Below, piece after piece: positions 1-64,000 of a stretch of 64,000 nt of DNA (position 1 is the first letter of the stretch; every line of letters starts with the position of its first letter). The notes beneath the pieces were generated by a model that worked only from the letters and a program-made list of their open reading frames with translations, was not told where the DNA came from and ran no database searches. Source of the stretch: Bacteroidota bacterium (lineage in GTDB: Bacteria > Bacteroidota > Bacteroidia > 2-12-FULL-35-15); contig SXIH01000001.1 in the NCBI GenBank assembly GCA_005772895.1, positions 62,001 through 126,000 of the forward strand, written 5' to 3'. Made by a program: the position numbers and the translations under genes.

Positions 1-863
1 AGATCTACAGGAGGAGTGCTAATATTCTTACACAAAGGTTCCCAACTGTTTCCGAACTGTTTATCCAATGCATCGATTTCAAGAAGCAAATCAAAAACGA
101 TGAGATCATTAAGCGAGATTACTCTTTTATCAAGCAACACACTGGGTTGGTCTTCAATTGCTGAAACCATCCCGGACCAACCTCTGTGACTGAACTGTTG
201 ATCAAACAAATATTGTTCAAAATAAGCTTCATTACCAACAACTATTTTCAAAAGCTCTTTTATTCCTAGCCCATCCTCTAGATATTTCTTTGCTCTTTTC
301 GTTTTAAAAAAACTGGCGAAACTGTTTTTCTCAAGATCTTTAATCGCATTTAAAAATCCTTTATTCTCTTGAGGAAAATCCCAAACGGAAATTCCTTGAT
401 CAAGATAACTGCAAAGAATACGAAATAGAGTCGGTTGGACCATTGTATCTAAATCTATCTTGTATTTCGACTTCCAATTTGCACGCAAAACACCTACTCG
501 TGGAAAGATTGATTCGCTATATTCTTTAGAAAGAAGTTTTTCTTTCCAATTTGAAAATTGATCTGCCCCTTTTTTATCGTTGATGATTTTATCAAGGACT
601 TCTTTTTTAATTCGGCCATTCTCATACATCTTTCTGAAATCATCGAGCTGCAATGTTGCTTTGAAGCCAAATATTTTAGAAGCTTTGAAAATAGCATCAT
701 AAAATTTCATGCTTTGAAAAGCATGTAAAGAATTATGATGGATAAAATCCTTAAGAGGCGTTTGCGTTGGCAAATAATGCTTCAGCTCATGTAATACATG
801 CTTTTCGTCAAACGAAGTATTAACAGCTGAAGCCTTTTTTTCAAGAGTGATAGTGTCGTTCAT
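1..863 (-). CDS. dabA: DabA (DUF2309/UPF0753), inorganic-carbon transporter subunit, 5' part only
   Basis: The reading frame is open from an ATG at 863 to the left edge (287 codons, no stop), so only the N-terminal third of a protein usually near 800 residues is present. The segment LKHYLPTQTPLKDFIHHNSL near residue 25 and the FSHRGWSGMV stretch further in are typical of the YbcC/UPF0753 family, renamed DabA. DabA is a peripheral, carbonic-anhydrase-like zinc protein. With the membrane subunit DabB it forms an energy-coupled CO2-to-bicarbonate pump. The zinc ligands lie beyond the edge and cannot be checked. It follows a carbonic anhydrase gene by 36 bases and is probably the last or second-last gene of the operon starting near 3241. 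DabB is not in view. Family assignment is by recognition and is fairly sure. Confidence 0.85.
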   Translation of the reverse strand, partial: MNDTITLEKKASAVNTSFDEKHVLHELKHYLPTQTPLKDFIHHNSLHAFQSMKFYDAIFKASKIFGFKATLQLDDFRKMYENGRIKKEVLDKIINDKKGADQFSNWKEKLLSKEYSESIFPRVGVLRANWKSKYKIDLDTMVQPTLFRILCSYLDQGISVWDFPQENKGFLNAIKDLEKNSFASFFKTKRAKKYLEDGLGIKELLKIVVGNEAYFEQYLFDQQFSHRGWSGMVSAIEDQPSVLLDKRVISLNDLIVFDLLLEIDALDKQFGNSWEPLCKNISTPPVD

Positions 864-899
864 TACTTTAAGTTTTACTTAAAACATTAATTGAATAAA

Positions 900-1577
900 T
901 TAATAACTCATTTGTGCCCTAACGTCTGATTTTCCGCAAATCATTGAATCTTCAAAAAACTCTACTATTCCAGTTTCTAAATTTTGCTTTGCACCAATAA
1001 TTGCAATTTCTCCATTCTCAATCATCTGCTCAAGAATATAGCTTCGATCTACAATTGTTTTAACTGATCGTTTAACATTGATTGTTGAAACATTTTCCAC
1101 AAATATTTCGTTTTCAGAAGTTCTTTTATCGGGAGCGGTAGTCATTGTTTCTTGATAAACTGCCGGTTGAATTTTTGACAAAAGCTCAGTAAGATTTCCT
1201 AATTCCAAATGATCGCAGGCTCCTTTTACAGCACCACACTGAGAATGCCCTAGCACTACAATTAATTTTGAACCAGCAACTTTACATGCAAACTCAATAC
1301 TTCCAATCACATCTGTATTTACTACATTGCCGGCAATTCTGATGGAAAAAATATCCCCTAAACCTTGATCAAAAATCAACTCAGCTGAAGTACGACTATC
1401 AATGCAACTTAGTATTACTGCAAAAGGCCATTGTCCTTCCCTTGTGTCATTTGCTTGCTGTAGCAAATTTCGGTTCGCTTTTAAATTTTTAACAAAACGG
1501 CTATTCCCTTCTTTTAATATTTCCAACGCCCTCAATGGCGTCATGGATGCTTGTGTTTCCGCGGTATGTGTTTTCAT
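900..1577 (-). CDS. beta-class carbonic anhydrase
   Basis: This 225-residue protein interconverts CO2 and bicarbonate. The beta-class zinc site is intact: Cys58, with the Asp60/Arg62 dyad in SCIDSR, and His111 plus Cys114 in HSQCGAVKGA. No signal peptide is visible, so it should be cytoplasmic. The ATG at 1577 lies 14 bases after the stop of the SulP permease gene, and dabA follows 36 bases downstream, so the three are probably one transcript. This context suggests it equilibrates CO2 and bicarbonate at the inner face of the transporters. It is a different subtype from the Can-like enzyme at 3757-4404, so the cluster carries two non-identical beta enzymes. Confidence 0.93.
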   Translation of the reverse strand: MKTHTAETQASMTPLRALEILKEGNSRFVKNLKANRNLLQQANDTREGQWPFAVILSCIDSRTSAELIFDQGLGDIFSIRIAGNVVNTDVIGSIEFACKVAGSKLIVVLGHSQCGAVKGACDHLELGNLTELLSKIQPAVYQETMTTAPDKRTSENEIFVENVSTINVKRSVKTIVDRSYILEQMIENGEIAIIGAKQNLETGIVEFFEDSMICGKSDVRAQMSY

Positions 1578-1591
1578 AAATAATTTCTTTT

Positions 1592-3241
1592 TTAATGTCC
1601 TGATGTCCCTTTAAATTCTGGAACATTTTTAAACTCTAATTTTATATTCTTTAATTCTGCGTTAATTTTGAAATTGTGAAAAATTTCAAGCACATCTATA
1701 TCGATACTGTGCGACTTACTTCCATCAATTAATACTGATGAATTTTCAGGAAGATCATCAAGAGTAAACGCTATACTTCCTTTATTAATGAAGGATACAT
1801 CTTCATCTAATTGAATGATTATTTTTTCACCTGGTTTATATTCGTGTTTTTTATAATAGTATTCTGTTTTATAATTATTTCTCATCAACTGAGCTATTGC
1901 TGCCCCCATTGTTTGTTTGTGACCAACAACAGCAGGTGTTTTAGCTAAACGTTGGTACATATTTTTAAAAATAAAAATGATTGCCACTACCATTCCAATT
2001 GCAATTCCTTTTAGAAGGTCAGAAAATTGAATAGCAACAACAGTAATTACAAAAGGTAAAAACTGTTCCCAGCCTAATTTGAACATTGATTTAAATAAAG
2101 ACACTTTAGCAAGTTTATATCCTACTACTAATAGCAAAGCTGCTAGACATGCTAAGGGAATTCTATTAAGAACCGTGGCTAAACCAATCACACTTAACAA
2201 TAAAAATAAACCATGAATAATCGCAGATAGTTTAGTTTTACCTCCAGCATTTACGTTTGCAGATGTTCTTACAATTACAGCAGTTAAAGGTATTCCTCCA
2301 ATTAAACCTGAAACTAAGTTCCCTAAACCCTGAGCTTTTAACTCTCTGTTGGTAGGCGTCACACGTTTGTATGGATCCAACTTGTCTGCAGCTTCAACAC
2401 ATAATAATGTTTCCAAACTTGCAATAATTGCAATGGTAAACGCAATAACATAAACATGATAATTATTAAAAGCTGAAAAATCAGGTAGCGTAAATTGTCC
2501 AATAAATTCTTTTGCAGAATTAGCAACTGGCAATCGCACTAATTTATCACCAGATAAATACAAACCAGGATTATTTGTCTTAAACCATTCATTTATCAAA
2601 ATTCCTAATATCACAACTAACAATGCACCTGGAACAATTTTGAAGAATGAATATTTTTTCAAGAACGGTCGTTCCCACATTATCAAAATGAAAAGCGAAA
2701 TGACTGCTATAATTACTGCACCAGGATGAATATAATTAAGTGCATAAAAAATTTCTGAAAATGTATTGTGTCCATCTGATTGAAAAAAATCAAAATCTCC
2801 TTCATTATCTATATCATATCCAACTGCGTGTGGAATTTGTTTCAGAATCAAAATGATTCCAATCGCAGCCAGCATTCCTTTGATTACGCTGGAAGGAAAA
2901 TAATATCCAATAACTCCCGCTCTTAAAAAACCCAAAACAATTTGTATCAATCCAGCCAGTACAACAGCAAGCAAAAACACATCATAACTTCCTAAAGTTG
3001 TTATAGCATTCAATACAATAACTGTTAAGCCGGCTGCAGGGCCACTCACGCTAAGTGGTGATCCACTTGTAAATGCTACAACTGTTCCACCAACTATTCC
3101 AGCAATAATTCCTGAAAATAAAGGTGCGCCTGAGGCTAATGCAATACCTAAACATAATGGTAAGGCTACAAGAAAAACGACTAGACCTGCTGGCAAATCA
3201 TTTTTCAAATACTTAAAGGTTAATCCTTTTGGAGTATTCAT
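1592..3241 (-). CDS. SulP-family anion permease with C-terminal STAS-like domain, probable bicarbonate transporter
   Basis: The protein has 549 residues. The N-terminus (DLPAGLVVFLVALPLCLGIA) and the SGPAAGL stretch are SulP signatures. Ten or more hydrophobic segments cover roughly residues 15-430, and a soluble STAS-like tail covers about residues 465-549. SulP proteins carry sulfate, bicarbonate or other anions. The adjoining carbonic anhydrase and DabA genes argue for bicarbonate, as in BicA-type proteins, but substrate cannot be read from sequence. An in-frame GTG lies 15 codons upstream (3286). I chose the ATG at 3241 because the family conservation begins just after it and the extra residues look non-native. 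It is the likely head of the SulP-CA-DabA unit. Confidence 0.9.
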   Translation of the reverse strand: MNTPKGLTFKYLKNDLPAGLVVFLVALPLCLGIALASGAPLFSGIIAGIVGGTVVAFTSGSPLSVSGPAAGLTVIVLNAITTLGSYDVFLLAVVLAGLIQIVLGFLRAGVIGYYFPSSVIKGMLAAIGIILILKQIPHAVGYDIDNEGDFDFFQSDGHNTFSEIFYALNYIHPGAVIIAVISLFILIMWERPFLKKYSFFKIVPGALLVVILGILINEWFKTNNPGLYLSGDKLVRLPVANSAKEFIGQFTLPDFSAFNNYHVYVIAFTIAIIASLETLLCVEAADKLDPYKRVTPTNRELKAQGLGNLVSGLIGGIPLTAVIVRTSANVNAGGKTKLSAIIHGLFLLLSVIGLATVLNRIPLACLAALLLVVGYKLAKVSLFKSMFKLGWEQFLPFVITVVAIQFSDLLKGIAIGMVVAIIFIFKNMYQRLAKTPAVVGHKQTMGAAIAQLMRNNYKTEYYYKKHEYKPGEKIIIQLDEDVSFINKGSIAFTLDDLPENSSVLIDGSKSHSIDIDVLEIFHNFKINAELKNIKLEFKNVPEFKGTSGH

Positions 3242-3338
3242 AAAAATAAAATTTAAATAAATGAGAAATAAAATAATAGAAAACACAAGAACCCTAATAG
3301 TCCTATGACTTTTTAAAAAATTGTGTTTTGAAATAGAT

Positions 3339-3357
3339 GGTATTAAAAACTAATACC
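3339..3357 (-). other. short hairpin after the small secreted-protein gene
   Basis: A 7-bp perfect stem (GGTATTA/TAATACC) with a 5-base loop lies 8 bases downstream of the stop at 3365. No tight U-run follows, so it is at best a weak terminator or a 3'-end stabiliser. Confidence 0.35.
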
Positions 3358-3364
3358 TTAGAAA

Positions 3365-3679
3365 TTAAGCCAGCTCGGGTGGCATGAATACAGACTGGCT
3401 GTAATCAGATGGAATGAAAATAGAATTATGCATTCTGTCAAATGACAAATTGTGCAGAACTATAAATGATGTAACTTTTTTGTGAAATAAATATTCTGAA
3501 ATCTCTTTTTCCTTTTTTTCTTCCTTTTCATTAGATTTTTCAGACTCGGATTTTTCTTCTTCACAATCCATAACAAAAGCTATAGACTCATAAGATGAGC
3601 ATACAAAATAACTGATTGCTTTATAATTAAAAGCAAATGTTACTAGTATTAAAAGACTATATGCGATTATTCTTTTCAT
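3365..3679 (-). CDS. small hypothetical secreted protein with acidic/lysine-rich middle
   Basis: The protein has 104 residues from the ATG at 3679; a TTG four codons upstream is less likely. An N-terminal hydrophobic stretch (about residues 5-22) resembles a signal sequence or single membrane anchor. A highly charged Glu/Lys/Ser run follows (about 40-62), then a C-terminal part ending in PPELA. I do not recognise a named family. Small Bacteroidota proteins of this build often sit beside transporters. It lies between the two carbonic anhydrase/transporter blocks on the same strand, so it may belong to the inorganic-carbon cluster. Function unknown. Confidence 0.6.
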   Translation of the reverse strand: MKRIIAYSLLILVTFAFNYKAISYFVCSSYESIAFVMDCEEEKSESEKSNEKEEKKEKEISEYLFHKKVTSFIVLHNLSFDRMHNSIFIPSDYSQSVFMPPELA

Positions 3680-3756
3680 GAATTTGCACAAATATGCAAA
3701 AAAAATGGGCTCAAGATTCAGTTAAATTAATTTTTAAAGATTTTTAACATGAATTT

Positions 3757-4404
3757 TTAAAGATCAAACCTAAAAATAGGAGACAAATCGCTTATTTCAT
3801 CAACCATTACGTTTAAATCTTTAATCAATCCATTATCTAGTCCATATACCCAACCGTGAATTTGTAAGTCCCTTCTTTCCCAAGCCTGCTGAACTATTTT
3901 GGTTTTCCCCAAATTATGGACCTGCTCAATAACATTGAGTTCTACTAATCTATTTTCTCTTTGTCTGATATCAGAAATTGAATTTAATTCAGTTTTATAC
4001 TTTTCGTAAACTTCTTTAATATTTCTCAGCCAATTATTTACAAACCCATTATCGCTATTATTCATTGCAGCAATTACTCCTCCACAACCATAATGTCCAC
4101 AAACAATAACATGCTTTACATGCAAAACTTCAACTGCATAATACAATACACTCAACAAGTTCATATCAGTATGCACTACCACATTAGCAATATTTCGATG
4201 CACAAATATATGCCCTGATTTGGTTCCCGTGATTTCATTTGCAGGCACTCTGCTATCGGAACAACCAATCCATAAATATTCAGGGTTTTGCCCCAGGGAT
4301 AAATCTTTAAAATAGTCAGGGTCAAGTTTTAATTTTTCCGCAGCCCAGTTTTTGTTTCCTTCCAAAAGCCTTTGATAGCTTTTAATCATTTCAGCTTTTT
4401 CCAT
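3757..4404 (-). CDS. can: beta-class carbonic anhydrase, Can (YadF) type
   Basis: The protein has 215 residues from the ATG at 4404. The region WIGCSDSRVPANEITG, the HRNIANVV segment and GHYGCGG match the E. coli Can subtype. The zinc ligands Cys, His, Cys and the Asp/Arg dyad are all present (Cys48, Asp50, Arg52, His104, Cys107 in this numbering). A GTG at 4422 would add six residues, and an ATG at 4389 would give an N-terminus closest in length to E. coli Can, so the start is uncertain by a few codons. It is the first minus-strand gene after the divergent gap shared with the response regulator at 4557, and heads the inorganic-carbon cluster. Confidence 0.93.
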   Translation of the reverse strand: MEKAEMIKSYQRLLEGNKNWAAEKLKLDPDYFKDLSLGQNPEYLWIGCSDSRVPANEITGTKSGHIFVHRNIANVVVHTDMNLLSVLYYAVEVLHVKHVIVCGHYGCGGVIAAMNNSDNGFVNNWLRNIKEVYEKYKTELNSISDIRQRENRLVELNVIEQVHNLGKTKIVQQAWERRDLQIHGWVYGLDNGLIKDLNVMVDEISDLSPIFRFDL

Positions 4405-4461
4405 TGATTTTGTTGTTTCCACAAATTTAACAAAATACTCTCATTGCTTAATAATTTAGAG

Positions 4462-4477
4462 TGTACAAAGAAGTACA
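4462..4477. promoter_or_regulatory. short inverted repeat in divergent promoter gap
   Basis: TGTAC-N6-GTACA lies in the 152-base gap between the divergent can and response-regulator genes. It could be an operator, but a 5-bp dyad in AT-rich DNA is weak evidence. Confidence 0.25.
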
Positions 4478-4556
4478 TATATTAACAATTACTTAATAAA
4501 TAGTTTACATATCTTACTAAAAATGTCCGTATTTTTATAGAAATAAAGTATTAAAT

Positions 4557-5246
4557 ATGATGAATGCGCATTACAAAATACTGTTGGTTGATGACGAACC
4601 GGATATTTTAGAATTCTTAAGTTACAATCTTAAGAAAGAAGGATACAATGTATTTACAGCCAACAATGGCAAAGAAGCAGTAACTGTAGCAAAAAAAGAA
4701 AACCCTCATTTAATTATATTGGATGTGATGATGCCAGATATGGATGGCATTGAAACCTGTCGCGAAATCAGAGAAATTACCGGCTTGAAGGATGTGATGA
4801 TAGCATTTTTAACTGCCCGTAGCGAAGATTATTCCCAAATAGCAGGATTTGATGTTGGTGCTGATGATTATATCAACAAACCTATTAAACCAAGAGTTTT
4901 AATTAGCAGAATAAAAGCTTTGTTAAGACGTGGAGCAAATTCAGATTCAAGCAAGTCGACTGACAAAGTGGAAATGGGTGGAATTAAAATTGACAGAGAG
5001 CGTTATCTAATTATAAAAGACGGAAATGAAATTAATCTTCCGAAAAAAGAATTTGAATTACTTGCACTTCTAGCATCAAAACCCGGAAAAGTATTTACAA
5101 GAGATGTTATTTTAGATACAGTATGGGGTGGTGATGTAGTTGTAGGCGATAGAACCATTGACGTACACATCCGTAAATTACGTGAAAAATTGGGTGAAGA
5201 CTTTATCAAAACAGTAAAAGGAATTGGTTATAAATTCGAGTTTTGA
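4557..5246 (+). CDS. OmpR/PhoB-family response regulator
   Basis: This 229-residue regulator has a receiver domain (about residues 5-122) with the acidic pair Asp12/Asp13, phosphoacceptor Asp56 in LDVMMPDMDG, Thr86 and Lys108. A winged-helix DNA-binding domain follows (about 133-229) with the usual RTIDVHIRKLREKLG recognition helix. It is followed by a PhoR-like kinase at 5340, so the two form a two-component system that probably controls transcription at the promoter level. Two consecutive ATGs (4557 and 4560) make the start ambiguous by one residue. The sequence resembles Bacteroidota PhoB-type regulators, but the stimulus is not identifiable. Confidence 0.92.
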   Translation: MMNAHYKILLVDDEPDILEFLSYNLKKEGYNVFTANNGKEAVTVAKKENPHLIILDVMMPDMDGIETCREIREITGLKDVMIAFLTARSEDYSQIAGFDVGADDYINKPIKPRVLISRIKALLRRGANSDSSKSTDKVEMGGIKIDRERYLIIKDGNEINLPKKEFELLALLASKPGKVFTRDVILDTVWGGDVVVGDRTIDVHIRKLREKLGEDFIKTVKGIGYKFEF

Positions 5247-5247
5247 T

Positions 5248-5290
5248 GGAACGCGGATGACGCAGATAAAACGGATTTATGCGGATTTTT
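5248..5290. repeat. extragenic repeat of four spaced CGGAT/CAGAT units
   Basis: Directly after the regulator stop codon the sequence carries GCGGAT, GCAGAT, ACGGAT and GCGGAT units with starts about 10-11 bases apart, i.e. about one helical turn. It lies in the 93-base gap before the kinase gene. The unit is related to the CGAAT-type repeats at 6806, 6880 and 37267. Confidence 0.6.
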
Positions 5291-5339
5291 ATATTGTTTG
5301 TTTAATTTGTTAAATTTGTTTTAGAATCTATACTTTTAA

Positions 5340-6377
5340 ATGAAACAAATTTCTCCCAAAAATCTTTTCTACTTCATTGTTGTTCTCTTTCCTGCTATAG
5401 TATTAGTAAGCATCCTTCTTTATACAAAATCCCAAGGTCATGTTAGAATAAATTTAGCACTTTTAGGTTTTGGAATTTCCTTTGTAACTTCTGCCCTTAT
5501 TTTTATACTTGTAAATGTGTTTGTTTTAAAAAAAATAAATGCACTGCTCGACACAGTAAAAAAATATAGAGCAAGTAGCGACAATCCATCCTCAAATCCA
5601 AACTACTCTAGCAACGAAATTCACAATTTAGATTTAGAAATTAATGCTTGGGCTGATGATCGTAAAGAGGAGATAGAGCGCTTGAAAAAACTGGAAGTTT
5701 ATAGAAAAGAATTTTTGGGAAACGTTTCTCACGAATTAAAAACACCAATTTTCAATATTCAGGGATACGTATTAACATTGCTGGATGGCGGATTGGAAGA
5801 CCCAAGCATTAACAGAAATTATCTGGAACGGGCCGAAAAAAGTATTGACAGAATGATAACTATTGTTGACGACTTAGAAGCAATTTCTCAATTAGAAACC
5901 GGAGAATTACAAATTGAACCGGAGCGTTTCGACATATTTACCCTTGCTAAAGATGTGGCAGACGCACAAGAAATGAAAGCTACTGCAAAAGGCATTATTC
6001 TTACGTTACCCGAAGATTCGAAACCCATTTTTGTTTTTGCTGACAGATTCAGAATCCGCCAAGTATTGGTGAATTTAATTGTAAATTCTGTAAAGTATGG
6101 TAAAGAATATGGTGAAACAAAAATCAGATTTTACGATGTTGGGGAAAACGTAATGGTTGAAATTGCCGACAATGGAATAGGAATAGAAAAAGAACATTTA
6201 CCCCGTTTATTTGAGCGTTTTTACAGAGTAGATAAAAGCCGCTCCCGGGAACAAGGAGGCACCGGATTGGGCTTAGCCATTGTAAAGCACATAATAGAAG
6301 CTCACAATCAATCGATCAATGTAATGAGTACGGAGGGAGCCGGAACAGTTTTTTCATTTTCTTTAAAAAAAGCATAA
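5340..6377 (+). CDS. sensor histidine kinase, PhoR-like
   Basis: This 345-residue membrane kinase has two hydrophobic segments (about residues 8-28 and 37-63) enclosing a very short periplasmic loop, so there is no room for a classical extracytoplasmic sensor domain. The HisKA domain has phosphoacceptor His131 in NVSHELKTP. The ATPase domain shows the N box (NLIVNSVKYG), G1 (DNGIGIE), F box (LFERFYRVD) and G2 (GGTGLGLAIV). It should phosphorylate the regulator encoded at 4557, 93 bases upstream. The tiny extracellular loop suggests sensing within the membrane or through a partner protein, as in PhoR/PstS-type systems. Start ATG at 5340. Confidence 0.92.
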   Translation: MKQISPKNLFYFIVVLFPAIVLVSILLYTKSQGHVRINLALLGFGISFVTSALIFILVNVFVLKKINALLDTVKKYRASSDNPSSNPNYSSNEIHNLDLEINAWADDRKEEIERLKKLEVYRKEFLGNVSHELKTPIFNIQGYVLTLLDGGLEDPSINRNYLERAEKSIDRMITIVDDLEAISQLETGELQIEPERFDIFTLAKDVADAQEMKATAKGIILTLPEDSKPIFVFADRFRIRQVLVNLIVNSVKYGKEYGETKIRFYDVGENVMVEIADNGIGIEKEHLPRLFERFYRVDKSRSREQGGTGLGLAIVKHIIEAHNQSINVMSTEGAGTVFSFSLKKA

Positions 6378-6428
6378 TTATTTTTCGTACTTTTATAAAT
6401 AGATAAAATCTACTCAATTTATTATAGT

Positions 6429-6803
6429 ATGGACGCATTAATTATTGAAAAAACAAAGGAAACTCCAGAGATAAATTTCAACCCAACAACAGGTGTATTA
6501 AAAATATCCGGAAGAGCTTATTCAAACGATATTTATCAGCTTTTTAAACCTTTAAACGCATGGCTGGATCAGTATCTTGCCAAACCAAAAGACATTACCA
6601 CTATAGAACTAAAAATAGAATATTGCAATTCTATTTTTAACAAACTTCTCCTGATATTTTTCGAAAATTGTAAATCAGTTCTTCAAAAAGATAAAAAATT
6701 AATTATCATTTGGAAATATGAAAAAGGAGATAAAGAAAGTGTGGATGAAGCTAACCATATTTCAAAATTAATTGGTATGCAAATCGAAAAAGTAGAGTTT
6801 TAA
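6429..6803 (+). CDS. SiaC-like regulatory phosphoprotein (DUF1987)
   Basis: This 124-residue soluble protein matches DUF1987, the family of Pseudomonas SiaC, whose phosphorylation state controls a diguanylate cyclase or other partner. SiaC is phosphorylated on a Thr in a Tyr-Phe-Asn-Thr motif near residue 68. Here the matching segment reads EYCNSIF, with Ser68 at that place. No SiaA phosphatase, SiaB kinase or SiaD cyclase is encoded nearby. Instead the gene follows the two-component pair by 51 bases on the same strand, so it may be co-transcribed with it. Family assignment is by recognition; the Ser-for-Thr reading rests on a by-eye alignment. Confidence 0.75.
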   Translation: MDALIIEKTKETPEINFNPTTGVLKISGRAYSNDIYQLFKPLNAWLDQYLAKPKDITTIELKIEYCNSIFNKLLLIFFENCKSVLQKDKKLIIIWKYEKGDKESVDEANHISKLIGMQIEKVEF

Positions 6804-6805
6804 GC

Positions 6806-6838
6806 TACGGATATCGAATCTTTACGAATATTACTAAT
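6806..6838. repeat. CGAAT-unit extragenic repeat, left arm
   Basis: A 33-base copy of a repeat with consensus TACGGATAACGAAT then AAAAACGAATNTTACGAAT. It begins two bases after the stop of the DUF1987 gene and is inverted relative to the copy at 6880-6912 (23 of 33 positions match by eye). Together the two arms can form a long imperfect hairpin between convergent genes. Confidence 0.6.
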
Positions 6839-6879
6839 TTTTATTTCAGGCTATTTCTAAATTGTTATTCCCCGCTCTT

Positions 6880-6912
6880 ATTCGCAACATTCGTTTTTAT
6901 TGGTTATCTGTA
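6880..6912. repeat. CGAAT-unit extragenic repeat, right (inverted) arm
   Basis: Inverted partner of the 6806-6838 copy. It ends one base before the stop codon of the minus-strand lipoprotein gene at 6914. The arrangement suggests a bidirectional transcript end. The copy at 37267-37298 is closer to the consensus. Confidence 0.6.
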
Positions 6913-6913
6913 T

Positions 6914-7270
6914 CTATTTCTTATTCATCACTTCGGCTTGCATCTTACTCAAATTATTTAAGACCAACTGATATACTTCGGTTAACAGAAGCGGGTTTTG
7001 AGAATAAAAAGCAAAACTTTCCTCATACTGTTTTTTCGTAACATTGTTTTTCTTTAAAATATCTGAATTCGGCTGGATGTTATTTGCAACAATAATCTGA
7101 TCTTTATTATATACGTTCACATTAAGTGAAGCCTCCAACAAATGAACATCCACCATCACTTCTGCCATTTTTTCCTGAGAGAAAACAGTATCAGGTATGC
7201 TTGGACGCTCCTCAATAGAAGTACAAGCGCAAATTAATATAATACATAAAAGGGGAAATATTTTTTTCAT
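6914..7270 (-). CDS. DUF4296 lipoprotein
   Basis: The protein has 118 residues with a lipoprotein signal ending ILICAC, lipidated Cys at 16. The mature part carries the DUF4296 pattern around KMAEVMVDVHLLEASLN, a small helical domain found almost only in Bacteroidota. Its function is unknown; in many genomes it lies near peptidases or radical-SAM genes. Here it stands alone, convergent with the DUF1987 gene and divergent from the SDR gene at 7372. It should be anchored in the periplasmic face of a membrane. Confidence 0.85.
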   Translation of the reverse strand: MKKIFPLLCIILICACTSIEERPSIPDTVFSQEKMAEVMVDVHLLEASLNVNVYNKDQIIVANNIQPNSDILKKNNVTKKQYEESFAFYSQNPLLLTEVYQLVLNNLSKMQAEVMNKK

Positions 7271-7357
7271 TTTAAAATAGCATTCTACTACATTAATAAA
7301 CCCATTCCTCGATAGATTATTGTTTAAAATTACGCAAAATTAATACGAAAATTAAGC

Positions 7358-7365
7358 TATTTTTG
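7358..7365 (+). promoter_or_regulatory. TAnnTTTG -7 box for the SDR gene
   Basis: TATTTTTG matches the Bacteroidota -7 element and ends 6 bases before the ATG at 7372, so the transcript would be nearly leaderless. No good TTTG -33 element is visible. Confidence 0.5.
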
Positions 7366-7371
7366 TAAAGA

Positions 7372-8169
7372 ATGAGTATGAATAAAAATAAGGTAGTGTG
7401 GATTACCGGAGCCTCGTCAGGAATAGGTGAAGCCATAGCTAAAGCTTTCGCTTCAGAAGGGGCCAAACTCATACTTTCTGCACGTAGAGAAGAGGAACTT
7501 AACCGAGTAAAACAATCCTTAAACCTCCCCGACTCAGATATCCTTATTCTTCCTTTGGATTTATCCGATACTTCTAAAACAAACGAATTAGCAAAAACCG
7601 TAATTGATAAGTTTAGCCGGATTGATATTCTGGTAAACAACGGTGGAATCAGTCAGCGCTCACTCACTTTGGAAACTCCTATTGAAATTGATAGAAAAAT
7701 AATGGAAATCAATTTTTTTGGAACTATTGCACTTACAAAAAGTGTATTACCCTTTATGATAAAACAAAAAAGTGGACACATTATAGTAATGAGTAGTATA
7801 GCCGGAAAATTTGGGTTTTTCTTCCGCTCTGCCTACTCTGCTTCCAAACATGCTCTTCAGGGATTTTTTGAAGCATTACGAATGGAAATTTTTAATGACA
7901 ATATAAAAGTATTGATAGTTTGTCCGGGCAAAATTAAAACCGACATTTCTATCAATGCAATAACAGGAACAGGTGGAAAGCATAATAAAATGGACCAAAG
8001 TCAGTCGGAGGGATTAAGTGCAGAAGAATGTGCAAGACAAGTTTTAAAAGGAATAGGAAATAATAAATACGAAATTTTTATCGGAGGAAAAGAGTTAAGA
8101 GCCATTTGGGTGAAACGTTTTTTTCCGAATTTATTTACACGATTGATACGAAAACAGAAACCGGAGTAA
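7372..8169 (+). CDS. short-chain dehydrogenase/reductase
   Basis: This 265-residue classical SDR has the nucleotide-binding motif TGASSGIG (residues 13-19), an NNGG variant of the usual NNAG at 89-92, and the catalytic Ser142, Tyr155 and Lys159 in YSASKH. Build and length fit the DHRS7-like subgroup of NAD(P)H-dependent oxidoreductases acting on alcohols or ketones; substrate cannot be assigned. A -7 promoter box ends just before the first ATG. A second ATG two codons later (7378) is an equally good start. Confidence 0.9.
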   Translation: MSMNKNKVVWITGASSGIGEAIAKAFASEGAKLILSARREEELNRVKQSLNLPDSDILILPLDLSDTSKTNELAKTVIDKFSRIDILVNNGGISQRSLTLETPIEIDRKIMEINFFGTIALTKSVLPFMIKQKSGHIIVMSSIAGKFGFFFRSAYSASKHALQGFFEALRMEIFNDNIKVLIVCPGKIKTDISINAITGTGGKHNKMDQSQSEGLSAEECARQVLKGIGNNKYEIFIGGKELRAIWVKRFFPNLFTRLIRKQKPE

Positions 8170-8170
8170 A

Positions 8171-8259
8171 AGTTAAATAAGTAAAATAGTTAATTGAGGT
8201 ATTGGGGCTGGGGATTTTTCCTAAATAACTTAATTAACTAAATTAACCTAATCAACTAT
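8171..8259. repeat. GTTAAAT/AATTAAC extragenic repeat
   Basis: The whole gap between the SDR and VOC genes is an imperfect inverted repeat built of AGTTAAATAAGTA, TAATTGAGG and, on the other side, CCTAAATAACTTAATTAAC-type blocks. The gap at 39154-39231 contains the same blocks in the same order, so this is a dispersed family rather than chance. Confidence 0.5.
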
Positions 8260-9321
8260 ATGACTAAACCGACTATAGCTGGAATTCAACAAGTAGGAGT
8301 TGGGATTCCCAATGTGCATGAAGCATTTAAATGGTATGCAAAACATTTTGGAATGGATATTCCCATTTTTGAAGAAGCAGCAGAAGCAAATTTAATGTTG
8401 CCTTACACCGGAGGGAAACCGCATATGCGTCATGCTATTTTAGCCATCAATCTAAAAGGTGGTGGAGGATTTGAAATTTGGCAATACACCAGTCGTAAAC
8501 CTGAACCTTGTTCTTTTGAATTACAATTAGGTGATTTAGGATTCTATTGTGCTAAAATGAAAACCAGCGATGTAAAAGGTTCTTATGACTTTCTAAAATC
8601 AAAAAATGTAAATCTAATTTCCGAAATAGTAAAAGATCCAAATGGAAATGATACATTTTATTTACGTGACCCATGGAACAATCTTTTTCAAATTATAAAA
8701 AGTGATTCCTGGTTTGGAAAAGGAATGCAATTAACAGGCGGACCATCAGGAATGGTAATTGGTGTGACCGATATAGAAAAATCTAAAAAATTCTATGCTG
8801 ATGTGCTAGGTTACGATACCGTTGTATATGACAAACAAGGAACATTTGATGATTTGAAAACTTTTCCAAGTGGAACTCAGAAAGTTCACCGTGTATTATT
8901 AAAACACAGCAAACCTCGTGTTGGTGCTTTTTCAAAATTATTAGGTTCCAGCGAAATTGAATTGGTAAAAACTTTGGAACGCAGTCCACGTAAAATATTC
9001 GAAAACCGTCTATGGGGCGACCAAGGATTTATCCATTTGTGTTTCGACATCAGCGATCAAAAAGCAATGAAACAGGTTTGTGCAGAAAAAGGTCACCCAT
9101 TTACAATTGATGGAGGTGAGAATTTTGATATGGGTGAAGCTGCCGGACATTTCAGTTATATTGAAGATCCGGATGGCGCACTAATTGAATTTGTTCAGAC
9201 CAAAAAAATTCCAATCATGAAAAAACTAGGCTGGTATTTGGATTTAAAAAAACGTGATTCTTCAAAACCATTACCTGATTGGATGTTAAAAGCTTTGAAA
9301 TTTAATAGAGTGAAAGAATAA
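8260..9321 (+). CDS. tandem VOC (glyoxalase/dioxygenase-fold) protein
   Basis: This 353-residue protein has two vicinal-oxygen-chelate domains. The first (about residues 5-150) begins QQVGVGIPNVHEAFKWYAKHF and ends with FYLRDPWNNLFQIIK. The second (about 163-315) begins GVTDIEKSKKFYADVLGYD and ends FSYIEDPDGALIEF. Both domains show the beta-alpha-beta-beta-beta pattern. Putative metal ligands His/Glu sit at the usual places, for example Glu in LIEF. Substrate unknown. The next gene (ferritin-like diiron protein) starts one base after this stop, so the pair is co-transcribed, which suggests a shared metal-dependent oxidative step. Confidence 0.85.
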   Translation: MTKPTIAGIQQVGVGIPNVHEAFKWYAKHFGMDIPIFEEAAEANLMLPYTGGKPHMRHAILAINLKGGGGFEIWQYTSRKPEPCSFELQLGDLGFYCAKMKTSDVKGSYDFLKSKNVNLISEIVKDPNGNDTFYLRDPWNNLFQIIKSDSWFGKGMQLTGGPSGMVIGVTDIEKSKKFYADVLGYDTVVYDKQGTFDDLKTFPSGTQKVHRVLLKHSKPRVGAFSKLLGSSEIELVKTLERSPRKIFENRLWGDQGFIHLCFDISDQKAMKQVCAEKGHPFTIDGGENFDMGEAAGHFSYIEDPDGALIEFVQTKKIPIMKKLGWYLDLKKRDSSKPLPDWMLKALKFNRVKE

Positions 9322-9322
9322 A

Positions 9323-9886
9323 ATGCGACTCAATCACCCCGAACTAATCGACCTTTTAAAAATGGCTTATTCAGCAGAAAAAGCTGCTGCTTTTGCCTAT
9401 CAAGGTCATGCGGGAGCTGTAAAAAATCCTGAAGAGAAAAAAGCTATTTATCAGATAGAGTTGGACGAATGGCATCATCGCAAAGAAGTCCTTCGCATAA
9501 TGCAACAATACAATGTTTCCCCATCAAAATATTATGAATTCCGGTTTCATGTCGTTGGCAAAATCATTTCTGGTGGCTGCTATGTAATAGGTTGGTTTAT
9601 GCCTTTTTATTTTGCAGGGCGATTAGAAAGCGGAAATGTATGTGAATATTTCAGAATGATGCACATGTTTCATTCATTGGGAATAAAGGAACATGATAAA
9701 TGCCTTTACGAAATGGGGATAAAAGAGAAAGAACATGAAGTCTACTTTTTAGAGCAGATCAAAACAAATAAAATGTTACCTTTTTTTGAATGGCTGTTTT
9801 CCTGGGGAAATAAAAAAGGAATGAATGATGTTGATTTGGAAAAGAAATATTCGATAGAAGAATCGGAAAAGTATTGTAAGAAATGA
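9323..9886 (+). CDS. ferritin-like diiron protein, Coq7/DMQ hydroxylase-like
   Basis: This 187-residue helical protein resembles demethoxyubiquinone hydroxylase (Coq7-like). Candidate diiron ligands are Glu19, Glu49 with His52 (DEWHH), an acidic residue at about 102-108, and Glu135 with His138 (KEKEHEV): the E-ExxH-E-ExxH pattern of the ferritin-like superfamily. A hydrophobic segment near residues 78-98 could be an interfacial membrane helix, as in Coq7. It starts one base after the VOC gene. Whether it acts in quinone biosynthesis is uncertain: no other ubi genes are near and most Bacteroidota use menaquinone. Confidence 0.65.
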   Translation: MRLNHPELIDLLKMAYSAEKAAAFAYQGHAGAVKNPEEKKAIYQIELDEWHHRKEVLRIMQQYNVSPSKYYEFRFHVVGKIISGGCYVIGWFMPFYFAGRLESGNVCEYFRMMHMFHSLGIKEHDKCLYEMGIKEKEHEVYFLEQIKTNKMLPFFEWLFSWGNKKGMNDVDLEKKYSIEESEKYCKK

Positions 9887-9915
9887 TATGGTTCATTTAA
9901 GGAATCAATCCCCCT

Positions 9916-9937
9916 TTCCCCCTTTTCAAAGGGGGAA
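9916..9937. terminator. symmetrical hairpin between convergent genes
   Basis: TTCCCCCTTT and AAAGGGGGAA form a perfect 10-bp stem with a 2-base loop, flanked by an extra CCCCCTTT copy. It fills the gap between convergent genes and touches the stop codon of the minus-strand gene. It may work in both directions. The motif is of a commonly dispersed type. Confidence 0.55.
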
Positions 9938-10852
9938 TCAAAACAACTCTCCCTGTCCTTTTCCGGCCTTTGATTTCAAAACAGGCAGAGGCTTTTCGGG
10001 AATATGCAATTTTGCTCCAAGCTTCTTATTTAATTTTTCTAAAAAATAAGCAGAAAGTAAAGGCGACTCCAATTCATGATTCTGGTGGAGGAAAAAATAC
10101 AATTCTTTCAAGCCTTCTTTTTTCCATTTAGCAATTCTTTCTATCCAAGGATCTAAGCGGGAATAATCACAGCCGTGGTTATCACCCACATACCTTACAA
10201 AGGCAGTTTGTGAAGTTAATCTCATGTGAATAATGTCTCTTCTGCCCGCAGTATCAACTATAACATTTGTTACTTTATACTTTTTAAACAGAGCTGATAC
10301 TTTTTCGAAATCAGCTTTTACATTGAACCATTCTGCATTTCTAAGTTCAACAGCTAATGGAACATCTTTTGGAAACTCTCTCACAAATTTTTCTAGTCTG
10401 TCGAAATCCTTTGGTTTAAAATTATCATGCATTTGTAAAAAAACCATTCCTAATTTTTCTTCCAGTCCAGATACAGACAAACAAAATTCGTCTGTCAGGT
10501 TTTTAACTTCATTTAAACGTTTCAGGTGACTTACAGTCTGAGGGATTTTAGGAAAAAACTTAAACCCTTTTGGTGTTTTTTCTCTCCATTTTACAAACTG
10601 CTCTTTCCCGTAAGGCTGGTAGAACGTTGCATTTAGTTCAATGCTGTTGAATTGGGTAGAATAATATGCCAACTCATCTTTTGTTCCTTTAGGATAAAAA
10701 TTTTTTAAATCGGTTTTATTCCATTTGGCACAACCAACAGAAATATCTAATTTCTTAGCTTCCTTTCCACCCAAAACTATTTTTGTATCTGAATGATCTT
10801 TAGGAAGACTAAAGTCGATGCCTTTTATTGATTCTACATTCCCAAATTTCAT
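9938..10852 (-). CDS. DUF72 (YecE-like) protein
   Basis: This 304-residue soluble protein has the DUF72 TIM-barrel pattern: SVGCAKWNKTDLKNFYPKG near residue 38, the Glu/Asn segment QFNSIELNATFYQ, KFFPKIPQTVSH, and VELRNAEWF. The biochemical role of the family is not settled. It starts three bases after the stop of the acyltransferase gene and appears to be the last gene of the pyrC-acyltransferase-DUF72 unit. Confidence 0.88.
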   Translation of the reverse strand: MKFGNVESIKGIDFSLPKDHSDTKIVLGGKEAKKLDISVGCAKWNKTDLKNFYPKGTKDELAYYSTQFNSIELNATFYQPYGKEQFVKWREKTPKGFKFFPKIPQTVSHLKRLNEVKNLTDEFCLSVSGLEEKLGMVFLQMHDNFKPKDFDRLEKFVREFPKDVPLAVELRNAEWFNVKADFEKVSALFKKYKVTNVIVDTAGRRDIIHMRLTSQTAFVRYVGDNHGCDYSRLDPWIERIAKWKKEGLKELYFFLHQNHELESPLLSAYFLEKLNKKLGAKLHIPEKPLPVLKSKAGKGQGELF

Positions 10853-10855
10853 GAC

Positions 10856-12214
10856 CTATTTATTTAGAAGGTTTAAATATGTTTCCTTTGCATTAGCAAG
10901 CATAGACATTACTACATTTCTGTCGTTCATTAATTGTTCAACCGTTTTTTTGTCTTTTCTCACCATACGTAGCAATCGCCAACGGCCGAATATTTTTTTC
11001 ATCACGGGATAAAATTTAAGAACATACCATCCTGAAAAAATAATTGAAGAAGCAAATACACCCAATAACGTCCAATTTTTAAAAGCCAAAGCAACAATTA
11101 ATAGTTGAATAAAAAAATAAAACGTCCAAAATATTAAAGCGAGATTGGCTCTGAAAGAAGTGTAAAATTCAGCTTTTTTTACTTTTTTATCTGCCAGTTT
11201 TTTAGCAAGGAAATAAGGAAAATAATTAAATAGTAAACCTAAAAGATAAATTGGAATACCTAAATAAATAATTAAATAATCTATTAAAAATGTGCCGAAA
11301 TTCATCCTGTTAACACTTTCTTCCCTGAGCAAATGATCGCGCAAACGGCACTTCTCCAATAAGTTTCTATAATTTCTCAATAAGATTTTTAAATTCTCCA
11401 GTAATTGTGGCTGGTACTGCTCCAGTGCATTCACCATATTAATAATTTCATACGTTGCTAATCCTTGATTGTGTAACAAATCGGGATTCATTTTTTTATC
11501 TTTCAACAGCTCATAAGTATAAACTGCTTCGATATCTCCTACTAAAGTATCATTTTCAGGATTCGCAATATGATGAACATATTGGCCGAGTTTACTTTCT
11601 AAGTTTTTGGTAAACTCATTAATCGCTCTTACTTTGTCTTCTTTGTATCTTGCTTCATAATCTTTTACAGAAATTGGTTTTCCTATTTCTACAAAAGCTT
11701 TACTTCTGAACCGGGTTTGCGCCTCATAATTTAAACCAACGGGAATAACAAAAATCTCTTTTTCATATTTTAAAGTCTCCATTGTTTGAAGGGCAATTCT
11801 TGATAATCCTTTTTTCAAAGGATATATACGTCTGTCTGAATTTGCTATCCCTTCAGGAAAAATCAATATAATTTTATTTTGAGATAAACGTGTTTTACAC
11901 TCTTCAAACGATTTATCATTCTTTTTAATTTCTGCATACCCTTCCTGCATACGATACATCGGACTCGTATTCATTTGATTCAATAAAAATTTTGCAAGCT
12001 TTCCTTTGAATACATCTCCTCTTGCAAAAAAACGAACTCTGCGATTTACTTGCATCGCCAAGATAACAGGATCAACAAAACCATTAGAATGGCTTGGAGC
12101 AAAAATAATTGGAGCACCGGCAGGAACATTCTCTTTTCCTGTAACACTAATTCTGTAATAGACATTTAATGCAACTAGAGAAAACGGACGAAGAAAAGTA
12201 TAGAGTACAACCAA
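10856..12214 (-). CDS. membrane glycerolipid acyltransferase, Gpt2/Sct1-like (PlsC superfamily)
   Basis: The protein has 452 residues. The N-terminal PlsC domain has HSNGFVDP (His42, Asp48). The spacing is H-X5-D, as in the yeast Gpt2/Sct1-type enzymes, rather than the H-X4-D of bacterial PlsC. The FPEG motif is at residues 119-122. The C-terminal half contains at least three strongly hydrophobic segments (roughly 310-410). It probably acylates glycerol-3-phosphate or a lysolipid at the inner membrane. No ATG is available before the active site. The only usable start is TTG at 12214, because a stop lies three codons upstream. An ATG overlapping the pyrC stop opens a 3-codon frame that ends just before it, which suggests reinitiation after pyrC. 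Confidence 0.8.
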   Translation of the reverse strand: MVVLYTFLRPFSLVALNVYYRISVTGKENVPAGAPIIFAPSHSNGFVDPVILAMQVNRRVRFFARGDVFKGKLAKFLLNQMNTSPMYRMQEGYAEIKKNDKSFEECKTRLSQNKIILIFPEGIANSDRRIYPLKKGLSRIALQTMETLKYEKEIFVIPVGLNYEAQTRFRSKAFVEIGKPISVKDYEARYKEDKVRAINEFTKNLESKLGQYVHHIANPENDTLVGDIEAVYTYELLKDKKMNPDLLHNQGLATYEIINMVNALEQYQPQLLENLKILLRNYRNLLEKCRLRDHLLREESVNRMNFGTFLIDYLIIYLGIPIYLLGLLFNYFPYFLAKKLADKKVKKAEFYTSFRANLALIFWTFYFFIQLLIVALAFKNWTLLGVFASSIIFSGWYVLKFYPVMKKIFGRWRLLRMVRKDKKTVEQLMNDRNVVMSMLANAKETYLNLLNK

Positions 12215-12231
12215 AACAAATTAATTTAACA

Positions 12232-13569
12232 TTATCTGACAAAACTCATTCGCTCACCTTTACAACTTTCATCGAAATGACCATTCTCATAAACCAGATG
12301 TCCACTCACAAATGTATATTTTACTTTTGAATGAAATGTAACACCTTCAAACGGTGACCAACCGCATTTGTATAGAATATTAGATTTATCAACAGTTTGA
12401 GTACAATTCAAATCAACTAAAACTAAATCAGCAAAATAACCTTCACGGATGTAACCACGTTTTTCAATTTGAAAACAATCAGCTACTGCATGTGCCATTT
12501 TTTCTGCAATCTTTTCGAGTGTTATCTTTCCATGCTTGTGCAATTCAATCATTGCAGTTAATGAATGTTGAATAAGTGGCCCGCCTGATGGTGCTTTAAA
12601 ATACGTTTGTTCTTTTTCTTCAATAGTATGTGGTGCGTGGTCAGTTGCAATTACATCAATTTTATTATCCAACACCGCTTTCAAAATTGCATCTCTGTCG
12701 CTTGCCTTTTTTACAGCAGGATTCCACTTTATATAATTCCCCTTAGTTTTATAGTCTGCATCCGAAAACCATAAATGGTGAATACAGGCTTCAGCAGTTA
12801 TTCTTTTTTCTTTTAATGGTGCTTTATTTTCAAACAGCTCCACCTCTTTTGCTGTAGAAATGTGTAGAATGTGTAATCGGGTGTTGTACTTTTTTGCTAA
12901 CTCAACGGCTAATGAGGAAGACTTATAACAGGCTTCTTCACTACGGATTAGAGGATGGCACTCAACAGGAACATCTTCTCCATATTTATCTTTATAAACC
13001 TGCATATTGTGCTTGATGGTTGCTTCATCTTCACAATGTGTTGCAATCAACATTTTGCATTTCGAAAACAACCCTTCCAACGTTTCTTTTTTATCCACCA
13101 ACATATTTCCGGTTGAGGAACCCATAAACACTTTTATTCCACAAACATTTTTGGGATTTGTTTTTAATACTTCTTCTAAATTATCATTAGAAGCACCCAT
13201 AAAAAATGAGTAATTAGCAAGTGAAACTTCGGATGCCCGCTTGTATTTATCTTCCAATAATTCCTGGGTAAACACGTTAGGAACTGTATTTGGCATTTCC
13301 ATAAACGAAGTTACTCCTCCCGCTACAGCTGCTTTTGCTTCGGTATAAATTTCCCCTTTATGAGTTAAACCTGGCTCACGAAAATGTACCTGATCATCGA
13401 TACAACCTGGAAATAAATATTGATCCTTTCCATCAATAATTTTATCTACCGAAGCAGTAATTTCAGTTGAAGAAATTTTGGAAATATATTTTCCATCAAT
13501 AAGTACATTTCCTGTAACGATTGTTCCTTCGTTAACAATGTTTACATTCTTTATTAGTATTCTTCCCAT
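12232..13569 (-). CDS. pyrC: dihydroorotase
   Basis: This 445-residue amidohydrolase catalyses ring closure of carbamoyl aspartate to dihydroorotate in pyrimidine synthesis. Visible are the metal-binding VHFREPG motif (His62, Arg64), the KVFMGSSTG segment that normally carries the carboxylated Lys region, THCEDE, the ILHIST histidine and the catalytic Asp in ATDHAPH. Length and motifs fit the longer class I dihydroorotases. No other pyr genes are adjacent. The gene is first of a three-gene unit with the acyltransferase and DUF72 genes, and is separated from the GT2 gene upstream by an intrinsic terminator. Confidence 0.95.
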   Translation of the reverse strand: MGRILIKNVNIVNEGTIVTGNVLIDGKYISKISSTEITASVDKIIDGKDQYLFPGCIDDQVHFREPGLTHKGEIYTEAKAAVAGGVTSFMEMPNTVPNVFTQELLEDKYKRASEVSLANYSFFMGASNDNLEEVLKTNPKNVCGIKVFMGSSTGNMLVDKKETLEGLFSKCKMLIATHCEDEATIKHNMQVYKDKYGEDVPVECHPLIRSEEACYKSSSLAVELAKKYNTRLHILHISTAKEVELFENKAPLKEKRITAEACIHHLWFSDADYKTKGNYIKWNPAVKKASDRDAILKAVLDNKIDVIATDHAPHTIEEKEQTYFKAPSGGPLIQHSLTAMIELHKHGKITLEKIAEKMAHAVADCFQIEKRGYIREGYFADLVLVDLNCTQTVDKSNILYKCGWSPFEGVTFHSKVKYTFVSGHLVYENGHFDESCKGERMSFVR

Positions 13570-13580
13570 TTTGTATTAAT

Positions 13581-13610
13581 AAAAAAGCCCGGAGGATAAC
13601 TCTCTGGGCT
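13581..13610 (-). terminator. intrinsic terminator after the GT2 gene
   Basis: On the minus strand AGCCCAGAG and CTCCGGGCT form a 9-bp stem (one G-T-type mismatch) with a 7-base loop, followed by six T. It begins directly after the GT2 stop at 13611 and lies 11 bases before the pyrC start, so it separates the two genes. Confidence 0.8.
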
Positions 13611-14324
13611 CTACTTTATTTTTTTAAATCTCATTTGTAAAACGCCCCAAAATGCTTCTTTGAAAATCCCTTTGCTCATTTTAGAAGCTCCTTCAATTCT
13701 ATCTATAAATGTGATAGGAACTTCCACAATTTTAAATCCTAACTTATAAGCTGTGTATTTCATTTCTATTTGAAAAGCGTAGCCAACAAATTTTATGTCA
13801 TCAAAATTAATCCTTTCCAACACTTTTCTTTTATAGCATTTAAATCCAGCAGTTGTATCTTTAATAGGAACCCACAAAACAATTCTAACATATACCGATG
13901 CAAAGTATGACATTAATACTCTTCCCATTGGCCAATTTTCCACTTTCCCGTTTTTTACATAACGTGAACCAATCGCTACATCCGCACCAGCAAGACATGC
14001 TTCACGTAAACGAATCAAATCATCCGGATTATGAGAAAAATCACAATCCATTTCAAAAATGTATTCATATTTTTTTTCTAATGCCCACTTAAAACCATGT
14101 ATATATGCTGTTCCTAGACCTAATTTTCCCTTGCGTTCTTCTATAAATAATCGTCCGGAAAACTCTTGCATCAATTTTTTAACAATATCAGCTGTCCCAT
14201 CAGGTGAGCCATCATCTACAATTAATAAATGGAAAGGAACAGACAAAGAAAACACTTTACGAATCATTCGCTCAACATTTTCTTTTTCGTTATAGGTTGG
14301 TATAATAACTAGACTATCTGACAC
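13611..14324 (-). CDS. GT2 polyprenol-phosphate mannosyl/glucosyltransferase
   Basis: This 237-residue GT-A glycosyltransferase resembles dolichol/polyprenol-phosphate mannose synthase. It has IIPTYNEKENV at the N-terminus, VDDGSPDGTAD, the metal-binding DCDFSH near residue 95, and ITFIDRIEGASKMS near the C-terminus. It lacks the C-terminal membrane helices of longer homologues. It probably transfers a hexose from a nucleotide sugar to a polyprenyl phosphate at the inner membrane. Start is GTG at 14324: an in-frame stop lies just upstream and no earlier ATG exists. A terminator follows immediately. Confidence 0.9.
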   Translation of the reverse strand: MSDSLVIIPTYNEKENVERMIRKVFSLSVPFHLLIVDDGSPDGTADIVKKLMQEFSGRLFIEERKGKLGLGTAYIHGFKWALEKKYEYIFEMDCDFSHNPDDLIRLREACLAGADVAIGSRYVKNGKVENWPMGRVLMSYFASVYVRIVLWVPIKDTTAGFKCYKRKVLERINFDDIKFVGYAFQIEMKYTAYKLGFKIVEVPITFIDRIEGASKMSKGIFKEAFWGVLQMRFKKIK

Positions 14325-14392
14325 AGCTTGGCTTTAAGAGACGAAGATATGGCAAATTAGGGAAGAATAAAAGTTTTAACAAAAATTAGATA

Positions 14393-16285
14393 TTAGATAG
14401 CGCCAGCCTTTATTTCCTCAACAACAGCAGGATCGAGCAAAGTGGAAGTATCTCCCAAATTGCTAAAATCACCTTCAGCAACTTTCCTTAAAATTCTTCG
14501 CATAATTTTACCGCTTCTGGTTTTTGGCAACCCGCTTACTATTTGAATTTTATCAGGCTTTGCAATTGCTCCCATATACTTATTTACGGATGCTATAATT
14601 TCTTTCTTCAATTCATCGGTATCTTTTCTTTCATGTTCTAAAATAACATATGCATATATTCCCCAACCTTTAATATCGTGAGGAAAGCCAACAACAGCAC
14701 TTTCAACTACATCCGGATGTTGATTAATAGCATTTTCGACCTCTGCAGTTCCCAACAAATGTCCTGATACTTTTATCACATCATCTACTCTTCCAGTAAT
14801 TCTGTAATATCCATTTTCATCTCTTCTGCAACCATCACCTGTAAAATAATATCCTTTAAATTGTGAAAAATATGCATCGTAACATCTTGCATGATTATTA
14901 TAGGTAGTCCTGATAATTCCAGGCCACGGAAATTTCATACACAGTCGTCCTTCTACACTATTTCCCACAAGTTCATTTCCTTTTTCATCTAACAAAACCG
15001 GTTGAATTCCAGGAAGTGGCAATGTTGCAAAACCGGGAATTGTTTTTGTAATTCCAGCTAGTGGAGAAATCATTATTCCTCCTGTTTCTGTTTGCCACCA
15101 GGTATCTGCAATCGGACATTTTTTCTTGCCGATATTTTCATCGTACCAATGCCAAGCTTCTTCATTTATTGGTTCACCAACACTTCCCAGCACACGCAAT
15201 GAATTCAATTTATACGGTTTTACAAAATCTAAACCCAAGGCTTCCAAGGAACGAATAGCAGTTGGCGCAGTATAAAAAATATTTACTTGATGCTTATCTA
15301 TCACCTGCCAAAATCTGCCAGCATCTGGAAATGTAGGAATACCTTCAAACATTAATGTTGTACCACCACTTAACAAAGGGCCATAAACCAAGTAAGAATG
15401 GCCGGTTATCCAACCAATATCTGCAGTACACCAATAAATTTCTCCTTTTTTGTATTGAAAAACATTTTCAAATGTATACTGTGTATAAACCATATAACCG
15501 CCACAAGTATGAACTACACCTTTCGGTTTTCCAGTAGAACCGGAAGTATAAAGAATAAATAATTTATCTTCCGAATCCATCATTTCCGGAGAACAATCAT
15601 CTGTTACTTTTTTAATTTCATCATGCCACCATACATCACGTTCATTTTGCATGATCACTTCACAATTTGTCCGCTTAGTAACAATTACTTTTTTTACAGA
15701 GGGACATGTTTTTAATGCTTCATCTACAACACTTTTTAATGCAATATCCTTAGCGCCACGAAATCCGCCATCAGCAGTAATAACAATGTTGCAATCGGCA
15801 TCATGAATTCTATCTGATAATGATTGAAAAGAAAATCCGCCAAAAACAACTGAATGTATGGCACCAATTCTCGCACAGGCCAAAACTGCAATTGCCAATT
15901 CAGGAATCATTGGCATATAAATACAAATTCGATCTCCTTTTTTTGCACCATTATTTTTCAATACGTTTGAGAAACGACAGACTTCAGAATGTAATTCTTT
16001 ATAGGAAATTTTTCTCCCTGATTCATTAGGGTTATTCGGCTCCCAAATAATTGCTGTTTGATTTCCTCTCTCAGATAAATGTCGGTCCAAACAATTTTCA
16101 GTAATGTTTAATTTTCCTCCAACAAACCATTTAATATCTGGCTCGTTAAAATTCCAATCCAATACTTTATCCCATTTCTTTTTCCAAACAAATTGCTCTG
16201 CTTGCTCAGCCCAAAAAGCTTCTGGGTTTTCTACACTTCGTTTGTATTCCTTATGATACTCTTCTATAGATGTAATACGTGACAT
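14393..16285 (-). CDS. acs: acetyl-CoA synthetase
   Basis: This 630-residue adenylate-forming enzyme makes acetyl-CoA from acetate, ATP and CoA. Motifs include YTSGSTGKPKG, DTWWQTETGG, the YYFTGDGCRRDENG hinge region and the C-terminal acetylation-site motif PKTRSGKIMRR, whose Lys is typically controlled by acetylation. Length is that of canonical Acs. It is monocistronic, divergent from the lipoprotein gene at 16358. It would let the cell use acetate and feed the 2-oxoacid oxidoreductase-linked carbon metabolism encoded further on. Confidence 0.96.
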   Translation of the reverse strand: MSRITSIEEYHKEYKRSVENPEAFWAEQAEQFVWKKKWDKVLDWNFNEPDIKWFVGGKLNITENCLDRHLSERGNQTAIIWEPNNPNESGRKISYKELHSEVCRFSNVLKNNGAKKGDRICIYMPMIPELAIAVLACARIGAIHSVVFGGFSFQSLSDRIHDADCNIVITADGGFRGAKDIALKSVVDEALKTCPSVKKVIVTKRTNCEVIMQNERDVWWHDEIKKVTDDCSPEMMDSEDKLFILYTSGSTGKPKGVVHTCGGYMVYTQYTFENVFQYKKGEIYWCTADIGWITGHSYLVYGPLLSGGTTLMFEGIPTFPDAGRFWQVIDKHQVNIFYTAPTAIRSLEALGLDFVKPYKLNSLRVLGSVGEPINEEAWHWYDENIGKKKCPIADTWWQTETGGIMISPLAGITKTIPGFATLPLPGIQPVLLDEKGNELVGNSVEGRLCMKFPWPGIIRTTYNNHARCYDAYFSQFKGYYFTGDGCRRDENGYYRITGRVDDVIKVSGHLLGTAEVENAINQHPDVVESAVVGFPHDIKGWGIYAYVILEHERKDTDELKKEIIASVNKYMGAIAKPDKIQIVSGLPKTRSGKIMRRILRKVAEGDFSNLGDTSTLLDPAVVEEIKAGAI

Positions 16286-16357
16286 TTAATTGTGTTTTAA
16301 TATTTACCAAATTTAAACGATTTTTTTGCTATATTTAAGAATTCAAACACTTAAAAA

Positions 16358-17449
16358 ATGAAAACTACTTCTAAATTTTTTATTGCATTTTCTATAGTTA
16401 CAACACTAATTGCTGGTTCCTGTAAAGACAAAAAAGATACTGAAGAAACACCCACAACTACAGGTGGTTCAGGAGGAATTGACTCGTCTACCCCTGTAGC
16501 AGGATACACTATTTTATCACGACTACCAGGTATCTGGAACGGTCCGGTTACTTCTTCAACTCCATTAGGCGGTTATCCGGAGTGGATTGTAGATTTTCGT
16601 CCGGTTTCAGGAGCACAAGTTTCTGCTAAAAACGAACTGGATTCGGTAAACAATATCTTAATGGGATTTTTTATTGTGAAACACGGTGGTTCATACAAAA
16701 TGGCTTTCCGTAACGGAGGCGGATTTGCTGGTTCTCAACGAATTGCTTATGCCGTTGTAGATAGTGTTTCTGAAACGGTGAACAATTATTTTTATCGTTT
16801 TTCTGATTTTAAAGCTGGGAAAAATAGGGTTTATACAGATGTGCTTTTCAAAGACGATAGTTTAATTCTGCACGTTTACACAAATGTATACAATACACTA
16901 TCTGCTCCTGTAACTCACATGCTATGGAAAGCAAAGTTGCAAGACACAACTTCTACTATGTCTGCAATAAGTGCATTTAGTTTTCCTCAAAAGCAAATGG
17001 TAAAAGATTTTTCTACAACATTTGATAGCCGAACAGAAGCAATTTATTATTCTGCTGCCGACATAGCAATTGACCCTTATAATGAAGCTTCACAACCTTA
17101 CCTTGGTCAAACTACTGTTAATATTAGCTTTGACGGAGCTCATGTGCCCGATCCGGCAAAAAAAGTTTTTTTAATGATTACAACTCAACCATTATTTAGT
17201 GGAACGACTTATAATCCCGCTCAGTTAAAATACAGATCGCGCTATGTATTTTTAGCTTCTACAGATAATGCATTTACATTTAATTATATGCATCCAGAAA
17301 ATTATTACTTGTATACCCTATATGATGCAAATGGCGATGGCGCTTTCTCTTCTGGCGATTGGATGGATAGTAATTTAACCAATACATTTACGCTAGCTGC
17401 ACTTGGAACTCAAAGCGTAAATGCTATGATTAATTTTACTATACCGTAA
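16358..17449 (+). CDS. hypothetical lipoprotein with EF-hand-like loop
   Basis: The protein has 363 residues. The signal peptide ends LIAGSC, lipidated Cys at about 22, followed by a Thr/Gly/Ser-rich linker. The body is beta-rich with no family I recognise. Near the C-terminus YDANGDGAFSSGDW has the Asp-x-Asn-x-Asp-x spacing of a calcium-binding EF-hand or dockerin loop. The GNAT gene begins at the base following its stop. Likely exported to the cell surface or periplasm; function unknown. Confidence 0.8.
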   Translation: MKTTSKFFIAFSIVTTLIAGSCKDKKDTEETPTTTGGSGGIDSSTPVAGYTILSRLPGIWNGPVTSSTPLGGYPEWIVDFRPVSGAQVSAKNELDSVNNILMGFFIVKHGGSYKMAFRNGGGFAGSQRIAYAVVDSVSETVNNYFYRFSDFKAGKNRVYTDVLFKDDSLILHVYTNVYNTLSAPVTHMLWKAKLQDTTSTMSAISAFSFPQKQMVKDFSTTFDSRTEAIYYSAADIAIDPYNEASQPYLGQTTVNISFDGAHVPDPAKKVFLMITTQPLFSGTTYNPAQLKYRSRYVFLASTDNAFTFNYMHPENYYLYTLYDANGDGAFSSGDWMDSNLTNTFTLAALGTQSVNAMINFTIP

Positions 17450-17998
17450 ATGAAATTCGATAATTACACTATCCGATTACCCATACATGAAGATTCTGAA
17501 AAGTTTTTTTTATTAATTGAAAATAACAGGAATAGGTTAGGAGATTTTTTTGCAACTACTTTATCAAAAACTAAGACTTTAGATGATACAATAATTTTTA
17601 TGTCGGAAAAATTAACTCGTCTAAAAGAAAAAACCTATTATCCTTTTCTTATTATAGATAATAGCACTGAGAATATTGTTGGGTTTATCGATGTAAAAAA
17701 TATTGAATGGAAGATTCCCAAAGGCGAATTAGGTTGTTTTTTAGATGCTAAATATATTGGCAAAAATATTTCGAAAAAGGCTCTATCAATAGTTATCAGA
17801 CACGTTTTTAATGAACTAAAATTTAGAAAATTATTTTTAAGAACACACGAAACTAATACTTCAGCAAGAAAATTAGCAGAAAGCTGTGGATTTGAAATCG
17901 AGGGTCATCTTAGAGCTGATCATAAAACATCAGAGGGAAAAATTGTAGATTTATTATATTATGGACTTTTATCACCAGTTAATTCTAACATCCAATGA
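17450..17998 (+). CDS. GNAT N-acetyltransferase, RimJ/RimL-like
   Basis: This 182-residue protein has the RimJ/RimL-type GNAT layout: IRLPIHEDSEKFFLLIE at the start, GFIDVKNIEWKIPKGELGCFLDAKYIGKN (split) as core strands, and RKLAESCGFEIEGHLRADH near the C-terminus. It transfers an acetyl group to an amine, possibly a protein N-terminus or a small molecule. The ATG is at the base following the lipoprotein stop, and its own stop overlaps the RDD gene by four bases, so the three are translationally coupled. Confidence 0.88.
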   Translation: MKFDNYTIRLPIHEDSEKFFLLIENNRNRLGDFFATTLSKTKTLDDTIIFMSEKLTRLKEKTYYPFLIIDNSTENIVGFIDVKNIEWKIPKGELGCFLDAKYIGKNISKKALSIVIRHVFNELKFRKLFLRTHETNTSARKLAESCGFEIEGHLRADHKTSEGKIVDLLYYGLLSPVNSNIQ

Positions 17999-18585
17999 AC
18001 GACAAACGAGTAAAAATTACTGAGATAAAAGAATATTATACAGTAAAAAGAAAAGAAAGAAACAAAGCCGGAGAATTAGTAGAAGTTGAAAAAAATATGT
18101 TCCGATATAAAGAAGTGCCATTTGTAACAGGTTGGCCCAGATTTGGCCACTTTTTATTGGATCGTGTTTTTTATACAATAGCTGAAGCTCTTTTTGGCGG
18201 TGCACTCGGACTAATTCTTGGTTTTACAGGAAATGGACATTGGATTGAAGGTAGTGGAGAAACGATGATTACAGTTTTCAGTATTCTTGTATTATATCCG
18301 GGCTACTACCTTATTCTTGAAGCGTCAACCCAAGCAAGTTTAGCGAAACTGATTTTAAAACGAGTAGTTGTTGATGAGTATGGAGAAAAACCAACATTCA
18401 ATCAAATATTAGGGCGTTCCTATTCGCGGATCGTTCCTTTTGAAGCATTGTCCTGTTTGGCAAATACAGGTTGGCACGACAACTGGAGCAAAACCTATGT
18501 AATCAGGAAACAAGATTTAGAAGATTTGAAAGTATTAGCCAGACTGCAAGAGCATTTGGCTGAGAAACCCACAGCATCTGTTTAA
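17995..18585 (+). CDS. RDD-family membrane protein
   Basis: This 196-residue protein has the RDD pattern: an Arg in PRFGHFLLDRVFY opening the first membrane helix, an Asp, and a second hydrophobic segment around LVLYPGYYLILEA followed by KLILKRVVVDEYGEKPTF. Membrane spans are near residues 52-75 and 90-110. An N-terminal cytoplasmic stretch of about 40 residues is basic. Role unknown; RDD proteins have been linked to ion transport. Overlaps the GNAT stop by ATGA. Confidence 0.82.
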   Translation: MNDKRVKITEIKEYYTVKRKERNKAGELVEVEKNMFRYKEVPFVTGWPRFGHFLLDRVFYTIAEALFGGALGLILGFTGNGHWIEGSGETMITVFSILVLYPGYYLILEASTQASLAKLILKRVVVDEYGEKPTFNQILGRSYSRIVPFEALSCLANTGWHDNWSKTYVIRKQDLEDLKVLARLQEHLAEKPTASV

Positions 18586-18596
18586 TTTAAAAAACA

Positions 18597-18803
18597 ATGA
18601 AAAATACTTACATCTTAATCTGCATAATTATTGCCAGTCTAGGCACATCGTGTAAAAAGGAATACAATTGTGAATGTAAAGTAAATGGCACTGTCACAAG
18701 TGTAAGAAAAATAGAAGCAAGATCAGAGAAAAAAGCTCAAAAAGAGTGTATTAAAAACAGCCAATTTATGTGCATCGGTTGCCAATCTTGTCAATTAAAA
18801 TAG
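18597..18803 (+). CDS. small cysteine-rich lipoprotein
   Basis: The protein has 68 residues with a signal ending LGTSC (Cys19 lipidated). The mature part has seven further Cys, including CECK, CIGCQSC and a single Cys in the middle, so disulfides or metal binding are possible. No named family recognised. It lies 11 bases after the RDD gene, with no terminator between, and ends one base before the convergent proC gene. Short but credible because of the clean lipobox and context. Confidence 0.65.
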   Translation: MKNTYILICIIIASLGTSCKKEYNCECKVNGTVTSVRKIEARSEKKAQKECIKNSQFMCIGCQSCQLK

Positions 18804-18804
18804 C

Positions 18805-19602
18805 TTACTTCGATAATTCACTTGCCCTATCCCTTGCTTTAACAATTCCCTTTTGTAAATTTTCTCCAACACCAGTTTGATTAAAAACAGATAATGCTGC
18901 TTCAGTTGTTCCACCTTTTGACGCAACAGCTTTAATTAATTCATCCAAGGATTTATCAGCTGTATTCAATAAATGAAAAGAACCCAACATGGTTTGTTTT
19001 ACTAACATTTCGGAAGTATGCTGATCAAAACCCATTTGTTTTCCAGCTTCTACCATTTGTTTTACTATATAAAAAAAGTATGCTGGTCCGCTTCCACTCA
19101 ATGCCGTAACAGCATCCAATAAATTTTCATTTTCAAAAAACACTGTTCTCCCTGTAGTTGATAATAAATTTTCAGCTTTACGGATTTGTTCAATCGACAA
19201 AGTCTTGCTACTAGTAAAAGCTGTCATTCCCATTCCTAATTCAGCGGGGGAATTTGGCATTGCTCTGATAATAAATTTTTGATTTAAGGCATTTTCAACT
19301 CTTTCCAACTTCATTCCTGCCATAATTGAAATAATGATATTGTTATTTAATACTTGTTTCAAATCAACACTCAGCTCATTAAAATCCTGAGGTTTTACTG
19401 CCAAAATAATAATATCGCTTTCCGAAATACGTTTATCATTAACCACACAAACCTCACCAATATTGATCTTTAATAGTTCTTGTTTTCTTGCTTCATTTTT
19501 TTCGGCAAGTAATAAATTTTCTTTTGAAACAATGTTATATTTCAAAAATGCACGGGCATAAATTAAACCCATATTTCCACAACCTACAATTGTAATTTTC
19601 AT
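18805..19602 (-). CDS. proC: pyrroline-5-carboxylate reductase
   Basis: This 265-residue NAD(P)H enzyme makes the last step of proline synthesis. The N-terminal Rossmann motif is VGCGNMG, and the C-terminal dimerisation/active region carries ALSGSGPAYFF and ASKGGTTEAAL, both diagnostic. It follows the DAHP synthase gene by 10 bases, so it appears to be the third gene of the pheA operon. It would then share the Phe/Tyr attenuator, which is unexpected for a proline gene. Start ATG at 19602. Confidence 0.95.
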   Translation of the reverse strand: MKITIVGCGNMGLIYARAFLKYNIVSKENLLLAEKNEARKQELLKINIGEVCVVNDKRISESDIIILAVKPQDFNELSVDLKQVLNNNIIISIMAGMKLERVENALNQKFIIRAMPNSPAELGMGMTAFTSSKTLSIEQIRKAENLLSTTGRTVFFENENLLDAVTALSGSGPAYFFYIVKQMVEAGKQMGFDQHTSEMLVKQTMLGSFHLLNTADKSLDELIKAVASKGGTTEAALSVFNQTGVGENLQKGIVKARDRASELSK

Positions 19603-19612
19603 GTTAAATATT

Positions 19613-20698
19613 TTAGTTCATTATTTCGTTTTGTTTTCTGATTGATTCTTCGTGAATCAAAATATATAAAGCTCGAACAAATTCTTGACTTAAACCCAAC
19701 ATAGCAGCATTGCTTAGCCTTTCATTTAACAAATCTTCCCAACGATTCGTTTGTAGTATCGTAACATTATTCTCTTTTTTATATACTCCAATTTTCTCAG
19801 CTACTATCATCCTGTTCATTAAAATTTGCAAAAGATCTTCATCTGTTTTGTTAATTGATTCCCTCAACTCTTCTAATTTATTTTTAAAGTCAGGGTTCTG
19901 TGAATTTGATTTTCTCACCACTAATTTTTTAATCAAATCCGAAAGCTGCGCGGGTGTCAACTGCTGTTTTGCATCACTCAAGGCTATTTGAGGCATACAA
20001 TGAGTTTCAATCATTAACCCATGCATGTCCATATCCAAAGCTTTTTGAGAAATGTATGGAATCAAATCCGTATTTCCGCAAATATGACTCGGATCGCAAA
20101 TGATTGGTAAATCCGGACAAAGTGTTCTTAACTCAATTGCCATTTCCCACTTAGGATCATTCCTAAAAGGTGTTGACATATGCGAATGAAAACCTCTGTG
20201 AATAGCTGCTATTTTTGTTATTCCCGCTTGATTGATCCTTTCCAAAGCACCTATCCACAATTGCATATCCGGAGTAACAGGATTTTTTACAAATACAGGA
20301 ATATCCACCCCTTTTATCGCATCAGCTATTTCCTGAACAGAAAAAGGATTTACGGTTGTTCTAGCTCCTATCCATAAAATGTCGATTCCTGCTTTTAAAC
20401 ATTCTTCAACATGATGTGCGTTCGCTACTTCTGTAGATGTTAACATTCCTGTTTCTTCTTTTACTTTTTTCATCCATTGCAAACCAATGCTTCCGATTCC
20501 TTCGAATGAATTCGGACGAGTACGTGGTTTCCAAATTCCTGCACGGAAAATGATGTTTGCGTCTATTGCTGAAATTGACTTTGCTGTATTTAGTATTTGT
20601 GTTTCTGACTCTGCACTACACGGACCAGCAATAATCAAAGGTCTTTTTGCACCTTGCAACCACCCGCATACGGGTGTTATTGTAATGTTTGGTTTCAT
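19613..20698 (-). CDS. bifunctional DAHP synthase / chorismate mutase
   Basis: The protein has 361 residues. The N-terminal domain (about 1-255) is a KDO8P/DAHP-synthase fold with IIAGPCSAES, FRAGIWKPRTRP, STEVAN and ICDPSHICG. The C-terminal domain (about 270-361) is an AroQ-type chorismate mutase (LEELRESINKTDEDLLQILMNRM). The fusion catalyses the first committed step of the shikimate pathway and the conversion of chorismate to prephenate. It starts one base after pheA stop. Together the two genes give the route from PEP and erythrose-4-phosphate and from chorismate to phenylpyruvate, under one leader. Confidence 0.93.
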   Translation of the reverse strand: MKPNITITPVCGWLQGAKRPLIIAGPCSAESETQILNTAKSISAIDANIIFRAGIWKPRTRPNSFEGIGSIGLQWMKKVKEETGMLTSTEVANAHHVEECLKAGIDILWIGARTTVNPFSVQEIADAIKGVDIPVFVKNPVTPDMQLWIGALERINQAGITKIAAIHRGFHSHMSTPFRNDPKWEMAIELRTLCPDLPIICDPSHICGNTDLIPYISQKALDMDMHGLMIETHCMPQIALSDAKQQLTPAQLSDLIKKLVVRKSNSQNPDFKNKLEELRESINKTDEDLLQILMNRMIVAEKIGVYKKENNVTILQTNRWEDLLNERLSNAAMLGLSQEFVRALYILIHEESIRKQNEIMN

Positions 20699-20699
20699 C

Positions 20700-21530
20700 T
20701 TACTCGTTCATATTAGCTTTTACATATTCACCTAAAACCGATAAATTGGTAGTAGCGTTTTTAATTTTTTTCAATGCTTTTTGGAAAAAGTCGTATTCTT
20801 CCCATTCCAAATCTGTATGAAACGAATACTCACTTGGCTCTCCCAAAACAGGCACACTTTGAATTTTTGACAGGCTTACTTTATTTTTTTTGAAAACCGA
20901 TAACACATCAGCGAGTGTTCCCATTTCATGTTTCAATTGAAAAGACACTGACGCCTTGTTTGGATTCTCTGGCCGTGCATCTCCTTTTGAAAGGATAATG
21001 AACCTTGTATAATTTTGTTCGTTGTTCTGAATATTTGCTTCCAAAACAGGCACGTTATACATTTTTGACGACAAACTATTCGCAACTGCGGCTACATTCT
21101 TTAATTTATTATCCCGGATATTTTTTACACAAGAAGCAGTATCACCTTGCTCCACTATCTTAATGTGTGGATATTTTACAAGAAACTGTGTACACTGCGC
21201 CAATGCAATCGGATGCGAATGAATATATTCGATTGAAACCATCTTTACTCCTTTCAATGCTAGCAGATGCAATTCTATTTTTAAGTATTGCTCCCCGATT
21301 ATTCTGAGTTGGTATTCATTGATTAAATTGTAATTCGAAAGAATACTTCCGGCTAAAGAATTTTCAATCGCCATGACAGCATAATCCGCATGATTATTTT
21401 TAAGCATATCGCAACATTGACGAAAAGTAAAACACTCAACCGTTTCTACTTCTTGTCCATAAAATTTCTGAGCAGCCAAATCATGATATGACGCTGTTGT
21501 TCCAAAAATTGCTACTTTAAAATTTCTCAT
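20700..21530 (-). CDS. pheA: prephenate dehydratase with ACT domain
   Basis: This 276-residue enzyme converts prephenate to phenylpyruvate. The catalytic domain (about 1-180) has FGTTASYHDLAAQKFYG, AVMAIENSLAGSI and the TRFIIL motif near 179-184 that carries the catalytic Thr. A C-terminal ACT domain (about 195-275) has the GTLADVLSVF and ESxP-like segment KIQSVPVLGEPSEYSF, so allosteric inhibition by Phe is likely. There is no chorismate mutase domain; that activity is in the next gene. Expression is probably set by the leader peptide and terminator at 21624-21770. Confidence 0.95.
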   Translation of the reverse strand: MRNFKVAIFGTTASYHDLAAQKFYGQEVETVECFTFRQCCDMLKNNHADYAVMAIENSLAGSILSNYNLINEYQLRIIGEQYLKIELHLLALKGVKMVSIEYIHSHPIALAQCTQFLVKYPHIKIVEQGDTASCVKNIRDNKLKNVAAVANSLSSKMYNVPVLEANIQNNEQNYTRFIILSKGDARPENPNKASVSFQLKHEMGTLADVLSVFKKNKVSLSKIQSVPVLGEPSEYSFHTDLEWEEYDFFQKALKKIKNATTNLSVLGEYVKANMNE

Positions 21531-21567
21531 GTTATTTCTGTTTTAATTGTTAAATATTCTGTTTAAG

Positions 21568-21587
21568 ATTCCTGCCTTCGCAGGAAT
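21568..21587 (-). other. extragenic hairpin in the pheA 5' leader
   Basis: ATTCCTGC and GCAGGAAT form an 8-bp perfect stem with a 4-base loop, 38 bases before the pheA ATG and downstream of the attenuator. Another stem (TTGGCT/AGCCAA, 21592-21612) lies beside it. They may be dispersed repeats or affect pheA translation. Confidence 0.45.
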
Positions 21588-21623
21588 AAATTTGGCTAAT
21601 TGGCAAAGCCAATAAACCTAACT

Positions 21624-21661
21624 AAAAAAGGCGAGTCCCGATATTATCGGGACTCGCCTTT
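21624..21661 (-). terminator. attenuator terminator of the pheA operon
   Basis: On the minus strand a perfect 16-bp stem (arms 21646-21661 and 21627-21642, loop of three bases) is followed by six T. It lies 16 bases after the leader-peptide stop and about 93 bases before pheA. The left arm contains GTCCCG, complementary to CGGGAC within leader codons 18-20 (plus-strand 21713-21718), which gives a mutually exclusive antiterminator. Confidence 0.9.
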
Positions 21662-21677
21662 GGTTGAATTGTATGTT

Positions 21678-21770
21678 TTATCTTTTAATTAGACATATTA
21701 ATCTCCCAGGGTGTCCCGTATAAGAACCCGGATAAAAAGGAAAGAAAAAATATCTATTAAGTTGTGTCAT
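21678..21770 (-). CDS. pheL: Phe/Tyr-rich leader peptide of the pheA operon
   Basis: This is a 30-codon ORF starting ATG at 21770, too short for routine gene calling. Codons 7-13 read YFFFPFY and codon 17 is Tyr, so four Phe and three Tyr fall in eleven codons. It sits 12 bases downstream of the expected transcription start of a good Bacteroidota promoter, and a strong terminator follows its stop by 16 bases. The design is that of ribosome-mediated attenuation: stalling on Phe/Tyr codons should leave the CGGGAC segment free to pair with the terminator's left arm and let transcription reach pheA. The symbol pheL is used by analogy with enterobacteria; I do not claim homology. Confidence 0.85.
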   Translation of the reverse strand: MTQLNRYFFFPFYPGSYTGHPGRLICLIKR

Positions 21771-21788
21771 TTTGTTTTTAATCTGGGA

Positions 21789-21821
21789 CAAAGATAATGG
21801 AGAAAATAAATACAAAACAAA
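21789..21821 (-). promoter_or_regulatory. promoter of the pheA attenuator transcript
   Basis: Minus strand TTTG (21818-21821), 21-base spacer, TATCTTTG (21789-21796). This matches TTTG-N(19-21)-TAnnTTTG. The leader ATG is 18 bases downstream of the -7 box. The promoter starts directly after the argH stop codon. Confidence 0.75.
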
Positions 21822-21838
21822 TTTATTTTAAAAATAAA

Positions 21839-23140
21839 TCAACTCTTCAATATTTTCGTCACTTTCAGAGCCATTTCTTTTTTGATTTCGGCATTACACA
21901 AGTTCCCGATACTTCCTTCATGTGTGTGGTTCAATTCAAATTCAGAATTAAAATCGTTCTTTTCGATTGCATTTCCCACATTTTTATACGCCTCACGAAA
22001 AGGAACTCCATCCAGAACCTGAGCATTGACAGCCTCCACACTAAACAAGTACTTATACTTTTCATCCTTGAGAATGTTTTCTTTGATTTTGATACGACTC
22101 AGCATAAAGGCTGTCATTTCGAAACAATCTTTTAACTCCTTAATTGCAGGAAACAAACTTTCCTTCGTAAGCTGCATATCACGATGATAGCCAGAAGGTA
22201 AATTGTTCGTCAGCAAAGCAAGCTCGTTTGGCAATGCTTGAATTTTATTACATTTTGCACGTATTAATTCAAACACGTCCGGATTCTTTTTGTGCGGCAT
22301 TATACTACTCCCAGTTGTAAATTCATCCGGAAATGTAATAAATCCAAAATTTTGATTCATATACAAACAAACATCATAAGACAACTTAGAAAGAGTCGCT
22401 GCAAAAGAGGCCATCGCCATAGCTAAAATCTTTTCAGTCTTTCCACGAGTCATTTGTGCATACACTACATTGTAATTCATTGTTTCAAATTCCAACAACT
22501 CTGTTGTCATTTTTCTGTCCAACGGGAATGAAGAGCCATAACCAGCTCCCGACCCCAAAGGGTTTTTGTTTGTTACATTATAAGCCGCAACTGCCAACTC
22601 CATATCATCAACCAAACTTTCTGCATACGCTCCGAACCATAATCCAAATGAAGAAGGCATTGCTATTTGCAAATGCGTATAACCCGGTAGCAGCTTGTTT
22701 TTATGTTCCTCACTCAGCTTAATAAGCAAGTTAAACAAATCAGAAACCATTTTAGTTATCTCTTTCAACTCGTAGCGCAAATACAATTTAATATCCGTCA
22801 AAACCTGGTCATTGCGGGAACGACCACTGTGAATTTTTTTACCCGTTTCTCCGATTCTCTTCGTCAACAGCCATTCAATTTGCGAATGAATATCTTCTAC
22901 TCCTTCTTCGATTATAAAATTTCTCTCCTTAATTTCTGAAAGAATATTTTTCAATTCAAAATGAATTAATTTCAATTCTTCTTTTGTCAGTAAACCTATC
23001 GATTCAAGCATTTGAGTGTGAGCAATAGATGCTCTTACATCAAATTCAGCTAAAACCAAATCTAATTCATTGTCATTCCCAACTGTAAATTTTTCAATTA
23101 ATGCGGAGGTCGATTTATTTTCTTTTTCCCAAAGTTTCAT
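21839..23140 (-). CDS. argH: argininosuccinate lyase
   Basis: This 433-residue member of the fumarase/aspartase superfamily splits argininosuccinate to arginine and fumarate. The signature loop reads GSSIMPHKKNPD, with HSGRSRNDQV and the TxxS-like region LPGYTHLQIAMPSSFG earlier. It is slightly shorter than the ~460-residue enterobacterial enzyme. Its ATG overlaps argE stop by four bases. It is the last gene of the arginine operon. No terminator is visible behind it; the pheA promoter begins at once. Confidence 0.96.
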   Translation of the reverse strand: MKLWEKENKSTSALIEKFTVGNDNELDLVLAEFDVRASIAHTQMLESIGLLTKEELKLIHFELKNILSEIKERNFIIEEGVEDIHSQIEWLLTKRIGETGKKIHSGRSRNDQVLTDIKLYLRYELKEITKMVSDLFNLLIKLSEEHKNKLLPGYTHLQIAMPSSFGLWFGAYAESLVDDMELAVAAYNVTNKNPLGSGAGYGSSFPLDRKMTTELLEFETMNYNVVYAQMTRGKTEKILAMAMASFAATLSKLSYDVCLYMNQNFGFITFPDEFTTGSSIMPHKKNPDVFELIRAKCNKIQALPNELALLTNNLPSGYHRDMQLTKESLFPAIKELKDCFEMTAFMLSRIKIKENILKDEKYKYLFSVEAVNAQVLDGVPFREAYKNVGNAIEKNDFNSEFELNHTHEGSIGNLCNAEIKKEMALKVTKILKS

Positions 23141-24234
23141 AACAACTCTTTTAACATTTTTATATACAATTCTATTCCCTCTTCTATTTCACTCAAATAA
23201 ATAAATTCATCTGCAGTATGCGAACGGGCTGAATCACCAGGGCCAATTTTCAAAGACGGAAAATTCATCACAGCCTGATCGGAGCTGGTTGGTGAACCAT
23301 ACGTTTTTCTTCCTAATCCAATTCCTGCTTTTACAATTGGGTGATCTTTATCAATGGAAGATGAATTTAAGCGCATTGAACGTGGTTTTATTTCACAATC
23401 GATATGCTGTTTAATTATCTCCAAAACTTCTGAATTAGTATACACATCAGTCGTTCGCACATCAACTACAAATGAACAGATATCTGGAACAACATTATGT
23501 TGTGTCCCTGCCTCAATCATTGTCACCGTCATTTTTACAGAGCCGAGTGTTTCAGATGTTTTAGGAAATTTAAAAGTTTGAAACCAATCAATTGCTTTTA
23601 TCGCTTTGTAAATAGCATTCTCTCCTTCTTCTCTTGCAGCGTGGCCCGACTTCCCTTTTACAATACAATCCAACACCAATAATCCTTTTTCAGTAATTGC
23701 CAAATGCATTTGTGTAGGCTCACCAACAATAGCAAAGTCAATTTTTCCTAATTCAGGAAGAATTAGTTCAACTCCATCTTTCCCCGAAATCTCTTCTTCT
23801 GCTGTTGCTGCATAGACCAAATTATAATTTAAATTTTTCTTCTCATTGAAATACAAAAACACAGCTAACAAACTCACCAAAGCCCCACCTGCATCATTAC
23901 TTCCTAAACCATACAACTTTCCTTCATGAACCTTAGCCTCAAATGGATTCAACGAATAACCATTATTTGGCTTCACAGTATCGTGGTGAGAATTCAACAA
24001 TATTGTAGGTTTAGTCGCATTAAAATACTTATTGAAACACCAGACGTTGTTCATTTTTCTAAAAGTATTAACTCTTTTCGATTCAAGATAATTTTGAATC
24101 AGATCTGCTGATTTATCCTCTTCTTTACTAAAAGAAGGAGTTGCAATCAATTGTTTTAACAAGTTAATTGACTCTTCAATTAAATTTTTCAGTTTAAATT
24201 GATTAAGCAATAAGTGTTGTTCCTGCGTGTTCAT
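23137..24234 (-). CDS. argE: M20-family N-acyl-ornithine/citrulline deacylase
   Basis: This 365-residue zinc hydrolase has the M20 ligand pattern: the His-Asp region NSHHDTVKP, GSNDAGGALV, and the catalytic Glu pair in TAEEEISG. In Bacteroidota the transcarbamylase acts on acylated ornithine, so this enzyme probably deacylates N-acetyl- or N-succinyl-citrulline rather than acetylornithine. The ATG at 24234 lies 32 bases inside the end of argB, and its stop overlaps the argH ATG by four. A start further in is possible but would trim the family N-terminus. Confidence 0.9.
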   Translation of the reverse strand: MNTQEQHLLLNQFKLKNLIEESINLLKQLIATPSFSKEEDKSADLIQNYLESKRVNTFRKMNNVWCFNKYFNATKPTILLNSHHDTVKPNNGYSLNPFEAKVHEGKLYGLGSNDAGGALVSLLAVFLYFNEKKNLNYNLVYAATAEEEISGKDGVELILPELGKIDFAIVGEPTQMHLAITEKGLLVLDCIVKGKSGHAAREEGENAIYKAIKAIDWFQTFKFPKTSETLGSVKMTVTMIEAGTQHNVVPDICSFVVDVRTTDVYTNSEVLEIIKQHIDCEIKPRSMRLNSSSIDKDHPIVKAGIGLGRKTYGSPTSSDQAVMNFPSLKIGPGDSARSHTADEFIYLSEIEEGIELYIKMLKELL

Positions 24235-24994
24235 TTTTTGTTGTGTTAATTAATTCATCAGCATGTGCAATAACTACGGCTTGCACTCCATTTTGTATGG
24301 CAGAAAAAGCATTGTCCAGTTTTGGAATCATGCCTTTCGAGATTGTTCTATCCTGCAATAACTGCTTGTACTTAGATTTTGAAATTGTTTTTATAACCGA
24401 ATTTTCATCTTCCATATTTTCCAGAACGCCATTTTTCTCAAAACAATAATTCAGCTGCACTGCATAATATTTTGAAAGCGCTGCAGCTAAAACAGAAGCG
24501 ATTGTGTCTGCATTGGTGTTCAACAATTGTCCGTTTCCATCATGTGTAATTGCTGAAAATACCGGAACCATTTTCTTTTCAATAAAAAAGTTCAATAATT
24601 CGGAATTCACACCAGATATATCCAAATCTCCAACAAATCCATAATCAATATCAACTGCTTTTCGTTTTGTTGATTGAATCAGATTTGCATCAGCACCCGA
24701 AAACCCAATTGCATTTACCTTTTTTGCCTGCAACGCAGCAACAATCTGCTTATTAATTAATCCTGCATAAACCATAGTTGTAATCTTCAATGTTTCTCCA
24801 TCGGTAATCCGTCTGCCATTTACCATGGCTTGAGAAACACCTAACTTCTTGGCCAATTCACTTGCAATCTTTCCTCCTCCATGGATTAATAACTTTAACC
24901 CATCGATCTTTGAAAAATCATTGAGAAATTTTTCTAAAGCATGTGTATCATCAATGATATTACCACCAATTTTAATAATGTATAATTTCTTCAT
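24203..24994 (-). CDS. argB: acetylglutamate (acylglutamate) kinase
   Basis: This 263-residue amino-acid kinase phosphorylates the gamma-carboxyl of N-acylglutamate. It has IKIGGNIID at the start, LIHGGGKIASELAKKLG, GRRITDGETL and AITHDGNGQLLNTNADTIAS (the last two as separate motifs). In Bacteroides the substrate is N-succinylglutamate; the specificity here is open, as for the transcarbamylase next door. It overlaps argF' by 23 bases and argE by 32 bases, indicating tight translational coupling. Confidence 0.94.
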   Translation of the reverse strand: MKKLYIIKIGGNIIDDTHALEKFLNDFSKIDGLKLLIHGGGKIASELAKKLGVSQAMVNGRRITDGETLKITTMVYAGLINKQIVAALQAKKVNAIGFSGADANLIQSTKRKAVDIDYGFVGDLDISGVNSELLNFFIEKKMVPVFSAITHDGNGQLLNTNADTIASVLAAALSKYYAVQLNYCFEKNGVLENMEDENSVIKTISKSKYKQLLQDRTISKGMIPKLDNAFSAIQNGVQAVVIAHADELINTTKNEHAGTTLIA

Positions 24995-25970
24995 TTTTCA
25001 AAAATGTATTTAATTGTTCTGTTTTATTTTCAATCATCTTTTTTAAAACAACTTGTGCCGCGAACAAACGATTATTGGCTTGTTGCAACACCAATGAGTT
25101 CTTCCCATCCAATACTTCATCACTCAATTCCACATTTCTGCGAACCGGCAAACAGTGCATAACTTTTGCATTATTGGTAGCATTCAACATTTCATTTGTC
25201 AACATCCAATCGGAAACAACAGGTAGCATTTTTCCGTAATCCGAATACCCTGACCAATTTTTCACATAAACAAAATCTGCATCTTTTAATGCTTCATTTT
25301 GATTCAAAACAATTTTTGCACCTTTTGTGTAGTCTTCACACAATTCATATCCTTCAGGGTGAGTGATTGTAAAATCCACATCCGATTTGCACATCCATTC
25401 GCTGAAAGAATTAGCAACAGCCTGAGGCAAAGGCTTAATGTGCGGAGCCCATGTCAAAACTACTTTGGGTTTTCTTTTTTCTTTCCAATTTTCTTTTATG
25501 GTTATCAAATCGGCTAAACTTTGCAAAGGATGTAGTGTAGCACTTTCCAAACTCAGAACAGGAACTTTACAATACTTCATAAACTTCAGCAGTACTTTTT
25601 CACTGTAATCTTCCTGTTTATTCCGTAAAGAAGGGAAACAACGAATCCCAACCACATCACAATATTGCCCGATTACAGCTGCAGCATCTTTCACATGTTC
25701 CACTGATGTTCCATTCATTATTGCTCCGTCTTCCATTTCCAAAGCCCAGCCTTCTTTATCAATGTTCATAACCATCACATTCATTCCCAAATTCATAGCC
25801 GCTTTTTGTGTACTTAAGCGGGTACGCAGACTCGGATTTAAGAAAATAAGTCCCAGTGTTTTATTTTTCCCAAGCTGAGAAAATGCATACGGGTTTTGTT
25901 TCAAAGCCAAAGCTTCTTGAACTAAAATGTCTACGTTCTTAACGTCATGTACTGTTGTAAAATACTTCAT
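24972..25970 (-). CDS. argF': N-acyl-L-ornithine carbamoyltransferase (ArgF')
   Basis: The protein has 332 residues. It is an acylornithine-type transcarbamylase, not ordinary OTCase: it has FLNPSLRTRLSTQKA in place of STRT, the TWAPHIKPLPQAV loop and MHCLPVRRN. It makes N-acetyl- or N-succinyl-citrulline. The known specificity switch is Glu92 in the acetyl enzyme of Xanthomonas and Pro90 in the succinyl enzyme of Bacteroides fragilis. The same place here (NGTSVEH) is Val90, so neither rule applies directly. Overlaps argD by four bases and argB by 23. Confidence 0.93.
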   Translation of the reverse strand: MKYFTTVHDVKNVDILVQEALALKQNPYAFSQLGKNKTLGLIFLNPSLRTRLSTQKAAMNLGMNVMVMNIDKEGWALEMEDGAIMNGTSVEHVKDAAAVIGQYCDVVGIRCFPSLRNKQEDYSEKVLLKFMKYCKVPVLSLESATLHPLQSLADLITIKENWKEKRKPKVVLTWAPHIKPLPQAVANSFSEWMCKSDVDFTITHPEGYELCEDYTKGAKIVLNQNEALKDADFVYVKNWSGYSDYGKMLPVVSDWMLTNEMLNATNNAKVMHCLPVRRNVELSDEVLDGKNSLVLQQANNRLFAAQVVLKKMIENKTEQLNTFLKNEEIIHY

Positions 25971-27106
25971 TTCACAAATTGTTTAGATAATACTATTTTA
26001 AACGCATTTAAAAACTGATCTAGTTCGACTTTTTGTATTGTTAAAGAAGGAAGAATACGCAAAGTATTTTTATCAGATGATGAACCCGTAAATATTTTAT
26101 GTTCAAATAATAATTCACTGCGGATTTGAGCACAAGGAAATTCCAATTCAATTCCAACCATTAATCCTTCACCGCGAACCTCAGTTATTCCGGGCAATTT
26201 ACTCAGCTCTTCTAATAAATAATTTCCCATTTCCGAAGCATTCTGAATCAAAGACTCATTCTTTAAAACATCCAGCACGGCAATACCTGCAGCACAAGCC
26301 AAATAACTTCCTCCAAAGGTTGTTCCTAACATTCCATGCTTTGCTTTTACATCAGGATGAATAAAAACTCCGGCTATTGGAAAACCATTTCCCATTCCTT
26401 TTGCTACAGTAATTAAATCAGGCTGAACATTAGAGTATTGATGCGCAAAGAATTTTCCTGATCGCCCATATCCGGATTGAATCTCATCCAAAATCAAGAG
26501 TGCGCCAAACTTTTCACATTCTGATTGTAATTTTTGTAAAAAAGAATTTGTCGGAATATGAATTCCGCCAAATCCTTGAATTCCTTCCACAATTACTGCG
26601 CACACATCCTTATTCATTGCCTGCTCAAAAGCAAACTCATCATTCAGAGGTAAAAAAATGACATTCTCCGTTTCATTCACCGGAGCAATAATTTTAGCAT
26701 CATCTGTTGAAGCTACAGCAAGGGAAGTGCGACCATGAAAGCTTTTTCCGAAGGCAATCACTTTTTTCTTCCCCGTATGAAAAGAAGCCAACTTCAAAGC
26801 ATTTTCATTTGCTTCTGCACCACTGTTGCATAAAAAAAGCTGGTAACCAGGATAACCTGAAAGCTCTCCTAACTTTTCAGCGAGCTCTTCCTGCATTTTT
26901 ATTTTTACCGAATTGGAATAAAATCCAATTGCATTTAGTTGTTCGTTTAACTTCTGAACGTAATGCGGATGGCTGTGACCAATTGAGATTACCGCATGAC
27001 CGCCATACAAATCCAGATACTTTACCCCATTCTTGTCCCAGACATACGAGCCATGAGCTTTCACAGGCTCTATGTCAAACAAGGGGTATACATCAAATAA
27101 TTTCAT
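25967..27106 (-). CDS. argD: acetylornithine/succinylornithine aminotransferase
   Basis: This 379-residue class-III PLP transaminase converts N-acyl-glutamate semialdehyde to N-acyl-ornithine. Motifs are the NSGAEANENALKLA segment, LDEIQSGYGRSGKFF, and the PLP lysine in TVAKGMGNGFP. It lies 11 bases after argC and overlaps argF' by four bases. Length and motifs are typical. Confidence 0.95.
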   Translation of the reverse strand: MKLFDVYPLFDIEPVKAHGSYVWDKNGVKYLDLYGGHAVISIGHSHPHYVQKLNEQLNAIGFYSNSVKIKMQEELAEKLGELSGYPGYQLFLCNSGAEANENALKLASFHTGKKKVIAFGKSFHGRTSLAVASTDDAKIIAPVNETENVIFLPLNDEFAFEQAMNKDVCAVIVEGIQGFGGIHIPTNSFLQKLQSECEKFGALLILDEIQSGYGRSGKFFAHQYSNVQPDLITVAKGMGNGFPIAGVFIHPDVKAKHGMLGTTFGGSYLACAAGIAVLDVLKNESLIQNASEMGNYLLEELSKLPGITEVRGEGLMVGIELEFPCAQIRSELLFEHKIFTGSSSDKNTLRILPSLTIQKVELDQFLNAFKIVLSKQFVK

Positions 27107-27117
27107 TTTCTTAAATT

Positions 27118-28083
27118 TTAAAAATAGTTTGCTTTTAATTTTAATCCTGTTGCTTCATCCAAACCAAACATTAAATTCATATTCTGAACAGCTTGTCCTG
27201 ATGCTCCTTTCAACAAATTATCAATACATGAAGAAATCAATAGATTATCATTGTGCTTTCCCAGATGCAACAGACATTTGTTCGTGTTCACCACTTGTTT
27301 CAAATCAATTGAAGTAGAACTTATTTTTACAAAAACTGCATTCAAATAAAATTGCTTGTACAATTCGTTCATTTTTTCCAGACTCATCTCACATTTTGTA
27401 TAAACACTTGCAAATATTCCTCTGGTGAAACTTCCTCTTTGTGGAACAAAATTCAACTCACCTATATAACTTGGTTGTAATTGCTTAATGCTTTGACCAA
27501 TCTCCATCAAATGCTGATGTTCAAATGCTTTATAAATACTCAAATTATTTTGTCGCCAACTAAAATGCGAAGTCTCATTCAAACTATGTCCCGCTCCAGT
27601 TGAACCTGTTGTTGCCGAAATGTGCACATCATCTTTCAACAAACTATTCATTGCCAATGGCAAAAGTGCTAATTGAATGCAGGTAGCAAAACAGCCCGGA
27701 TTTGCAATTTTTGTTGCTACTTGAATCGATTTCTTATTCAACTCAGGCAAGCCGTAAACAAAATTGGAATCTGCTATCCGGTGATCCTGACTCAAATCAA
27801 TAATCTTCGTTTTTGAATTAATCAAATTCTCAAAAAGCCATTTTTTTGCTTCTCCGTGCCCCAAGCACAAAAACAAAACATCTACATCAGATGAAATCGT
27901 GTCAACAAAAACGAGTTCAGTGTCACCAAGCAAATCAGTATGCACTGAGGAAACCAATTTCCCAGAATTACTTTTGCTGTTTACAAAAACAAGTTCCGCA
28001 TACGGATGATGAATCAATATCCGTAACAATTCACCGCCTGTATATCCTGCCCCACCAATAATTCCAATTTTTACCTTTTTCAT
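27118..28083 (-). CDS. argC: N-acetyl-gamma-glutamyl-phosphate reductase
   Basis: This 321-residue enzyme reduces acylglutamyl phosphate to the semialdehyde with NADPH. The Rossmann motif is GGAGYTGGELLR, the catalytic Cys is in ANPGCFAT, and the GSTGAGHSL segment binds substrate. Its ATG overlaps the argG stop by four bases. It is shorter than some ~345-residue type-1 enzymes but complete. Confidence 0.95.
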   Translation of the reverse strand: MKKVKIGIIGGAGYTGGELLRILIHHPYAELVFVNSKSNSGKLVSSVHTDLLGDTELVFVDTISSDVDVLFLCLGHGEAKKWLFENLINSKTKIIDLSQDHRIADSNFVYGLPELNKKSIQVATKIANPGCFATCIQLALLPLAMNSLLKDDVHISATTGSTGAGHSLNETSHFSWRQNNLSIYKAFEHQHLMEIGQSIKQLQPSYIGELNFVPQRGSFTRGIFASVYTKCEMSLEKMNELYKQFYLNAVFVKISSTSIDLKQVVNTNKCLLHLGKHNDNLLISSCIDNLLKGASGQAVQNMNLMFGLDEATGLKLKANYF

Positions 28084-29273
28084 TCTGCTTTATTGACTTG
28101 ATGATAAATACTCATTTGATTGCTCATAATTTTTGTAAACCCTTTTACATCCTCTCCTGTCCAACTGTTATTCATTTCACCATAACTTCCGAATTTGGCC
28201 GACATCAAATCGTGTTTCGATTCAATTCCAATAATCGAAAACAAATAAGGCATTAATTTCACAAATACTTTTCCCGTCACCTTTTTTTGTGTGGACTCAA
28301 AATAACTTTCCAAATCACGCATGACAGGATCTAAAAACAAACCTTCGTGAAGCCAGTTGCCATACCACATTGCTTGCTGGTCTTTGATAATCAGTTGCAA
28401 TTTTGTAAGTGTATGTTTTTCCAAAGCATGATGTGCTTTTATTGTTATCAATGCTGCTGCTGCTTCAAAACCTACTCGTCCTTTTATTCCGATGATGGTA
28501 TCTCCCACATGAATGTCTCTGCCTATTCCGAAAGGAGAAGCAATTGTTGACAAAGCCTGAATGGCTTCTGTTGGATGTACATAAACAATTCCATCCACCG
28601 ATTTTAATTCTCCTTTTTCGAAATACAGCTCCACTTCTTTTGCTGTTCGTTTTGTTGCCGGAATCGGATAAGCATCTTCGGGCAATGTTAAATGAGAAGT
28701 AAGCGTTTCTTTTCCTCCCACTGATGTTCCCCAAATTCCTTTGTTCACACTGTACTTTGCTTTTTCAGTATTGATGAAAATTCCATTCTCACTCAAAAAA
28801 TTAATTTCTTCATCACGGGAAAGTTTGTTATCACGGATTGGGGTAATCACTTTCATTTCCGGAATAAGAATATTGAAAATGGCATCGAAGCGAACTTGAT
28901 CATTTCCTGCACCTGTGCTACCGTGCGCTACATACTCGGCATTTATGCTTTTTGCATAGTTTGCAATGGCTGTAGCCTGAGAAATACGTTCTGCACTTAC
29001 TGAAAGTGGATAAGTATTGTTTTTTAGAACATTCCCAAACACCAGATATTTAATTACACTTTCATAATAATTCTTTGTTTCATCAATGCAATGGAATGAT
29101 GCTACACGCAAAGCTTTCGCCTTGTTTTCAATTTCAAGCAGTTCGCTTTTAGAAAAACCTCCCGTGTTAACGATTACAGCATGAACTTCCAAATTCAATT
29201 TTTCCGACAAATAAATTGCACAGTAAGATGTGTCTAAACCACCACTGAATGCTAATACAACTTTCTTTTTCAT
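28080..29273 (-). CDS. argG: argininosuccinate synthase
   Basis: This 397-residue ATP-dependent ligase joins citrulline and aspartate. The PP-loop ATPase motif SGGLDTS is at residues 10-16, with GSTGAGNDQVRFD and the C-terminal Ser/Gly-rich PYLFSIIG-type region. Since the pathway here carbamoylates acyl-ornithine, citrulline reaches this enzyme only after ArgE deacylation. It starts two bases after the upstream GNAT gene and overlaps argC by four. Confidence 0.96.
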   Translation of the reverse strand: MKKKVVLAFSGGLDTSYCAIYLSEKLNLEVHAVIVNTGGFSKSELLEIENKAKALRVASFHCIDETKNYYESVIKYLVFGNVLKNNTYPLSVSAERISQATAIANYAKSINAEYVAHGSTGAGNDQVRFDAIFNILIPEMKVITPIRDNKLSRDEEINFLSENGIFINTEKAKYSVNKGIWGTSVGGKETLTSHLTLPEDAYPIPATKRTAKEVELYFEKGELKSVDGIVYVHPTEAIQALSTIASPFGIGRDIHVGDTIIGIKGRVGFEAAAALITIKAHHALEKHTLTKLQLIIKDQQAMWYGNWLHEGLFLDPVMRDLESYFESTQKKVTGKVFVKLMPYLFSIIGIESKHDLMSAKFGSYGEMNNSWTGEDVKGFTKIMSNQMSIYHQVNKAE

Positions 29274-29275
29274 AT

Positions 29276-29950
29276 TTAAAATGTTAGTACTGATTTAACA
29301 ATTTGTTTAACAGATTGTTTCTTAAAAAATTTAAACAACTTATGCTGTTTGAGTCGCATGAAACGCTCATACAATTTTGACTGTTTAGCAAAATCCCAAT
29401 GCTTCTTCTGCTCTTCAGGATTAAACAGCATGGCCGTACACATACAATTCTTCCGCTCTTTGCTTTTGAGAATTTCAAAATTCACACAACTCTGACAACC
29501 TTTCCAAAAAGCATCATCCTGAGTAAGCTCAGAATAAGTAACAGGTTCATATCCCAGCTCAGAATTTATTTTCATCACCGCGAGTCCGGTAGTCAAGCCA
29601 AATATTTTCGCATCCGGATATTTCGTGCGCGACAATTCAAAAATTTTCTTTTTGATCTCACGGGCAAGTCCACATTTACGGAATTCGGGAGCCACAATTA
29701 ATCCGGAGTTGGCAACATAGTTCCCATGGCTCCAGGTTTCGATGTAGCAGAAACCCGCCCAGGTACCCGAATTGGTAAAAGCAACTACTGCTTTTCCTTC
29801 CAGCATTTTGTTGGTGATGTAATCAGAAGAACGTTTTGCAATTCCCGTTCCGCGGGCTTTTGCAGATGCTTCCATTTCATCACAGATAATTTGTGAGTAC
29901 GATGTATGCTGCCAATCGGCAACAACCACCTTAACTACTGATTTTTGCAT
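29276..29950 (-). CDS. GNAT acyltransferase heading the arg operon, candidate N-acylglutamate synthase
   Basis: This 224-residue GNAT has the acyl-CoA binding segment LIVAPEFRKCGLAREIKKKIF (as two parts) near residues 96-116 and a helical C-terminal extension with CQSCVNFEILKSKERKNCMC. It is the first gene of the operon, two bases before argG. Bacteroidota lack classical ArgA/ArgJ, and a GNAT of this type at the same position is the best candidate to start the pathway by acylating glutamate. The acyl donor (acetyl- or succinyl-CoA) is not evident. Role is inferred from context. Confidence 0.8.
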   Translation of the reverse strand: MQKSVVKVVVADWQHTSYSQIICDEMEASAKARGTGIAKRSSDYITNKMLEGKAVVAFTNSGTWAGFCYIETWSHGNYVANSGLIVAPEFRKCGLAREIKKKIFELSRTKYPDAKIFGLTTGLAVMKINSELGYEPVTYSELTQDDAFWKGCQSCVNFEILKSKERKNCMCTAMLFNPEEQKKHWDFAKQSKLYERFMRLKQHKLFKFFKKQSVKQIVKSVLTF

Positions 29951-30073
29951 CAGTAAATATTTAAGAATGAAACATGAAGAGAATAGCTACATAGTAAAAC
30001 TATGCTCTCAGAATTTTAAATAAAGTTTTTTGAAAATGACCTCTGCGTAAGTGGTCGGATTAGAATGTACGAC

Positions 30074-30208
30074 TTAACGTCTCGGGCAATAAGGTATTTT
30101 GATGGCAACCGGAGCAGTAGCTATCCAAGAGATAAACAAAACAGCAATCGTGCTGAACATCTTGTCAGCTGCTGAAAGGAAGTCGAAAGACAACTTTACT
30201 TTTTTCAT
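30074..30208 (-). CDS. upstream ORF / putative leader peptide of the arginine operon
   Basis: A 44-codon ORF from ATG at 30208 lies in the 5' leader of the arg operon. It is basic at the start (MKKVK), has a hydrophobic middle (about residues 18-37) and ends PYCPRR with two Arg codons (AGA CGT) directly before the stop. A weak stem (GACC-CT/AG-GGTC, about 30036-30054) and a short U-rich stretch follow about 20 bases later. It may be a regulatory leader in which Arg supply is read at the end, or a small membrane peptide. The evidence for translation is only the frame, the upstream promoter and the location. Confidence 0.45.
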   Translation of the reverse strand: MKKVKLSFDFLSAADKMFSTIAVLFISWIATAPVAIKIPYCPRR

Positions 30209-30262
30209 TTCTTTTTAGTGTAAAAGATTAAAACTTTTTTGAATTATTATTTTATTGCGATG

Positions 30263-30295
30263 CAAATGTGATACATTTTTTTTATTATTTCCAAA
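30263..30295 (-). promoter_or_regulatory. probable promoter of the arginine operon
   Basis: Minus strand TTTG (30292-30295), 21-base spacer, CACATTTG (30263-30270), one mismatch to TAnnTTTG. It would give a 5' leader of about 300 bases before the GNAT gene, including the upstream ORF at 30208. The rest of this 451-base gap holds that ORF and the kor terminator; nothing else is recognised. Confidence 0.55.
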
Positions 30296-30346
30296 TAAAT
30301 TTAAAACTATTTTAAGTTTTGCAGAAAAGGCAATACTTTCAGAGGC

Positions 30347-30377
30347 AAAAAAAATCCCTCTCAAAACTGAAAGGGAT
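30347..30377 (-). terminator. intrinsic terminator of the kor operon
   Basis: On the minus strand ATCCCTTTC and GAGAGGGAT form a 9-bp stem with a six-base loop, followed by eight T, 24 bases after the korB stop. Confidence 0.85.
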
Positions 30378-30401
30378 CTTAAAATTTACGTTAATCGTAA
30401 A

Positions 30402-31454
30402 CTATTTTAAGCCGGCATTAATTTCCGCAAGCATTTCCGAACCCGGACAAAGAACTTCTTTTCCAAGTGTATTTAATGGAACATCTGTTGTTTGAATCAT
30501 ATAATGCAAATCATGTGCATCAGGATTTACATATAACAAGCCCGTTAAAATTTCGTTTTTTGCTTTTGCGTTCAATACCGCATTCATTGCTGACTGGCGG
30601 TTCAAAGGATCCCAATCTTCTGATAATTTGTGTAACTGAATAACCGAACCATCGTGCATCACAACCTCTTTGTGTGACCCTTTTCCATATTCTACACTTA
30701 TCTCTTTCATTTGAGGAACAAAATCTACCGTTGCTGTAGCTTCTACGTGCTGACGAACATAATCGTATGATTTTGTAGAACCCATATTATTATTGAATGT
30801 CACGCAAGGAGAAATTACATTGATAAATGCAAATCCAGGATGATTCATTGCTGCTTTAATTAATGGAACCAATTGTGACTTATCTCCTGAAAAACTTTGC
30901 GCTACAAACGTTGCTCCTAATTCAATGGCCAAACTTGCTAAATCAATTGATTCAAACAAGTTGACATTTCCGCTTTTGTTTTTTGAACCCTGGTCAGCAG
31001 TTGCAGAATCTTGTCCTTTTGTTAAACCATAACATCCATTATTCATAACAATGTAAGTCATGTTTAAACCTCTTCGGATTGCATGAACAAACTGTCCCAT
31101 TCCAATACTTGCTGTATCACCATCACCTGAAACTCCAAAATAAATCAAATCTTTATTTGCTAAGTTTGCACCTGTTGCTACAGAAGGCATTCTTCCGTGA
31201 ACTGAATTAAATCCGTGAGAGTTACTTAAAAAATATGCCGGTGTTTTTGAAGAACAACCAATTCCTGAAAGTTTTGCCAATTTATGAGGCTCAATGTTCA
31301 TTTCATAAGCAGCTTGGATAATTCCTGCTGAAATAGAATCGTGTCCGCAACCCGCACAAAGCGTTGACAGAGCACCTTCATAATAATCAACAGAATAACC
31401 TAGTTTATTCTTTGGCAATTCTGGGTGACGAAATTTTGGACGAACGTATGTCAT
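30402..31454 (-). CDS. korB: 2-oxoacid:ferredoxin oxidoreductase, beta subunit
   Basis: This 350-residue TPP-binding subunit has GDGDTASIGMGQ and NNGCYGLTKGQ for thiamine diphosphate and Mg. Cys residues in CAGCGH, GIGCSS and SPCVTFN provide the [4Fe-4S] cluster. With the gamma-alpha subunit it oxidatively decarboxylates a 2-oxoacid (probably 2-oxoglutarate) to acyl-CoA while reducing ferredoxin, and may run in reverse. It is the last gene of the operon, 40 bases after the inserted four-helix-bundle gene. A strong terminator follows. Assignment to 2-oxoglutarate rather than pyruvate is by family resemblance. Confidence 0.92.
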   Translation of the reverse strand: MTYVRPKFRHPELPKNKLGYSVDYYEGALSTLCAGCGHDSISAGIIQAAYEMNIEPHKLAKLSGIGCSSKTPAYFLSNSHGFNSVHGRMPSVATGANLANKDLIYFGVSGDGDTASIGMGQFVHAIRRGLNMTYIVMNNGCYGLTKGQDSATADQGSKNKSGNVNLFESIDLASLAIELGATFVAQSFSGDKSQLVPLIKAAMNHPGFAFINVISPCVTFNNNMGSTKSYDYVRQHVEATATVDFVPQMKEISVEYGKGSHKEVVMHDGSVIQLHKLSEDWDPLNRQSAMNAVLNAKAKNEILTGLLYVNPDAHDLHYMIQTTDVPLNTLGKEVLCPGSEMLAEINAGLK

Positions 31455-31494
31455 AAAAACAGTTATAAATTATGAGTGATAAGTTATTAATTTT
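31455..31494. repeat. ATAACTTAT-type repeat flanking the four-helix-bundle gene, side 1
   Basis: Short repeats of AGTTATAAATTATGAGTGATAAG and similar blocks lie between korB and the inserted gene. Their reverse complement resembles TCATCACTTATAACTTATAAC on the other side (31882-31961), so the gene sits between imperfect inverted repeats. Confidence 0.5.
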
Positions 31495-31881
31495 TTAGTT
31501 ATTAGTATTATACTCTACTTCATCTTCACGAACCACATTATTGGATTTTGAGGTGATAATAGCGCTTCTCAACATTTTTAGTAATTCATTTGCATCTTTA
31601 AATGCAACATTAAACTCTTCTTCCTTTATATATTTTGATTGACTTAATAACTCAAGCCAATATAATGTTTCATCACATTCCTTTTGAGAAATTGAAAGTT
31701 TATGAATAAAATCTGCCCTACTCTGAGCATTTTGAGCTTCTCTGATGTTGGCACCAATAGATGTCCCAGAGCGAAGCAACTGTTTGCTCATAACATATTC
31801 CTTCTTTTCTTCGACCAAACATTTGCTCAAACTCACAATCGTTAACGCAAACTGAAAACTTCTATCTTTTAGAACACCCAT
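31495..31881 (-). CDS. four-helix-bundle protein (23S rRNA intervening-protein / S23 family)
   Basis: This 128-residue all-helical protein has the family signature RSGTSIGANIREAQNAQSRADF, split here as RSGTSIGANIREAQ and SRADF, and DETLYWLELL. The family is encoded in 23S rRNA intervening sequences of some bacteria, is widespread in Bacteroidota, and includes the Avd accessory proteins of diversity-generating retroelements. No reverse transcriptase is present here. Molecular role is unknown. It interrupts the kor operon between alpha and beta, bordered by inverted repeats, and looks like a recent passenger. Confidence 0.85.
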   Translation of the reverse strand: MGVLKDRSFQFALTIVSLSKCLVEEKKEYVMSKQLLRSGTSIGANIREAQNAQSRADFIHKLSISQKECDETLYWLELLSQSKYIKEEEFNVAFKDANELLKMLRSAIITSKSNNVVREDEVEYNTNN

Positions 31882-31961
31882 AATTTTCTCTAATACTCAC
31901 AACTCAATTTAAATCAATCCTCCTTGCACTTTTCTCTCATCACTTATAACTTATAACTATT
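31882..31961. repeat. ATAACTTAT-type repeat flanking the four-helix-bundle gene, side 2
   Basis: The spacer between korA stop and the inserted gene includes TCATCACTTATAACTTATAAC, the approximate inverse of the repeat at 31455-31494. The left part (AATACTCACAACTC, TCCTCCTTGCAC) is unremarkable. Confidence 0.5.
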
Positions 31962-34085
31962 TTATCTTTTCTTTTTAGCTGCTTTTTTATTGTTACTTTT
32001 TTTCGCTACAACTTTCTTTTTCGCAACAGCCTTCTTCTTTGATACTTTCTTAGGAGCAGTTTTCTTTTTAGCAACTACTTTCTTTACAACTTTCTTTTTT
32101 GCAGCAACCTTCTTTACAACCTTTTTCTTAGCTGCTATTTTCTTTTTCGGTGCAGCTTTCTTTTTGGGTGCAACTTTCTTCACAGCCTTTTTCTTAGCTA
32201 CTACTTTTTTCTTAGGAGCAATTTTTTTAGGCGCTGCTTTTGACGCTGCAGGTTTTACAGAAACTGCTTTTGCCGTTCCTTTTGCTGATAAATTTGTTTT
32301 GATTTGATTCAAAATTCTATCAGCCGTAATTGGCATACCATCATAGTTTAAAACTGAAATTAGTTTTTTAGGATCTGCATCCATTTCTATCATCAATAAA
32401 CTACGCATTTGAGCATCACGATTTTGTTCAATCACAAATACTTTATCGTGAGTATTGATAAAATCTACTACCTCTTTTGTAAAAGGAAACGATTTTAAAC
32501 GAATAGCATCCACAATAATTTTGTCTGCTTTTAAAATATCCATTGCTTCTTCAGCAGCATATTGAGATGTACCAAAAAATAAAATTCCTGTCTTAGATTC
32601 ATTCTTCTTCTGATATACTTGAGGAGCCGGAACCATTTTTTTTGCGGTATCCCACTTACGAACCAAACGATCCATGTTGCGCTGATATGCTCCACTATCT
32701 TCCGTATAAGTAGCATATTCATCACGAGAAGTTCCTCTTGTAAAAAACGAACCTTTAGTTGGATGTGTTGCCGGTATTGTACGATAAGTAATACCATCTT
32801 TATCCACATCTAAATAACGACCAAATTTTTCGATTTTTTCTAAGGCTGCTGCATCCAATACTTTTCCGCGCTTGTATTCTCGTTTATCGTCAAATGTTAA
32901 TTCGGGTGAAACGTGATCGTTCATACCTAAATCCAAATCTGTCATCACAATCACAGGGGTTTGTAATCCTTCTGATAAATCAAAAGCATCTAACATGCTA
33001 TCGAAACATTCTTTTGGAGTGGATGGAAACAATAAAACATGTTTTGTATCACCATGAGAAGCATAAGCCGCTTCCATAATATCTGATTGCTGTGTACGTG
33101 TTGGCATTCCTGTTGAAGGACCAGTTCGCTGAACATCTACCAACACAGTTGGAATTTCAGCAAAATAAGCAAGACCCAAAAATTCATTCATCAAGGAAAC
33201 ACCCGGACCGCTGGTTGCTGTAAACGAACGTGCACCATTCCAATTTGCACCAATCACCATTCCAATTGCAGCTAATTCATCTTCTGCCTGAACAATAGCA
33301 ACATTTCTTTTTCCTGTAATTTTATCTGTACGGAATTCATCTGAATAATCCATAAATGCTTCAACAACTGATGTAGATGGTGTGATTGGATACCATGCTG
33401 CAACTGTTGCTCCTGCATAAACTGCTCCTAATCCACAGGCTGCATTTCCTTCCATCATAATTTTTCCTTTTACAAGGTCTCTTCTTTCTACTCTGAATTC
33501 TAAAGGATATTTAAAATTAGCGTGAACATAATCTACTCCTAATTTTAAAGCTTTAACGTTTGCAGGAATTAATTTTTCTTTTCCTTTAAATTGCTCTGCT
33601 AATAATTCTTCCAAAACAGAAAATTCAATATTGAATAATGCTGCCAATGCACCAACGTAAATAATATTTTTAAATAATTGTCGCTGACGAGCATCAGTAT
33701 ATGCTTCATTACACATTTGCATTAAAGGAATTCCCAAGTAAGTAATGTCTTCACGAATATATTCTTTATGCAAAACCTTTGAACTATCGTACATAAAATA
33801 TCCGCCTGAGCGAACATCCTGAACATCTTTCAACATACTTTGAGGATTCACCGCTACCATCAAATCAATTCCCTCTCTTCTTCCTAAATATCCCTTTTCA
33901 TTTACACGCACTTCATACCATGTTGGTAATCCTTGAATGTTTGAAGGGAAAATATTTTTTGGTGTAACCGGAATTCCCATCCTGAAAATTGCCTTCGTAA
34001 ACAAAAAATTCGCACTCGCAGAACCTGTTCCATTTACGTTTGCAAATCTTATTACAAAATCATTTATTTTACTTTTTGTTGACAT
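31962..34085 (-). CDS. korA: 2-oxoacid:ferredoxin oxidoreductase, fused gamma-alpha subunit with histone-H1-like tail
   Basis: The protein has 707 residues. Residues 1 to about 190 form the gamma domain (FANVNGTGSASANFLF, PSNIQGLPTWYEVRV), and about 200-599 the alpha domain with WYPITPSTSVVEAF and TATSGPGVSLM. Residues 600-707 are a low-complexity tail of Lys, Ala, Val and Pro built from units such as AAPKKK and KKVVAKKK, like histone H1/Hc1 or AlgP tails, with more than half Lys. It is not part of the enzyme fold. It is in frame with a clean stop. Together with KorB it decarboxylates a 2-oxoacid. The tail might bind nucleic acid or polyphosphate, or act in complex assembly; this is inference. 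Confidence 0.92.
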   Translation of the reverse strand: MSTKSKINDFVIRFANVNGTGSASANFLFTKAIFRMGIPVTPKNIFPSNIQGLPTWYEVRVNEKGYLGRREGIDLMVAVNPQSMLKDVQDVRSGGYFMYDSSKVLHKEYIREDITYLGIPLMQMCNEAYTDARQRQLFKNIIYVGALAALFNIEFSVLEELLAEQFKGKEKLIPANVKALKLGVDYVHANFKYPLEFRVERRDLVKGKIMMEGNAACGLGAVYAGATVAAWYPITPSTSVVEAFMDYSDEFRTDKITGKRNVAIVQAEDELAAIGMVIGANWNGARSFTATSGPGVSLMNEFLGLAYFAEIPTVLVDVQRTGPSTGMPTRTQQSDIMEAAYASHGDTKHVLLFPSTPKECFDSMLDAFDLSEGLQTPVIVMTDLDLGMNDHVSPELTFDDKREYKRGKVLDAAALEKIEKFGRYLDVDKDGITYRTIPATHPTKGSFFTRGTSRDEYATYTEDSGAYQRNMDRLVRKWDTAKKMVPAPQVYQKKNESKTGILFFGTSQYAAEEAMDILKADKIIVDAIRLKSFPFTKEVVDFINTHDKVFVIEQNRDAQMRSLLMIEMDADPKKLISVLNYDGMPITADRILNQIKTNLSAKGTAKAVSVKPAASKAAPKKIAPKKKVVAKKKAVKKVAPKKKAAPKKKIAAKKKVVKKVAAKKKVVKKVVAKKKTAPKKVSKKKAVAKKKVVAKKSNNKKAAKKKR

Positions 34086-34098
34086 ATCTATTGGTATT

Positions 34099-34115
34099 CG
34101 ACTCCTTCAGAGTCG
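34099..34115 (-). other. hairpin in the intercistronic gap of the kor operon
   Basis: CGACTC and GAGTCG form a 6-bp stem with a 5-base loop 13 bases before the korA ATG. The sequence is of a dispersed GACTCC-TTC-AGAGTC type. It may be a repeat or affect korA translation or RNA stability. Confidence 0.4.
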
Positions 34116-34156
34116 TTAGTGTTTATTTTTTTAATTGTATTTCCTTTTTATTTTTT

Positions 34157-34192
34157 CATTTTCAAATTGACACATTTTCAAATTTTCAAATT
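34157..34192. repeat. tandem CATTTTCAAATT repeat
   Basis: Two exact copies of CATTTTCAAATT (34157-34168, 34173-34184) and a partial third (TTTTCAAATT, 34183-34192) precede and overlap the stop codon of the flavoprotein gene. On the coding strand this reads AATTTGAAAATG repeats. Confidence 0.5.
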
Positions 34193-35993
34193 ATTTATGT
34201 GAAGAACACCCCGAATGCGCCTTCGTTACATTGTAGAAAAACTTCTGCATGTCCCAAGCTGATGTAGGACAACGCTCAGCACACAATCCACAATGCAAAC
34301 AAACGTTCTCATCTTTCACCATCACACGCTTCGTTGGCAATACTCCTGAAACATATAAGTCTTGCGATTTATTTGTTGCAGGAACCTTTAACATGTTTCT
34401 TAAATCTGATTCATCATCTGCATTTTCAGTAAATGTGATACATGAGGTTGGACAAACATCCATACACGCATCGCACTCAATACACTTATCGGTTGCAAAA
34501 ACAGTTTGAATATCACAATTCAAACAACGCTCTGCTTCTTTAAATCCTGTGATTTTACTAAAACCTAATTCAACCTCTTTTTTTCTGTCGGCCAATGCTG
34601 CCTTTTTCTCTGCAAGAGGAACAACATATCTTTCATCAGTTACAACTACACTATCGTAAGCCCATTCGTGGATTCCCATTTTTTGTGAAACCAAATTCAC
34701 AAATGGCGAAGGACGAACAGTCATGCTTTCTCCTCGGCAAAATAAATCCATTGAAATAGCTGCTTGGTGTCCATGAGCTACAGCAGTAATTACGTTTTTT
34801 GGTCCCCAAGCTGCATCACCACCAAAGAAAACTTTTGGATTAGTAGAACAGAAAGTTATTTCATCCACTTTCGGCATATCCCATTTATCAAACTCAATTC
34901 CTAAATCGCGTTCAATCCAAGGAAAACTATTTTCTTGTCCTACTGCAATCAACACATCATCTGCTTCAATAAAAACATCATCTCCACCAACTGGAACTAA
35001 TTTTCTTTTTCCATCTTTATCGTATTCTGCTTTTACTTTTTCGAAAGTCATTCCTTTCAAAACTCCATTTTCTACAACAAATGTTTTAGGAACATGATTA
35101 TCAATGATAGGAATATCTTCATGCATCGCATCTTCTTTTTCCCAAGGAGAAGCTTTCATTTCAGCAAATGGAGAACGAACAACAACTTTTACATGCTCTC
35201 CACCCAATCTGCGTGAAGTACGACAACAATCCATTGCAGTGTTTCCACCACCTAATACAATTACCCTTTTACCAATTTTTGCTGTATGCTCAAAAGCAAC
35301 ATTAGCTAACCAATTGATCCCAATATGAATATTTTTTGCTCCTTCTTGTCGTCCTGGTATATCCAAATCACGACCTTTTGGCGCACCTGAACCAACAAAT
35401 ACAGCATCGTAATCTTTGCTCAAAGTTTCTTTTAAACTTTTTACATATTGATTAAAATGTGTGTGAATTCCTAAATCCAAAATATAATTTACTTCCTCAT
35501 TCAAAACTGCTTCAGGCAAACGGAAAGAAGGAATTTGACTTCTCATAAATCCACCACCCAATTTTTGTTCATCGTACAAATGGATTTCATAACCCAATGG
35601 AGCTAAATCACGAGCAACTGTTAAGGAAGCCGGACCAGCACCTATCAAAGCAACCTTTTTACCGTTTGGTTTGAAAGGACCTTGAGGCATTAATTTTTTT
35701 ACATCGCCCTTGTTATCTGCTGCAACACGCTTCAAACGACAAATTGCAACAGGCTCTTCTTCTTTTCCTTCAATACGGCCTCTTCGGCAAGCAGGCTCAC
35801 ATGGTCTATCGCAAGTACGACCCAAAACTCCAGGGAAAACGTTAGAATCCCAATTGATCATATATGCTTCTGTGTATTTTTCTTCAGCAATTAAACGGAT
35901 GTACTCCGGCACTGGAGTGTGTGCAGGACAAGCATGTTGACAATCTACTACTTTATGAAAATATTCTGGGTCGTTGATGTTTGTTGGTTCCAA
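34191..35993 (-). CDS. GltD-like NAD(P)-dependent flavoprotein with extra ferredoxin domains
   Basis: The protein has 600 residues. The N-terminal domain has CQHACPAHTP and CDRPCEPACRRG for two [4Fe-4S] clusters, as in GltD. The middle has FAD-binding VALIGAGPASLTVA (about residue 113) and NAD(P)-binding IVLGGGNTAMDCC. The C-terminus has CIECDACMDVCP and CLHCGLCAERCP, a 2x[4Fe-4S] ferredoxin. It heads the kor operon, so it likely passes electrons between ferredoxin and NAD(P)H. There is no gltB, so glutamate synthase activity is unlikely. Start is TTG at 35993: an in-frame stop lies two codons upstream, and the next ATG would remove the first cluster ligands. Confidence 0.88.
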   Translation of the reverse strand: MEPTNINDPEYFHKVVDCQHACPAHTPVPEYIRLIAEEKYTEAYMINWDSNVFPGVLGRTCDRPCEPACRRGRIEGKEEEPVAICRLKRVAADNKGDVKKLMPQGPFKPNGKKVALIGAGPASLTVARDLAPLGYEIHLYDEQKLGGGFMRSQIPSFRLPEAVLNEEVNYILDLGIHTHFNQYVKSLKETLSKDYDAVFVGSGAPKGRDLDIPGRQEGAKNIHIGINWLANVAFEHTAKIGKRVIVLGGGNTAMDCCRTSRRLGGEHVKVVVRSPFAEMKASPWEKEDAMHEDIPIIDNHVPKTFVVENGVLKGMTFEKVKAEYDKDGKRKLVPVGGDDVFIEADDVLIAVGQENSFPWIERDLGIEFDKWDMPKVDEITFCSTNPKVFFGGDAAWGPKNVITAVAHGHQAAISMDLFCRGESMTVRPSPFVNLVSQKMGIHEWAYDSVVVTDERYVVPLAEKKAALADRKKEVELGFSKITGFKEAERCLNCDIQTVFATDKCIECDACMDVCPTSCITFTENADDESDLRNMLKVPATNKSQDLYVSGVLPTKRVMVKDENVCLHCGLCAERCPTSAWDMQKFFYNVTKAHSGCSSHK

Positions 35994-36157
35994 TTTTTAT
36001 AATTTTTAAAATTTATATATCTAAATGAGTATTTTCTATGAAACAATTGAGCTCAAATGCCCAAAAAGTCCCTAAAATTGTGAAAAATTGAGAACAAAAC
36101 CTAAAAAACTAGACTAATTTTAATTATTGAGGTATGAGTGAAGTACGGAAGGCTGTA

Positions 36158-36511
36158 TTACATTGATTTATAGTGATTTCGGATAACCACTTTTTGAAGC
36201 TCGCGTTTGATAATTAGGTCGGTTACGATGACAGAAAACGGTTCAGTTGAATTAGAATTTACTGCTTTCTTAATTTGCTCATCACTTAAATCTATTCTGT
36301 ACAAAATTCCCAGAAATTTTTGTCTATTTGAATCCACCATTTTTTTGATATGCGGTTCAATCTGATCAAATAATTCTTCATATGCATTGTATGCATTTCC
36401 CGAAAACTTCACTTCCATCCCAAACATTTCAAAATCTTTTATGATTTGAGCTGCAGTATCTTTTATGATATCGAGTTTATTGAAATAGGGTGTAAGGTCG
36501 TTGAAGTTCAT
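36158..36511 (-). CDS. hypothetical protein
   Basis: This 117-residue soluble, helical protein starts at the ATG at 36511; an in-frame TTG at 36535 is less likely. No signal peptide or membrane segment and no family I recognise. It follows the ferredoxin-like gene by 37 bases on the same strand. Base use is like the neighbours. Possibly a small regulator or accessory protein; function unknown. Confidence 0.6.
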   Translation of the reverse strand: MNFNDLTPYFNKLDIIKDTAAQIIKDFEMFGMEVKFSGNAYNAYEELFDQIEPHIKKMVDSNRQKFLGILYRIDLSDEQIKKAVNSNSTEPFSVIVTDLIIKRELQKVVIRNHYKSM

Positions 36512-36548
36512 TTTTTTACCGCAAAGAAGTAGCAAAGGTTGCGGAGTG

Positions 36549-36875
36549 TTATTTTTTTTCTCGTACGTTTTCTAGTTTCAATCTCTCCACAACTCTATCA
36601 TTAATAATATGCTCATTAATAATTTCATCCACATCAGTCAATTCTACTCCGACATAAAAAACTCCATCAGGATAAACTGCAACCGTTTGCCCGAAATCAC
36701 AGATATCCAGACAGCCTGCTTTTTGTGCTCGCAACTTTATTGGAAGATTTAATTCTTTTAATTTTTTCTTGAATGCATCTACAATCTCCATTCCGTGAGC
36801 TTCTCCGCAAGATCTTCTTGGAGCCTCAGGAGCACGTTGGTTAACGCAGATAAATATGTGTTTGTCGTAAATCAT
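36549..36875 (-). CDS. thioredoxin-like [2Fe-2S] ferredoxin
   Basis: The protein has 108 residues. Cys10, Cys23, Cys55 and Cys59 have the C-x12-C ... C-x3-C spacing of thioredoxin-like [2Fe-2S] ferredoxins, with the KAGCLDICDFGQTVAVYP segment typical of the family. It is a cytoplasmic electron carrier. It lies 15 bases from the small membrane-protein gene and on the same strand as the kor genes downstream, so it may be one electron partner, though the kor enzyme would normally use [4Fe-4S] ferredoxin. Confidence 0.9.
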   Translation of the reverse strand: MIYDKHIFICVNQRAPEAPRRSCGEAHGMEIVDAFKKKLKELNLPIKLRAQKAGCLDICDFGQTVAVYPDGVFYVGVELTDVDEIINEHIINDRVVERLKLENVREKK

Positions 36876-36890
36876 TATAATTATAAATTA

Positions 36891-37253
36891 CTAATACCGC
36901 ATACAATAAGTTACAATTAATAAAATTGGAATCAAGAAAGGAAGACCGAATGAAAACCAAAATCCAAAATTATACAATCGCTTTCTAAACAATTCATCAT
37001 TCTTTGCATTGTATTTCTTATCAGCAAATTCACCCAAATAATAAAAAACATTAGCCGCTCCCATCATAAAAATATAACCAAATCCTTGAAACAGAGTAGT
37101 AAAAAAAGTAACCTCAAAATCATCTCCACTGAATAATGAAGATCCAATACTTGAATAAGCAATAAATGCTAGAACACCAGCGATGATAAGGCCTAAATTA
37201 TATTTTAAGCGCCTTCCTTCCCACCAATCACTTACATATTTTGAATTTTCCAT
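36891..37253 (-). CDS. small multi-pass membrane protein
   Basis: This 120-residue protein starts at ATG 37253; the GTG three codons upstream is less likely. It has three hydrophobic segments (roughly residues 17-36, 43-67, 95-117) and a basic N-terminus with WWEGRRLKYN. No named family recognised. The CGAAT repeat at 37267-37298 lies just upstream. Function unknown. Confidence 0.65.
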   Translation of the reverse strand: MENSKYVSDWWEGRRLKYNLGLIIAGVLAFIAYSSIGSSLFSGDDFEVTFFTTLFQGFGYIFMMGAANVFYYLGEFADKKYNAKNDELFRKRLYNFGFWFSFGLPFLIPILLIVTYCMRY

Positions 37254-37266
37254 TTCTAACACCCAG

Positions 37267-37298
37267 ATTCGTAAATTCGTTTTTATTCGTTATCCGTA
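37267..37298. repeat. CGAAT-unit extragenic repeat
   Basis: On the minus strand it reads TACGGATAACGAAT then AAAAACGAATTTACGAAT, the clearest copy of the family seen at 6806 and 6880. It fills the gap up to the stop codon of the polyprenyl synthase gene at 37299. Confidence 0.65.
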
Positions 37299-38279
37299 CT
37301 ACATTTCTCTAACCATCAAACTTTCAGCGAAAGCAATCAAACTTTGCTTTTTTGATTCTGCAACAGGAATATCTATTAAGAACGTTAATGCTAATTCATA
37401 ATGTTTTTGCATTTCTGTTCTTGCCAATTCTTTTACATTTAAAAAGTTGTAGATATTAATGACTGCTTCTACTTTTTCTTTCGCATCAAAATGAGGAGCT
37501 GCTATCCACTGATGTAACTCTTCTTTCATGTATCGGTTGCTTTCAGCCATTTCTAAGGCTTTTAGAAGAAGGTAAGTTTTTTTGTTTGCAATGATATCTC
37601 CACCTTTTTGTTTTCCGAATTTTGCTGCATCGGCATACACATCTAAAATATCATCTTGTAATTGAAATGCAATTCCAATATGTTTTCCAAAATCGTATAA
37701 TCGTTGTGCGTCTTCTTCAAGTGCTCCGCCAATTGCTGCTCCAATTTTTAATGCTCCACCTAACAATACTGCCGTTTTTAACTCAATCATTTTTATGTAT
37801 TGCTGAATCGAAACTTTTGTCATCGATTCATAATTCATATCGTATTGTTGTCCTTCACAAACCTTAACTGCTGTATCACTAAAAATTTCCAATAGCTGTG
37901 GAAGCATAGTTGGATCTGCCAGACAAAGTTCTTGATATGCACGAACCATCATTGCATCTCCACTTAAAATAGCAATGTTGTTATTCCATTTTTCGTGAAC
38001 GGTTGGTTGATTTCTTCTCAATGGTGCTTTGTCCATCAAATCATCATGCACCAATGTAAAATTGTGAAATAACTCTATTGCTAAAGCGGGATGAAGTGCT
38101 TTTGATGTATCACCATCAAAAATATCTGTGGCAATAAAAACTAAAACGGGGCGTAATCTTTTTCCGCCTAAGGACATGATATAAGAAATAGGTTCGTACA
38201 ATTCTTTCGGATTGGAACCATATTTTTTGTCCTTTAAGGCTTCTTCTATTTGTTTTTGATATGTGGCTATTGTTATCAA
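37299..38279 (-). CDS. trans-polyprenyl diphosphate synthase
   Basis: This 326-residue isoprenoid chain-elongation enzyme has the first Asp-rich motif DDLMD (residues 79-83) and the second QDDILD. The GGKRLRP region binds the homoallylic substrate. Short-chain (farnesyl or geranylgeranyl) versus long-chain product cannot be fixed by eye. Only a TTG at 38279 provides a full-length start; it lies 10 bases after the rfbA stop. It probably supplies the quinone side chain or undecaprenyl precursor. Confidence 0.9.
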   Translation of the reverse strand: MITIATYQKQIEEALKDKKYGSNPKELYEPISYIMSLGGKRLRPVLVFIATDIFDGDTSKALHPALAIELFHNFTLVHDDLMDKAPLRRNQPTVHEKWNNNIAILSGDAMMVRAYQELCLADPTMLPQLLEIFSDTAVKVCEGQQYDMNYESMTKVSIQQYIKMIELKTAVLLGGALKIGAAIGGALEEDAQRLYDFGKHIGIAFQLQDDILDVYADAAKFGKQKGGDIIANKKTYLLLKALEMAESNRYMKEELHQWIAAPHFDAKEKVEAVINIYNFLNVKELARTEMQKHYELALTFLIDIPVAESKKQSLIAFAESLMVREM

Positions 38280-38289
38280 TGAGAAAAAT

Positions 38290-39153
38290 TTATTGTTCAG
38301 CCACTTTCATCAAATACGTTCCGTAACCACTTTTTAATAATGGTTCAGCAATTTTTTTCAGTTGTTCTTTTGTAATATAACCCATTCTGTAAGCAACTTC
38401 TTCTATGCAACCAATACTTAACCCTTGGCGTTCTTCAATAACTTGAACAAACTGTCCGGCTTGCGTTAAAGAAGCAAACGTTCCTGTATCCAACCAAGCA
38501 GTTCCTCTATCTAAAATTCCCACTTTTAATTTTCCTGCTTGCAAATAATGTTTGTTTACATCGGTAATTTCATATTCTCCACGTGCACTTGGCTTTAATG
38601 TTTTCGCCACTTGCACCACACTGTTATCATAAAAATACAATCCCGGAACTGCATAATTTGATTTTGGTTTTGTAGGTTTTTCTTCAATCGACATTGCATT
38701 TCCATTTGCATCAAATTCTACAACTCCGTAACGTTCTGGGTCAGAAACGTGGTAAGCAAACACCACTCCTCCTTCTGGATTTTGATGTTGTTGCAACAAT
38801 CTTCCCAATCCCGCTCCGTAAAAAATATTGTCACCCAATACAAGCGCAACTTTATCATTGCCAATAAATTTTTCACCAATCACAAATGCTTGTGCAAGTC
38901 CGTTTGGAATTTCCTGAACAGCATACGAAAATTTGCAACCCAAACTTTTTCCATCACCCAACAATCTTTCAAATTGCGGAAGATCGTGAGGAGTTGAAAT
39001 AATTAACACTTCCGAAATACCAGCCATCATCAAAACCGATAACGGATAATAGATCATTGGTTTATCATACACAGGCATTAGTTGTTTACTAACTGCGAGT
39101 GTTAAAGGATGTAAGCGGGTTCCGGAGCCGCCAGCTAAAATAATTCCCTTCAT
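38290..39153 (-). CDS. rfbA: glucose-1-phosphate thymidylyltransferase
   Basis: This 287-residue nucleotidyltransferase makes dTDP-glucose, the first step to dTDP-rhamnose. It has [11 protein letters not shown] at the N-terminus, [26 protein letters not shown] and [16 protein letters not shown]. The rfbB, rfbC and rfbD genes are not nearby. It is followed by the polyprenyl synthase gene 10 bases later, and the pair is likely co-transcribed. Confidence 0.95.
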
Positions 39154-39231
39154 GTTTAGTTAATTAAGTTAAATAAGTATTTGGGTAATTGGGGAAAATA
39201 GTTAACAGACACACAGCCTAAATTAACCCAA
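39154..39231. repeat. GTTAAAT/AATTAAC extragenic repeat
   Basis: This gap shares AGTTAAATAAGTA, TAATTGGGG and CCTAAATTAACC blocks with the gap at 8171-8259, again as an imperfect inverted repeat. It may also act as the 3' end of the exporter gene. Confidence 0.5.
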
Positions 39232-41682
39232 TTAACTATTTTCTTTTTTCTTTTTTTCTTTTCCACTAATTTCCAATTCATCCAAATCAATGTCCTCTTC
39301 TTCATCATACACTTCAATTAATGGATCTTGCAAGAATGCTTTGTTGGTTAAACGTTTTTCTAAAGACAATAAAAAGCATGGTAACAAAATTAAATTCGAG
39401 CAATAAGCTATCAATAAAGTTACTGAAATTAAAATTCCTAATGCTGCAGTGCCGCCAAACTTAGATGCTGCAAATATTCCGAATCCGCAGAATAAAATAA
39501 TAGCGGTGTAAATCATACTAACACCAGTTTCTTTAATTGTAAGTGAAACAGCTTTGGAAATACTCATATGTCCGCTTTTCATTTCCTGCCTATACTTCGT
39601 CAGAAAATACAATGTTCCATCGGATGCAATTCCAAACGCAATACTGTAAACTAAAATAGTGCTTGGTTTAATGTAAATATCGCAGAATCCCATAATTCCT
39701 GCTGTAATCAATAAAGGAATTAAACTTGGGACAACAGAAATTAAAATCATGCGTGGCGACATAAATAAAGTGTACAATACAATTGCAATTAATAAAACGG
39801 CAAGCAATACACTTTCCAATAAATTTTTCACTAAGAATTTATTTCCGTGTAAAAATATCATACTGTTTCCTGTGATAGAAATTTTGTAATTTTTGTAAGA
39901 AGGCAGCCATTCTTCTTTTTCATAGTCATAATTGAAAACACTGTCGATGCGTGGCTGTAAACGCTTCAAAACTTTTAATAGTTCGATAGAACCAACATCT
40001 TTCATCTGAACACTTATCCGCGTAAACTGTTTTGTGCTATCAATAAATGCAGAAAACTGACTCGATTTACTTTCAGCGTCCGACTTGGCAAACTCTGCTA
40101 ATTTTTGTAAATCCATTGCACCCGGTAAACGATAATCTTTTTTATTTCCATCGTTGTATGCCTGATTAAAAAATTTAATTCCTTCAACAACAGAAACTGC
40201 TTTTGAAAAAATAGAATCTTGCATAAACAATTTTTGAAGTTTATTTATTTTGTACAAAGTCCGCCCACCATCAGCAAAAACTCCGTTTGGTTTTTTTGTA
40301 TCTACAGATATTTCAAATGGAAGTACACCATTGTAATTTTTTTCGAAGTAACGCATATCCACAAGAATTGGATCGTTCTTCGGCAAATCGTCAACAATGT
40401 ATCCGAGTGGTAAAACTTTTGTGATTCCGTAAATGGCAATGATTACAACTACAACTACTATAGCATAAATTCTTCGTCTGTAATGATGCACCCAATAATC
40501 AATCTTCTGCAAAATTACCGTAAGCACTTTACTTTGTAAATGTTTAATGTGTTTTACAGATGGTGCCGGCAAATAACTAAACACAATAGGCACCAACATC
40601 ATCGAAATAGCATACGTTAACATTACGCTCATTGAAGAAATCAATCCGAACTCAAATAAGGGTTTGCTATCGGTAGAACAAAAAACAGCAAAACCAATGG
40701 ATGTTGTAATGTTTGCCATGAATAAAGAAATACCAACTTTTTCAATAGAACGAGCCAAAGCTTTCATTTTATTGTTATGCAATTTGTACTCCGTATGATA
40801 TTTATTCAACAATAAAATACAATTTGGAACACCAATGACAATCAACAAAGGAGGAATTAATCCCGTAAGTACAGAAACCTGATAACCACAGAGAACGAGA
40901 ATTCCAACCGACCAAACCACTCCAATAAAAACAACCACTAAAGAAAATACAACCGGTAATACCGATCTGAAAAACAACATCAAAATAATGGCTGTTACCA
41001 ATAAAGCAAGAACTGTAAACAATTGGGTTTCGCCCTGAATCATTCGTGCAACAGCTGTTCTGATGTATGGCATTCCGGAATAACGAACTTCAATATTTGT
41101 GTTGGCAATAAATTTATCAACTTGCACTTTTATTGAATCAACAATTTCTAAACGAGTTTTAGTATTCAACAATTTATTGTCGAATGTAATTGCCATTAAG
41201 GTTGTATGTGCTGTATCGTTATAAATAATTCCCTTGTAAAAAGGTAAATCATAAATAACTTGTTTTACACTATCTAATTCTGATTGAGTTAAAGGTTTTC
41301 GGGAAAGAATAGGGAAATTTTCAAATTTTTGAAGGCTGTCATTTCGTTTGAGTGCTTGTAATCGGGCAACTGATAAAACTGCTTTCACTCCCAATACATT
41401 TTTTAGTCTATCTCCTAAATCATACCATTCATTGAAATTTTTGACATTGTATAAAGTGCTGTCGGAAATACCAAGAACCATAACAGCCCCATCCTGACCA
41501 AAGCGTTTTTTGAATTTTTTATATTCTATTGCAGTAGTATCGTGCGCAGGTAAAAGGTTGGGCGCTTCATAAGAAAGTTCTGCTTTTACTGCATAAAAAC
41601 CAAAAAGCACTGTTAATCCTAACAGAACTGCAATAATAGCTAACCTATTTCTTAAAATAAAACGCGCAATATATGTCCACAT
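39232..41682 (-). CDS. MMPL/RND-superfamily exporter
   Basis: The protein has 816 residues with 12 predicted membrane segments in two halves. Each half has one helix, a large periplasmic loop, then five helices. The stretches around GFAVFCSTDSKPLFEFGLISSMSVM and FGIFAASKFGGTAALGILIS (cited in part) fit the sterol-sensing-like RND region. The C-terminal tail is acidic then Lys-rich (DEEEDIDLDELEI). Likely exports a hydrophobic compound or lipid. In Bacteroidota such genes often accompany lipid or flexirubin genes; here the neighbours give no substrate. Confidence 0.88.
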   Translation of the reverse strand: MWTYIARFILRNRLAIIAVLLGLTVLFGFYAVKAELSYEAPNLLPAHDTTAIEYKKFKKRFGQDGAVMVLGISDSTLYNVKNFNEWYDLGDRLKNVLGVKAVLSVARLQALKRNDSLQKFENFPILSRKPLTQSELDSVKQVIYDLPFYKGIIYNDTAHTTLMAITFDNKLLNTKTRLEIVDSIKVQVDKFIANTNIEVRYSGMPYIRTAVARMIQGETQLFTVLALLVTAIILMLFFRSVLPVVFSLVVVFIGVVWSVGILVLCGYQVSVLTGLIPPLLIVIGVPNCILLLNKYHTEYKLHNNKMKALARSIEKVGISLFMANITTSIGFAVFCSTDSKPLFEFGLISSMSVMLTYAISMMLVPIVFSYLPAPSVKHIKHLQSKVLTVILQKIDYWVHHYRRRIYAIVVVVVIIAIYGITKVLPLGYIVDDLPKNDPILVDMRYFEKNYNGVLPFEISVDTKKPNGVFADGGRTLYKINKLQKLFMQDSIFSKAVSVVEGIKFFNQAYNDGNKKDYRLPGAMDLQKLAEFAKSDAESKSSQFSAFIDSTKQFTRISVQMKDVGSIELLKVLKRLQPRIDSVFNYDYEKEEWLPSYKNYKISITGNSMIFLHGNKFLVKNLLESVLLAVLLIAIVLYTLFMSPRMILISVVPSLIPLLITAGIMGFCDIYIKPSTILVYSIAFGIASDGTLYFLTKYRQEMKSGHMSISKAVSLTIKETGVSMIYTAIILFCGFGIFAASKFGGTAALGILISVTLLIAYCSNLILLPCFLLSLEKRLTNKAFLQDPLIEVYDEEEDIDLDELEISGKEKKKKENS

Positions 41683-41764
41683 ATGATAAAATCGATTTCA
41701 CCCCGAAATTAATCATAATATGCTTACTGACAAAAGAGAAATTGACGAATTGGTTGGTTCTGCT

Positions 41765-44191
41765 TTAGAAAGTAAGCACCAGAGAGAGTTTATAGACTAC
41801 ATTTTTTTCTACATAAGGCTCTGCATAAGCGCCATATCGCATAAAAGCACCTCCACCCAAGCCTAAATAAACTATGTTATAATAATTAACTCTTACCACA
41901 TTATTGATTAATAAACCGCTTTCATAAAATCCTTTTTCCATGGTTTTGAAACCCAAATGCGAATGCTGTTCTTTGTTTTCCAAACTTCCAATACCTGCAT
42001 TGGTAAAAATCATAAACTGCGGTTTAAATTTCGGACGTTTAAACAATAGCGAACCAAAATTATGTGAGAAAAATAAATTCACATATTTATCTGAAACAAA
42101 TTCATACAATCCCATTGTTTGAAACGTATTTTCTACATACAAATAACTGCCTTTTGTATTGCTTCCGTTTCCATTAAATAAATACGAATAGGGAACATTG
42201 CCTTGCATGTACCCACCTTCCAATAAAAATTTTGTGTTGCCAAGATTTTTTATTAAAAATGATTTTTCTATCCCTAAAGAAATTTTGTTGTAATCGTATT
42301 TTGCAGTCGGAATGCTCAAATCCAATCCTTTGGTGAAAGCAAAATAAATTACAGGAAAATCTGTTCCATCTGATACTAATTGCCCGAACGATTGCACAAG
42401 TTTTTCTTTAAAAGCATATCTTCCTTTTATTCTTATTTCCGTTGATTTAAAATCGATGGAAGTTTCGGTTGAATCATCCAAGTTTGGCAAAAACATATAA
42501 TTATATTTCGGAATTCTGAAACTTTCGTTGTAAGCAACATTTGTAGTCAGATATTTAAACGCTCTGAAATTTACGGAGACTTCTTTTTGTTCCAAATAAT
42601 CCATGCGAGAAGTCATTTGATTGCGATTAAAATTGTATTTCGTATAAAAATACTGAGTCTTGCCTGGCTCTCCAAGATCTCTTGAATACAAAGCTTTGAT
42701 GTAATAATCTTTACTGTTTTTTTTCAGAAATACTTTTGCATCGAAACCGAATTTTGTGATTGAATCGGCATAACCATAAGCAATGTATCCACCAACATTT
42801 CCCCAACGCGTTAACCTATCATTTGTATGTAAACCAATTCCACCTCTTATAATTTCATAATCGTTAAACCCTAAAAATTTATTTAAATCAATACTTATTG
42901 GTCCGATTGGAATTTGCAAAGTCGTTAAGCCTTCAAACACTTTTAATACCGCATCGAAGTTTTGTTTTTTACCCAGACTGTCAATTACTTTATATGTTTT
43001 TTGTTCTTTATTATCTAATGTATCGATGCGATGTGACTCCCAATATGATTTATCCTTTCGCGTTGCATCCGGCTCTATCACTAGTGTTTCGAAACCGAAA
43101 TCTTTTTTCTTTAAGTCGGCATTTAATTTTACATCACTGATATAACTTTTTCCAACCAGTTTCATTCCTATGTATTTTGTCGGATATTTTTTATAATGCA
43201 ATTCGTAATTCAGTTGTTCCGGAAACCATTGTTTTCCGTCCGTGAATTTATATTGCTGCTGAATTTTTATATCGACTAAACTTTTTTCAAAAGGAGTTGC
43301 AATTACATTTTGAATGGCATAACCATTTGTATTGATATATAAAACTCCCTCCAATGCTTCAAAGTTTTTTCCTTTGAACGGACGATAAGAAATAATGTAA
43401 ACCGAATCGTTTCCCTGAAACAAGGTATCTTCAATTGTAAATAAATATTTAGTTGTGCTTCCTGCTGTAATCGGGTTCAGATAATCCTTTCCGAGGATTT
43501 GAAAATAATCGTTGTAAAAACTAAAAGGCTGTAAATCGGATGAGGAAAGTGTAAAAGATGGGTCTTTAAAACCGGAAATTTTATTCGCTATTACTTTCTC
43601 ATTCAAATTTCCCGGATATAAAAATTTTCTTTCCTTCACATCTTCCATCATCAACATGTGTGAATTTTCAGAAAAAAGTCTCAACCTCGATTTAAGTGAA
43701 TCTGTTTCGACTGAATCTTTTTTACTCTTCACCTCATCGTTATTGTAAACCAAATCCCAATAGGTTTTGCTGTAAGTATTACAAGTATAACTTTGAATTT
43801 TATCCGGATTATTTTTGTCCCTGTTTTTTGTAGCAAGTTTAATGATCCGGTGCGCAGGATTTTCTCCCGGACGAATAACCACAGTATTTAAATCAAAAGT
43901 TTTTTTCTGAAGTTTTATAACAACATATTCGTTTTGTTTTTCAGGCGAATGTTTATACGATTCGTATCCGACATAAGTAAATACAATTCCAAGAATGGGT
44001 TCAGTAGAACTTAGTTTGAATTTACCATCAATGTCAGAAGAAGTAGTGTTTTCTGTACCGGCAATACCAATATTTACAAAGGCGAGTGCTTGTTTTCCGT
44101 ATGCATCGAGTACTTTTCCTTCAACAGAGTATTGTGCTGAAAGAGGAAAGAAAATGGTTAATAGAAAAAAGGTTAATTGTAAGCGAAGCAC
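41765..44191 (-). CDS. DUF5686 outer-membrane protein with carboxypeptidase-regulatory-like domain
   Basis: The protein has 808 residues. Signal peptide about 1-20 (ending LSAQ), then a CarboxypepD-reg-like beta-sandwich (about 22-100; VEGKVLDAYGKQALAFVNIG). The remainder is the DUF5686 region with many amphipathic beta strands, probably an outer-membrane barrel ending in an aromatic residue (LVLTF). This domain order is common in Bacteroidota. It may bind or transport ligands at the surface. Start is GTG at 44191, because an in-frame stop lies six codons upstream and no ATG precedes the signal peptide. Confidence 0.85.
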   Translation of the reverse strand: MLRLQLTFFLLTIFFPLSAQYSVEGKVLDAYGKQALAFVNIGIAGTENTTSSDIDGKFKLSSTEPILGIVFTYVGYESYKHSPEKQNEYVVIKLQKKTFDLNTVVIRPGENPAHRIIKLATKNRDKNNPDKIQSYTCNTYSKTYWDLVYNNDEVKSKKDSVETDSLKSRLRLFSENSHMLMMEDVKERKFLYPGNLNEKVIANKISGFKDPSFTLSSSDLQPFSFYNDYFQILGKDYLNPITAGSTTKYLFTIEDTLFQGNDSVYIISYRPFKGKNFEALEGVLYINTNGYAIQNVIATPFEKSLVDIKIQQQYKFTDGKQWFPEQLNYELHYKKYPTKYIGMKLVGKSYISDVKLNADLKKKDFGFETLVIEPDATRKDKSYWESHRIDTLDNKEQKTYKVIDSLGKKQNFDAVLKVFEGLTTLQIPIGPISIDLNKFLGFNDYEIIRGGIGLHTNDRLTRWGNVGGYIAYGYADSITKFGFDAKVFLKKNSKDYYIKALYSRDLGEPGKTQYFYTKYNFNRNQMTSRMDYLEQKEVSVNFRAFKYLTTNVAYNESFRIPKYNYMFLPNLDDSTETSIDFKSTEIRIKGRYAFKEKLVQSFGQLVSDGTDFPVIYFAFTKGLDLSIPTAKYDYNKISLGIEKSFLIKNLGNTKFLLEGGYMQGNVPYSYLFNGNGSNTKGSYLYVENTFQTMGLYEFVSDKYVNLFFSHNFGSLLFKRPKFKPQFMIFTNAGIGSLENKEQHSHLGFKTMEKGFYESGLLINNVVRVNYYNIVYLGLGGGAFMRYGAYAEPYVEKNVVYKLSLVLTF

Positions 44192-44243
44192 TGAATTTTG
44201 TTTTGTGCTAATGTAAGGGTTTAGAAAGAAAAAAATAAAAGAA

Positions 44244-44642
44244 TTATTTCACTTTTCGACATTTTATCTTTTCTCGGACAGAATACAAAGTGTCATCTGT
44301 TGTGGAATAATACATCTTACTCACTTCACATTCACAGTCTGATTTTTTGAGTGTTAGATTTATTATTCTTGGACCTAAAGGTGGGAAATTACCTCTCCCC
44401 CAATTAACCACTTTAAAACCTTTTAATTTAAGTTTCTCAGCAAGTATCGACTTTTCATATTTGTCTTCGGGAATATTAATTACCTGATCTTTATCTAAAT
44501 CAAGAAACTCAACATTTATTCCATCAGAGTTATTAATAATTATATCTAATATCTGATCAGTGGAATTTGTTGAAATTTGTTCTCTCTCATTACAAGACAA
44601 AAGCAAGCACAAAACAAAAAATATACAAATGGGTTTCTTCAA
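44244..44642 (-). CDS. hypothetical lipoprotein
   Basis: This 132-residue protein has a signal ending CLLLSC (lipid Cys about 17) and a short mature part with CECE near residue 108. No named family recognised. The start is TTG at 44642, seven bases after the trhO stop; no in-frame ATG precedes the signal sequence. It probably is co-transcribed with trhO. Confidence 0.6.
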   Translation of the reverse strand: MKKPICIFFVLCLLLSCNEREQISTNSTDQILDIIINNSDGINVEFLDLDKDQVINIPEDKYEKSILAEKLKLKGFKVVNWGRGNFPPLGPRIINLTLKKSDCECEVSKMYYSTTDDTLYSVREKIKCRKVK

Positions 44643-44649
44643 TTGAAAT

Positions 44650-45699
44650 TTATTTATTTCTCTTTTCTAACACCTCTTTCAAATTCGGACGCAATCTGCT
44701 TTTATATACAGACAGACAATCTTCTTTTTTTCTTCCTTTTCTTAATGCTCTTTGTTCTTCAACAGGAAGTGATGCAATGTGAACACATTCAGGTGTGCAA
44801 CAACCTTTCATTTTTTCGGCACATTCATCGCATTGTATAAATAATAAATGGCAATCATCATTTGCACAGTTCACATGTGTATCGCAAGGTTTTCCGCATT
44901 GGTGACATTCTGAAATTATATCATCTGTAATTCTTTCGCCCACTCGTTCATCAAACACAAAATTCTTTCCAATGAATTTAGATTTTAATCCTTCTGCTTT
45001 TATTTGTCGAACATAATCAATCACACCACCGTGCAATTGATTCACATCTTTAAATCCATGATGTTTTAAGTACGCACTTGCTTTTTCGCAACGCACACCA
45101 CCTGTGCAGTACATCAATATTTTTTTGTCTTTTTTATCTTTCAATTCTTCAATCACCATTGGCAATTCTTCACGGAAAGTATCCGCATCCGGACAAAGTG
45201 CTCCTACAAATTTCCCAACTTCACTTTCGTAATGGTTGCGCATATCCACAATAATCGTATCGGGATTTTCCATTGCTTCATTAAATTGTTTTGCCGTTAA
45301 ATGATTTCCAACATTGGTTACATCAAAAGCATTATCATCCAATCCATCCGCAACAATTTTTTTACGCACTTTTATTGTGAGCTTGTAAAATGATTTTCCA
45401 TCATCTTCCACCGCAATCTTAAAAGGAATTCCTGTGAACAAGGAATTTTGATGCAGGTTGTATTTAAAAATTTCCCAGTTTTCTTCGGGCACACTCATTT
45501 GTGCATTTATACCTTCCTTGGCAACATAAATGCGTCCAAGAATTTTTAGAGCATTCCATTGCTCAAATAAAGAATCGCGAAGTTCTTGTGGGTTGTCAAT
45601 TATTACGTAGCGGTAAAACGAAACAGTTATCCGTTTAATGGTTTCTTCCTGAATTCGTTTTTTAAGCTCCTTTTTGTTAACTCTGTTTTGCAGTAACAT
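44650..45699 (-). CDS. trhO: tRNA uridine(34) hydroxylase, rhodanese-type (TrhO/YceA)
   Basis: The protein has 349 residues. An N-terminal UPF0176 domain (YRYVIIDNPQELR, GRIYVAKEGINAQMS) is followed by a rhodanese domain with the active Cys in CTGGVRC and VNQLHGGVIDYV, and a C-terminal Cys-rich zinc-like region (CHQCGKPC, CDECAEKMKGCC). The family makes 5-hydroxyuridine at tRNA position 34 with oxygen. Divergent from the threonine dehydrogenase gene. A -7 box TATCTTTG is at 45724-45731 on the same strand. Confidence 0.93.
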   Translation of the reverse strand: MLLQNRVNKKELKKRIQEETIKRITVSFYRYVIIDNPQELRDSLFEQWNALKILGRIYVAKEGINAQMSVPEENWEIFKYNLHQNSLFTGIPFKIAVEDDGKSFYKLTIKVRKKIVADGLDDNAFDVTNVGNHLTAKQFNEAMENPDTIIVDMRNHYESEVGKFVGALCPDADTFREELPMVIEELKDKKDKKILMYCTGGVRCEKASAYLKHHGFKDVNQLHGGVIDYVRQIKAEGLKSKFIGKNFVFDERVGERITDDIISECHQCGKPCDTHVNCANDDCHLLFIQCDECAEKMKGCCTPECVHIASLPVEEQRALRKGRKKEDCLSVYKSRLRPNLKEVLEKRNK

Positions 45700-45723
45700 A
45701 GTGTCGGGGGTTTAAAATCCTTG

Positions 45724-45731
45724 CAAAGATA
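45724..45731 (-). promoter_or_regulatory. TAnnTTTG -7 box for trhO
   Basis: TATCTTTG on the minus strand lies 24 bases upstream of the trhO ATG. No well-spaced TTTG is seen; a TTG is 26 bases upstream. Confidence 0.5.
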
Positions 45732-45797
45732 AGTAATTTGGCAATTGAGCGATTAGTCAATTAAGATGATTTATGTCATACTGGTGAAAGTTATAAA

Positions 45798-45871
45798 GTG
45801 ATTAGGTGATGAAGTGATAAGGAATTGAGTAATGCCTACCCTATCACCTTATCACTTCATCACCTTATCAC
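45798..45871. repeat. long inverted repeat (25-bp arms) between divergent genes
   Basis: Arms 45798-45822 and 45847-45871 match at 24 of 25 positions, separated by a 24-base loop. Each arm is itself made of GTGAT(T/A)AGGTGATGAAGTGATAAGG-type units (only part cited). It lies between divergent trhO and the threonine dehydrogenase gene and could form a strong RNA or cruciform hairpin. Confidence 0.7.
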
Positions 45872-45950
45872 CCCCTTTTTGCTAATAAATTCCTGAAAAA
45901 TAATTTTGATTAACAGAAAATTTAAGGATATTTAGCCACTCAAATAAAGA

Positions 45951-46898
45951 ATGGGAAAGAGCGATAAAATATTGGTAATAGGTTCATCCGGACAAATAGG
46001 AACAGAACTGGTTCAGAATCTGAGAGATATTTATGGTATCGACAATGTGGTGGCTTCGGACGTAAAAGTCACGGAGCAAGCAAAAGAAGGTCCGTTTGAA
46101 GTAATAGATGTGATGAATGCTGCAGGACTTTTAGAAATAGTAAAGCGCCACAATATTAATCAGGTTTATTTATTGGCAGCTCTTTTATCAGCCACAGCCG
46201 AAAAAATGCCAAAATTTGGTTGGGATCTCAATATGCAAGGATTGTTCAACGTCCTTGATTTAGCAAAAGAAAAGATTATTCAAAAAGTATACTGGCCAAG
46301 TTCCATAGCCGTTTTTGGTCCGAATACCCCAAGTATAAATACCCCTCAATTTACCATAATGGAGCCCAGCACGGTTTACGGAATAAGTAAACAGGCAGGC
46401 GAACGTTGGTGTGAGTACTATTATAATAAGTATGGGGTTGATGTGAGAAGTTTACGATATCCGGGCTTAATTGGGTGGAAATCGGCACCTGGCGGAGGAA
46501 CAACGGATTATGCAGTCCATATTTTCCATGAGGCCTTAAAATCAGGTAGTTACGAATGTTTTTTATCCGAAAACACCACTTTACCAATGATGTATATGCC
46601 GGATGCAATAAAGGCAACAATCGGCATTATGCAAGCTGATTCTCAGAAGGTTAAAATACGTTCCAGTTATAATCTTTCTGGCTTTAGTTTTTCTCCAAAA
46701 GAAATAGCCTTAGAAATCAAAAAACACATCCCGGATTTTAACATTTCTTACAAGCCGGATTCCCGTCAGCAAATTGCTGATAGCTGGCCTAAAAGTATTG
46801 ATTCCAGTGAAGCTGGCAAGGATTGGGGATGGAAGCCGGAATATGATTTGGCGGGCATGACAATTGATATGATTAAAAATTTAAAAAAAATAATTTAA
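45951..46898 (+). CDS. NAD-dependent L-threonine 3-dehydrogenase, SDR/epimerase type
   Basis: This 315-residue extended SDR has GSSGQIGTELV for NAD binding and the Tyr-x3-Lys catalytic pair in STVYGISKQAGE. The segment GLIGWKSAPGGGTTDYAV and LPMMYMPDAIKATI are diagnostic for SDR-type threonine dehydrogenase, which oxidises Thr to 2-amino-3-oxobutyrate. A glycine C-acetyltransferase gene is not adjacent. Start ATG at 45951. Confidence 0.92.
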   Translation: MGKSDKILVIGSSGQIGTELVQNLRDIYGIDNVVASDVKVTEQAKEGPFEVIDVMNAAGLLEIVKRHNINQVYLLAALLSATAEKMPKFGWDLNMQGLFNVLDLAKEKIIQKVYWPSSIAVFGPNTPSINTPQFTIMEPSTVYGISKQAGERWCEYYYNKYGVDVRSLRYPGLIGWKSAPGGGTTDYAVHIFHEALKSGSYECFLSENTTLPMMYMPDAIKATIGIMQADSQKVKIRSSYNLSGFSFSPKEIALEIKKHIPDFNISYKPDSRQQIADSWPKSIDSSEAGKDWGWKPEYDLAGMTIDMIKNLKKII

Positions 46899-47062
46899 AA
46901 AATGTAACTTTCAACTTAAGCTCAGCGTAAAAGATAACAGGCTACTGGATTTTGTGGGTTGAAATCGGTCGATAGAAAATTTTAGTTGGTCTAAATTGTG
47001 AGCAAAGTGTGAAAAGGATTTTATAATTTTAGCATAGAATTTCAAAAGATACTCCATATACA

Positions 47063-47935
47063 ATGAAAAAGGCTTTCTTAATATTATTTTTTGTTACTTG
47101 TAATATTGTTATTGCTCAGTCGTCTGTTGGAACAAAAGACACGACAAATTTCACTGATGTTAATGGTAAAAAACAAGGCAAATGGATTATTTATAATAAA
47201 GACGTTCATAAGGAATGCTTTAAGGATGATCAAAAGGTGGAAGAAGGAAAATACCTTGACAGCAAAAAAACCGGTCCTTGGAAAGAATACTACTGTAATA
47301 CAAATGTAAAGAGTGTTATTACTTACGAAAATAACCGTCCGAACGGATACGCTAAAATGTATCACGAAAACGGAAAGATAAAAGAAGAAGGGCTTTGGAA
47401 AAACAACCGCTGGGTTGGTGATTACAAATTATACTACGATAACGGTCAGGTTCAGCAAGCTTTTAAATTCAATGCTACCGGAAAACGTGAAGGAAAACAA
47501 GAGTACTTTTATGAAAACGGTCAAGTGATGATAGAAGGAAACTGGGCTGAAGGTAAAGAAGCTGGTGTTGTAAAGGAATACCATGAAAATGGTGATATCA
47601 AATCAGAGAAAAACTTTAATGGTGGAAATCTTGATGTAGCATCTGTTAAAACTTATGCTCCTAAAAAGCCAATTGCTAAAACTGCTCCAGATGTAAAAGT
47701 TGAAGCTCCACCGGTTGTTGTTACCAAAAATGAAACTGTTAACATGGGTAAATTTAACGGAGAAGGATATTGGAAACTATACAATCAAAACAAACAAGTA
47801 TCAAAAGACGGAACTTTCTCTAAAAATCGTATGATTGATGGAAAAGTTTATTCTTACGATGCAGATGGTATCTTAACCAGAATTGCTGTATACAAAGGCG
47901 GAAAATACGTTGGCGATGCAGTAATGGAAGAATAA
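47063..47935 (+). CDS. secreted MORN-like repeat protein (YwqK-like)
   Basis: This 290-residue protein has a signal peptide (about 1-19, ending IVIAQ), then repeats of the MORN-variant type with cores such as MYHENGKIKEEG, YYDNGQVQQ, YFYENGQVMIEG and EYHENGDIKSE at about 23-residue spacing. A Pro/Lys/Val-rich linker (about 195-225) precedes two further repeat units. Similar proteins are annotated YwqK-family antitoxin, but nothing here shows a toxin partner. Probably an exported structural or binding protein. A terminator follows at 47978. Confidence 0.82.
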   Translation: MKKAFLILFFVTCNIVIAQSSVGTKDTTNFTDVNGKKQGKWIIYNKDVHKECFKDDQKVEEGKYLDSKKTGPWKEYYCNTNVKSVITYENNRPNGYAKMYHENGKIKEEGLWKNNRWVGDYKLYYDNGQVQQAFKFNATGKREGKQEYFYENGQVMIEGNWAEGKEAGVVKEYHENGDIKSEKNFNGGNLDVASVKTYAPKKPIAKTAPDVKVEAPPVVVTKNETVNMGKFNGEGYWKLYNQNKQVSKDGTFSKNRMIDGKVYSYDADGILTRIAVYKGGKYVGDAVMEE

Positions 47936-47977
47936 ATCAGACACATATCGTAATACCTACGAAAACTTAATATCTTT

Positions 47978-48007
47978 GGACTTATGAAAATCTCATAAGT
48001 CCTTTTT
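47978..48007 (+). terminator. intrinsic terminator after the MORN-like gene
   Basis: GGACTTATGA and TCATAAGTCC form a perfect 10-bp stem with a 5-base loop followed by five T, 42 bases after the stop. A TATCTTTG motif overlaps its left edge. Confidence 0.85.
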
Positions 48008-48098
48008 CATTCAAACAAGGCCTGTTTTTTTTGAGGAAGTTCTAAGAGAATAAAATTATTGTATCACACACGATTTAGTTAGCAGAAGTATATAGCAT

Positions 48099-49571
48099 AT
48101 GCAGAATAATTTAATCATCTATAACACCCTTTCTCGCACAAAAGAAAAATTTACTCCTATTACTCCAGGAAGAGTTGGATTGTATGTTTGTGGACCAACC
48201 GTTTATAGTGATGTGCATTTAGGAAACTGCCGCACTTTTATTTCTTTCGATTTAATTTATCGTTACTTATTGTTTTTAGGATTTAAAGTCCGTTATGTAC
48301 GTAATATTACAGATGCAGGACATTTAGAAGGCGACAGAGATGAAGGTGATGACAAGTTTGCTAAAAAAGCAAAACTTGAACAGTTGGAGCCAATGGAGAT
48401 TGTACAAAAATACACTCTTGGTTTTCACGATGTGATGCGTTCTGTAAATGCTTTGCCTCCAAGTGTGGAACCAACAGCAACCGGGCATATCTGTGAGCAA
48501 ATTGAAATGATAAAAGTTATCATCGACAAAGGATATGCTTACGTAAAAAATGGAACGGTTTATTTTGATGTAGAAAAGTATAATAAAGAATTTTCTTACG
48601 GACAACTAACAAATCGCAAGCTGGAAGAATTACTGGAAGGCACTCGTGAATTGAGCGGTCAAGATGAGAAAAAGGGCAGATTGGATTTCGCTTTATGGAT
48701 AGTAGCAAAACCGGAAACATTAATGAAATGGCCTTCTCCTTGGGGATGGGGATTTCCGGGTTGGCATATTGAGTGTTCGGCAATGAGCAGTAAATATTTA
48801 GGAGAAACATTTGATATTCACGGAGGCGGAATGGATTTACAAGCTACCCACCATACCAATGAAATTGCTCAGTCGCAAGCATGCAATCACAAAGCTCCAG
48901 TAAATTATTGGATGCATACAAATATGTTAACCATGAATGGAGTTCGTATGTCAAAAACTGCAGGAAATGGTTTTACTCCTCAAGAATTGTTTACAGGCGA
49001 TCATCCACTTTTAGAAAAAGGGTATAGCCCAATGGCCGTTCGTTTTTTCATGATGCAAACCCATTACAGAAGCACTCTTGATTTTTCTAATGAAGCTTTG
49101 CAAGCATCTGAAAAAGGATTTGCCCGTTTGATGGCTTCCATAAAACTTTTAGATAATTTAAAAACATCCGCTACTTCTACTTCAAATATTAAAGAATTAG
49201 AGCAAGACTGTTATAATGCAATGAACGATGATTTTAATTCTCCTATTTTAATTGCTAGTTTATTTGAAGGTTCTAGGATTATCAATTCTGTAAATGATGG
49301 CAAAGAAACAATTACTGAATCTGATTTAGCTTTACTTAAAAAGATTATGACAGATTTCACTTTTGATGTAATGGGATTAAAATCAGAAACATCAAATTCA
49401 ACAAGTGATAAAGCTTTGCAAGGTGTAATGGAAGTAATTTTAGAAATCAGAAAAGATGTAAAAGCGAAAAAAGATTTTGCTGCTTCAGATAAATTGCGCG
49501 ATGATTTAAATAAAATCAACATCACCATTAAAGATACAAAAGATGGTGCTACTTGGTCGATACAAGAGTGA
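48099..49571 (+). CDS. cysS: cysteinyl-tRNA synthetase
   Basis: This 490-residue class-I synthetase has the HIGH motif as HLGN (residues 40-43), the KMSKS-type loop RMSKTAGN, and zinc ligands in CGPTVY (Cys31), HIECSA and the His of ATHHTNE. Length is usual. The GT9 gene starts 12 bases later on the same strand. No T-box or other leader is seen upstream. Confidence 0.97.
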   Translation: MQNNLIIYNTLSRTKEKFTPITPGRVGLYVCGPTVYSDVHLGNCRTFISFDLIYRYLLFLGFKVRYVRNITDAGHLEGDRDEGDDKFAKKAKLEQLEPMEIVQKYTLGFHDVMRSVNALPPSVEPTATGHICEQIEMIKVIIDKGYAYVKNGTVYFDVEKYNKEFSYGQLTNRKLEELLEGTRELSGQDEKKGRLDFALWIVAKPETLMKWPSPWGWGFPGWHIECSAMSSKYLGETFDIHGGGMDLQATHHTNEIAQSQACNHKAPVNYWMHTNMLTMNGVRMSKTAGNGFTPQELFTGDHPLLEKGYSPMAVRFFMMQTHYRSTLDFSNEALQASEKGFARLMASIKLLDNLKTSATSTSNIKELEQDCYNAMNDDFNSPILIASLFEGSRIINSVNDGKETITESDLALLKKIMTDFTFDVMGLKSETSNSTSDKALQGVMEVILEIRKDVKAKKDFAASDKLRDDLNKINITIKDTKDGATWSIQE

Positions 49572-49583
49572 TTTAACACAGAC

Positions 49584-50543
49584 TTGAAAAAAATTCTCAT
49601 CATACGTTTTAGTTCCATTGGCGATATAGTACTTACAACGCCTGTTATCCGCTGTATTAGAGAGCAAAAACCAGATGCTGAAATTCATTTTTTAACTAAG
49701 GTATCTTTCAAAAATATTTTAGAAAATAATCCACACCTCACAAAAATTCACACCATTGAAAAAGATGTGAAAGAAGTGATTGAACAATTGCAAAAAGAAA
49801 AATTTGATTTTGTAGTTGATTTACACAACAACATCCGCTCCATACAAACAAAAAATGCTTTGAGTGCTCCATCTTCTACTTTCAAAAAACTAAATTTTAA
49901 AAAATGGGTGCTCGTCAACTTTAAAGTAGATAAAATGCCGAAAGTGCATGTTGTAGATAGATATATGGATACTGTTGCTCAGTTAGGAATTAAAAACGAT
50001 AATAAAGGTTTAGACTATTTTATTCCAGCAAAGGATGAGGTAAATATTTCTTCGCTTCTGGCTTCTCATCAAAGTGGATACATTGGATTTGTAATTGGTG
50101 CAAAACATTTCACAAAGCAACTTCCGACAGAAAAAATAATTTCTATTTGTAAAAAATTAAACCAGCCAATTATTTTATTGGGAGGAAAAGAAGACATAGC
50201 AAGAGCAGAAGAAATTGAAAAAGCTGTGGGAAGTGCTATTTACAACGCATGCGGGAAACACAATCTTAACCAATCTGCATCTATAATAAAGCAAGCAAAA
50301 AAAATAATTTCACACGATACAGGTTTGATGCATATTGCTGCTGCCTTCAAAAAAGAAATCATTTCTGTTTGGGGAAACACTGTTCCGGCTTTTGGATTCA
50401 GCCCTTACCTACCCGACTCTAAATCAAAAATGGTAGAGGTGAAAAATCTATCTTGCAGACCCTGTTCAAAAATTGGATATGACAAATGCCCGAAAGGACA
50501 TTTTAAATGCATGATGGCGATTGATGAGAGTGCGTTTAGCTAA
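49584..50543 (+). CDS. GT9-family glycosyltransferase (heptosyltransferase-like)
   Basis: This 319-residue GT-B enzyme has IIRFSSIGDIVLTTPVIR at the start, DLHNNIRS, the nucleotide-sugar region ISHDTGLMHIAAAF and a Cys-rich end (CRPCSKIGYDKCPKGHFKCM) typical of ADP-heptose transferases. It probably adds a heptose or related sugar to lipopolysaccharide core. Start is TTG at 49584, 12 bases after cysS; no ATG precedes the conserved N-terminus. It overlaps the convergent thioesterase gene by four bases. Confidence 0.9.
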   Translation: MKKILIIRFSSIGDIVLTTPVIRCIREQKPDAEIHFLTKVSFKNILENNPHLTKIHTIEKDVKEVIEQLQKEKFDFVVDLHNNIRSIQTKNALSAPSSTFKKLNFKKWVLVNFKVDKMPKVHVVDRYMDTVAQLGIKNDNKGLDYFIPAKDEVNISSLLASHQSGYIGFVIGAKHFTKQLPTEKIISICKKLNQPIILLGGKEDIARAEEIEKAVGSAIYNACGKHNLNQSASIIKQAKKIISHDTGLMHIAAAFKKEIISVWGNTVPAFGFSPYLPDSKSKMVEVKNLSCRPCSKIGYDKCPKGHFKCMMAIDESAFS

Positions 50544-51049
50544 GCAAACAATGCCTTCAATTCCGTAGCATCAGCCGGTTTCATTTTACCTGCTAATATC
50601 AAACTCAATTGTCTTCTGCGTAAAGCTCCTTCGAAACGAGCTTTTTCTTCTGCTGTTTCTGGAATAACTTCCGGAACGGGCAATGGCGAACCATTTTGGT
50701 CAACTGCGACAAACGTATAGATTGCTTCGTTACATTTTACTTTAGCACCGGTTACATGATCTTCTACCCAAACATCTATAAATACTTCCATAGAAGAAGT
50801 AAAAGCACGGGAAACTTTCGCTTCTAATGTAACCAAGCTAGCATGATTGATGGGCATATTAAAAGAAACATTGTTTACTGAAGCAGTTACAACTACCCGC
50901 TTACAATGACGGTGTGCCGAAATAGATGCAACAATATCCATCCACTGTAATAACTGACCACCAAATAAATTACCTAAAGTGTTGGTATCATTTGGTAATA
51001 CTATCTGAGTTTGTATGGTTAACGACTCTTTGGATGTTTTTGCTTTCAT
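50540..51049 (-). CDS. acyl-CoA thioesterase, hotdog fold
   Basis: This 169-residue protein of the YciA/ACOT type has NTLGNLFGGQLLQWMDIVA, the hotdog helix with the catalytic Asp, and the VSFNMPINHASLV region. It hydrolyses acyl-CoA to free acid and CoA; chain preference unknown. A well-formed promoter lies just upstream, overlapping that of the divergent hemJ gene. Confidence 0.92.
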   Translation of the reverse strand: MKAKTSKESLTIQTQIVLPNDTNTLGNLFGGQLLQWMDIVASISAHRHCKRVVVTASVNNVSFNMPINHASLVTLEAKVSRAFTSSMEVFIDVWVEDHVTGAKVKCNEAIYTFVAVDQNGSPLPVPEVIPETAEEKARFEGALRRRQLSLILAGKMKPADATELKALFA

Positions 51050-51064
51050 GATAGAAATTTTTTA

Positions 51065-51098
51065 CAAAGATATGAGTATCTTTACCTTAAATTTCAAA
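51065..51098 (-). promoter_or_regulatory. promoter of the thioesterase gene
   Basis: Minus strand TTTG (51095-51098), 22-base spacer, TATCTTTG (51065-51072), 15 bases before the ATG. On the plus strand TATCTTTA at 51076-51083 may serve hemJ, so the divergent promoters would overlap. Confidence 0.6.
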
Positions 51099-51100
51099 GA

Positions 51101-51688
51101 ATGGATAATTTATTTAAATACGCACTGGCATTGCACATCATCTTCATTGTAACGTGGTTTGCCGGCTTGTTTTATATTGTTCGTTTGTTTATTTACCATT
51201 CTGAAGCAGAAAAAAAGGATGAACCTGAAAAATCCATTTTACAAACACAATATAAAATTATGGAAAAAAGGTTGTGGTATGGAATCACTTGGCCATCCAT
51301 GATACTTACATTGATTTTAGGCCCATGGGTGATGAGCTATAATTTTGCTTATTATATTACCTCAGCCTATTTTATTTTAAAACTTTGTTTTGTCGCAGCA
51401 CTTGTACTTTATCATTTACAATGTCACGTTATGTTCAAACAATTACAAAACGATGTTGTAAAACACTCTTCATTTAAATTACGTTTGTGGAATGAGGTGG
51501 CAACTGTGCTCTTGTTTGCAATCGTATTCTTGATTGTCCTGAAAAGCAATACCGGTTTGGTGTGGGGAATGTTAGGATTGATTGTTTTTTCAGGGACACT
51601 TATTTTGGCTATTCGGATTTATAAAAAGAGTCGGGAGAATAGTGAGGAGTCGGGAGCGAGGAGTGAGGAAAAAGAAGAAAAGCAGTAG
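51101..51688 (+). CDS. hemJ: protoporphyrinogen IX oxidase HemJ
   Basis: This 195-residue four- to five-helix membrane protein has ALHIIFIVTWFAGLFYI with conserved His12 and the LK pair (Lys94) that match the HemJ haem-binding residues. It oxidises protoporphyrinogen in haem synthesis. The last 20 codons (SRENSEESGARSEEKEEKQ) are encoded by a G-rich direct repeat (51628-51667) and are not part of the family, so the natural C-terminus has been extended by repeat insertion. Confidence 0.88.
   Translation: MDNLFKYALALHIIFIVTWFAGLFYIVRLFIYHSEAEKKDEPEKSILQTQYKIMEKRLWYGITWPSMILTLILGPWVMSYNFAYYITSAYFILKLCFVAALVLYHLQCHVMFKQLQNDVVKHSSFKLRLWNEVATVLLFAIVFLIVLKSNTGLVWGMLGLIVFSGTLILAIRIYKKSRENSEESGARSEEKEEKQ
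51628..51667. repeat. G-rich direct repeat inside the 3' end of hemJ
   Basis: Two copies beginning GAGTCGGGAG (51628-51646 and 51647-51667), each ending GTGAG. Base composition is unlike the AT-rich surroundings. It is translated as the polar C-terminal extension of HemJ. Confidence 0.65.
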
Positions 51689-51694
51689 AAATAT

Positions 51695-52519
51695 CTACTT
51701 AACTTTCATCATCATCATATAATTATCTGAATTCTTAAATTTCTCCTTTACAAGCTCTGGTTTTGATAGCGCCTTTACTCCTACAATAATTTTGTCGTTG
51801 TTGTAAACAGGTTTTAAATCTGGATAAATATCATTGGTTGATTTCAGAAACACATTTACATCTCCAGTTTTATCGTTGTAGTTTGTAAAATAAAATGGAA
51901 CCATATTTAAAAAATCACCTTTGTTCCAACACTGTATTTTCAAGTATTCCCAGCCAAATGGAGTTTTAAAGTTTATATAATAGTCATCTGAAAAAGTTGT
52001 CAGTTTTGTTTTTCCATTCAACTGTATAAGTAAAACATCGTGATTATTGGTTAAGGAGTCTCTTATAATTATAGAAATCTTATTTTTTGAAATCTTAAGA
52101 AAAGCGAAAGCAATTTTATATGTTTTGTCAATCACATCAGCTGACGAATCAACATGCATAATGGAAAGTGAATTTAATTTTGCAATCTTATAAAAATTAT
52201 TTTCTTCAACGGGTGTATCTATTTCATTTATTTGCTTTTGAGGTATAGTATCTTCCTTAGCAAAAGAATTTTTTTCATCTTTCAGCACAACCTTGCTGGT
52301 ATCCATCAAAACAATTTTCCCATTTACAATACGGAAATTTCCTTCTAGGGCTTCCTGTCCTTTAGTTATAATCTCATCCATGATATAAAAATTTCCCTGA
52401 AGGTGTTCAGGAAAACTGTCACATGCCGTTCCCATTGGTTTATCAAAATACACAGGAAGTGGTGCCTTGCAAGAAACCAGCGAGGAAGCTACAATTAAAA
52501 AGAGAAAAAATATTCTCAT
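51695..52519 (-). CDS. hypothetical lipoprotein
   Basis: This 274-residue protein has a signal ending SLVSCKAP (lipid Cys at 17). The mature part is beta-rich, with no family I recognise. It lies 32 bases after the HU-CCDC81-SPOR gene, on the same strand, and ends six bases before convergent hemJ. Probably periplasmic or outer-membrane anchored; function unknown. Confidence 0.75.
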   Translation of the reverse strand: MRIFFLFLIVASSLVSCKAPLPVYFDKPMGTACDSFPEHLQGNFYIMDEIITKGQEALEGNFRIVNGKIVLMDTSKVVLKDEKNSFAKEDTIPQKQINEIDTPVEENNFYKIAKLNSLSIMHVDSSADVIDKTYKIAFAFLKISKNKISIIIRDSLTNNHDVLLIQLNGKTKLTTFSDDYYINFKTPFGWEYLKIQCWNKGDFLNMVPFYFTNYNDKTGDVNVFLKSTNDIYPDLKPVYNNDKIIVGVKALSKPELVKEKFKNSDNYMMMMKVK

Positions 52520-52551
52520 TTGGAAAACAATAATTATTAAAAAAGGAAAAA

Positions 52552-53556
52552 TTAGTTTCTATACAACCAAGCATTCGGTTGCACTTTACGAAGATTACTT
52601 AATTCGTTTAAAGCATCTTTACGAGTAAGAAAATCACCACAACTAACAACATACAATCCTTTATTGTTTTGGCCAATGATTGCTGCATTTAAATTTTGTG
52701 ATTGCAAAGTTTTAACAAACTTAGTGGCATTTTCTTCTATTTGAAAACAACCTGCCACTAAATGAAATTTATAATTCAAGTTTATTTCATTTTTCACAAC
52801 TGCAGTTGTATCTGCAGCAACCAATGTTTTTGTAACAGGCACAACAACTGTATCGTATACAATTACTTTTTTTGCAATTGTATCGCTTACTAAAGGAACA
52901 ACAGTTGTGTTTGTTTTTACTTCCGGAATTTTTACTTCTTTTTTAGAAAACGGATTCAAATCAGCATAATTCACATTCTTTAAAAGATCTGTCTTTAAAG
53001 GAATCCAAACCATTGCAAACAACAGTGGAAGAGCTATAGCAACAGCAACATAACGTTTAACTTTGCTTTTCTTCTTTTCTGCAGGAATAGGACCTCTGTC
53101 CTTAAATTCTTTTTCTATGATACGTTTTGCAATAGCATCGCGTTTGATTGCAGGCGAATGGAAACTAGATAATCCGAAAGCATCCAATAAAAAGTTGGTA
53201 GTTGCAGGTTCAAACTGAATATTTTTTTCTACATCTAAAAAAAGTGTTCCAACTTCATCAATCTTAACTTTTGCACCTTTCTTTAATTGAATATTTATTT
53301 CTTTAACGAAATAGTCGATATACTTTAACGCTTCGGAATAGGTCTTTTTCTCAAATGCAGCAATTTGGTTTGCTAATAAACCATCGTTATTTTTCAGATT
53401 GATATTAAAAACAATACTTTTTGAAGGAGGAGTGAATGTATGTTGAGTGGGATGAATTTTTGCAGGGGCATAGTTAGCCACAAATCCACCCAAATCGGGA
53501 ACGATTACACAATTGTGGTCGTACAATAATTCACCAATATGTTTTTCTACATTCAT
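52552..53556 (-). CDS. HU-CCDC81-SPOR cell-envelope protein
   Basis: The protein has 334 residues. The N-terminal HU/CCDC81-like domain pair (about 1-130) includes VEKHIGELLYDHNCVIVPDLGGF (cited in part) and KIDEVGTLFLD. A membrane helix is at 169-187. A Val/Thr-rich periplasmic linker and a SPOR domain (262-334) follow, the latter binding denuded glycan of septal peptidoglycan. The order cytoplasm-HU-like-helix-SPOR is specific to Bacteroidota. It probably links cytoplasmic DNA or protein partners to the division site. kdsB lies upstream by 44 bases. Confidence 0.9.
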   Translation of the reverse strand: MNVEKHIGELLYDHNCVIVPDLGGFVANYAPAKIHPTQHTFTPPSKSIVFNINLKNNDGLLANQIAAFEKKTYSEALKYIDYFVKEINIQLKKGAKVKIDEVGTLFLDVEKNIQFEPATTNFLLDAFGLSSFHSPAIKRDAIAKRIIEKEFKDRGPIPAEKKKSKVKRYVAVAIALPLLFAMVWIPLKTDLLKNVNYADLNPFSKKEVKIPEVKTNTTVVPLVSDTIAKKVIVYDTVVVPVTKTLVAADTTAVVKNEINLNYKFHLVAGCFQIEENATKFVKTLQSQNLNAAIIGQNNKGLYVVSCGDFLTRKDALNELSNLRKVQPNAWLYRN

Positions 53557-53600
53557 ACTTTTGTTGTCACCCTGAGCGGAGTCAAGGGCAGAAGGTAAAT

Positions 53601-54338
53601 TTACAAAAATTTAGCGAGTTTTTTAAGGTCCTCAGGGGTATCAATTGCAACACTCTCAAAATCAGTAATCTCAACTTTAATTTTATAGCCATTCTCAAGC
53701 CAGCGGAGCTGTTCAAGTGCTTCAGCCAGCTCCAATGTCGACTGTTTTAAAGCGGTTATTTCGGCTAAAACCTTGGTACGGTAGGCGTAAATACCAATGT
53801 GCTTATAAAAGATATAATTTTTCAGCCAATCTGCCATTTCTTTGCCTCTGATATGCGGAATAGTTTGTCGGCTAAACAATACAGCCTCTTTATTTTTATT
53901 CAAAATTACTTTAGGAATATTCACATTGAAAAGCTCTTCTTCGGTAGCAATCTTTTTTACTAAAGTAGCTATTTGAACATCTGCGGAAGCAAAGCAAGAT
54001 GCTACCAAATCGATTTGTTCAGGATGAATAAAGGGTTCATCTCCTTGAATATTAATGACTACATCAGCATCTTTACAAAAAGTATTGATTGCCTCAAAAC
54101 ATCTATCTGTGCCACTTTGATGACTTTCACTTGTCATTACAACATTCCCACCAAATGATTTTACATGTTCTTCTATCCGTTTATCATCCGTAGCAACTAC
54201 AACATCCGTAAGCGATTTGGCTTTTTTGGCTTGAACATACACACGCTGAATCATTGATTTTCCGCCAATATCAATCAATGGTTTAGCCGGAAAACGAGTT
54301 GATGCATAACGTGCAGGAATAATTCCTATTATCTTCAT
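53601..54338 (-). CDS. kdsB: 3-deoxy-manno-octulosonate cytidylyltransferase
   Basis: This 245-residue enzyme activates Kdo as CMP-Kdo for lipopolysaccharide. It has IPARYASTRFPAKPL, VVVATDDKRI, NIQGDEPFI and IAIDTPEDL near the C-terminus. Length is normal. Together with the GT9 gene at 49584 it shows that the cell makes a Kdo/heptose-type lipid A core. Divergent from the DUF1571 pair. Confidence 0.96.
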   Translation of the reverse strand: MKIIGIIPARYASTRFPAKPLIDIGGKSMIQRVYVQAKKAKSLTDVVVATDDKRIEEHVKSFGGNVVMTSESHQSGTDRCFEAINTFCKDADVVINIQGDEPFIHPEQIDLVASCFASADVQIATLVKKIATEEELFNVNIPKVILNKNKEAVLFSRQTIPHIRGKEMADWLKNYIFYKHIGIYAYRTKVLAEITALKQSTLELAEALEQLRWLENGYKIKVEITDFESVAIDTPEDLKKLAKFL

Positions 54339-54397
54339 AGAGCGAATTTACTCAATTAATAAGAATTTCAACACCCTTTTTTTATTAAATTCGTAAC

Positions 54398-55249
54398 GTG
54401 AAAATTTCGAGAACGATACTGTTTTTTTTAATTGCCGCTTTATTTATAGGTAGTTCAACTCAAAAGAGTGGTCCAACCTGTCGCGAAATTATTGAGCATA
54501 TGCTTGACAGTGTGAAAAACATTAAAACTCAATCCTGCAGTGTAAAAGCCACCGAAAGAATTGGTAAACGTTTTTTAATTGCCGAATCATATATCAAAAT
54601 CAATATTAGTCCACGTAAAATTTATTTCCATAGCCCCGAAAAAGGTTCTGAATTACTTTGGGTAGAAGGTACCAACAAAGGAAATGCAATTGTCCATACC
54701 AAGTCAATTCCCTTAATGAGTTTTGATCTGGATCCTTATGGAAGCATTATCCGTAAAGACCAACACCATACTATTTTTGAGTTGGGCACTTACTATATCG
54801 GCACAACTATTGCAAACACTATCTTGAAGGCTCCAAAAGATTTTGATAAACATTTTACTTATGCCGGAATGGTGACCTTCAATCATAAAGAATGTTACCA
54901 AATAATCATTAGTTACCCCGATTATAAATATATTGAGTATATAACAAAAAAGGGAGAAACGGTGACCAGTATTGCACATAAGCTAAATACAAGCGATTAT
55001 AAAATTCGATATAAAAATGATCTTTCCAGCTATTTTGGTTCGATAAAACCTGGCAAAAAGCTCACTATTCCTGTTCCTTATTCAAACAAAGCCATTATGC
55101 TTATTGATAAAAAAACATATATCCCTATTAGCGTTACAGTATATGACGAAGAAGGCCTATACGAAGCCTATGAATTCACACATATGCGTATAAATCCAAC
55201 GTTTAAATCAGATGAATTTTTAAAGAGTTACAAAGGTTATAGTTTTTAG
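54398..55249 (+). CDS. DUF1571 protein with embedded LysM domain, paralogue 1
   Basis: This 283-residue exported protein (signal about 1-22) has DUF1571 pattern residues LDPYGSIIRKDQHHTIF at about 111-127 and a LysM domain (181-226; YITKKGETVTSIAHKL) that interrupts the fold before the final strands (VTVYDEEGLYEAYEF). LysM binds peptidoglycan. Start is GTG at 54398; no ATG precedes the signal sequence. The next gene is a paralogue with the same architecture, 28 bases on. Sequence divergence is high, so the duplication is old. Confidence 0.8.
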   Translation: MKISRTILFFLIAALFIGSSTQKSGPTCREIIEHMLDSVKNIKTQSCSVKATERIGKRFLIAESYIKINISPRKIYFHSPEKGSELLWVEGTNKGNAIVHTKSIPLMSFDLDPYGSIIRKDQHHTIFELGTYYIGTTIANTILKAPKDFDKHFTYAGMVTFNHKECYQIIISYPDYKYIEYITKKGETVTSIAHKLNTSDYKIRYKNDLSSYFGSIKPGKKLTIPVPYSNKAIMLIDKKTYIPISVTVYDEEGLYEAYEFTHMRINPTFKSDEFLKSYKGYSF

Positions 55250-55257
55250 TATCTTTG
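55250..55257 (+). promoter_or_regulatory. TAnnTTTG -7 box for paralogue 2
   Basis: TATCTTTG directly follows the stop of the first DUF1571 gene, 20 bases before the ATG of the second, so the second gene may also have its own promoter. No clear TTTG is seen. Confidence 0.45.
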
Positions 55258-55277
55258 CAAACTATTTTATAATACGA

Positions 55278-56141
55278 ATGAAATTTAAAGCACAACATAT
55301 TACCTTTTTTATTCTTCTTGGCATATGTGTTTCCTTATTCTCTTTCCGTTTCAAAAAAACAGAAACGATTGGAAGCAACAGAGAATTAATTCAAAGTATT
55401 TTTGATGCAGTTGACAATATTAAAACAATGCGTTTTAATTTACAGTGCAACGAGCGCATAAAAGGTAGAATGACTCATTACGAATCAACTGTAAAATTAC
55501 AAATCTCTCCACGCAAATTATATTTATCAGTTAGAGGTCCGGAAGTTTTGTGGATACAAGGACAAAACAATGGTGATGCATTGGTAAATCCCGGAGCTTT
55601 TCCTTATATGAATTTAAATTTAGATCCTTATGGTTCATTAATGCGTAAAGACCAACATCATACTATTCATGAAATGGGTTTTCAATATTTGGCAGATATT
55701 TTAAAAGATGGAATGAAACGCGCAGGCGATAAATTAGATAAATATTTTGTTGTAGTAGGAGAAGAAAAATTAAATGGCAGAATGTGTTATAAATTGGCCA
55801 TTTCATTTCCTGAATTTGCATGGGGGCCCTACACTGTAAAAAAGGGAGAAAACTTAACTACAATTGCCAGAAAACTAAAAGTGAGCGAGTATATGGTGTT
55901 GATGAATAATCCTAAAATCAGTTGGTACAACGATGTGAAAGAAGGGCAGATTATTCAAGTGCCTAATGCTTATGGAAAACTAACCATTTTACATGTAGAC
56001 AAAGAACTATTATTACCGGTAAGCAATAAAGTATTTGATGATCAAGGATTATTTGAAACGTATGAATACCACGATTTACAAATAAACACCACTATTCTTC
56101 CCGAAGAGTTCACAAAAGATTATAAGGATTATAACTTTTAG
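55278..56141 (+). CDS. DUF1571 protein with embedded LysM domain, paralogue 2
   Basis: This 287-residue exported protein (signal about 1-23) has LDPYGSLMRKDQHHTIH at about 116-132 and a LysM domain at 185-229 (YTVKKGENLTTIARKL). The final segment KVFDDQGLFETYEYHDL matches that of paralogue 1. The gene overlaps the convergent polA stop by four bases. Probably a periplasmic lipid- or peptidoglycan-associated protein; the substrate of DUF1571 is not known. Confidence 0.82.
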   Translation: MKFKAQHITFFILLGICVSLFSFRFKKTETIGSNRELIQSIFDAVDNIKTMRFNLQCNERIKGRMTHYESTVKLQISPRKLYLSVRGPEVLWIQGQNNGDALVNPGAFPYMNLNLDPYGSLMRKDQHHTIHEMGFQYLADILKDGMKRAGDKLDKYFVVVGEEKLNGRMCYKLAISFPEFAWGPYTVKKGENLTTIARKLKVSEYMVLMNNPKISWYNDVKEGQIIQVPNAYGKLTILHVDKELLLPVSNKVFDDQGLFETYEYHDLQINTTILPEEFTKDYKDYNF

Positions 56142-58984
56142 TGCGCTTCCAACCAATTTTTCCCAACACCCATTCCAACTTCCATCGGAATCTTTAAAGA
56201 CGGTATTGCATTTTTCATTCGGTTTTCAATAATTGGTTTTACAATTTCTAATTCCGATTTCAACACATCAAAAACTAATTCGTCATGTACTTGCAAAAGC
56301 ATTTTCGATTTAATTCCTTTTTCGATAAAGTCTTTGTGAATATTAATCATTGCTATTTTTAACATATCTGCAGCACTTCCTTGAATGGGTGAATTGATTG
56401 CATTTCGTTCAGCATAACCTCTTACAGTATGATTGCTTGAATTGATATCACGCAAATATCTTCTTCTTCCCATAATTGTTTCTACATATCCTTTTTCTCG
56501 AGCCTGTTCGATACTTTCATCCATGTATGATTTTATGCGTGGATACTTTTCAAAATAATTTTCGATAATTGCAGCTGCTTCTTTACGCGGAATATTTAAT
56601 CGCTCGGATAATCCGAAAGCAGAAATTCCATAGATGATTCCAAAGTTCACCATCTTAGCATTTCTTCGCATATCAGAAGTCACTTCTTCCAAAGAAACGT
56701 TGTACACTTTTGCTGCTGTAGCTTTGTGAATATCTTGTCCTGATTGAAACGCATCAATCATTCCTTGATCACCACTCAACTCAGCAATTACTCTTAATTC
56801 TATCTGAGAATAATCGGCTGATAACAAAACATGATTTTCATCGCGTGCGACAAATGCTTTTCTTATTTCCCTACCTCTTTCGGTACGAATAGGAATATTC
56901 TGAAGGTTCGGATTATCTGAACTTAATCTACCCGTAACAGCTACCACTTGATTGTAAGAAGTATGAATGCGTTTGGTATTTGTGTTTACCAATTCGGGCA
57001 ATGTATCTACATACGTGTTTTTCAATTTCACTAATTCGCGATAGTCTAATATCTTCCCTACTATTTCGTGTTTGCCAACGAGCTTTGCCAAAACATCTTC
57101 TCCTGTTGCATACTGACCGGTTTTTGTCTTCTTTGGTTTTTCAGTAATCTGCAATACTTCAAACAAAATTTCTCCAACTTGTTTAGGAGAAGAAACATTA
57201 AATGTTGTTCCTCCTAATTTTTGAATCTCTTTTTCTACTTTTAAAATATCCTTCTCCAGTTCTCCTGAAATTTCTTTCAATGTATTTTTATCCAAAGCAA
57301 TTCCTTCAGCTTCCATTGCTGCTAATACCGGGATTAAAGGAATTTCAATTTCTTCAAATAACTTTTTTGTAGCAGGAGTATTTAACATTCCTTCGAACTT
57401 CTTTTTTAATTGGAGTGTTATGTCAGCATCTTCAGCTGCGTATTCGGTAATAATTTCAAGGGGAACTTCCCGCATACTAATTTGCCCTTTTCCCTTTTTA
57501 CCTATAAGTGTTTCAATAGAAACAGGAGAATAATTTAAGTATGTTTCTGCAAGCACGTTCATATTATGACGCATTTCCGGCTGAATCAAAAAATGTGCAA
57601 CCATGGTATCAAACAACTTTCCTTTCAGATGAATGCCGTATTTTTTCAATACCAAAAGATCGTATTTAATATTTTGTCCGATCAAAGTAATTTTTTCGTT
57701 TTCGAAAACAGATTTAAACTCATTTACAATAGCTTGTGTTTCTGTTTGATTTTCGGGAGTTGGAATATAGTACGCTTCAGAAGTTTTAAAAGCAAAAGAC
57801 ATTCCCACCAGCTCAGCTGTATGAGCATCCAAACCTGTAGTCTCAGTATCAAAACAAATTTCAGATTGAGTATTCAGCTCCGAAATTAATTTTGCCCTTT
57901 TTTCTTTTGTGTCTGCTACATGATAAGTATGCTTAACAGTATTTATTGTAGAATAATTTTTGGGTGCATCCTCTTCTTCCGCCACTTCTGCATAAACTTC
58001 AACTTCTGCTGTTTCGGTTGCAGCGCCAAACATATCTATTTGGTCGGGGTTAACTTTTTTTGTTTTAGGATTTGCTGCTTTTGTTTCAACCGGAGCAGAA
58101 ATACTTTCGCCTAATATTTGTTCGGCCAATCTTCTGAATTCTAATTCTGTAAACAACTCTCTCAATGCTTCTCTGTTCGGTTCTTCAATCTCTAATGCTT
58201 TCTCATCCAGTTCTACAGGCACATCACAAATGATAGTCGCCAACCATTTCGACTGAATTGCTTTTTCTTTATTCTGCTCAACCTTTTCTTTTAACTTTCC
58301 TTTTAACTTATCGGTATTCACCAATAAATTTTCAATCGTTCCAAAATCTTTCACAAGTTGAATTGCGGTCTTTTCTCCTACTCCCGGAATTCCCGGAATG
58401 TTATCTACCTTATCACCCATCAATCCTAAAATATCAATCAACTGATCTACATTCAGAATATCCCATTTTTTACATACTTCGGCAATTCCCATCACTTCTG
58501 CACCATTTCCTAAACGTGCAGGTTTGTAAATAAAAATATTTTCAGAAACTAACTGACCGTAATCTTTGTCGGGAGTCATCATGTAAGTTGTGAATCCTTT
58601 TTTCTCAGCCATTTTAGCAAGCGTTCCAATTACATCATCCGCTTCATAACCGGGCATAGAAATAACTGGAATATTAAATCCTTCGATCACTTTAATTACG
58701 TAAGGAATAGCTAAAGCCAGATCTTCAGGCATTTCTTCACGATTGGCTTTATACTCAGTAAACTCAACATGACGAACAGTTTCTTCAGGTGTATCAAAAA
58801 CAACAGCTATATGTGTTGGCTTTTCTTTCTTTATAACTTCCAATAAAGTATTTGTGAAACCTAATACTGCAGATGTATTTAATCCTTTTGAATTAATCCG
58901 GTGATTGTTTGCAAAAGCAAAATAAGCACGGTAAATAAGCGCAAAAGCATCCAGCAAAAAGAGTTTTTTATTGTTATCCGACAT
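56138..58984 (-). CDS. polA: DNA polymerase I
   Basis: This 948-residue protein has three domains. The 5'-3' exonuclease (about 1-290) has LLDAFALIYRAYFAF and GYEADDVIGTLA. The 3'-5' exonuclease (about 345-530) has an intact active site: FDTETTGLD, GQNIKYDL and YAAEDADIT. The polymerase domain (about 590-948) has DYSQIELR, RRNAKMVNFGIIYG and VHDELVFD. An acidic linker (about 295-345) is longer than usual. Proofreading residues are all present, unlike in Taq-type enzymes. It works in Okazaki maturation and repair. Confidence 0.97.
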   Translation of the reverse strand: MSDNNKKLFLLDAFALIYRAYFAFANNHRINSKGLNTSAVLGFTNTLLEVIKKEKPTHIAVVFDTPEETVRHVEFTEYKANREEMPEDLALAIPYVIKVIEGFNIPVISMPGYEADDVIGTLAKMAEKKGFTTYMMTPDKDYGQLVSENIFIYKPARLGNGAEVMGIAEVCKKWDILNVDQLIDILGLMGDKVDNIPGIPGVGEKTAIQLVKDFGTIENLLVNTDKLKGKLKEKVEQNKEKAIQSKWLATIICDVPVELDEKALEIEEPNREALRELFTELEFRRLAEQILGESISAPVETKAANPKTKKVNPDQIDMFGAATETAEVEVYAEVAEEEDAPKNYSTINTVKHTYHVADTKEKRAKLISELNTQSEICFDTETTGLDAHTAELVGMSFAFKTSEAYYIPTPENQTETQAIVNEFKSVFENEKITLIGQNIKYDLLVLKKYGIHLKGKLFDTMVAHFLIQPEMRHNMNVLAETYLNYSPVSIETLIGKKGKGQISMREVPLEIITEYAAEDADITLQLKKKFEGMLNTPATKKLFEEIEIPLIPVLAAMEAEGIALDKNTLKEISGELEKDILKVEKEIQKLGGTTFNVSSPKQVGEILFEVLQITEKPKKTKTGQYATGEDVLAKLVGKHEIVGKILDYRELVKLKNTYVDTLPELVNTNTKRIHTSYNQVVAVTGRLSSDNPNLQNIPIRTERGREIRKAFVARDENHVLLSADYSQIELRVIAELSGDQGMIDAFQSGQDIHKATAAKVYNVSLEEVTSDMRRNAKMVNFGIIYGISAFGLSERLNIPRKEAAAIIENYFEKYPRIKSYMDESIEQAREKGYVETIMGRRRYLRDINSSNHTVRGYAERNAINSPIQGSAADMLKIAMINIHKDFIEKGIKSKMLLQVHDELVFDVLKSELEIVKPIIENRMKNAIPSLKIPMEVGMGVGKNWLEAH

Positions 58985-59066
58985 GGTAAAAATAGAATTA
59001 GAATATTGTATAAAAATAACCCAAATAACTTAGTTTTTGTGTGGTGTTTATAAGTATTTCGGAAAT

Positions 59067-59097
59067 AAAAAACCCAGAGTTTTTTGCTCCGGGTTTT
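59067..59097 (-). terminator. intrinsic terminator after the 59118 gene
   Basis: On the minus strand AAAACCCGGAGC and a matching CTCTGGGTTTT arm form an A-C-G-rich stem with a six-A loop, followed by a U-rich run. It lies 20 bases after the stop at 59118 and before polA. Confidence 0.8.
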
Positions 59098-59117
59098 AAA
59101 AATTAAATTTTGATTGT

Positions 59118-59684
59118 TTAGTTTGAAGCCGACTTATTGTAAGCATTGAATAGCTCCACAATATTATCGTATTCGTATTTTTTATCGGCTAAGGCTTTAA
59201 CAATTTCAACGTTGTCTGACATTACTTCTTCCACTTGTTTTTTAAACTTACCAGACTTAATTTTCACAAATTCTCCTGCTTGCTTCTCCATATAATAATC
59301 CGATTTCACTTTGATATCGTTCATTTGGTAAACTTCTATCTGCGCTTCATATAGGTTAACTGAACCTTTTGACAGACGCTTAACAAAAACCTGTTCTCCT
59401 TCTATATTACGAGAGACGAATGTAATTCCATCAACACAATACTCTTTAATTTTTGTAGGATTAAAAGTTTTGATTTCTGAACCCTCTTTTTTACGAAATG
59501 CTGCTTTTGCAAAATTGTCGAAATCGCGTTTCGGGTTCTTTTTGATTTCACCTTTTAAAGTGTCGCCAGTAAGCATAATCACATAGCCTGGAAAATATTT
59601 CGCTTGAGCAAATGTGTTTTTGTTAAAAGCTATTACTATAGCCACCACAACTATAGAGATAGAGAAAATCTTATTTATTTTCAT
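59118..59684 (-). CDS. hypothetical secreted protein
   Basis: This 188-residue protein has a signal peptide (about 1-27, ending NTFAQ). The mature part begins with PGYVIMLTGDTLKGEIKKN, a GDTLxG-type opening seen in many Bacteroidota secreted proteins, and is beta-rich then helical. No assigned family. It is monocistronic with a terminator behind. Function unknown. Confidence 0.75.
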   Translation of the reverse strand: MKINKIFSISIVVVAIVIAFNKNTFAQAKYFPGYVIMLTGDTLKGEIKKNPKRDFDNFAKAAFRKKEGSEIKTFNPTKIKEYCVDGITFVSRNIEGEQVFVKRLSKGSVNLYEAQIEVYQMNDIKVKSDYYMEKQAGEFVKIKSGKFKKQVEEVMSDNVEIVKALADKKYEYDNIVELFNAYNKSASN

Positions 59685-59866
59685 AATTAAATTAAAAAAT
59701 TAATTATCCTGTTTTTTAGCAGCGACAAAATAAGAAGAAATTCAATAGGACAATGCATTCCCGTTAAAAACTTTAATTGATTGTTAACAACTTATTTATC
59801 CTTAAGAGCAGCCCTGCATAAGGATTTTTTAATTATTTGATGTTTTTATTTAATAAAATAAGCCCT

Positions 59867-59899
59867 TTTGATTGATGTAAGAGCAATTTTGTAAATTTG
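59867..59899 (+). promoter_or_regulatory. promoter of the L,D-transpeptidase gene
   Basis: TTTG (59867-59870), 21-base spacer, TAAATTTG (59892-59899). It is an exact match to the Bacteroidota consensus, ending 14 bases before the TTG start. Confidence 0.75.
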
Positions 59900-59913
59900 A
59901 CAAAAATTCAACC

Positions 59914-61698
59914 TTGAATTCGTCCCGCTTATTACTCCTTCTTTTTTCATTTACAATCATTGTTGGTTGTAACAAATGTTCTGAAGACAAACCAGTAGAA
60001 ATTGTTCTTGTTGAGAAACCAGAAATGGTAAACGAAGAAGTTGCAAAACTCATCACAAAAAGTTTAGCCAAAGTTGATACTTCTACTATTCTCGTTATTG
60101 AAAAAGATAGTCTTTTTGCCACTCAATTTATTTCTGAATTCTATACTCAAAGAAAATTCACTGTTACATTTACAGATAAAGGAATTTTAACAAAACAGGG
60201 CGATACACTTTTAAATATTATCAAAAATGCAGAAGAGTATGGCTTGATTCCGGAAGATTATCATTTTTCGAAAATTGACGCTTTAATAAAAAATGCAAAA
60301 GACAGTGCAACACAAAAATTTGATGCTGCAAAACTTTCAAATGCAGATTTATTATTAACAGATGCCTTTTTTACAATGGCCGTGCACATTAACAAAGGTC
60401 GCTTAAATGCTGATAGTTTAACCATTGAATGGAAAGGAAAACTACTCGACACCAACATTGTAGAAATATTAAATGTTATGCTACCGAAAAATGCTATTCG
60501 TGCAGCTATTGATTCTCTCGAGCCACAAAACAACTATTATCAAGGACTTAAACTTGCTTTAAAAAACCTTCAGTATGAATTTAGAGATGTGGATTGGGAT
60601 AGTATTGCAGATAGAAATTCTGACTCAACAACTTTTATGGCAAGGGTAAAAGAACGCTTGATAAAAAGTCACGATTACATTGATGATTTTTCCCTCTCCG
60701 ATTCCATCAAATTATTTAAAGCTTCAAAAAACAAACAAAGTTTTGTTCTGACTGATTCACTAAAGGATTCCATCAAATTAGTAAAATCAATTAAAAATTT
60801 TCAATGTAAACATAATTTAACTGAAGATGGGAAAATTGGAAAATTAACGTTCAAAGCAATGCAAAGAACCAAGCAGGACTACATCAATCAAATTGCTTTA
60901 AATATGGAACGTTGGCGCTGGTCAAGAGTTCCAACAGAAAAACAATATGTTTGGGTGAACCTCCCTAAATACGAAATGAAAGTGATTGAAAAAGATACGC
61001 TTGTAATGAAATCGCGTGTTATTGTTGGTGACCCTAAACATCAAACGCCTTTATTAAAAAGCACCATTCGTTACTTTTTAATTTATCCTTATTGGACTGT
61101 TCCATTCAGTATTGCAACAAAAGAAATTTTACCAATCTTAAAACGCGACACCTCTTATTTAAGAAGAAAGAATTTTGAAGTACTTGATGGAAATAATAAA
61201 GTGGTAGATGCATCACAAATAAAATGGAAAAAATATACGAAAACATATTTTCCATGGCGTTTACGACAAAATATCGGAGAAGATAACTCTCTTGGAATTT
61301 TAAAATTCAATTTCGAAAATAAATATGGTGTATACATGCACGATACCGATAGTCGAAGATTGTTCAATAGAGAAATGCGTGCAATGAGTCATGGTTGCTG
61401 CCGCTTGGAGAAGTTTATGGATTTTGCAAAATTCCTTATCCGTGATGATAGTGTAAAATATCCTGTAGATTCATTGTATGCGGATACGGCAAAAGCAATA
61501 CAAAAATATGTCTATTTAAAAAAACCAATTGTACTTTACTTTGCATATTTCACAGCAGAAACAGATGACTATTGCGAATTAAAATATTTTATTGACATGT
61601 ACAAAAGAGATGAGAAAATGATGCTTGCTTTGAGAAGAGGGAGAAAAAATATTGCAACAAAAGCTACAACAAAAACTGAATTAGCTAAATCCGATTAA
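59914..61698 (+). CDS. L,D-transpeptidase (YcbB/LdtD-like) lipoprotein
   Basis: This 594-residue protein has a lipoprotein signal ending IIVGC (Cys19), a scaffold domain (about 60-280), a peptidoglycan-binding repeat (about 285-325; FQCKHNLTEDGKIGKLTF) and a YkuD catalytic domain (about 345-545). The active motif HDTDSRRLF ... SHGCCRLEKF contains His493 and nucleophile Cys495. It makes 3-3 cross-links in peptidoglycan or attaches proteins. Start is TTG at 59914, supported by the promoter 14 bases before; no ATG precedes the signal peptide. Overall length is near LdtD. Confidence 0.92.
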   Translation: MNSSRLLLLLFSFTIIVGCNKCSEDKPVEIVLVEKPEMVNEEVAKLITKSLAKVDTSTILVIEKDSLFATQFISEFYTQRKFTVTFTDKGILTKQGDTLLNIIKNAEEYGLIPEDYHFSKIDALIKNAKDSATQKFDAAKLSNADLLLTDAFFTMAVHINKGRLNADSLTIEWKGKLLDTNIVEILNVMLPKNAIRAAIDSLEPQNNYYQGLKLALKNLQYEFRDVDWDSIADRNSDSTTFMARVKERLIKSHDYIDDFSLSDSIKLFKASKNKQSFVLTDSLKDSIKLVKSIKNFQCKHNLTEDGKIGKLTFKAMQRTKQDYINQIALNMERWRWSRVPTEKQYVWVNLPKYEMKVIEKDTLVMKSRVIVGDPKHQTPLLKSTIRYFLIYPYWTVPFSIATKEILPILKRDTSYLRRKNFEVLDGNNKVVDASQIKWKKYTKTYFPWRLRQNIGEDNSLGILKFNFENKYGVYMHDTDSRRLFNREMRAMSHGCCRLEKFMDFAKFLIRDDSVKYPVDSLYADTAKAIQKYVYLKKPIVLYFAYFTAETDDYCELKYFIDMYKRDEKMMLALRRGRKNIATKATTKTELAKSD

Positions 61699-61699
61699 A

Positions 61700-62902
61700 C
61701 TAATACAAAAACTTATTGTAAGGATATCTTTTCTGATGCAAGTCCTTCACTTTATCGTAAAGCACTTTTTTGAATTCATCTATATTCTCTTTTTTCACTG
61801 CAGAAATAAACAAACATTCATCGTGCAATTTATTCATCCAAGTATTTTTTAAATCATCCAAACTCAAATTCTTTTTTGTACTTGGAGTTAAATCGTCCTC
61901 TTCCTTTTGATCAAATTTAAAAGCATCAATTTTATTAAACACAAGCAGTACCGGTTTATCTCCAGCTCCAATATCAGTAAGCGTTTGATTCACCACATTT
62001 AATTGATCTTCAAATCCGGAATGAGAAATATCTACAACATGAATTAAAATATCCGCTTCACGAACTTCATCTAAAGTAGATTTAAATGATTCTACCAAAG
62101 TAGTTGGCAATTTTCGTATAAATCCTACTGTATCTGATAATAAAAAAGGAAGATTTTCAATCACTACTTTTCTAACAGTTGTATCAAGTGTTGCAAATAA
62201 TTTATTTTCTGCAAACACTTCACTTTTACTCAACATATTCATGATGGTTGATTTACCAACGTTGGTATAACCAACCAAAGCAACACGAATCATTTCGCCA
62301 CGATTTTTTCTTTGTGTTTCCATTTGTCTATCTATCACCTTCAATCTTTCCTTCAAAAACGCAATTCTATCTCTGACAATTCGTCTATCGGTTTCAATCT
62401 CTGTTTCCCCTGCTCCTTTCATACCAATACCTCCTTTGATACGATCCAAGTGATCCCACATTTTTGTTAACCGAGGCAATAAATAAATGGATTGCGCTAA
62501 TTCTACCTGAGTTTTAGCATGTGCTGTTCGTGCACGGGATGCAAAAATATCTAAGATTAATCGGGTACGATCAACAACTTTTACTTTGATTTCTTTTTCG
62601 GCATTTACTTCTTTCTCAAGATTCCGTTGTTGTGCGGGAGAAAGTTCATCATCAAAAATGACAATATTTACTCCATTCTTAGCAACATAATCTTTTATTT
62701 CATTCAACTTCCCGATACCAATAAATGTGCTTGCATCAGGATGAACTAAACGCTGAGTATATCTTTTTAAAACTTTAGCACCCGCAGTATCCGCTAAAAA
62801 CTCCAACTCATCCAAGTATTCTTTAGCTGTTTCCTCGTCCTGACTCTTATTTATCAATCCGACTATTATAGCAGTCTCCTGCTTCTTCCCTGTCTCGTAC
62901 AT
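61700..62902 (-). CDS. hflX: GTPase HflX
   Basis: This 400-residue ribosome-splitting GTPase has the N-terminal HflX domain (about 10-180; IKGGIGMKGAGETEIETDRR split) and the G domain (from about 200): G1 GYTNVGKST, G3 DTVGFIRKLP, G4 NKIDAF. It ends one base after the convergent L,D-transpeptidase gene. The cytochrome gene lies 78 bases upstream, separated by a repeat region. Confidence 0.96.
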   Translation of the reverse strand: MYETGKKQETAIIVGLINKSQDEETAKEYLDELEFLADTAGAKVLKRYTQRLVHPDASTFIGIGKLNEIKDYVAKNGVNIVIFDDELSPAQQRNLEKEVNAEKEIKVKVVDRTRLILDIFASRARTAHAKTQVELAQSIYLLPRLTKMWDHLDRIKGGIGMKGAGETEIETDRRIVRDRIAFLKERLKVIDRQMETQRKNRGEMIRVALVGYTNVGKSTIMNMLSKSEVFAENKLFATLDTTVRKVVIENLPFLLSDTVGFIRKLPTTLVESFKSTLDEVREADILIHVVDISHSGFEDQLNVVNQTLTDIGAGDKPVLLVFNKIDAFKFDQKEEDDLTPSTKKNLSLDDLKNTWMNKLHDECLFISAVKKENIDEFKKVLYDKVKDLHQKRYPYNKFLY

Positions 62903-62983
62903 TTTCAGTTTGTAGTTTTCAGTTTGTAGTTTAAAATCATATAGTTAACAGTCTACGAACTACCAACTAAGTTCTACGAACTA
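62902..62983. repeat. two kinds of short repeat upstream of hflX
   Basis: A perfect tandem duplication of TTTTCAGTTTGTAG (62902-62915, 62916-62929) is followed by two CTACGAACTA copies (62953-62962, 62974-62983), the last overlapping the stop of the cytochrome gene. Confidence 0.6.
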
Positions 62984-63589
62984 TTTAAGCGTCTCTGTAT
63001 ATTCAGCAACAGCTTTAATTTGCTCCTCATTCAGCATACCGGAAAAGGGAGTCATTGCATTCTTACCGTTCTTAATAATTTCAATTCTTGCTGTCAAATC
63101 CATTGTGCTTGTTGACAAATCTTTCGCTCCCATCAAATTTAATTTTCCATCTTCACCATGACATTTTCCACAACTTGCAGTATATAATTCATGTCCGTTT
63201 ACATTACTCTCAGTAATGCCTTCCATACTTTTTGATTTTTGTTTTTTGCTCATTTCGGCCAAACCATAAGCACCTATAATTAAAAGCAAGGATAAAACTG
63301 CCAGAATTTTGTTTTTCTTTTTAAATCCAACAACTGCTAGTGGGATTGAAAGGAATACTGCTGATATTTTAATGATTAGCAGGGATTTTATTTCCGGGAG
63401 CTGAGTCATCATATACACTCCGGTTGCTAAAAACAACACACTAATAATCATTTCAGGTACTTTAAATCCTTTAGAAAATTTAGCAAGTGCTTCTTCTTTA
63501 TTCATCAACAACAAAATTGTTTTGATTAAATAAATCGTTAAAAATAAAATAACGGTTAATAAATGCGTGTGGCGTATTCCTGTTTCCAT
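62981..63589 (-). CDS. SirB2-like membrane domain fused to cytochrome c
   Basis: The protein has 202 residues. The N-terminal half has four hydrophobic helices (about 8-30, 44-62, 68-88, 95-112) and resembles SirB2, with HTHLLTVILFL near the start. A short Lys/Ser-rich linker leads to a mono-haem cytochrome c domain: Cys140, Cys143, His144 in CGKCH and probable axial Met179 in NAMTPF. The haem domain should face the periplasm. The combination suggests a membrane electron carrier. Linked by position only to hflX downstream. Confidence 0.85.
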   Translation of the reverse strand: METGIRHTHLLTVILFLTIYLIKTILLLMNKEEALAKFSKGFKVPEMIISVLFLATGVYMMTQLPEIKSLLIIKISAVFLSIPLAVVGFKKKNKILAVLSLLLIIGAYGLAEMSKKQKSKSMEGITESNVNGHELYTASCGKCHGEDGKLNLMGAKDLSTSTMDLTARIEIIKNGKNAMTPFSGMLNEEQIKAVAEYTETLK

Positions 63590-63677
63590 TTTGATAAGTT
63601 TTTGTCAGTCCAAAAGTAGTAAAAATCTGCTGATTTTACCGTTCATACAATTTTAAAGAAAAATCAGTTTAAAATGC

Positions 63678-63685
63678 TATTTTTG
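63678..63685 (+). promoter_or_regulatory. TAnnTTTG -7 box for the amidohydrolase-like gene
   Basis: TATTTTTG, 17 bases before the ATG at 63703. No TTTG at the expected distance. Confidence 0.45.
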
Positions 63686-63702
63686 TTTAGAACAATACTG
63701 AT

Positions 63703-64000
63703 ATGAAGAAAATTATTTTACTATTATTTGCTGTTTCAATGAGCTCAATTACAAGTGCTCAAGAAACATTTCCAGTTAACGGAACATCCAATAAAAATCA
63801 CACAACATATGCATTCACCAATGCAAAAATAATAGTTGATGCAGATGAAACCATTGAAAATGGGACATTGATTATAAAAGACGGACTAATTTTATTAGTC
63901 GGAACAAAAATAAATATTCCTCAAGGTTCTGTAGTTTATGATTTAAAAGGCAAATCGGTTTATCCTGGATTAATAGATGCTTACTCATCTTACGGAATGC
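63703..64000 (+). CDS. secreted amidohydrolase-like protein, 5' part only
   Basis: The ORF is open from ATG at 63703 to the right edge (99 codons seen). It has a signal peptide (about 1-20, ending ITSAQ), then the composite-domain start of the amidohydrolase/imidazolonepropionase family: FTNAKIIVDADETIENGTLIIKDG (part) and VYPGLIDAYSSYGM. In active enzymes the last motif is PGLIDxHxH. Here both metal-binding His are replaced by Tyr and Tyr-Gly, so metal binding by this motif is lost. Such variants occur in Bacteroidota as the first of tandem pairs. The rest lies outside the window. Confidence 0.85.
   Translation, partial: MKKIILLLFAVSMSSITSAQETFPVNGTSNKNHTTYAFTNAKIIVDADETIENGTLIIKDGLILLVGTKINIPQGSVVYDLKGKSVYPGLIDAYSSYGM

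Follow-up and report, generated by a model that had tools for sequence, protein, structure and literature searches.

The KorA protein encoded in the window, by which the whole stretch of 64,000 nucleotides that was analysed is meant, ends in a long histone H1-like polycationic tail, and this tail is one case of an extension that recurs on unrelated proteins of the same genus. By analogy with published tails, our leading proposal, which we consider evenly balanced, is that the KorA tail is a disordered polycation and would hold the enzyme near nucleic acid by non-specific electrostatic attraction. The korA reading frame (31962-34085, minus strand) starts with ATG, encodes 707 residues, and closes with the stop codon at 31964-31962. 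Residues 1-599 (32289..34085, minus strand; core GC 35%) constitute the alpha subunit of a 2-oxoacid:acceptor oxidoreductase, and residues 600-707 (31965..32288, minus strand) form the Lys/Ala/Val/Pro tail. The original prediction, which placed such a tail in frame behind a complete enzyme domain, is borne out on both counts. TIGR03710 matches KorA over its full length (residues 9-595 on positions 1-561 of 561) at 574 bits, above the cut-off of 482.75, Pfam POR and POR_N are matched as well, and the best solved chain, 6n2n_A, covers residues 8-598. The solved 2-oxoacid:ferredoxin oxidoreductases (6n2n, 5b46-5b48) resemble KorA in the enzyme part, whereas the matched chains contain no counterpart of the tail. 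No equivalog model exceeded its cut-off to assign the substrate, and KorA is used here as the label given in the original prediction, not as evidence for 2-oxoglutarate.

The 107 residues from 601 to 707 comprise 48 Lys, 24 Ala, 17 Val, and 6 Pro with neither Asp nor Glu, and carry a net charge of +49; that of residues 1-600 is -5. The resemblance to H1 and AlgP that had been suggested therefore holds for composition. The tail is long, terminal, low-complexity, Lys/Ala/Pro-rich, and strongly positive, like the tails of AlgP, PhaF, and actinobacterial TopA. Two profiles touch it under their cut-offs, Pfam HC2 (PF07382; 21.3 versus 40 bits) and NCBIfam hist_H1_lk_Burk (NF038053; 23.7 versus 80 bits). 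KorA is the sole open frame of at least 80 residues in the window that reaches at least 12 Lys per 40 residues; of the 3,086 open frames scored in 53% of the genome, it is one of three with at least 20 Lys in 40 residues. Tandem Repeats Finder (TRF) detects imperfect periods of 18 and 30 bases in the tail, with 78-91% match. The tail is predicted to be intrinsically disordered; residues 601-707 show pLDDT of ~30 and no secondary structure in an AlphaFold model of low overall confidence (mean pLDDT 58.3, 18 sequences). We also note that AAG accounts for 19 of 48 Lys codons in the tail and 8 of 42 in the core (p 0.04), a difference of this one KorA that is not relied on. Avoidance of poly(A) runs was considered as a sign of selection and set aside (P 0.03 for this tail; 0.06, 0.20, and 0.90 for three other KorA tails; at least 0.13 for the adenylate kinase and RsfS tails).

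The neighbouring genes lie on the same strand. The beta subunit, KorB (30402..31454, minus strand; 350 residues, net charge -4), matches TPP_enzyme_C and PFO_beta_C over their cut-offs and scores 203 bits with TIGR02177, under the cut-off of 261.9. Upstream of korA is a GltD-like flavin reductase with a 4Fe-4S dicluster (34191..35993, minus strand; 600 residues, net charge -12; Pyr_redox_2, Fer4_20, and Fer4_7), whose gene adjoins korA in other loci too; from this neighbourhood, it is likely the electron partner of KorAB. Between korA and korB lies a gene for a four-helix bundle of the 23S rRNA-intervening-sequence type (31495..31881, minus strand; PF05635 at 101.7 bits, TIGR02436), separate from the KorA tail. 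A gene of this type is also present between korA and korB in L058 (5080-5451, plus strand) and directly after korA in L067 (4105-4440, plus strand), an untailed locus where the contig ends. The remaining loci compared gave no match to it, and korB there usually follows korA by 1-89 nt. The gene may be a repeated inserter at the korA-korB site.

The distribution of the tail was read from 59 KorA loci with at least 55% core identity; after removal of seven duplicates and three loci cut by contig ends, 49 distinct readable C-termini remained, counts that leave out weaker class-wide matches without locus sequence. A long Lys/Ala tail is present in five of them. Measured after core position 600, it has 107 residues in our KorA, 111 in G010 (L057; net +47), 115 in G016 (L055; +45), 124 in G035 (L056; +52), and 84 in L058 (+37), with 0 to 2 acidic residues in each. 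L042 has an extension of 51 residues, rich in Lys, Ser, and Asn and devoid of Ala, which was not counted as a tail. The other 43 proteins end at most 23 residues past core position 600, several of them in a few Lys (e.g., L009, PAAPKKKAPIAKKEKIK), which fits the earlier idea of a repeat expansion from a short C-terminal stretch. The tail probably grew from such a short Lys-rich C-terminus inside one gene lineage.

The enzyme evidently does well without the tail, since 44 of the 49 orthologues have none and some of these are 85-89% identical in the core; this counts against a tether. The closest untailed KorA, L031/L074, has 89% core identity, and L005 has 85%. Absence from close relatives and variability between strains had been named in the original prediction as reasons to abandon a role for the tail. 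These reasons apply in part, since the tail is missing from close relatives and its length ranges from 84 to 124 residues, whereas the charge has been kept. Within the genus, KorA (E 1e-100 or better) occurs in 13 of 36 genomes, one of them cut, and the tail in 4 of the 12 with a readable end. The KorAs of L031 (G168, f27) and L032 (G138, f30), which belong to other families, have 88-89% core identity and are thus as close as some from the same genus; together with the presence of KorA in only 13 of the 36 genomes, this hints at horizontal transfer of the operon. The order-level search yielded no genomes beyond these same 36.

A query with the tail alone missed the tail of adenylate kinase, and tails were therefore sought by reading genome stretches frame by frame. 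The scan of our genome covered 1.885 Mb (53%), in which 3,086 open frames reached the minimum of 80 residues, and applied a loose Lys/Ala filter followed by inspection. Ten frames passed the filter. Six have H1-like tails, and the other four are weaker Lys-rich frames of different make-up, so that at least six proteins with H1-like tails are encoded in the part read. The tail, noticed first on KorA, is not peculiar to it, and five further proteins carry similar tails: adenylate kinase (C-terminal extension of 146 residues, Lys-rich after ~25), topoisomerase I (TopA; C-terminal, last ~60 residues), RsfS (N-terminal, 91 residues), a VOC/3-dmu-9_3-mt protein (N-terminal, ~70 residues), and a START_2 (START-like) protein (N-terminal, more than 100 residues).

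The RsfS and adenylate kinase tails were followed through the genus. RsfS was matched in 32 of the 36 genomes, and all 30 loci read (L200-L229) have an N-terminal Lys/Ala extension of 56-109 residues with at least 24% Lys and a net charge of +16 or more; a putative role in rRNA binding is likely for it. The RsfS tail is more constant in the genus than those of KorA or adenylate kinase. Adenylate kinase was matched in 34 of the 36 genomes. An extension of at least 100 residues (up to 259) with 31-46% Lys is present in 17 of the 30 loci read, one of these being cut by a contig end, and the remaining 13 have no extension. In the class-wide draw, adenylate kinase was matched in 151 of 197 genomes; among the 143 genomes outside the genus, 10 from five families had a match past query residue 250. 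When 25 further loci from this draw were read, six showed a Lys-rich extension of 129-246 residues and 19 ended within 21 residues. We do not claim that, across the genus, a tail on KorA goes with one on adenylate kinase (adenylate kinase tailed in 4 of 4 KorA-tailed versus 2 of 8 untailed genomes, p 0.06); the genomes are related, and two of the eight (G012 and G029) were judged by frame length only.

In the core DNA tree, the four tailed KorAs of the genus share a fork (84/96), which lies within a group of eight (100/99) together with L058 and the untailed L031, L032, and L005; the core protein tree does not resolve the inside of this group. All five tailed KorAs formed one side of a branch in 0 of 200 bootstrap trees, and their grouping was not rejected (p-AU 0.229). 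One or two origins of the tail both fit the trees, and a single origin is not claimed. Identity among the four same-genus tails is 0.52-0.67 compared with 0.40-0.49 for shuffled residues (z 1.8 to 5.2), which points to some remaining positional homology. No positional homology was detected between the L058 tail and the other KorA tails (z -0.2 to 1.4). At the DNA level, most pairs of tails barely exceed the similarity of synonymously shuffled ones, and the cores of the four same-genus KorAs differ by synonymous distances of 0.80-1.10. Neutral simulation from our tail, which presumes that the tail was already present in the common ancestor, yields, after 0.25 substitutions per site, a mean of 4.5 stops and a net charge of +26; after 0.5, the means are 6.8 stops and +16. 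Comparison of this decay with the charges of +37 to +52 indicates that charge and frame were kept while the sequence turned over. The retention is due to selection or to renewed expansion, and the data do not separate the two. The dN/dS of the tail was not used; pS of 0.69-0.81 looks saturated, probably from repeats aligned out of register.

A reading with a real, if minor, share of the probability is that the tails are functionless. Slippage, unequal crossing-over, and capture of small palindromes would lengthen permissive protein ends, which stay open only since frameshifts and stray hydrophobic ends are mildly harmful. The patchy presence of the tail on KorA, its variable length, its imperfect tandem repeats, and the near-complete turnover of its DNA all agree with such tolerated expansion, as do the in-frame palindromic elements seen in some tails. 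The element AAACCTGCCCGTCCG-NNN-GGCGGG, or a close variant, is read as KPARPxGGK within some Lys tails; it occurs, with a CCTGCCCGTCCGGCAGGCGGG core, in the KorA of G035 (L004) and the adenylate kinase of G033 (L186), and twice in our START-like tail (L255:9520 and 9631). Similar palindromes exist elsewhere in our genome, the listed sites including L085:11104 and L087:10586. In G016, KGS/KGQ motifs are present in all three tails read (L003, L172, and L204) and are written by CCCCGAAGGGG in L172 and L204, as though a single family of repeats had spread into the tails of this genome. Repetitive palindromes within coding regions have been described, and the coding palindromes of Rickettsia resemble the KPARPxGGK element (PMC3733652). 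No such element was seen in our KorA tail, which has the imperfect 18- and 30-base repeats instead. Against a lack of function stand the near absence of acidic residues from the KorA tails despite synonymous distances of 0.8 and more, and the retention of the RsfS tail in every locus read. Expansion alone would also leave the Lys/Ala/Val make-up on six unrelated proteins unexplained.

Gene conversion between tails was considered as well and is not claimed. When the DNA of a genome's KorA tail is compared with that of its adenylate kinase tail, the similarity exceeds that of synonymous-codon shuffles in G016 (81 versus 58±9) and G035 (171 versus 124±16) and is not raised in our genome (G000; 120 versus 106±11) and G010 (93 versus 81±10). 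A pair from different genomes can be stronger, e.g., G010 KorA with G035 adenylate kinase (120 versus 80±9).

The tethering of KorA to nucleic acid is suggested by the DNA binding of published tails of the same make-up and by the recurrence of the tail on six proteins, two of which, TopA and RsfS, belong to families that work on DNA or the ribosome. The constancy of the RsfS tail in the genus, the charge that KorA tails keep in comparison with the neutral simulation, and the predicted lack of structure are also in its favour. The other four carriers are not known to be connected with nucleic acid, which speaks against it, as do the lack of positional homology in the L058 tail and the possibility of repeated fresh expansion. 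The tail would raise the time that the KorAB complex spends on nucleic acid, be it the nucleoid or ribosomal RNA, and would play no part in catalysis; its mode of action may be like that of the AlgP, PhaF, or actinobacterial TopA tails. A more tentative extension, which we regard as rather improbable, is that the tail is an interchangeable localisation tag in the genus. Proteins that serve translation, DNA topology, the adenylate balance, and the oxidation of 2-oxoacids would thereby be drawn to one polyanionic phase of nucleoid and ribosomes, making the metabolic enzymes part-time chromatin proteins, and tails would be gained and lost per enzyme within the genus, growing by repeat expansion and in-frame palindrome capture.

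The H1-type Lys/Ala tail as such is already known on bacterial DNA-binding proteins. The KPAA tails of AlgP in P. aeruginosa and PhaF in P. putida are described as serving DNA binding and cargo placement (PMC9239181, PMC3574117). These proteins, like KorA, have a long Lys/Ala/Pro tail on another domain, disordered in their case and predicted to be so in KorA; in contrast, they are dedicated structural proteins of granules with KPAA repeats, whereas in KorA a KKK/VVA-like tail follows a complete enzyme. In actinobacterial TopA, lysine repeats hold the enzyme on DNA, and such repeats recur on HupS/HupB, Ku, and HrdB (PMC7398561). H1-like Lys repeats thus end several proteins per genome there, as they do in our genome, TopA included. 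The carriers named there are DNA-binding proteins of GC-rich genomes, in contrast to the AT-rich genome studied here, where metabolic adenylate kinase and KorA are also tailed. Type IA topoisomerases commonly end in a C-terminal stretch of positive charge (PMC9369019), so the tail of our TopA is ordinary. Chlamydial Hc2 and related H1-like proteins vary in size by repeat number (PMC2848022), and Hc2 shares this variation and its composition with the KorA tail. However, Hc2-type proteins are free-standing nucleoid proteins, and the KorA tail stays below the HC2 cut-off.

An unlikely alternative to tethering on nucleic acid is the docking of the tail on an acidic partner, such as ferredoxin or the GltD-like reductase, which would speed electron transfer or hold the complex together. 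The natural partners are acidic or neutral, as the net charges of the GltD-like protein and KorB indicate, and ferredoxins are usually acidic. Whether or not the KorA of a locus is tailed, the ends and charges of KorB and the GltD-like protein show no clear difference, an argument against a partner-specific role, and the same type of tail is found on proteins without such a partner.

Still less probable is an association with polyphosphate, in which the tail would bring KorA to polyphosphate granules; AlgP of Pseudomonas, which has an H1-like tail, binds such granules (PMC9239181). PPK1 is present in 31 of the 36 genus genomes, the tailed G010, G016, and G035 among them. It is equally common in untailed genomes and therefore does not discriminate, and neither PPK1 nor PPK2 is matched in our own assembly (93% complete), owing to loss or a draft gap. 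A PASK motif comprises 20 residues with at least 75% Asp/Glu/Ser/Lys and one Lys (PMC12345225). The KorA tail reaches at most 12 of 20 compared with the 15 needed, and five other KorA extensions, including L042, score 11 to 13 of 20; binding of the AlgP type needs no PASK motif.

We give very little weight to a product-sensitive switch, in which succinyl-CoA or acetyl-CoA from the enzyme would acylate the tail lysines, lower their charge, and couple placement to flux. CoA thioesters do acylate lysines and are made by the 2-oxoacid oxidoreductase family, the sole point in its favour. The tailed RsfS, TopA, and adenylate kinase make no such product, and the substrate assignment of KorAB is not established. 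An error of assembly or sequencing in a low-complexity repeat, a concern of the original prediction that the draft state of our genome (71 contigs) and the imperfect repeats might have sustained, can be dismissed together with chance read-through, since four separately assembled genomes (JAHEYB, CAMCUO, CANNHN, and JANYIQ) have an in-frame tail from the same KorA residue, followed by korB, and the repeats are only 78-91% alike.

Should the tether to nucleic acid hold, a counterpart in idea would be eukaryotic. The mitochondrial nucleoids of yeast contain TCA-cycle enzymes, e.g., alpha-ketoglutarate dehydrogenase and aconitase, and share with the proposal for KorA the notion that a metabolic enzyme may belong to the nucleoid; theirs is an organelle, and to our knowledge no H1-like tail is involved. 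The top matches of an open-licence literature search contained no report of an H1-like tail on a 2-oxoacid oxidoreductase or adenylate kinase, nor of such tails spread over proteins of metabolism and of information processing within a single Bacteroidota genus. Tailed and tail-less forms of adenylate kinase and KorA in close relatives are a natural experiment with matched enzymes. With these pairs, one can ask if a plain polycation moves a metabolic enzyme onto nucleic acid, and if such a move alters metabolism. A tail of this kind was also noticed outside the family: a DksA/TraR zinc-finger protein in another family (G038; L124:6542-7570) has a long Lys/Ala/Pro N-terminal tail, which passes the Pfam HC2 cut-off (44.1 versus 40).
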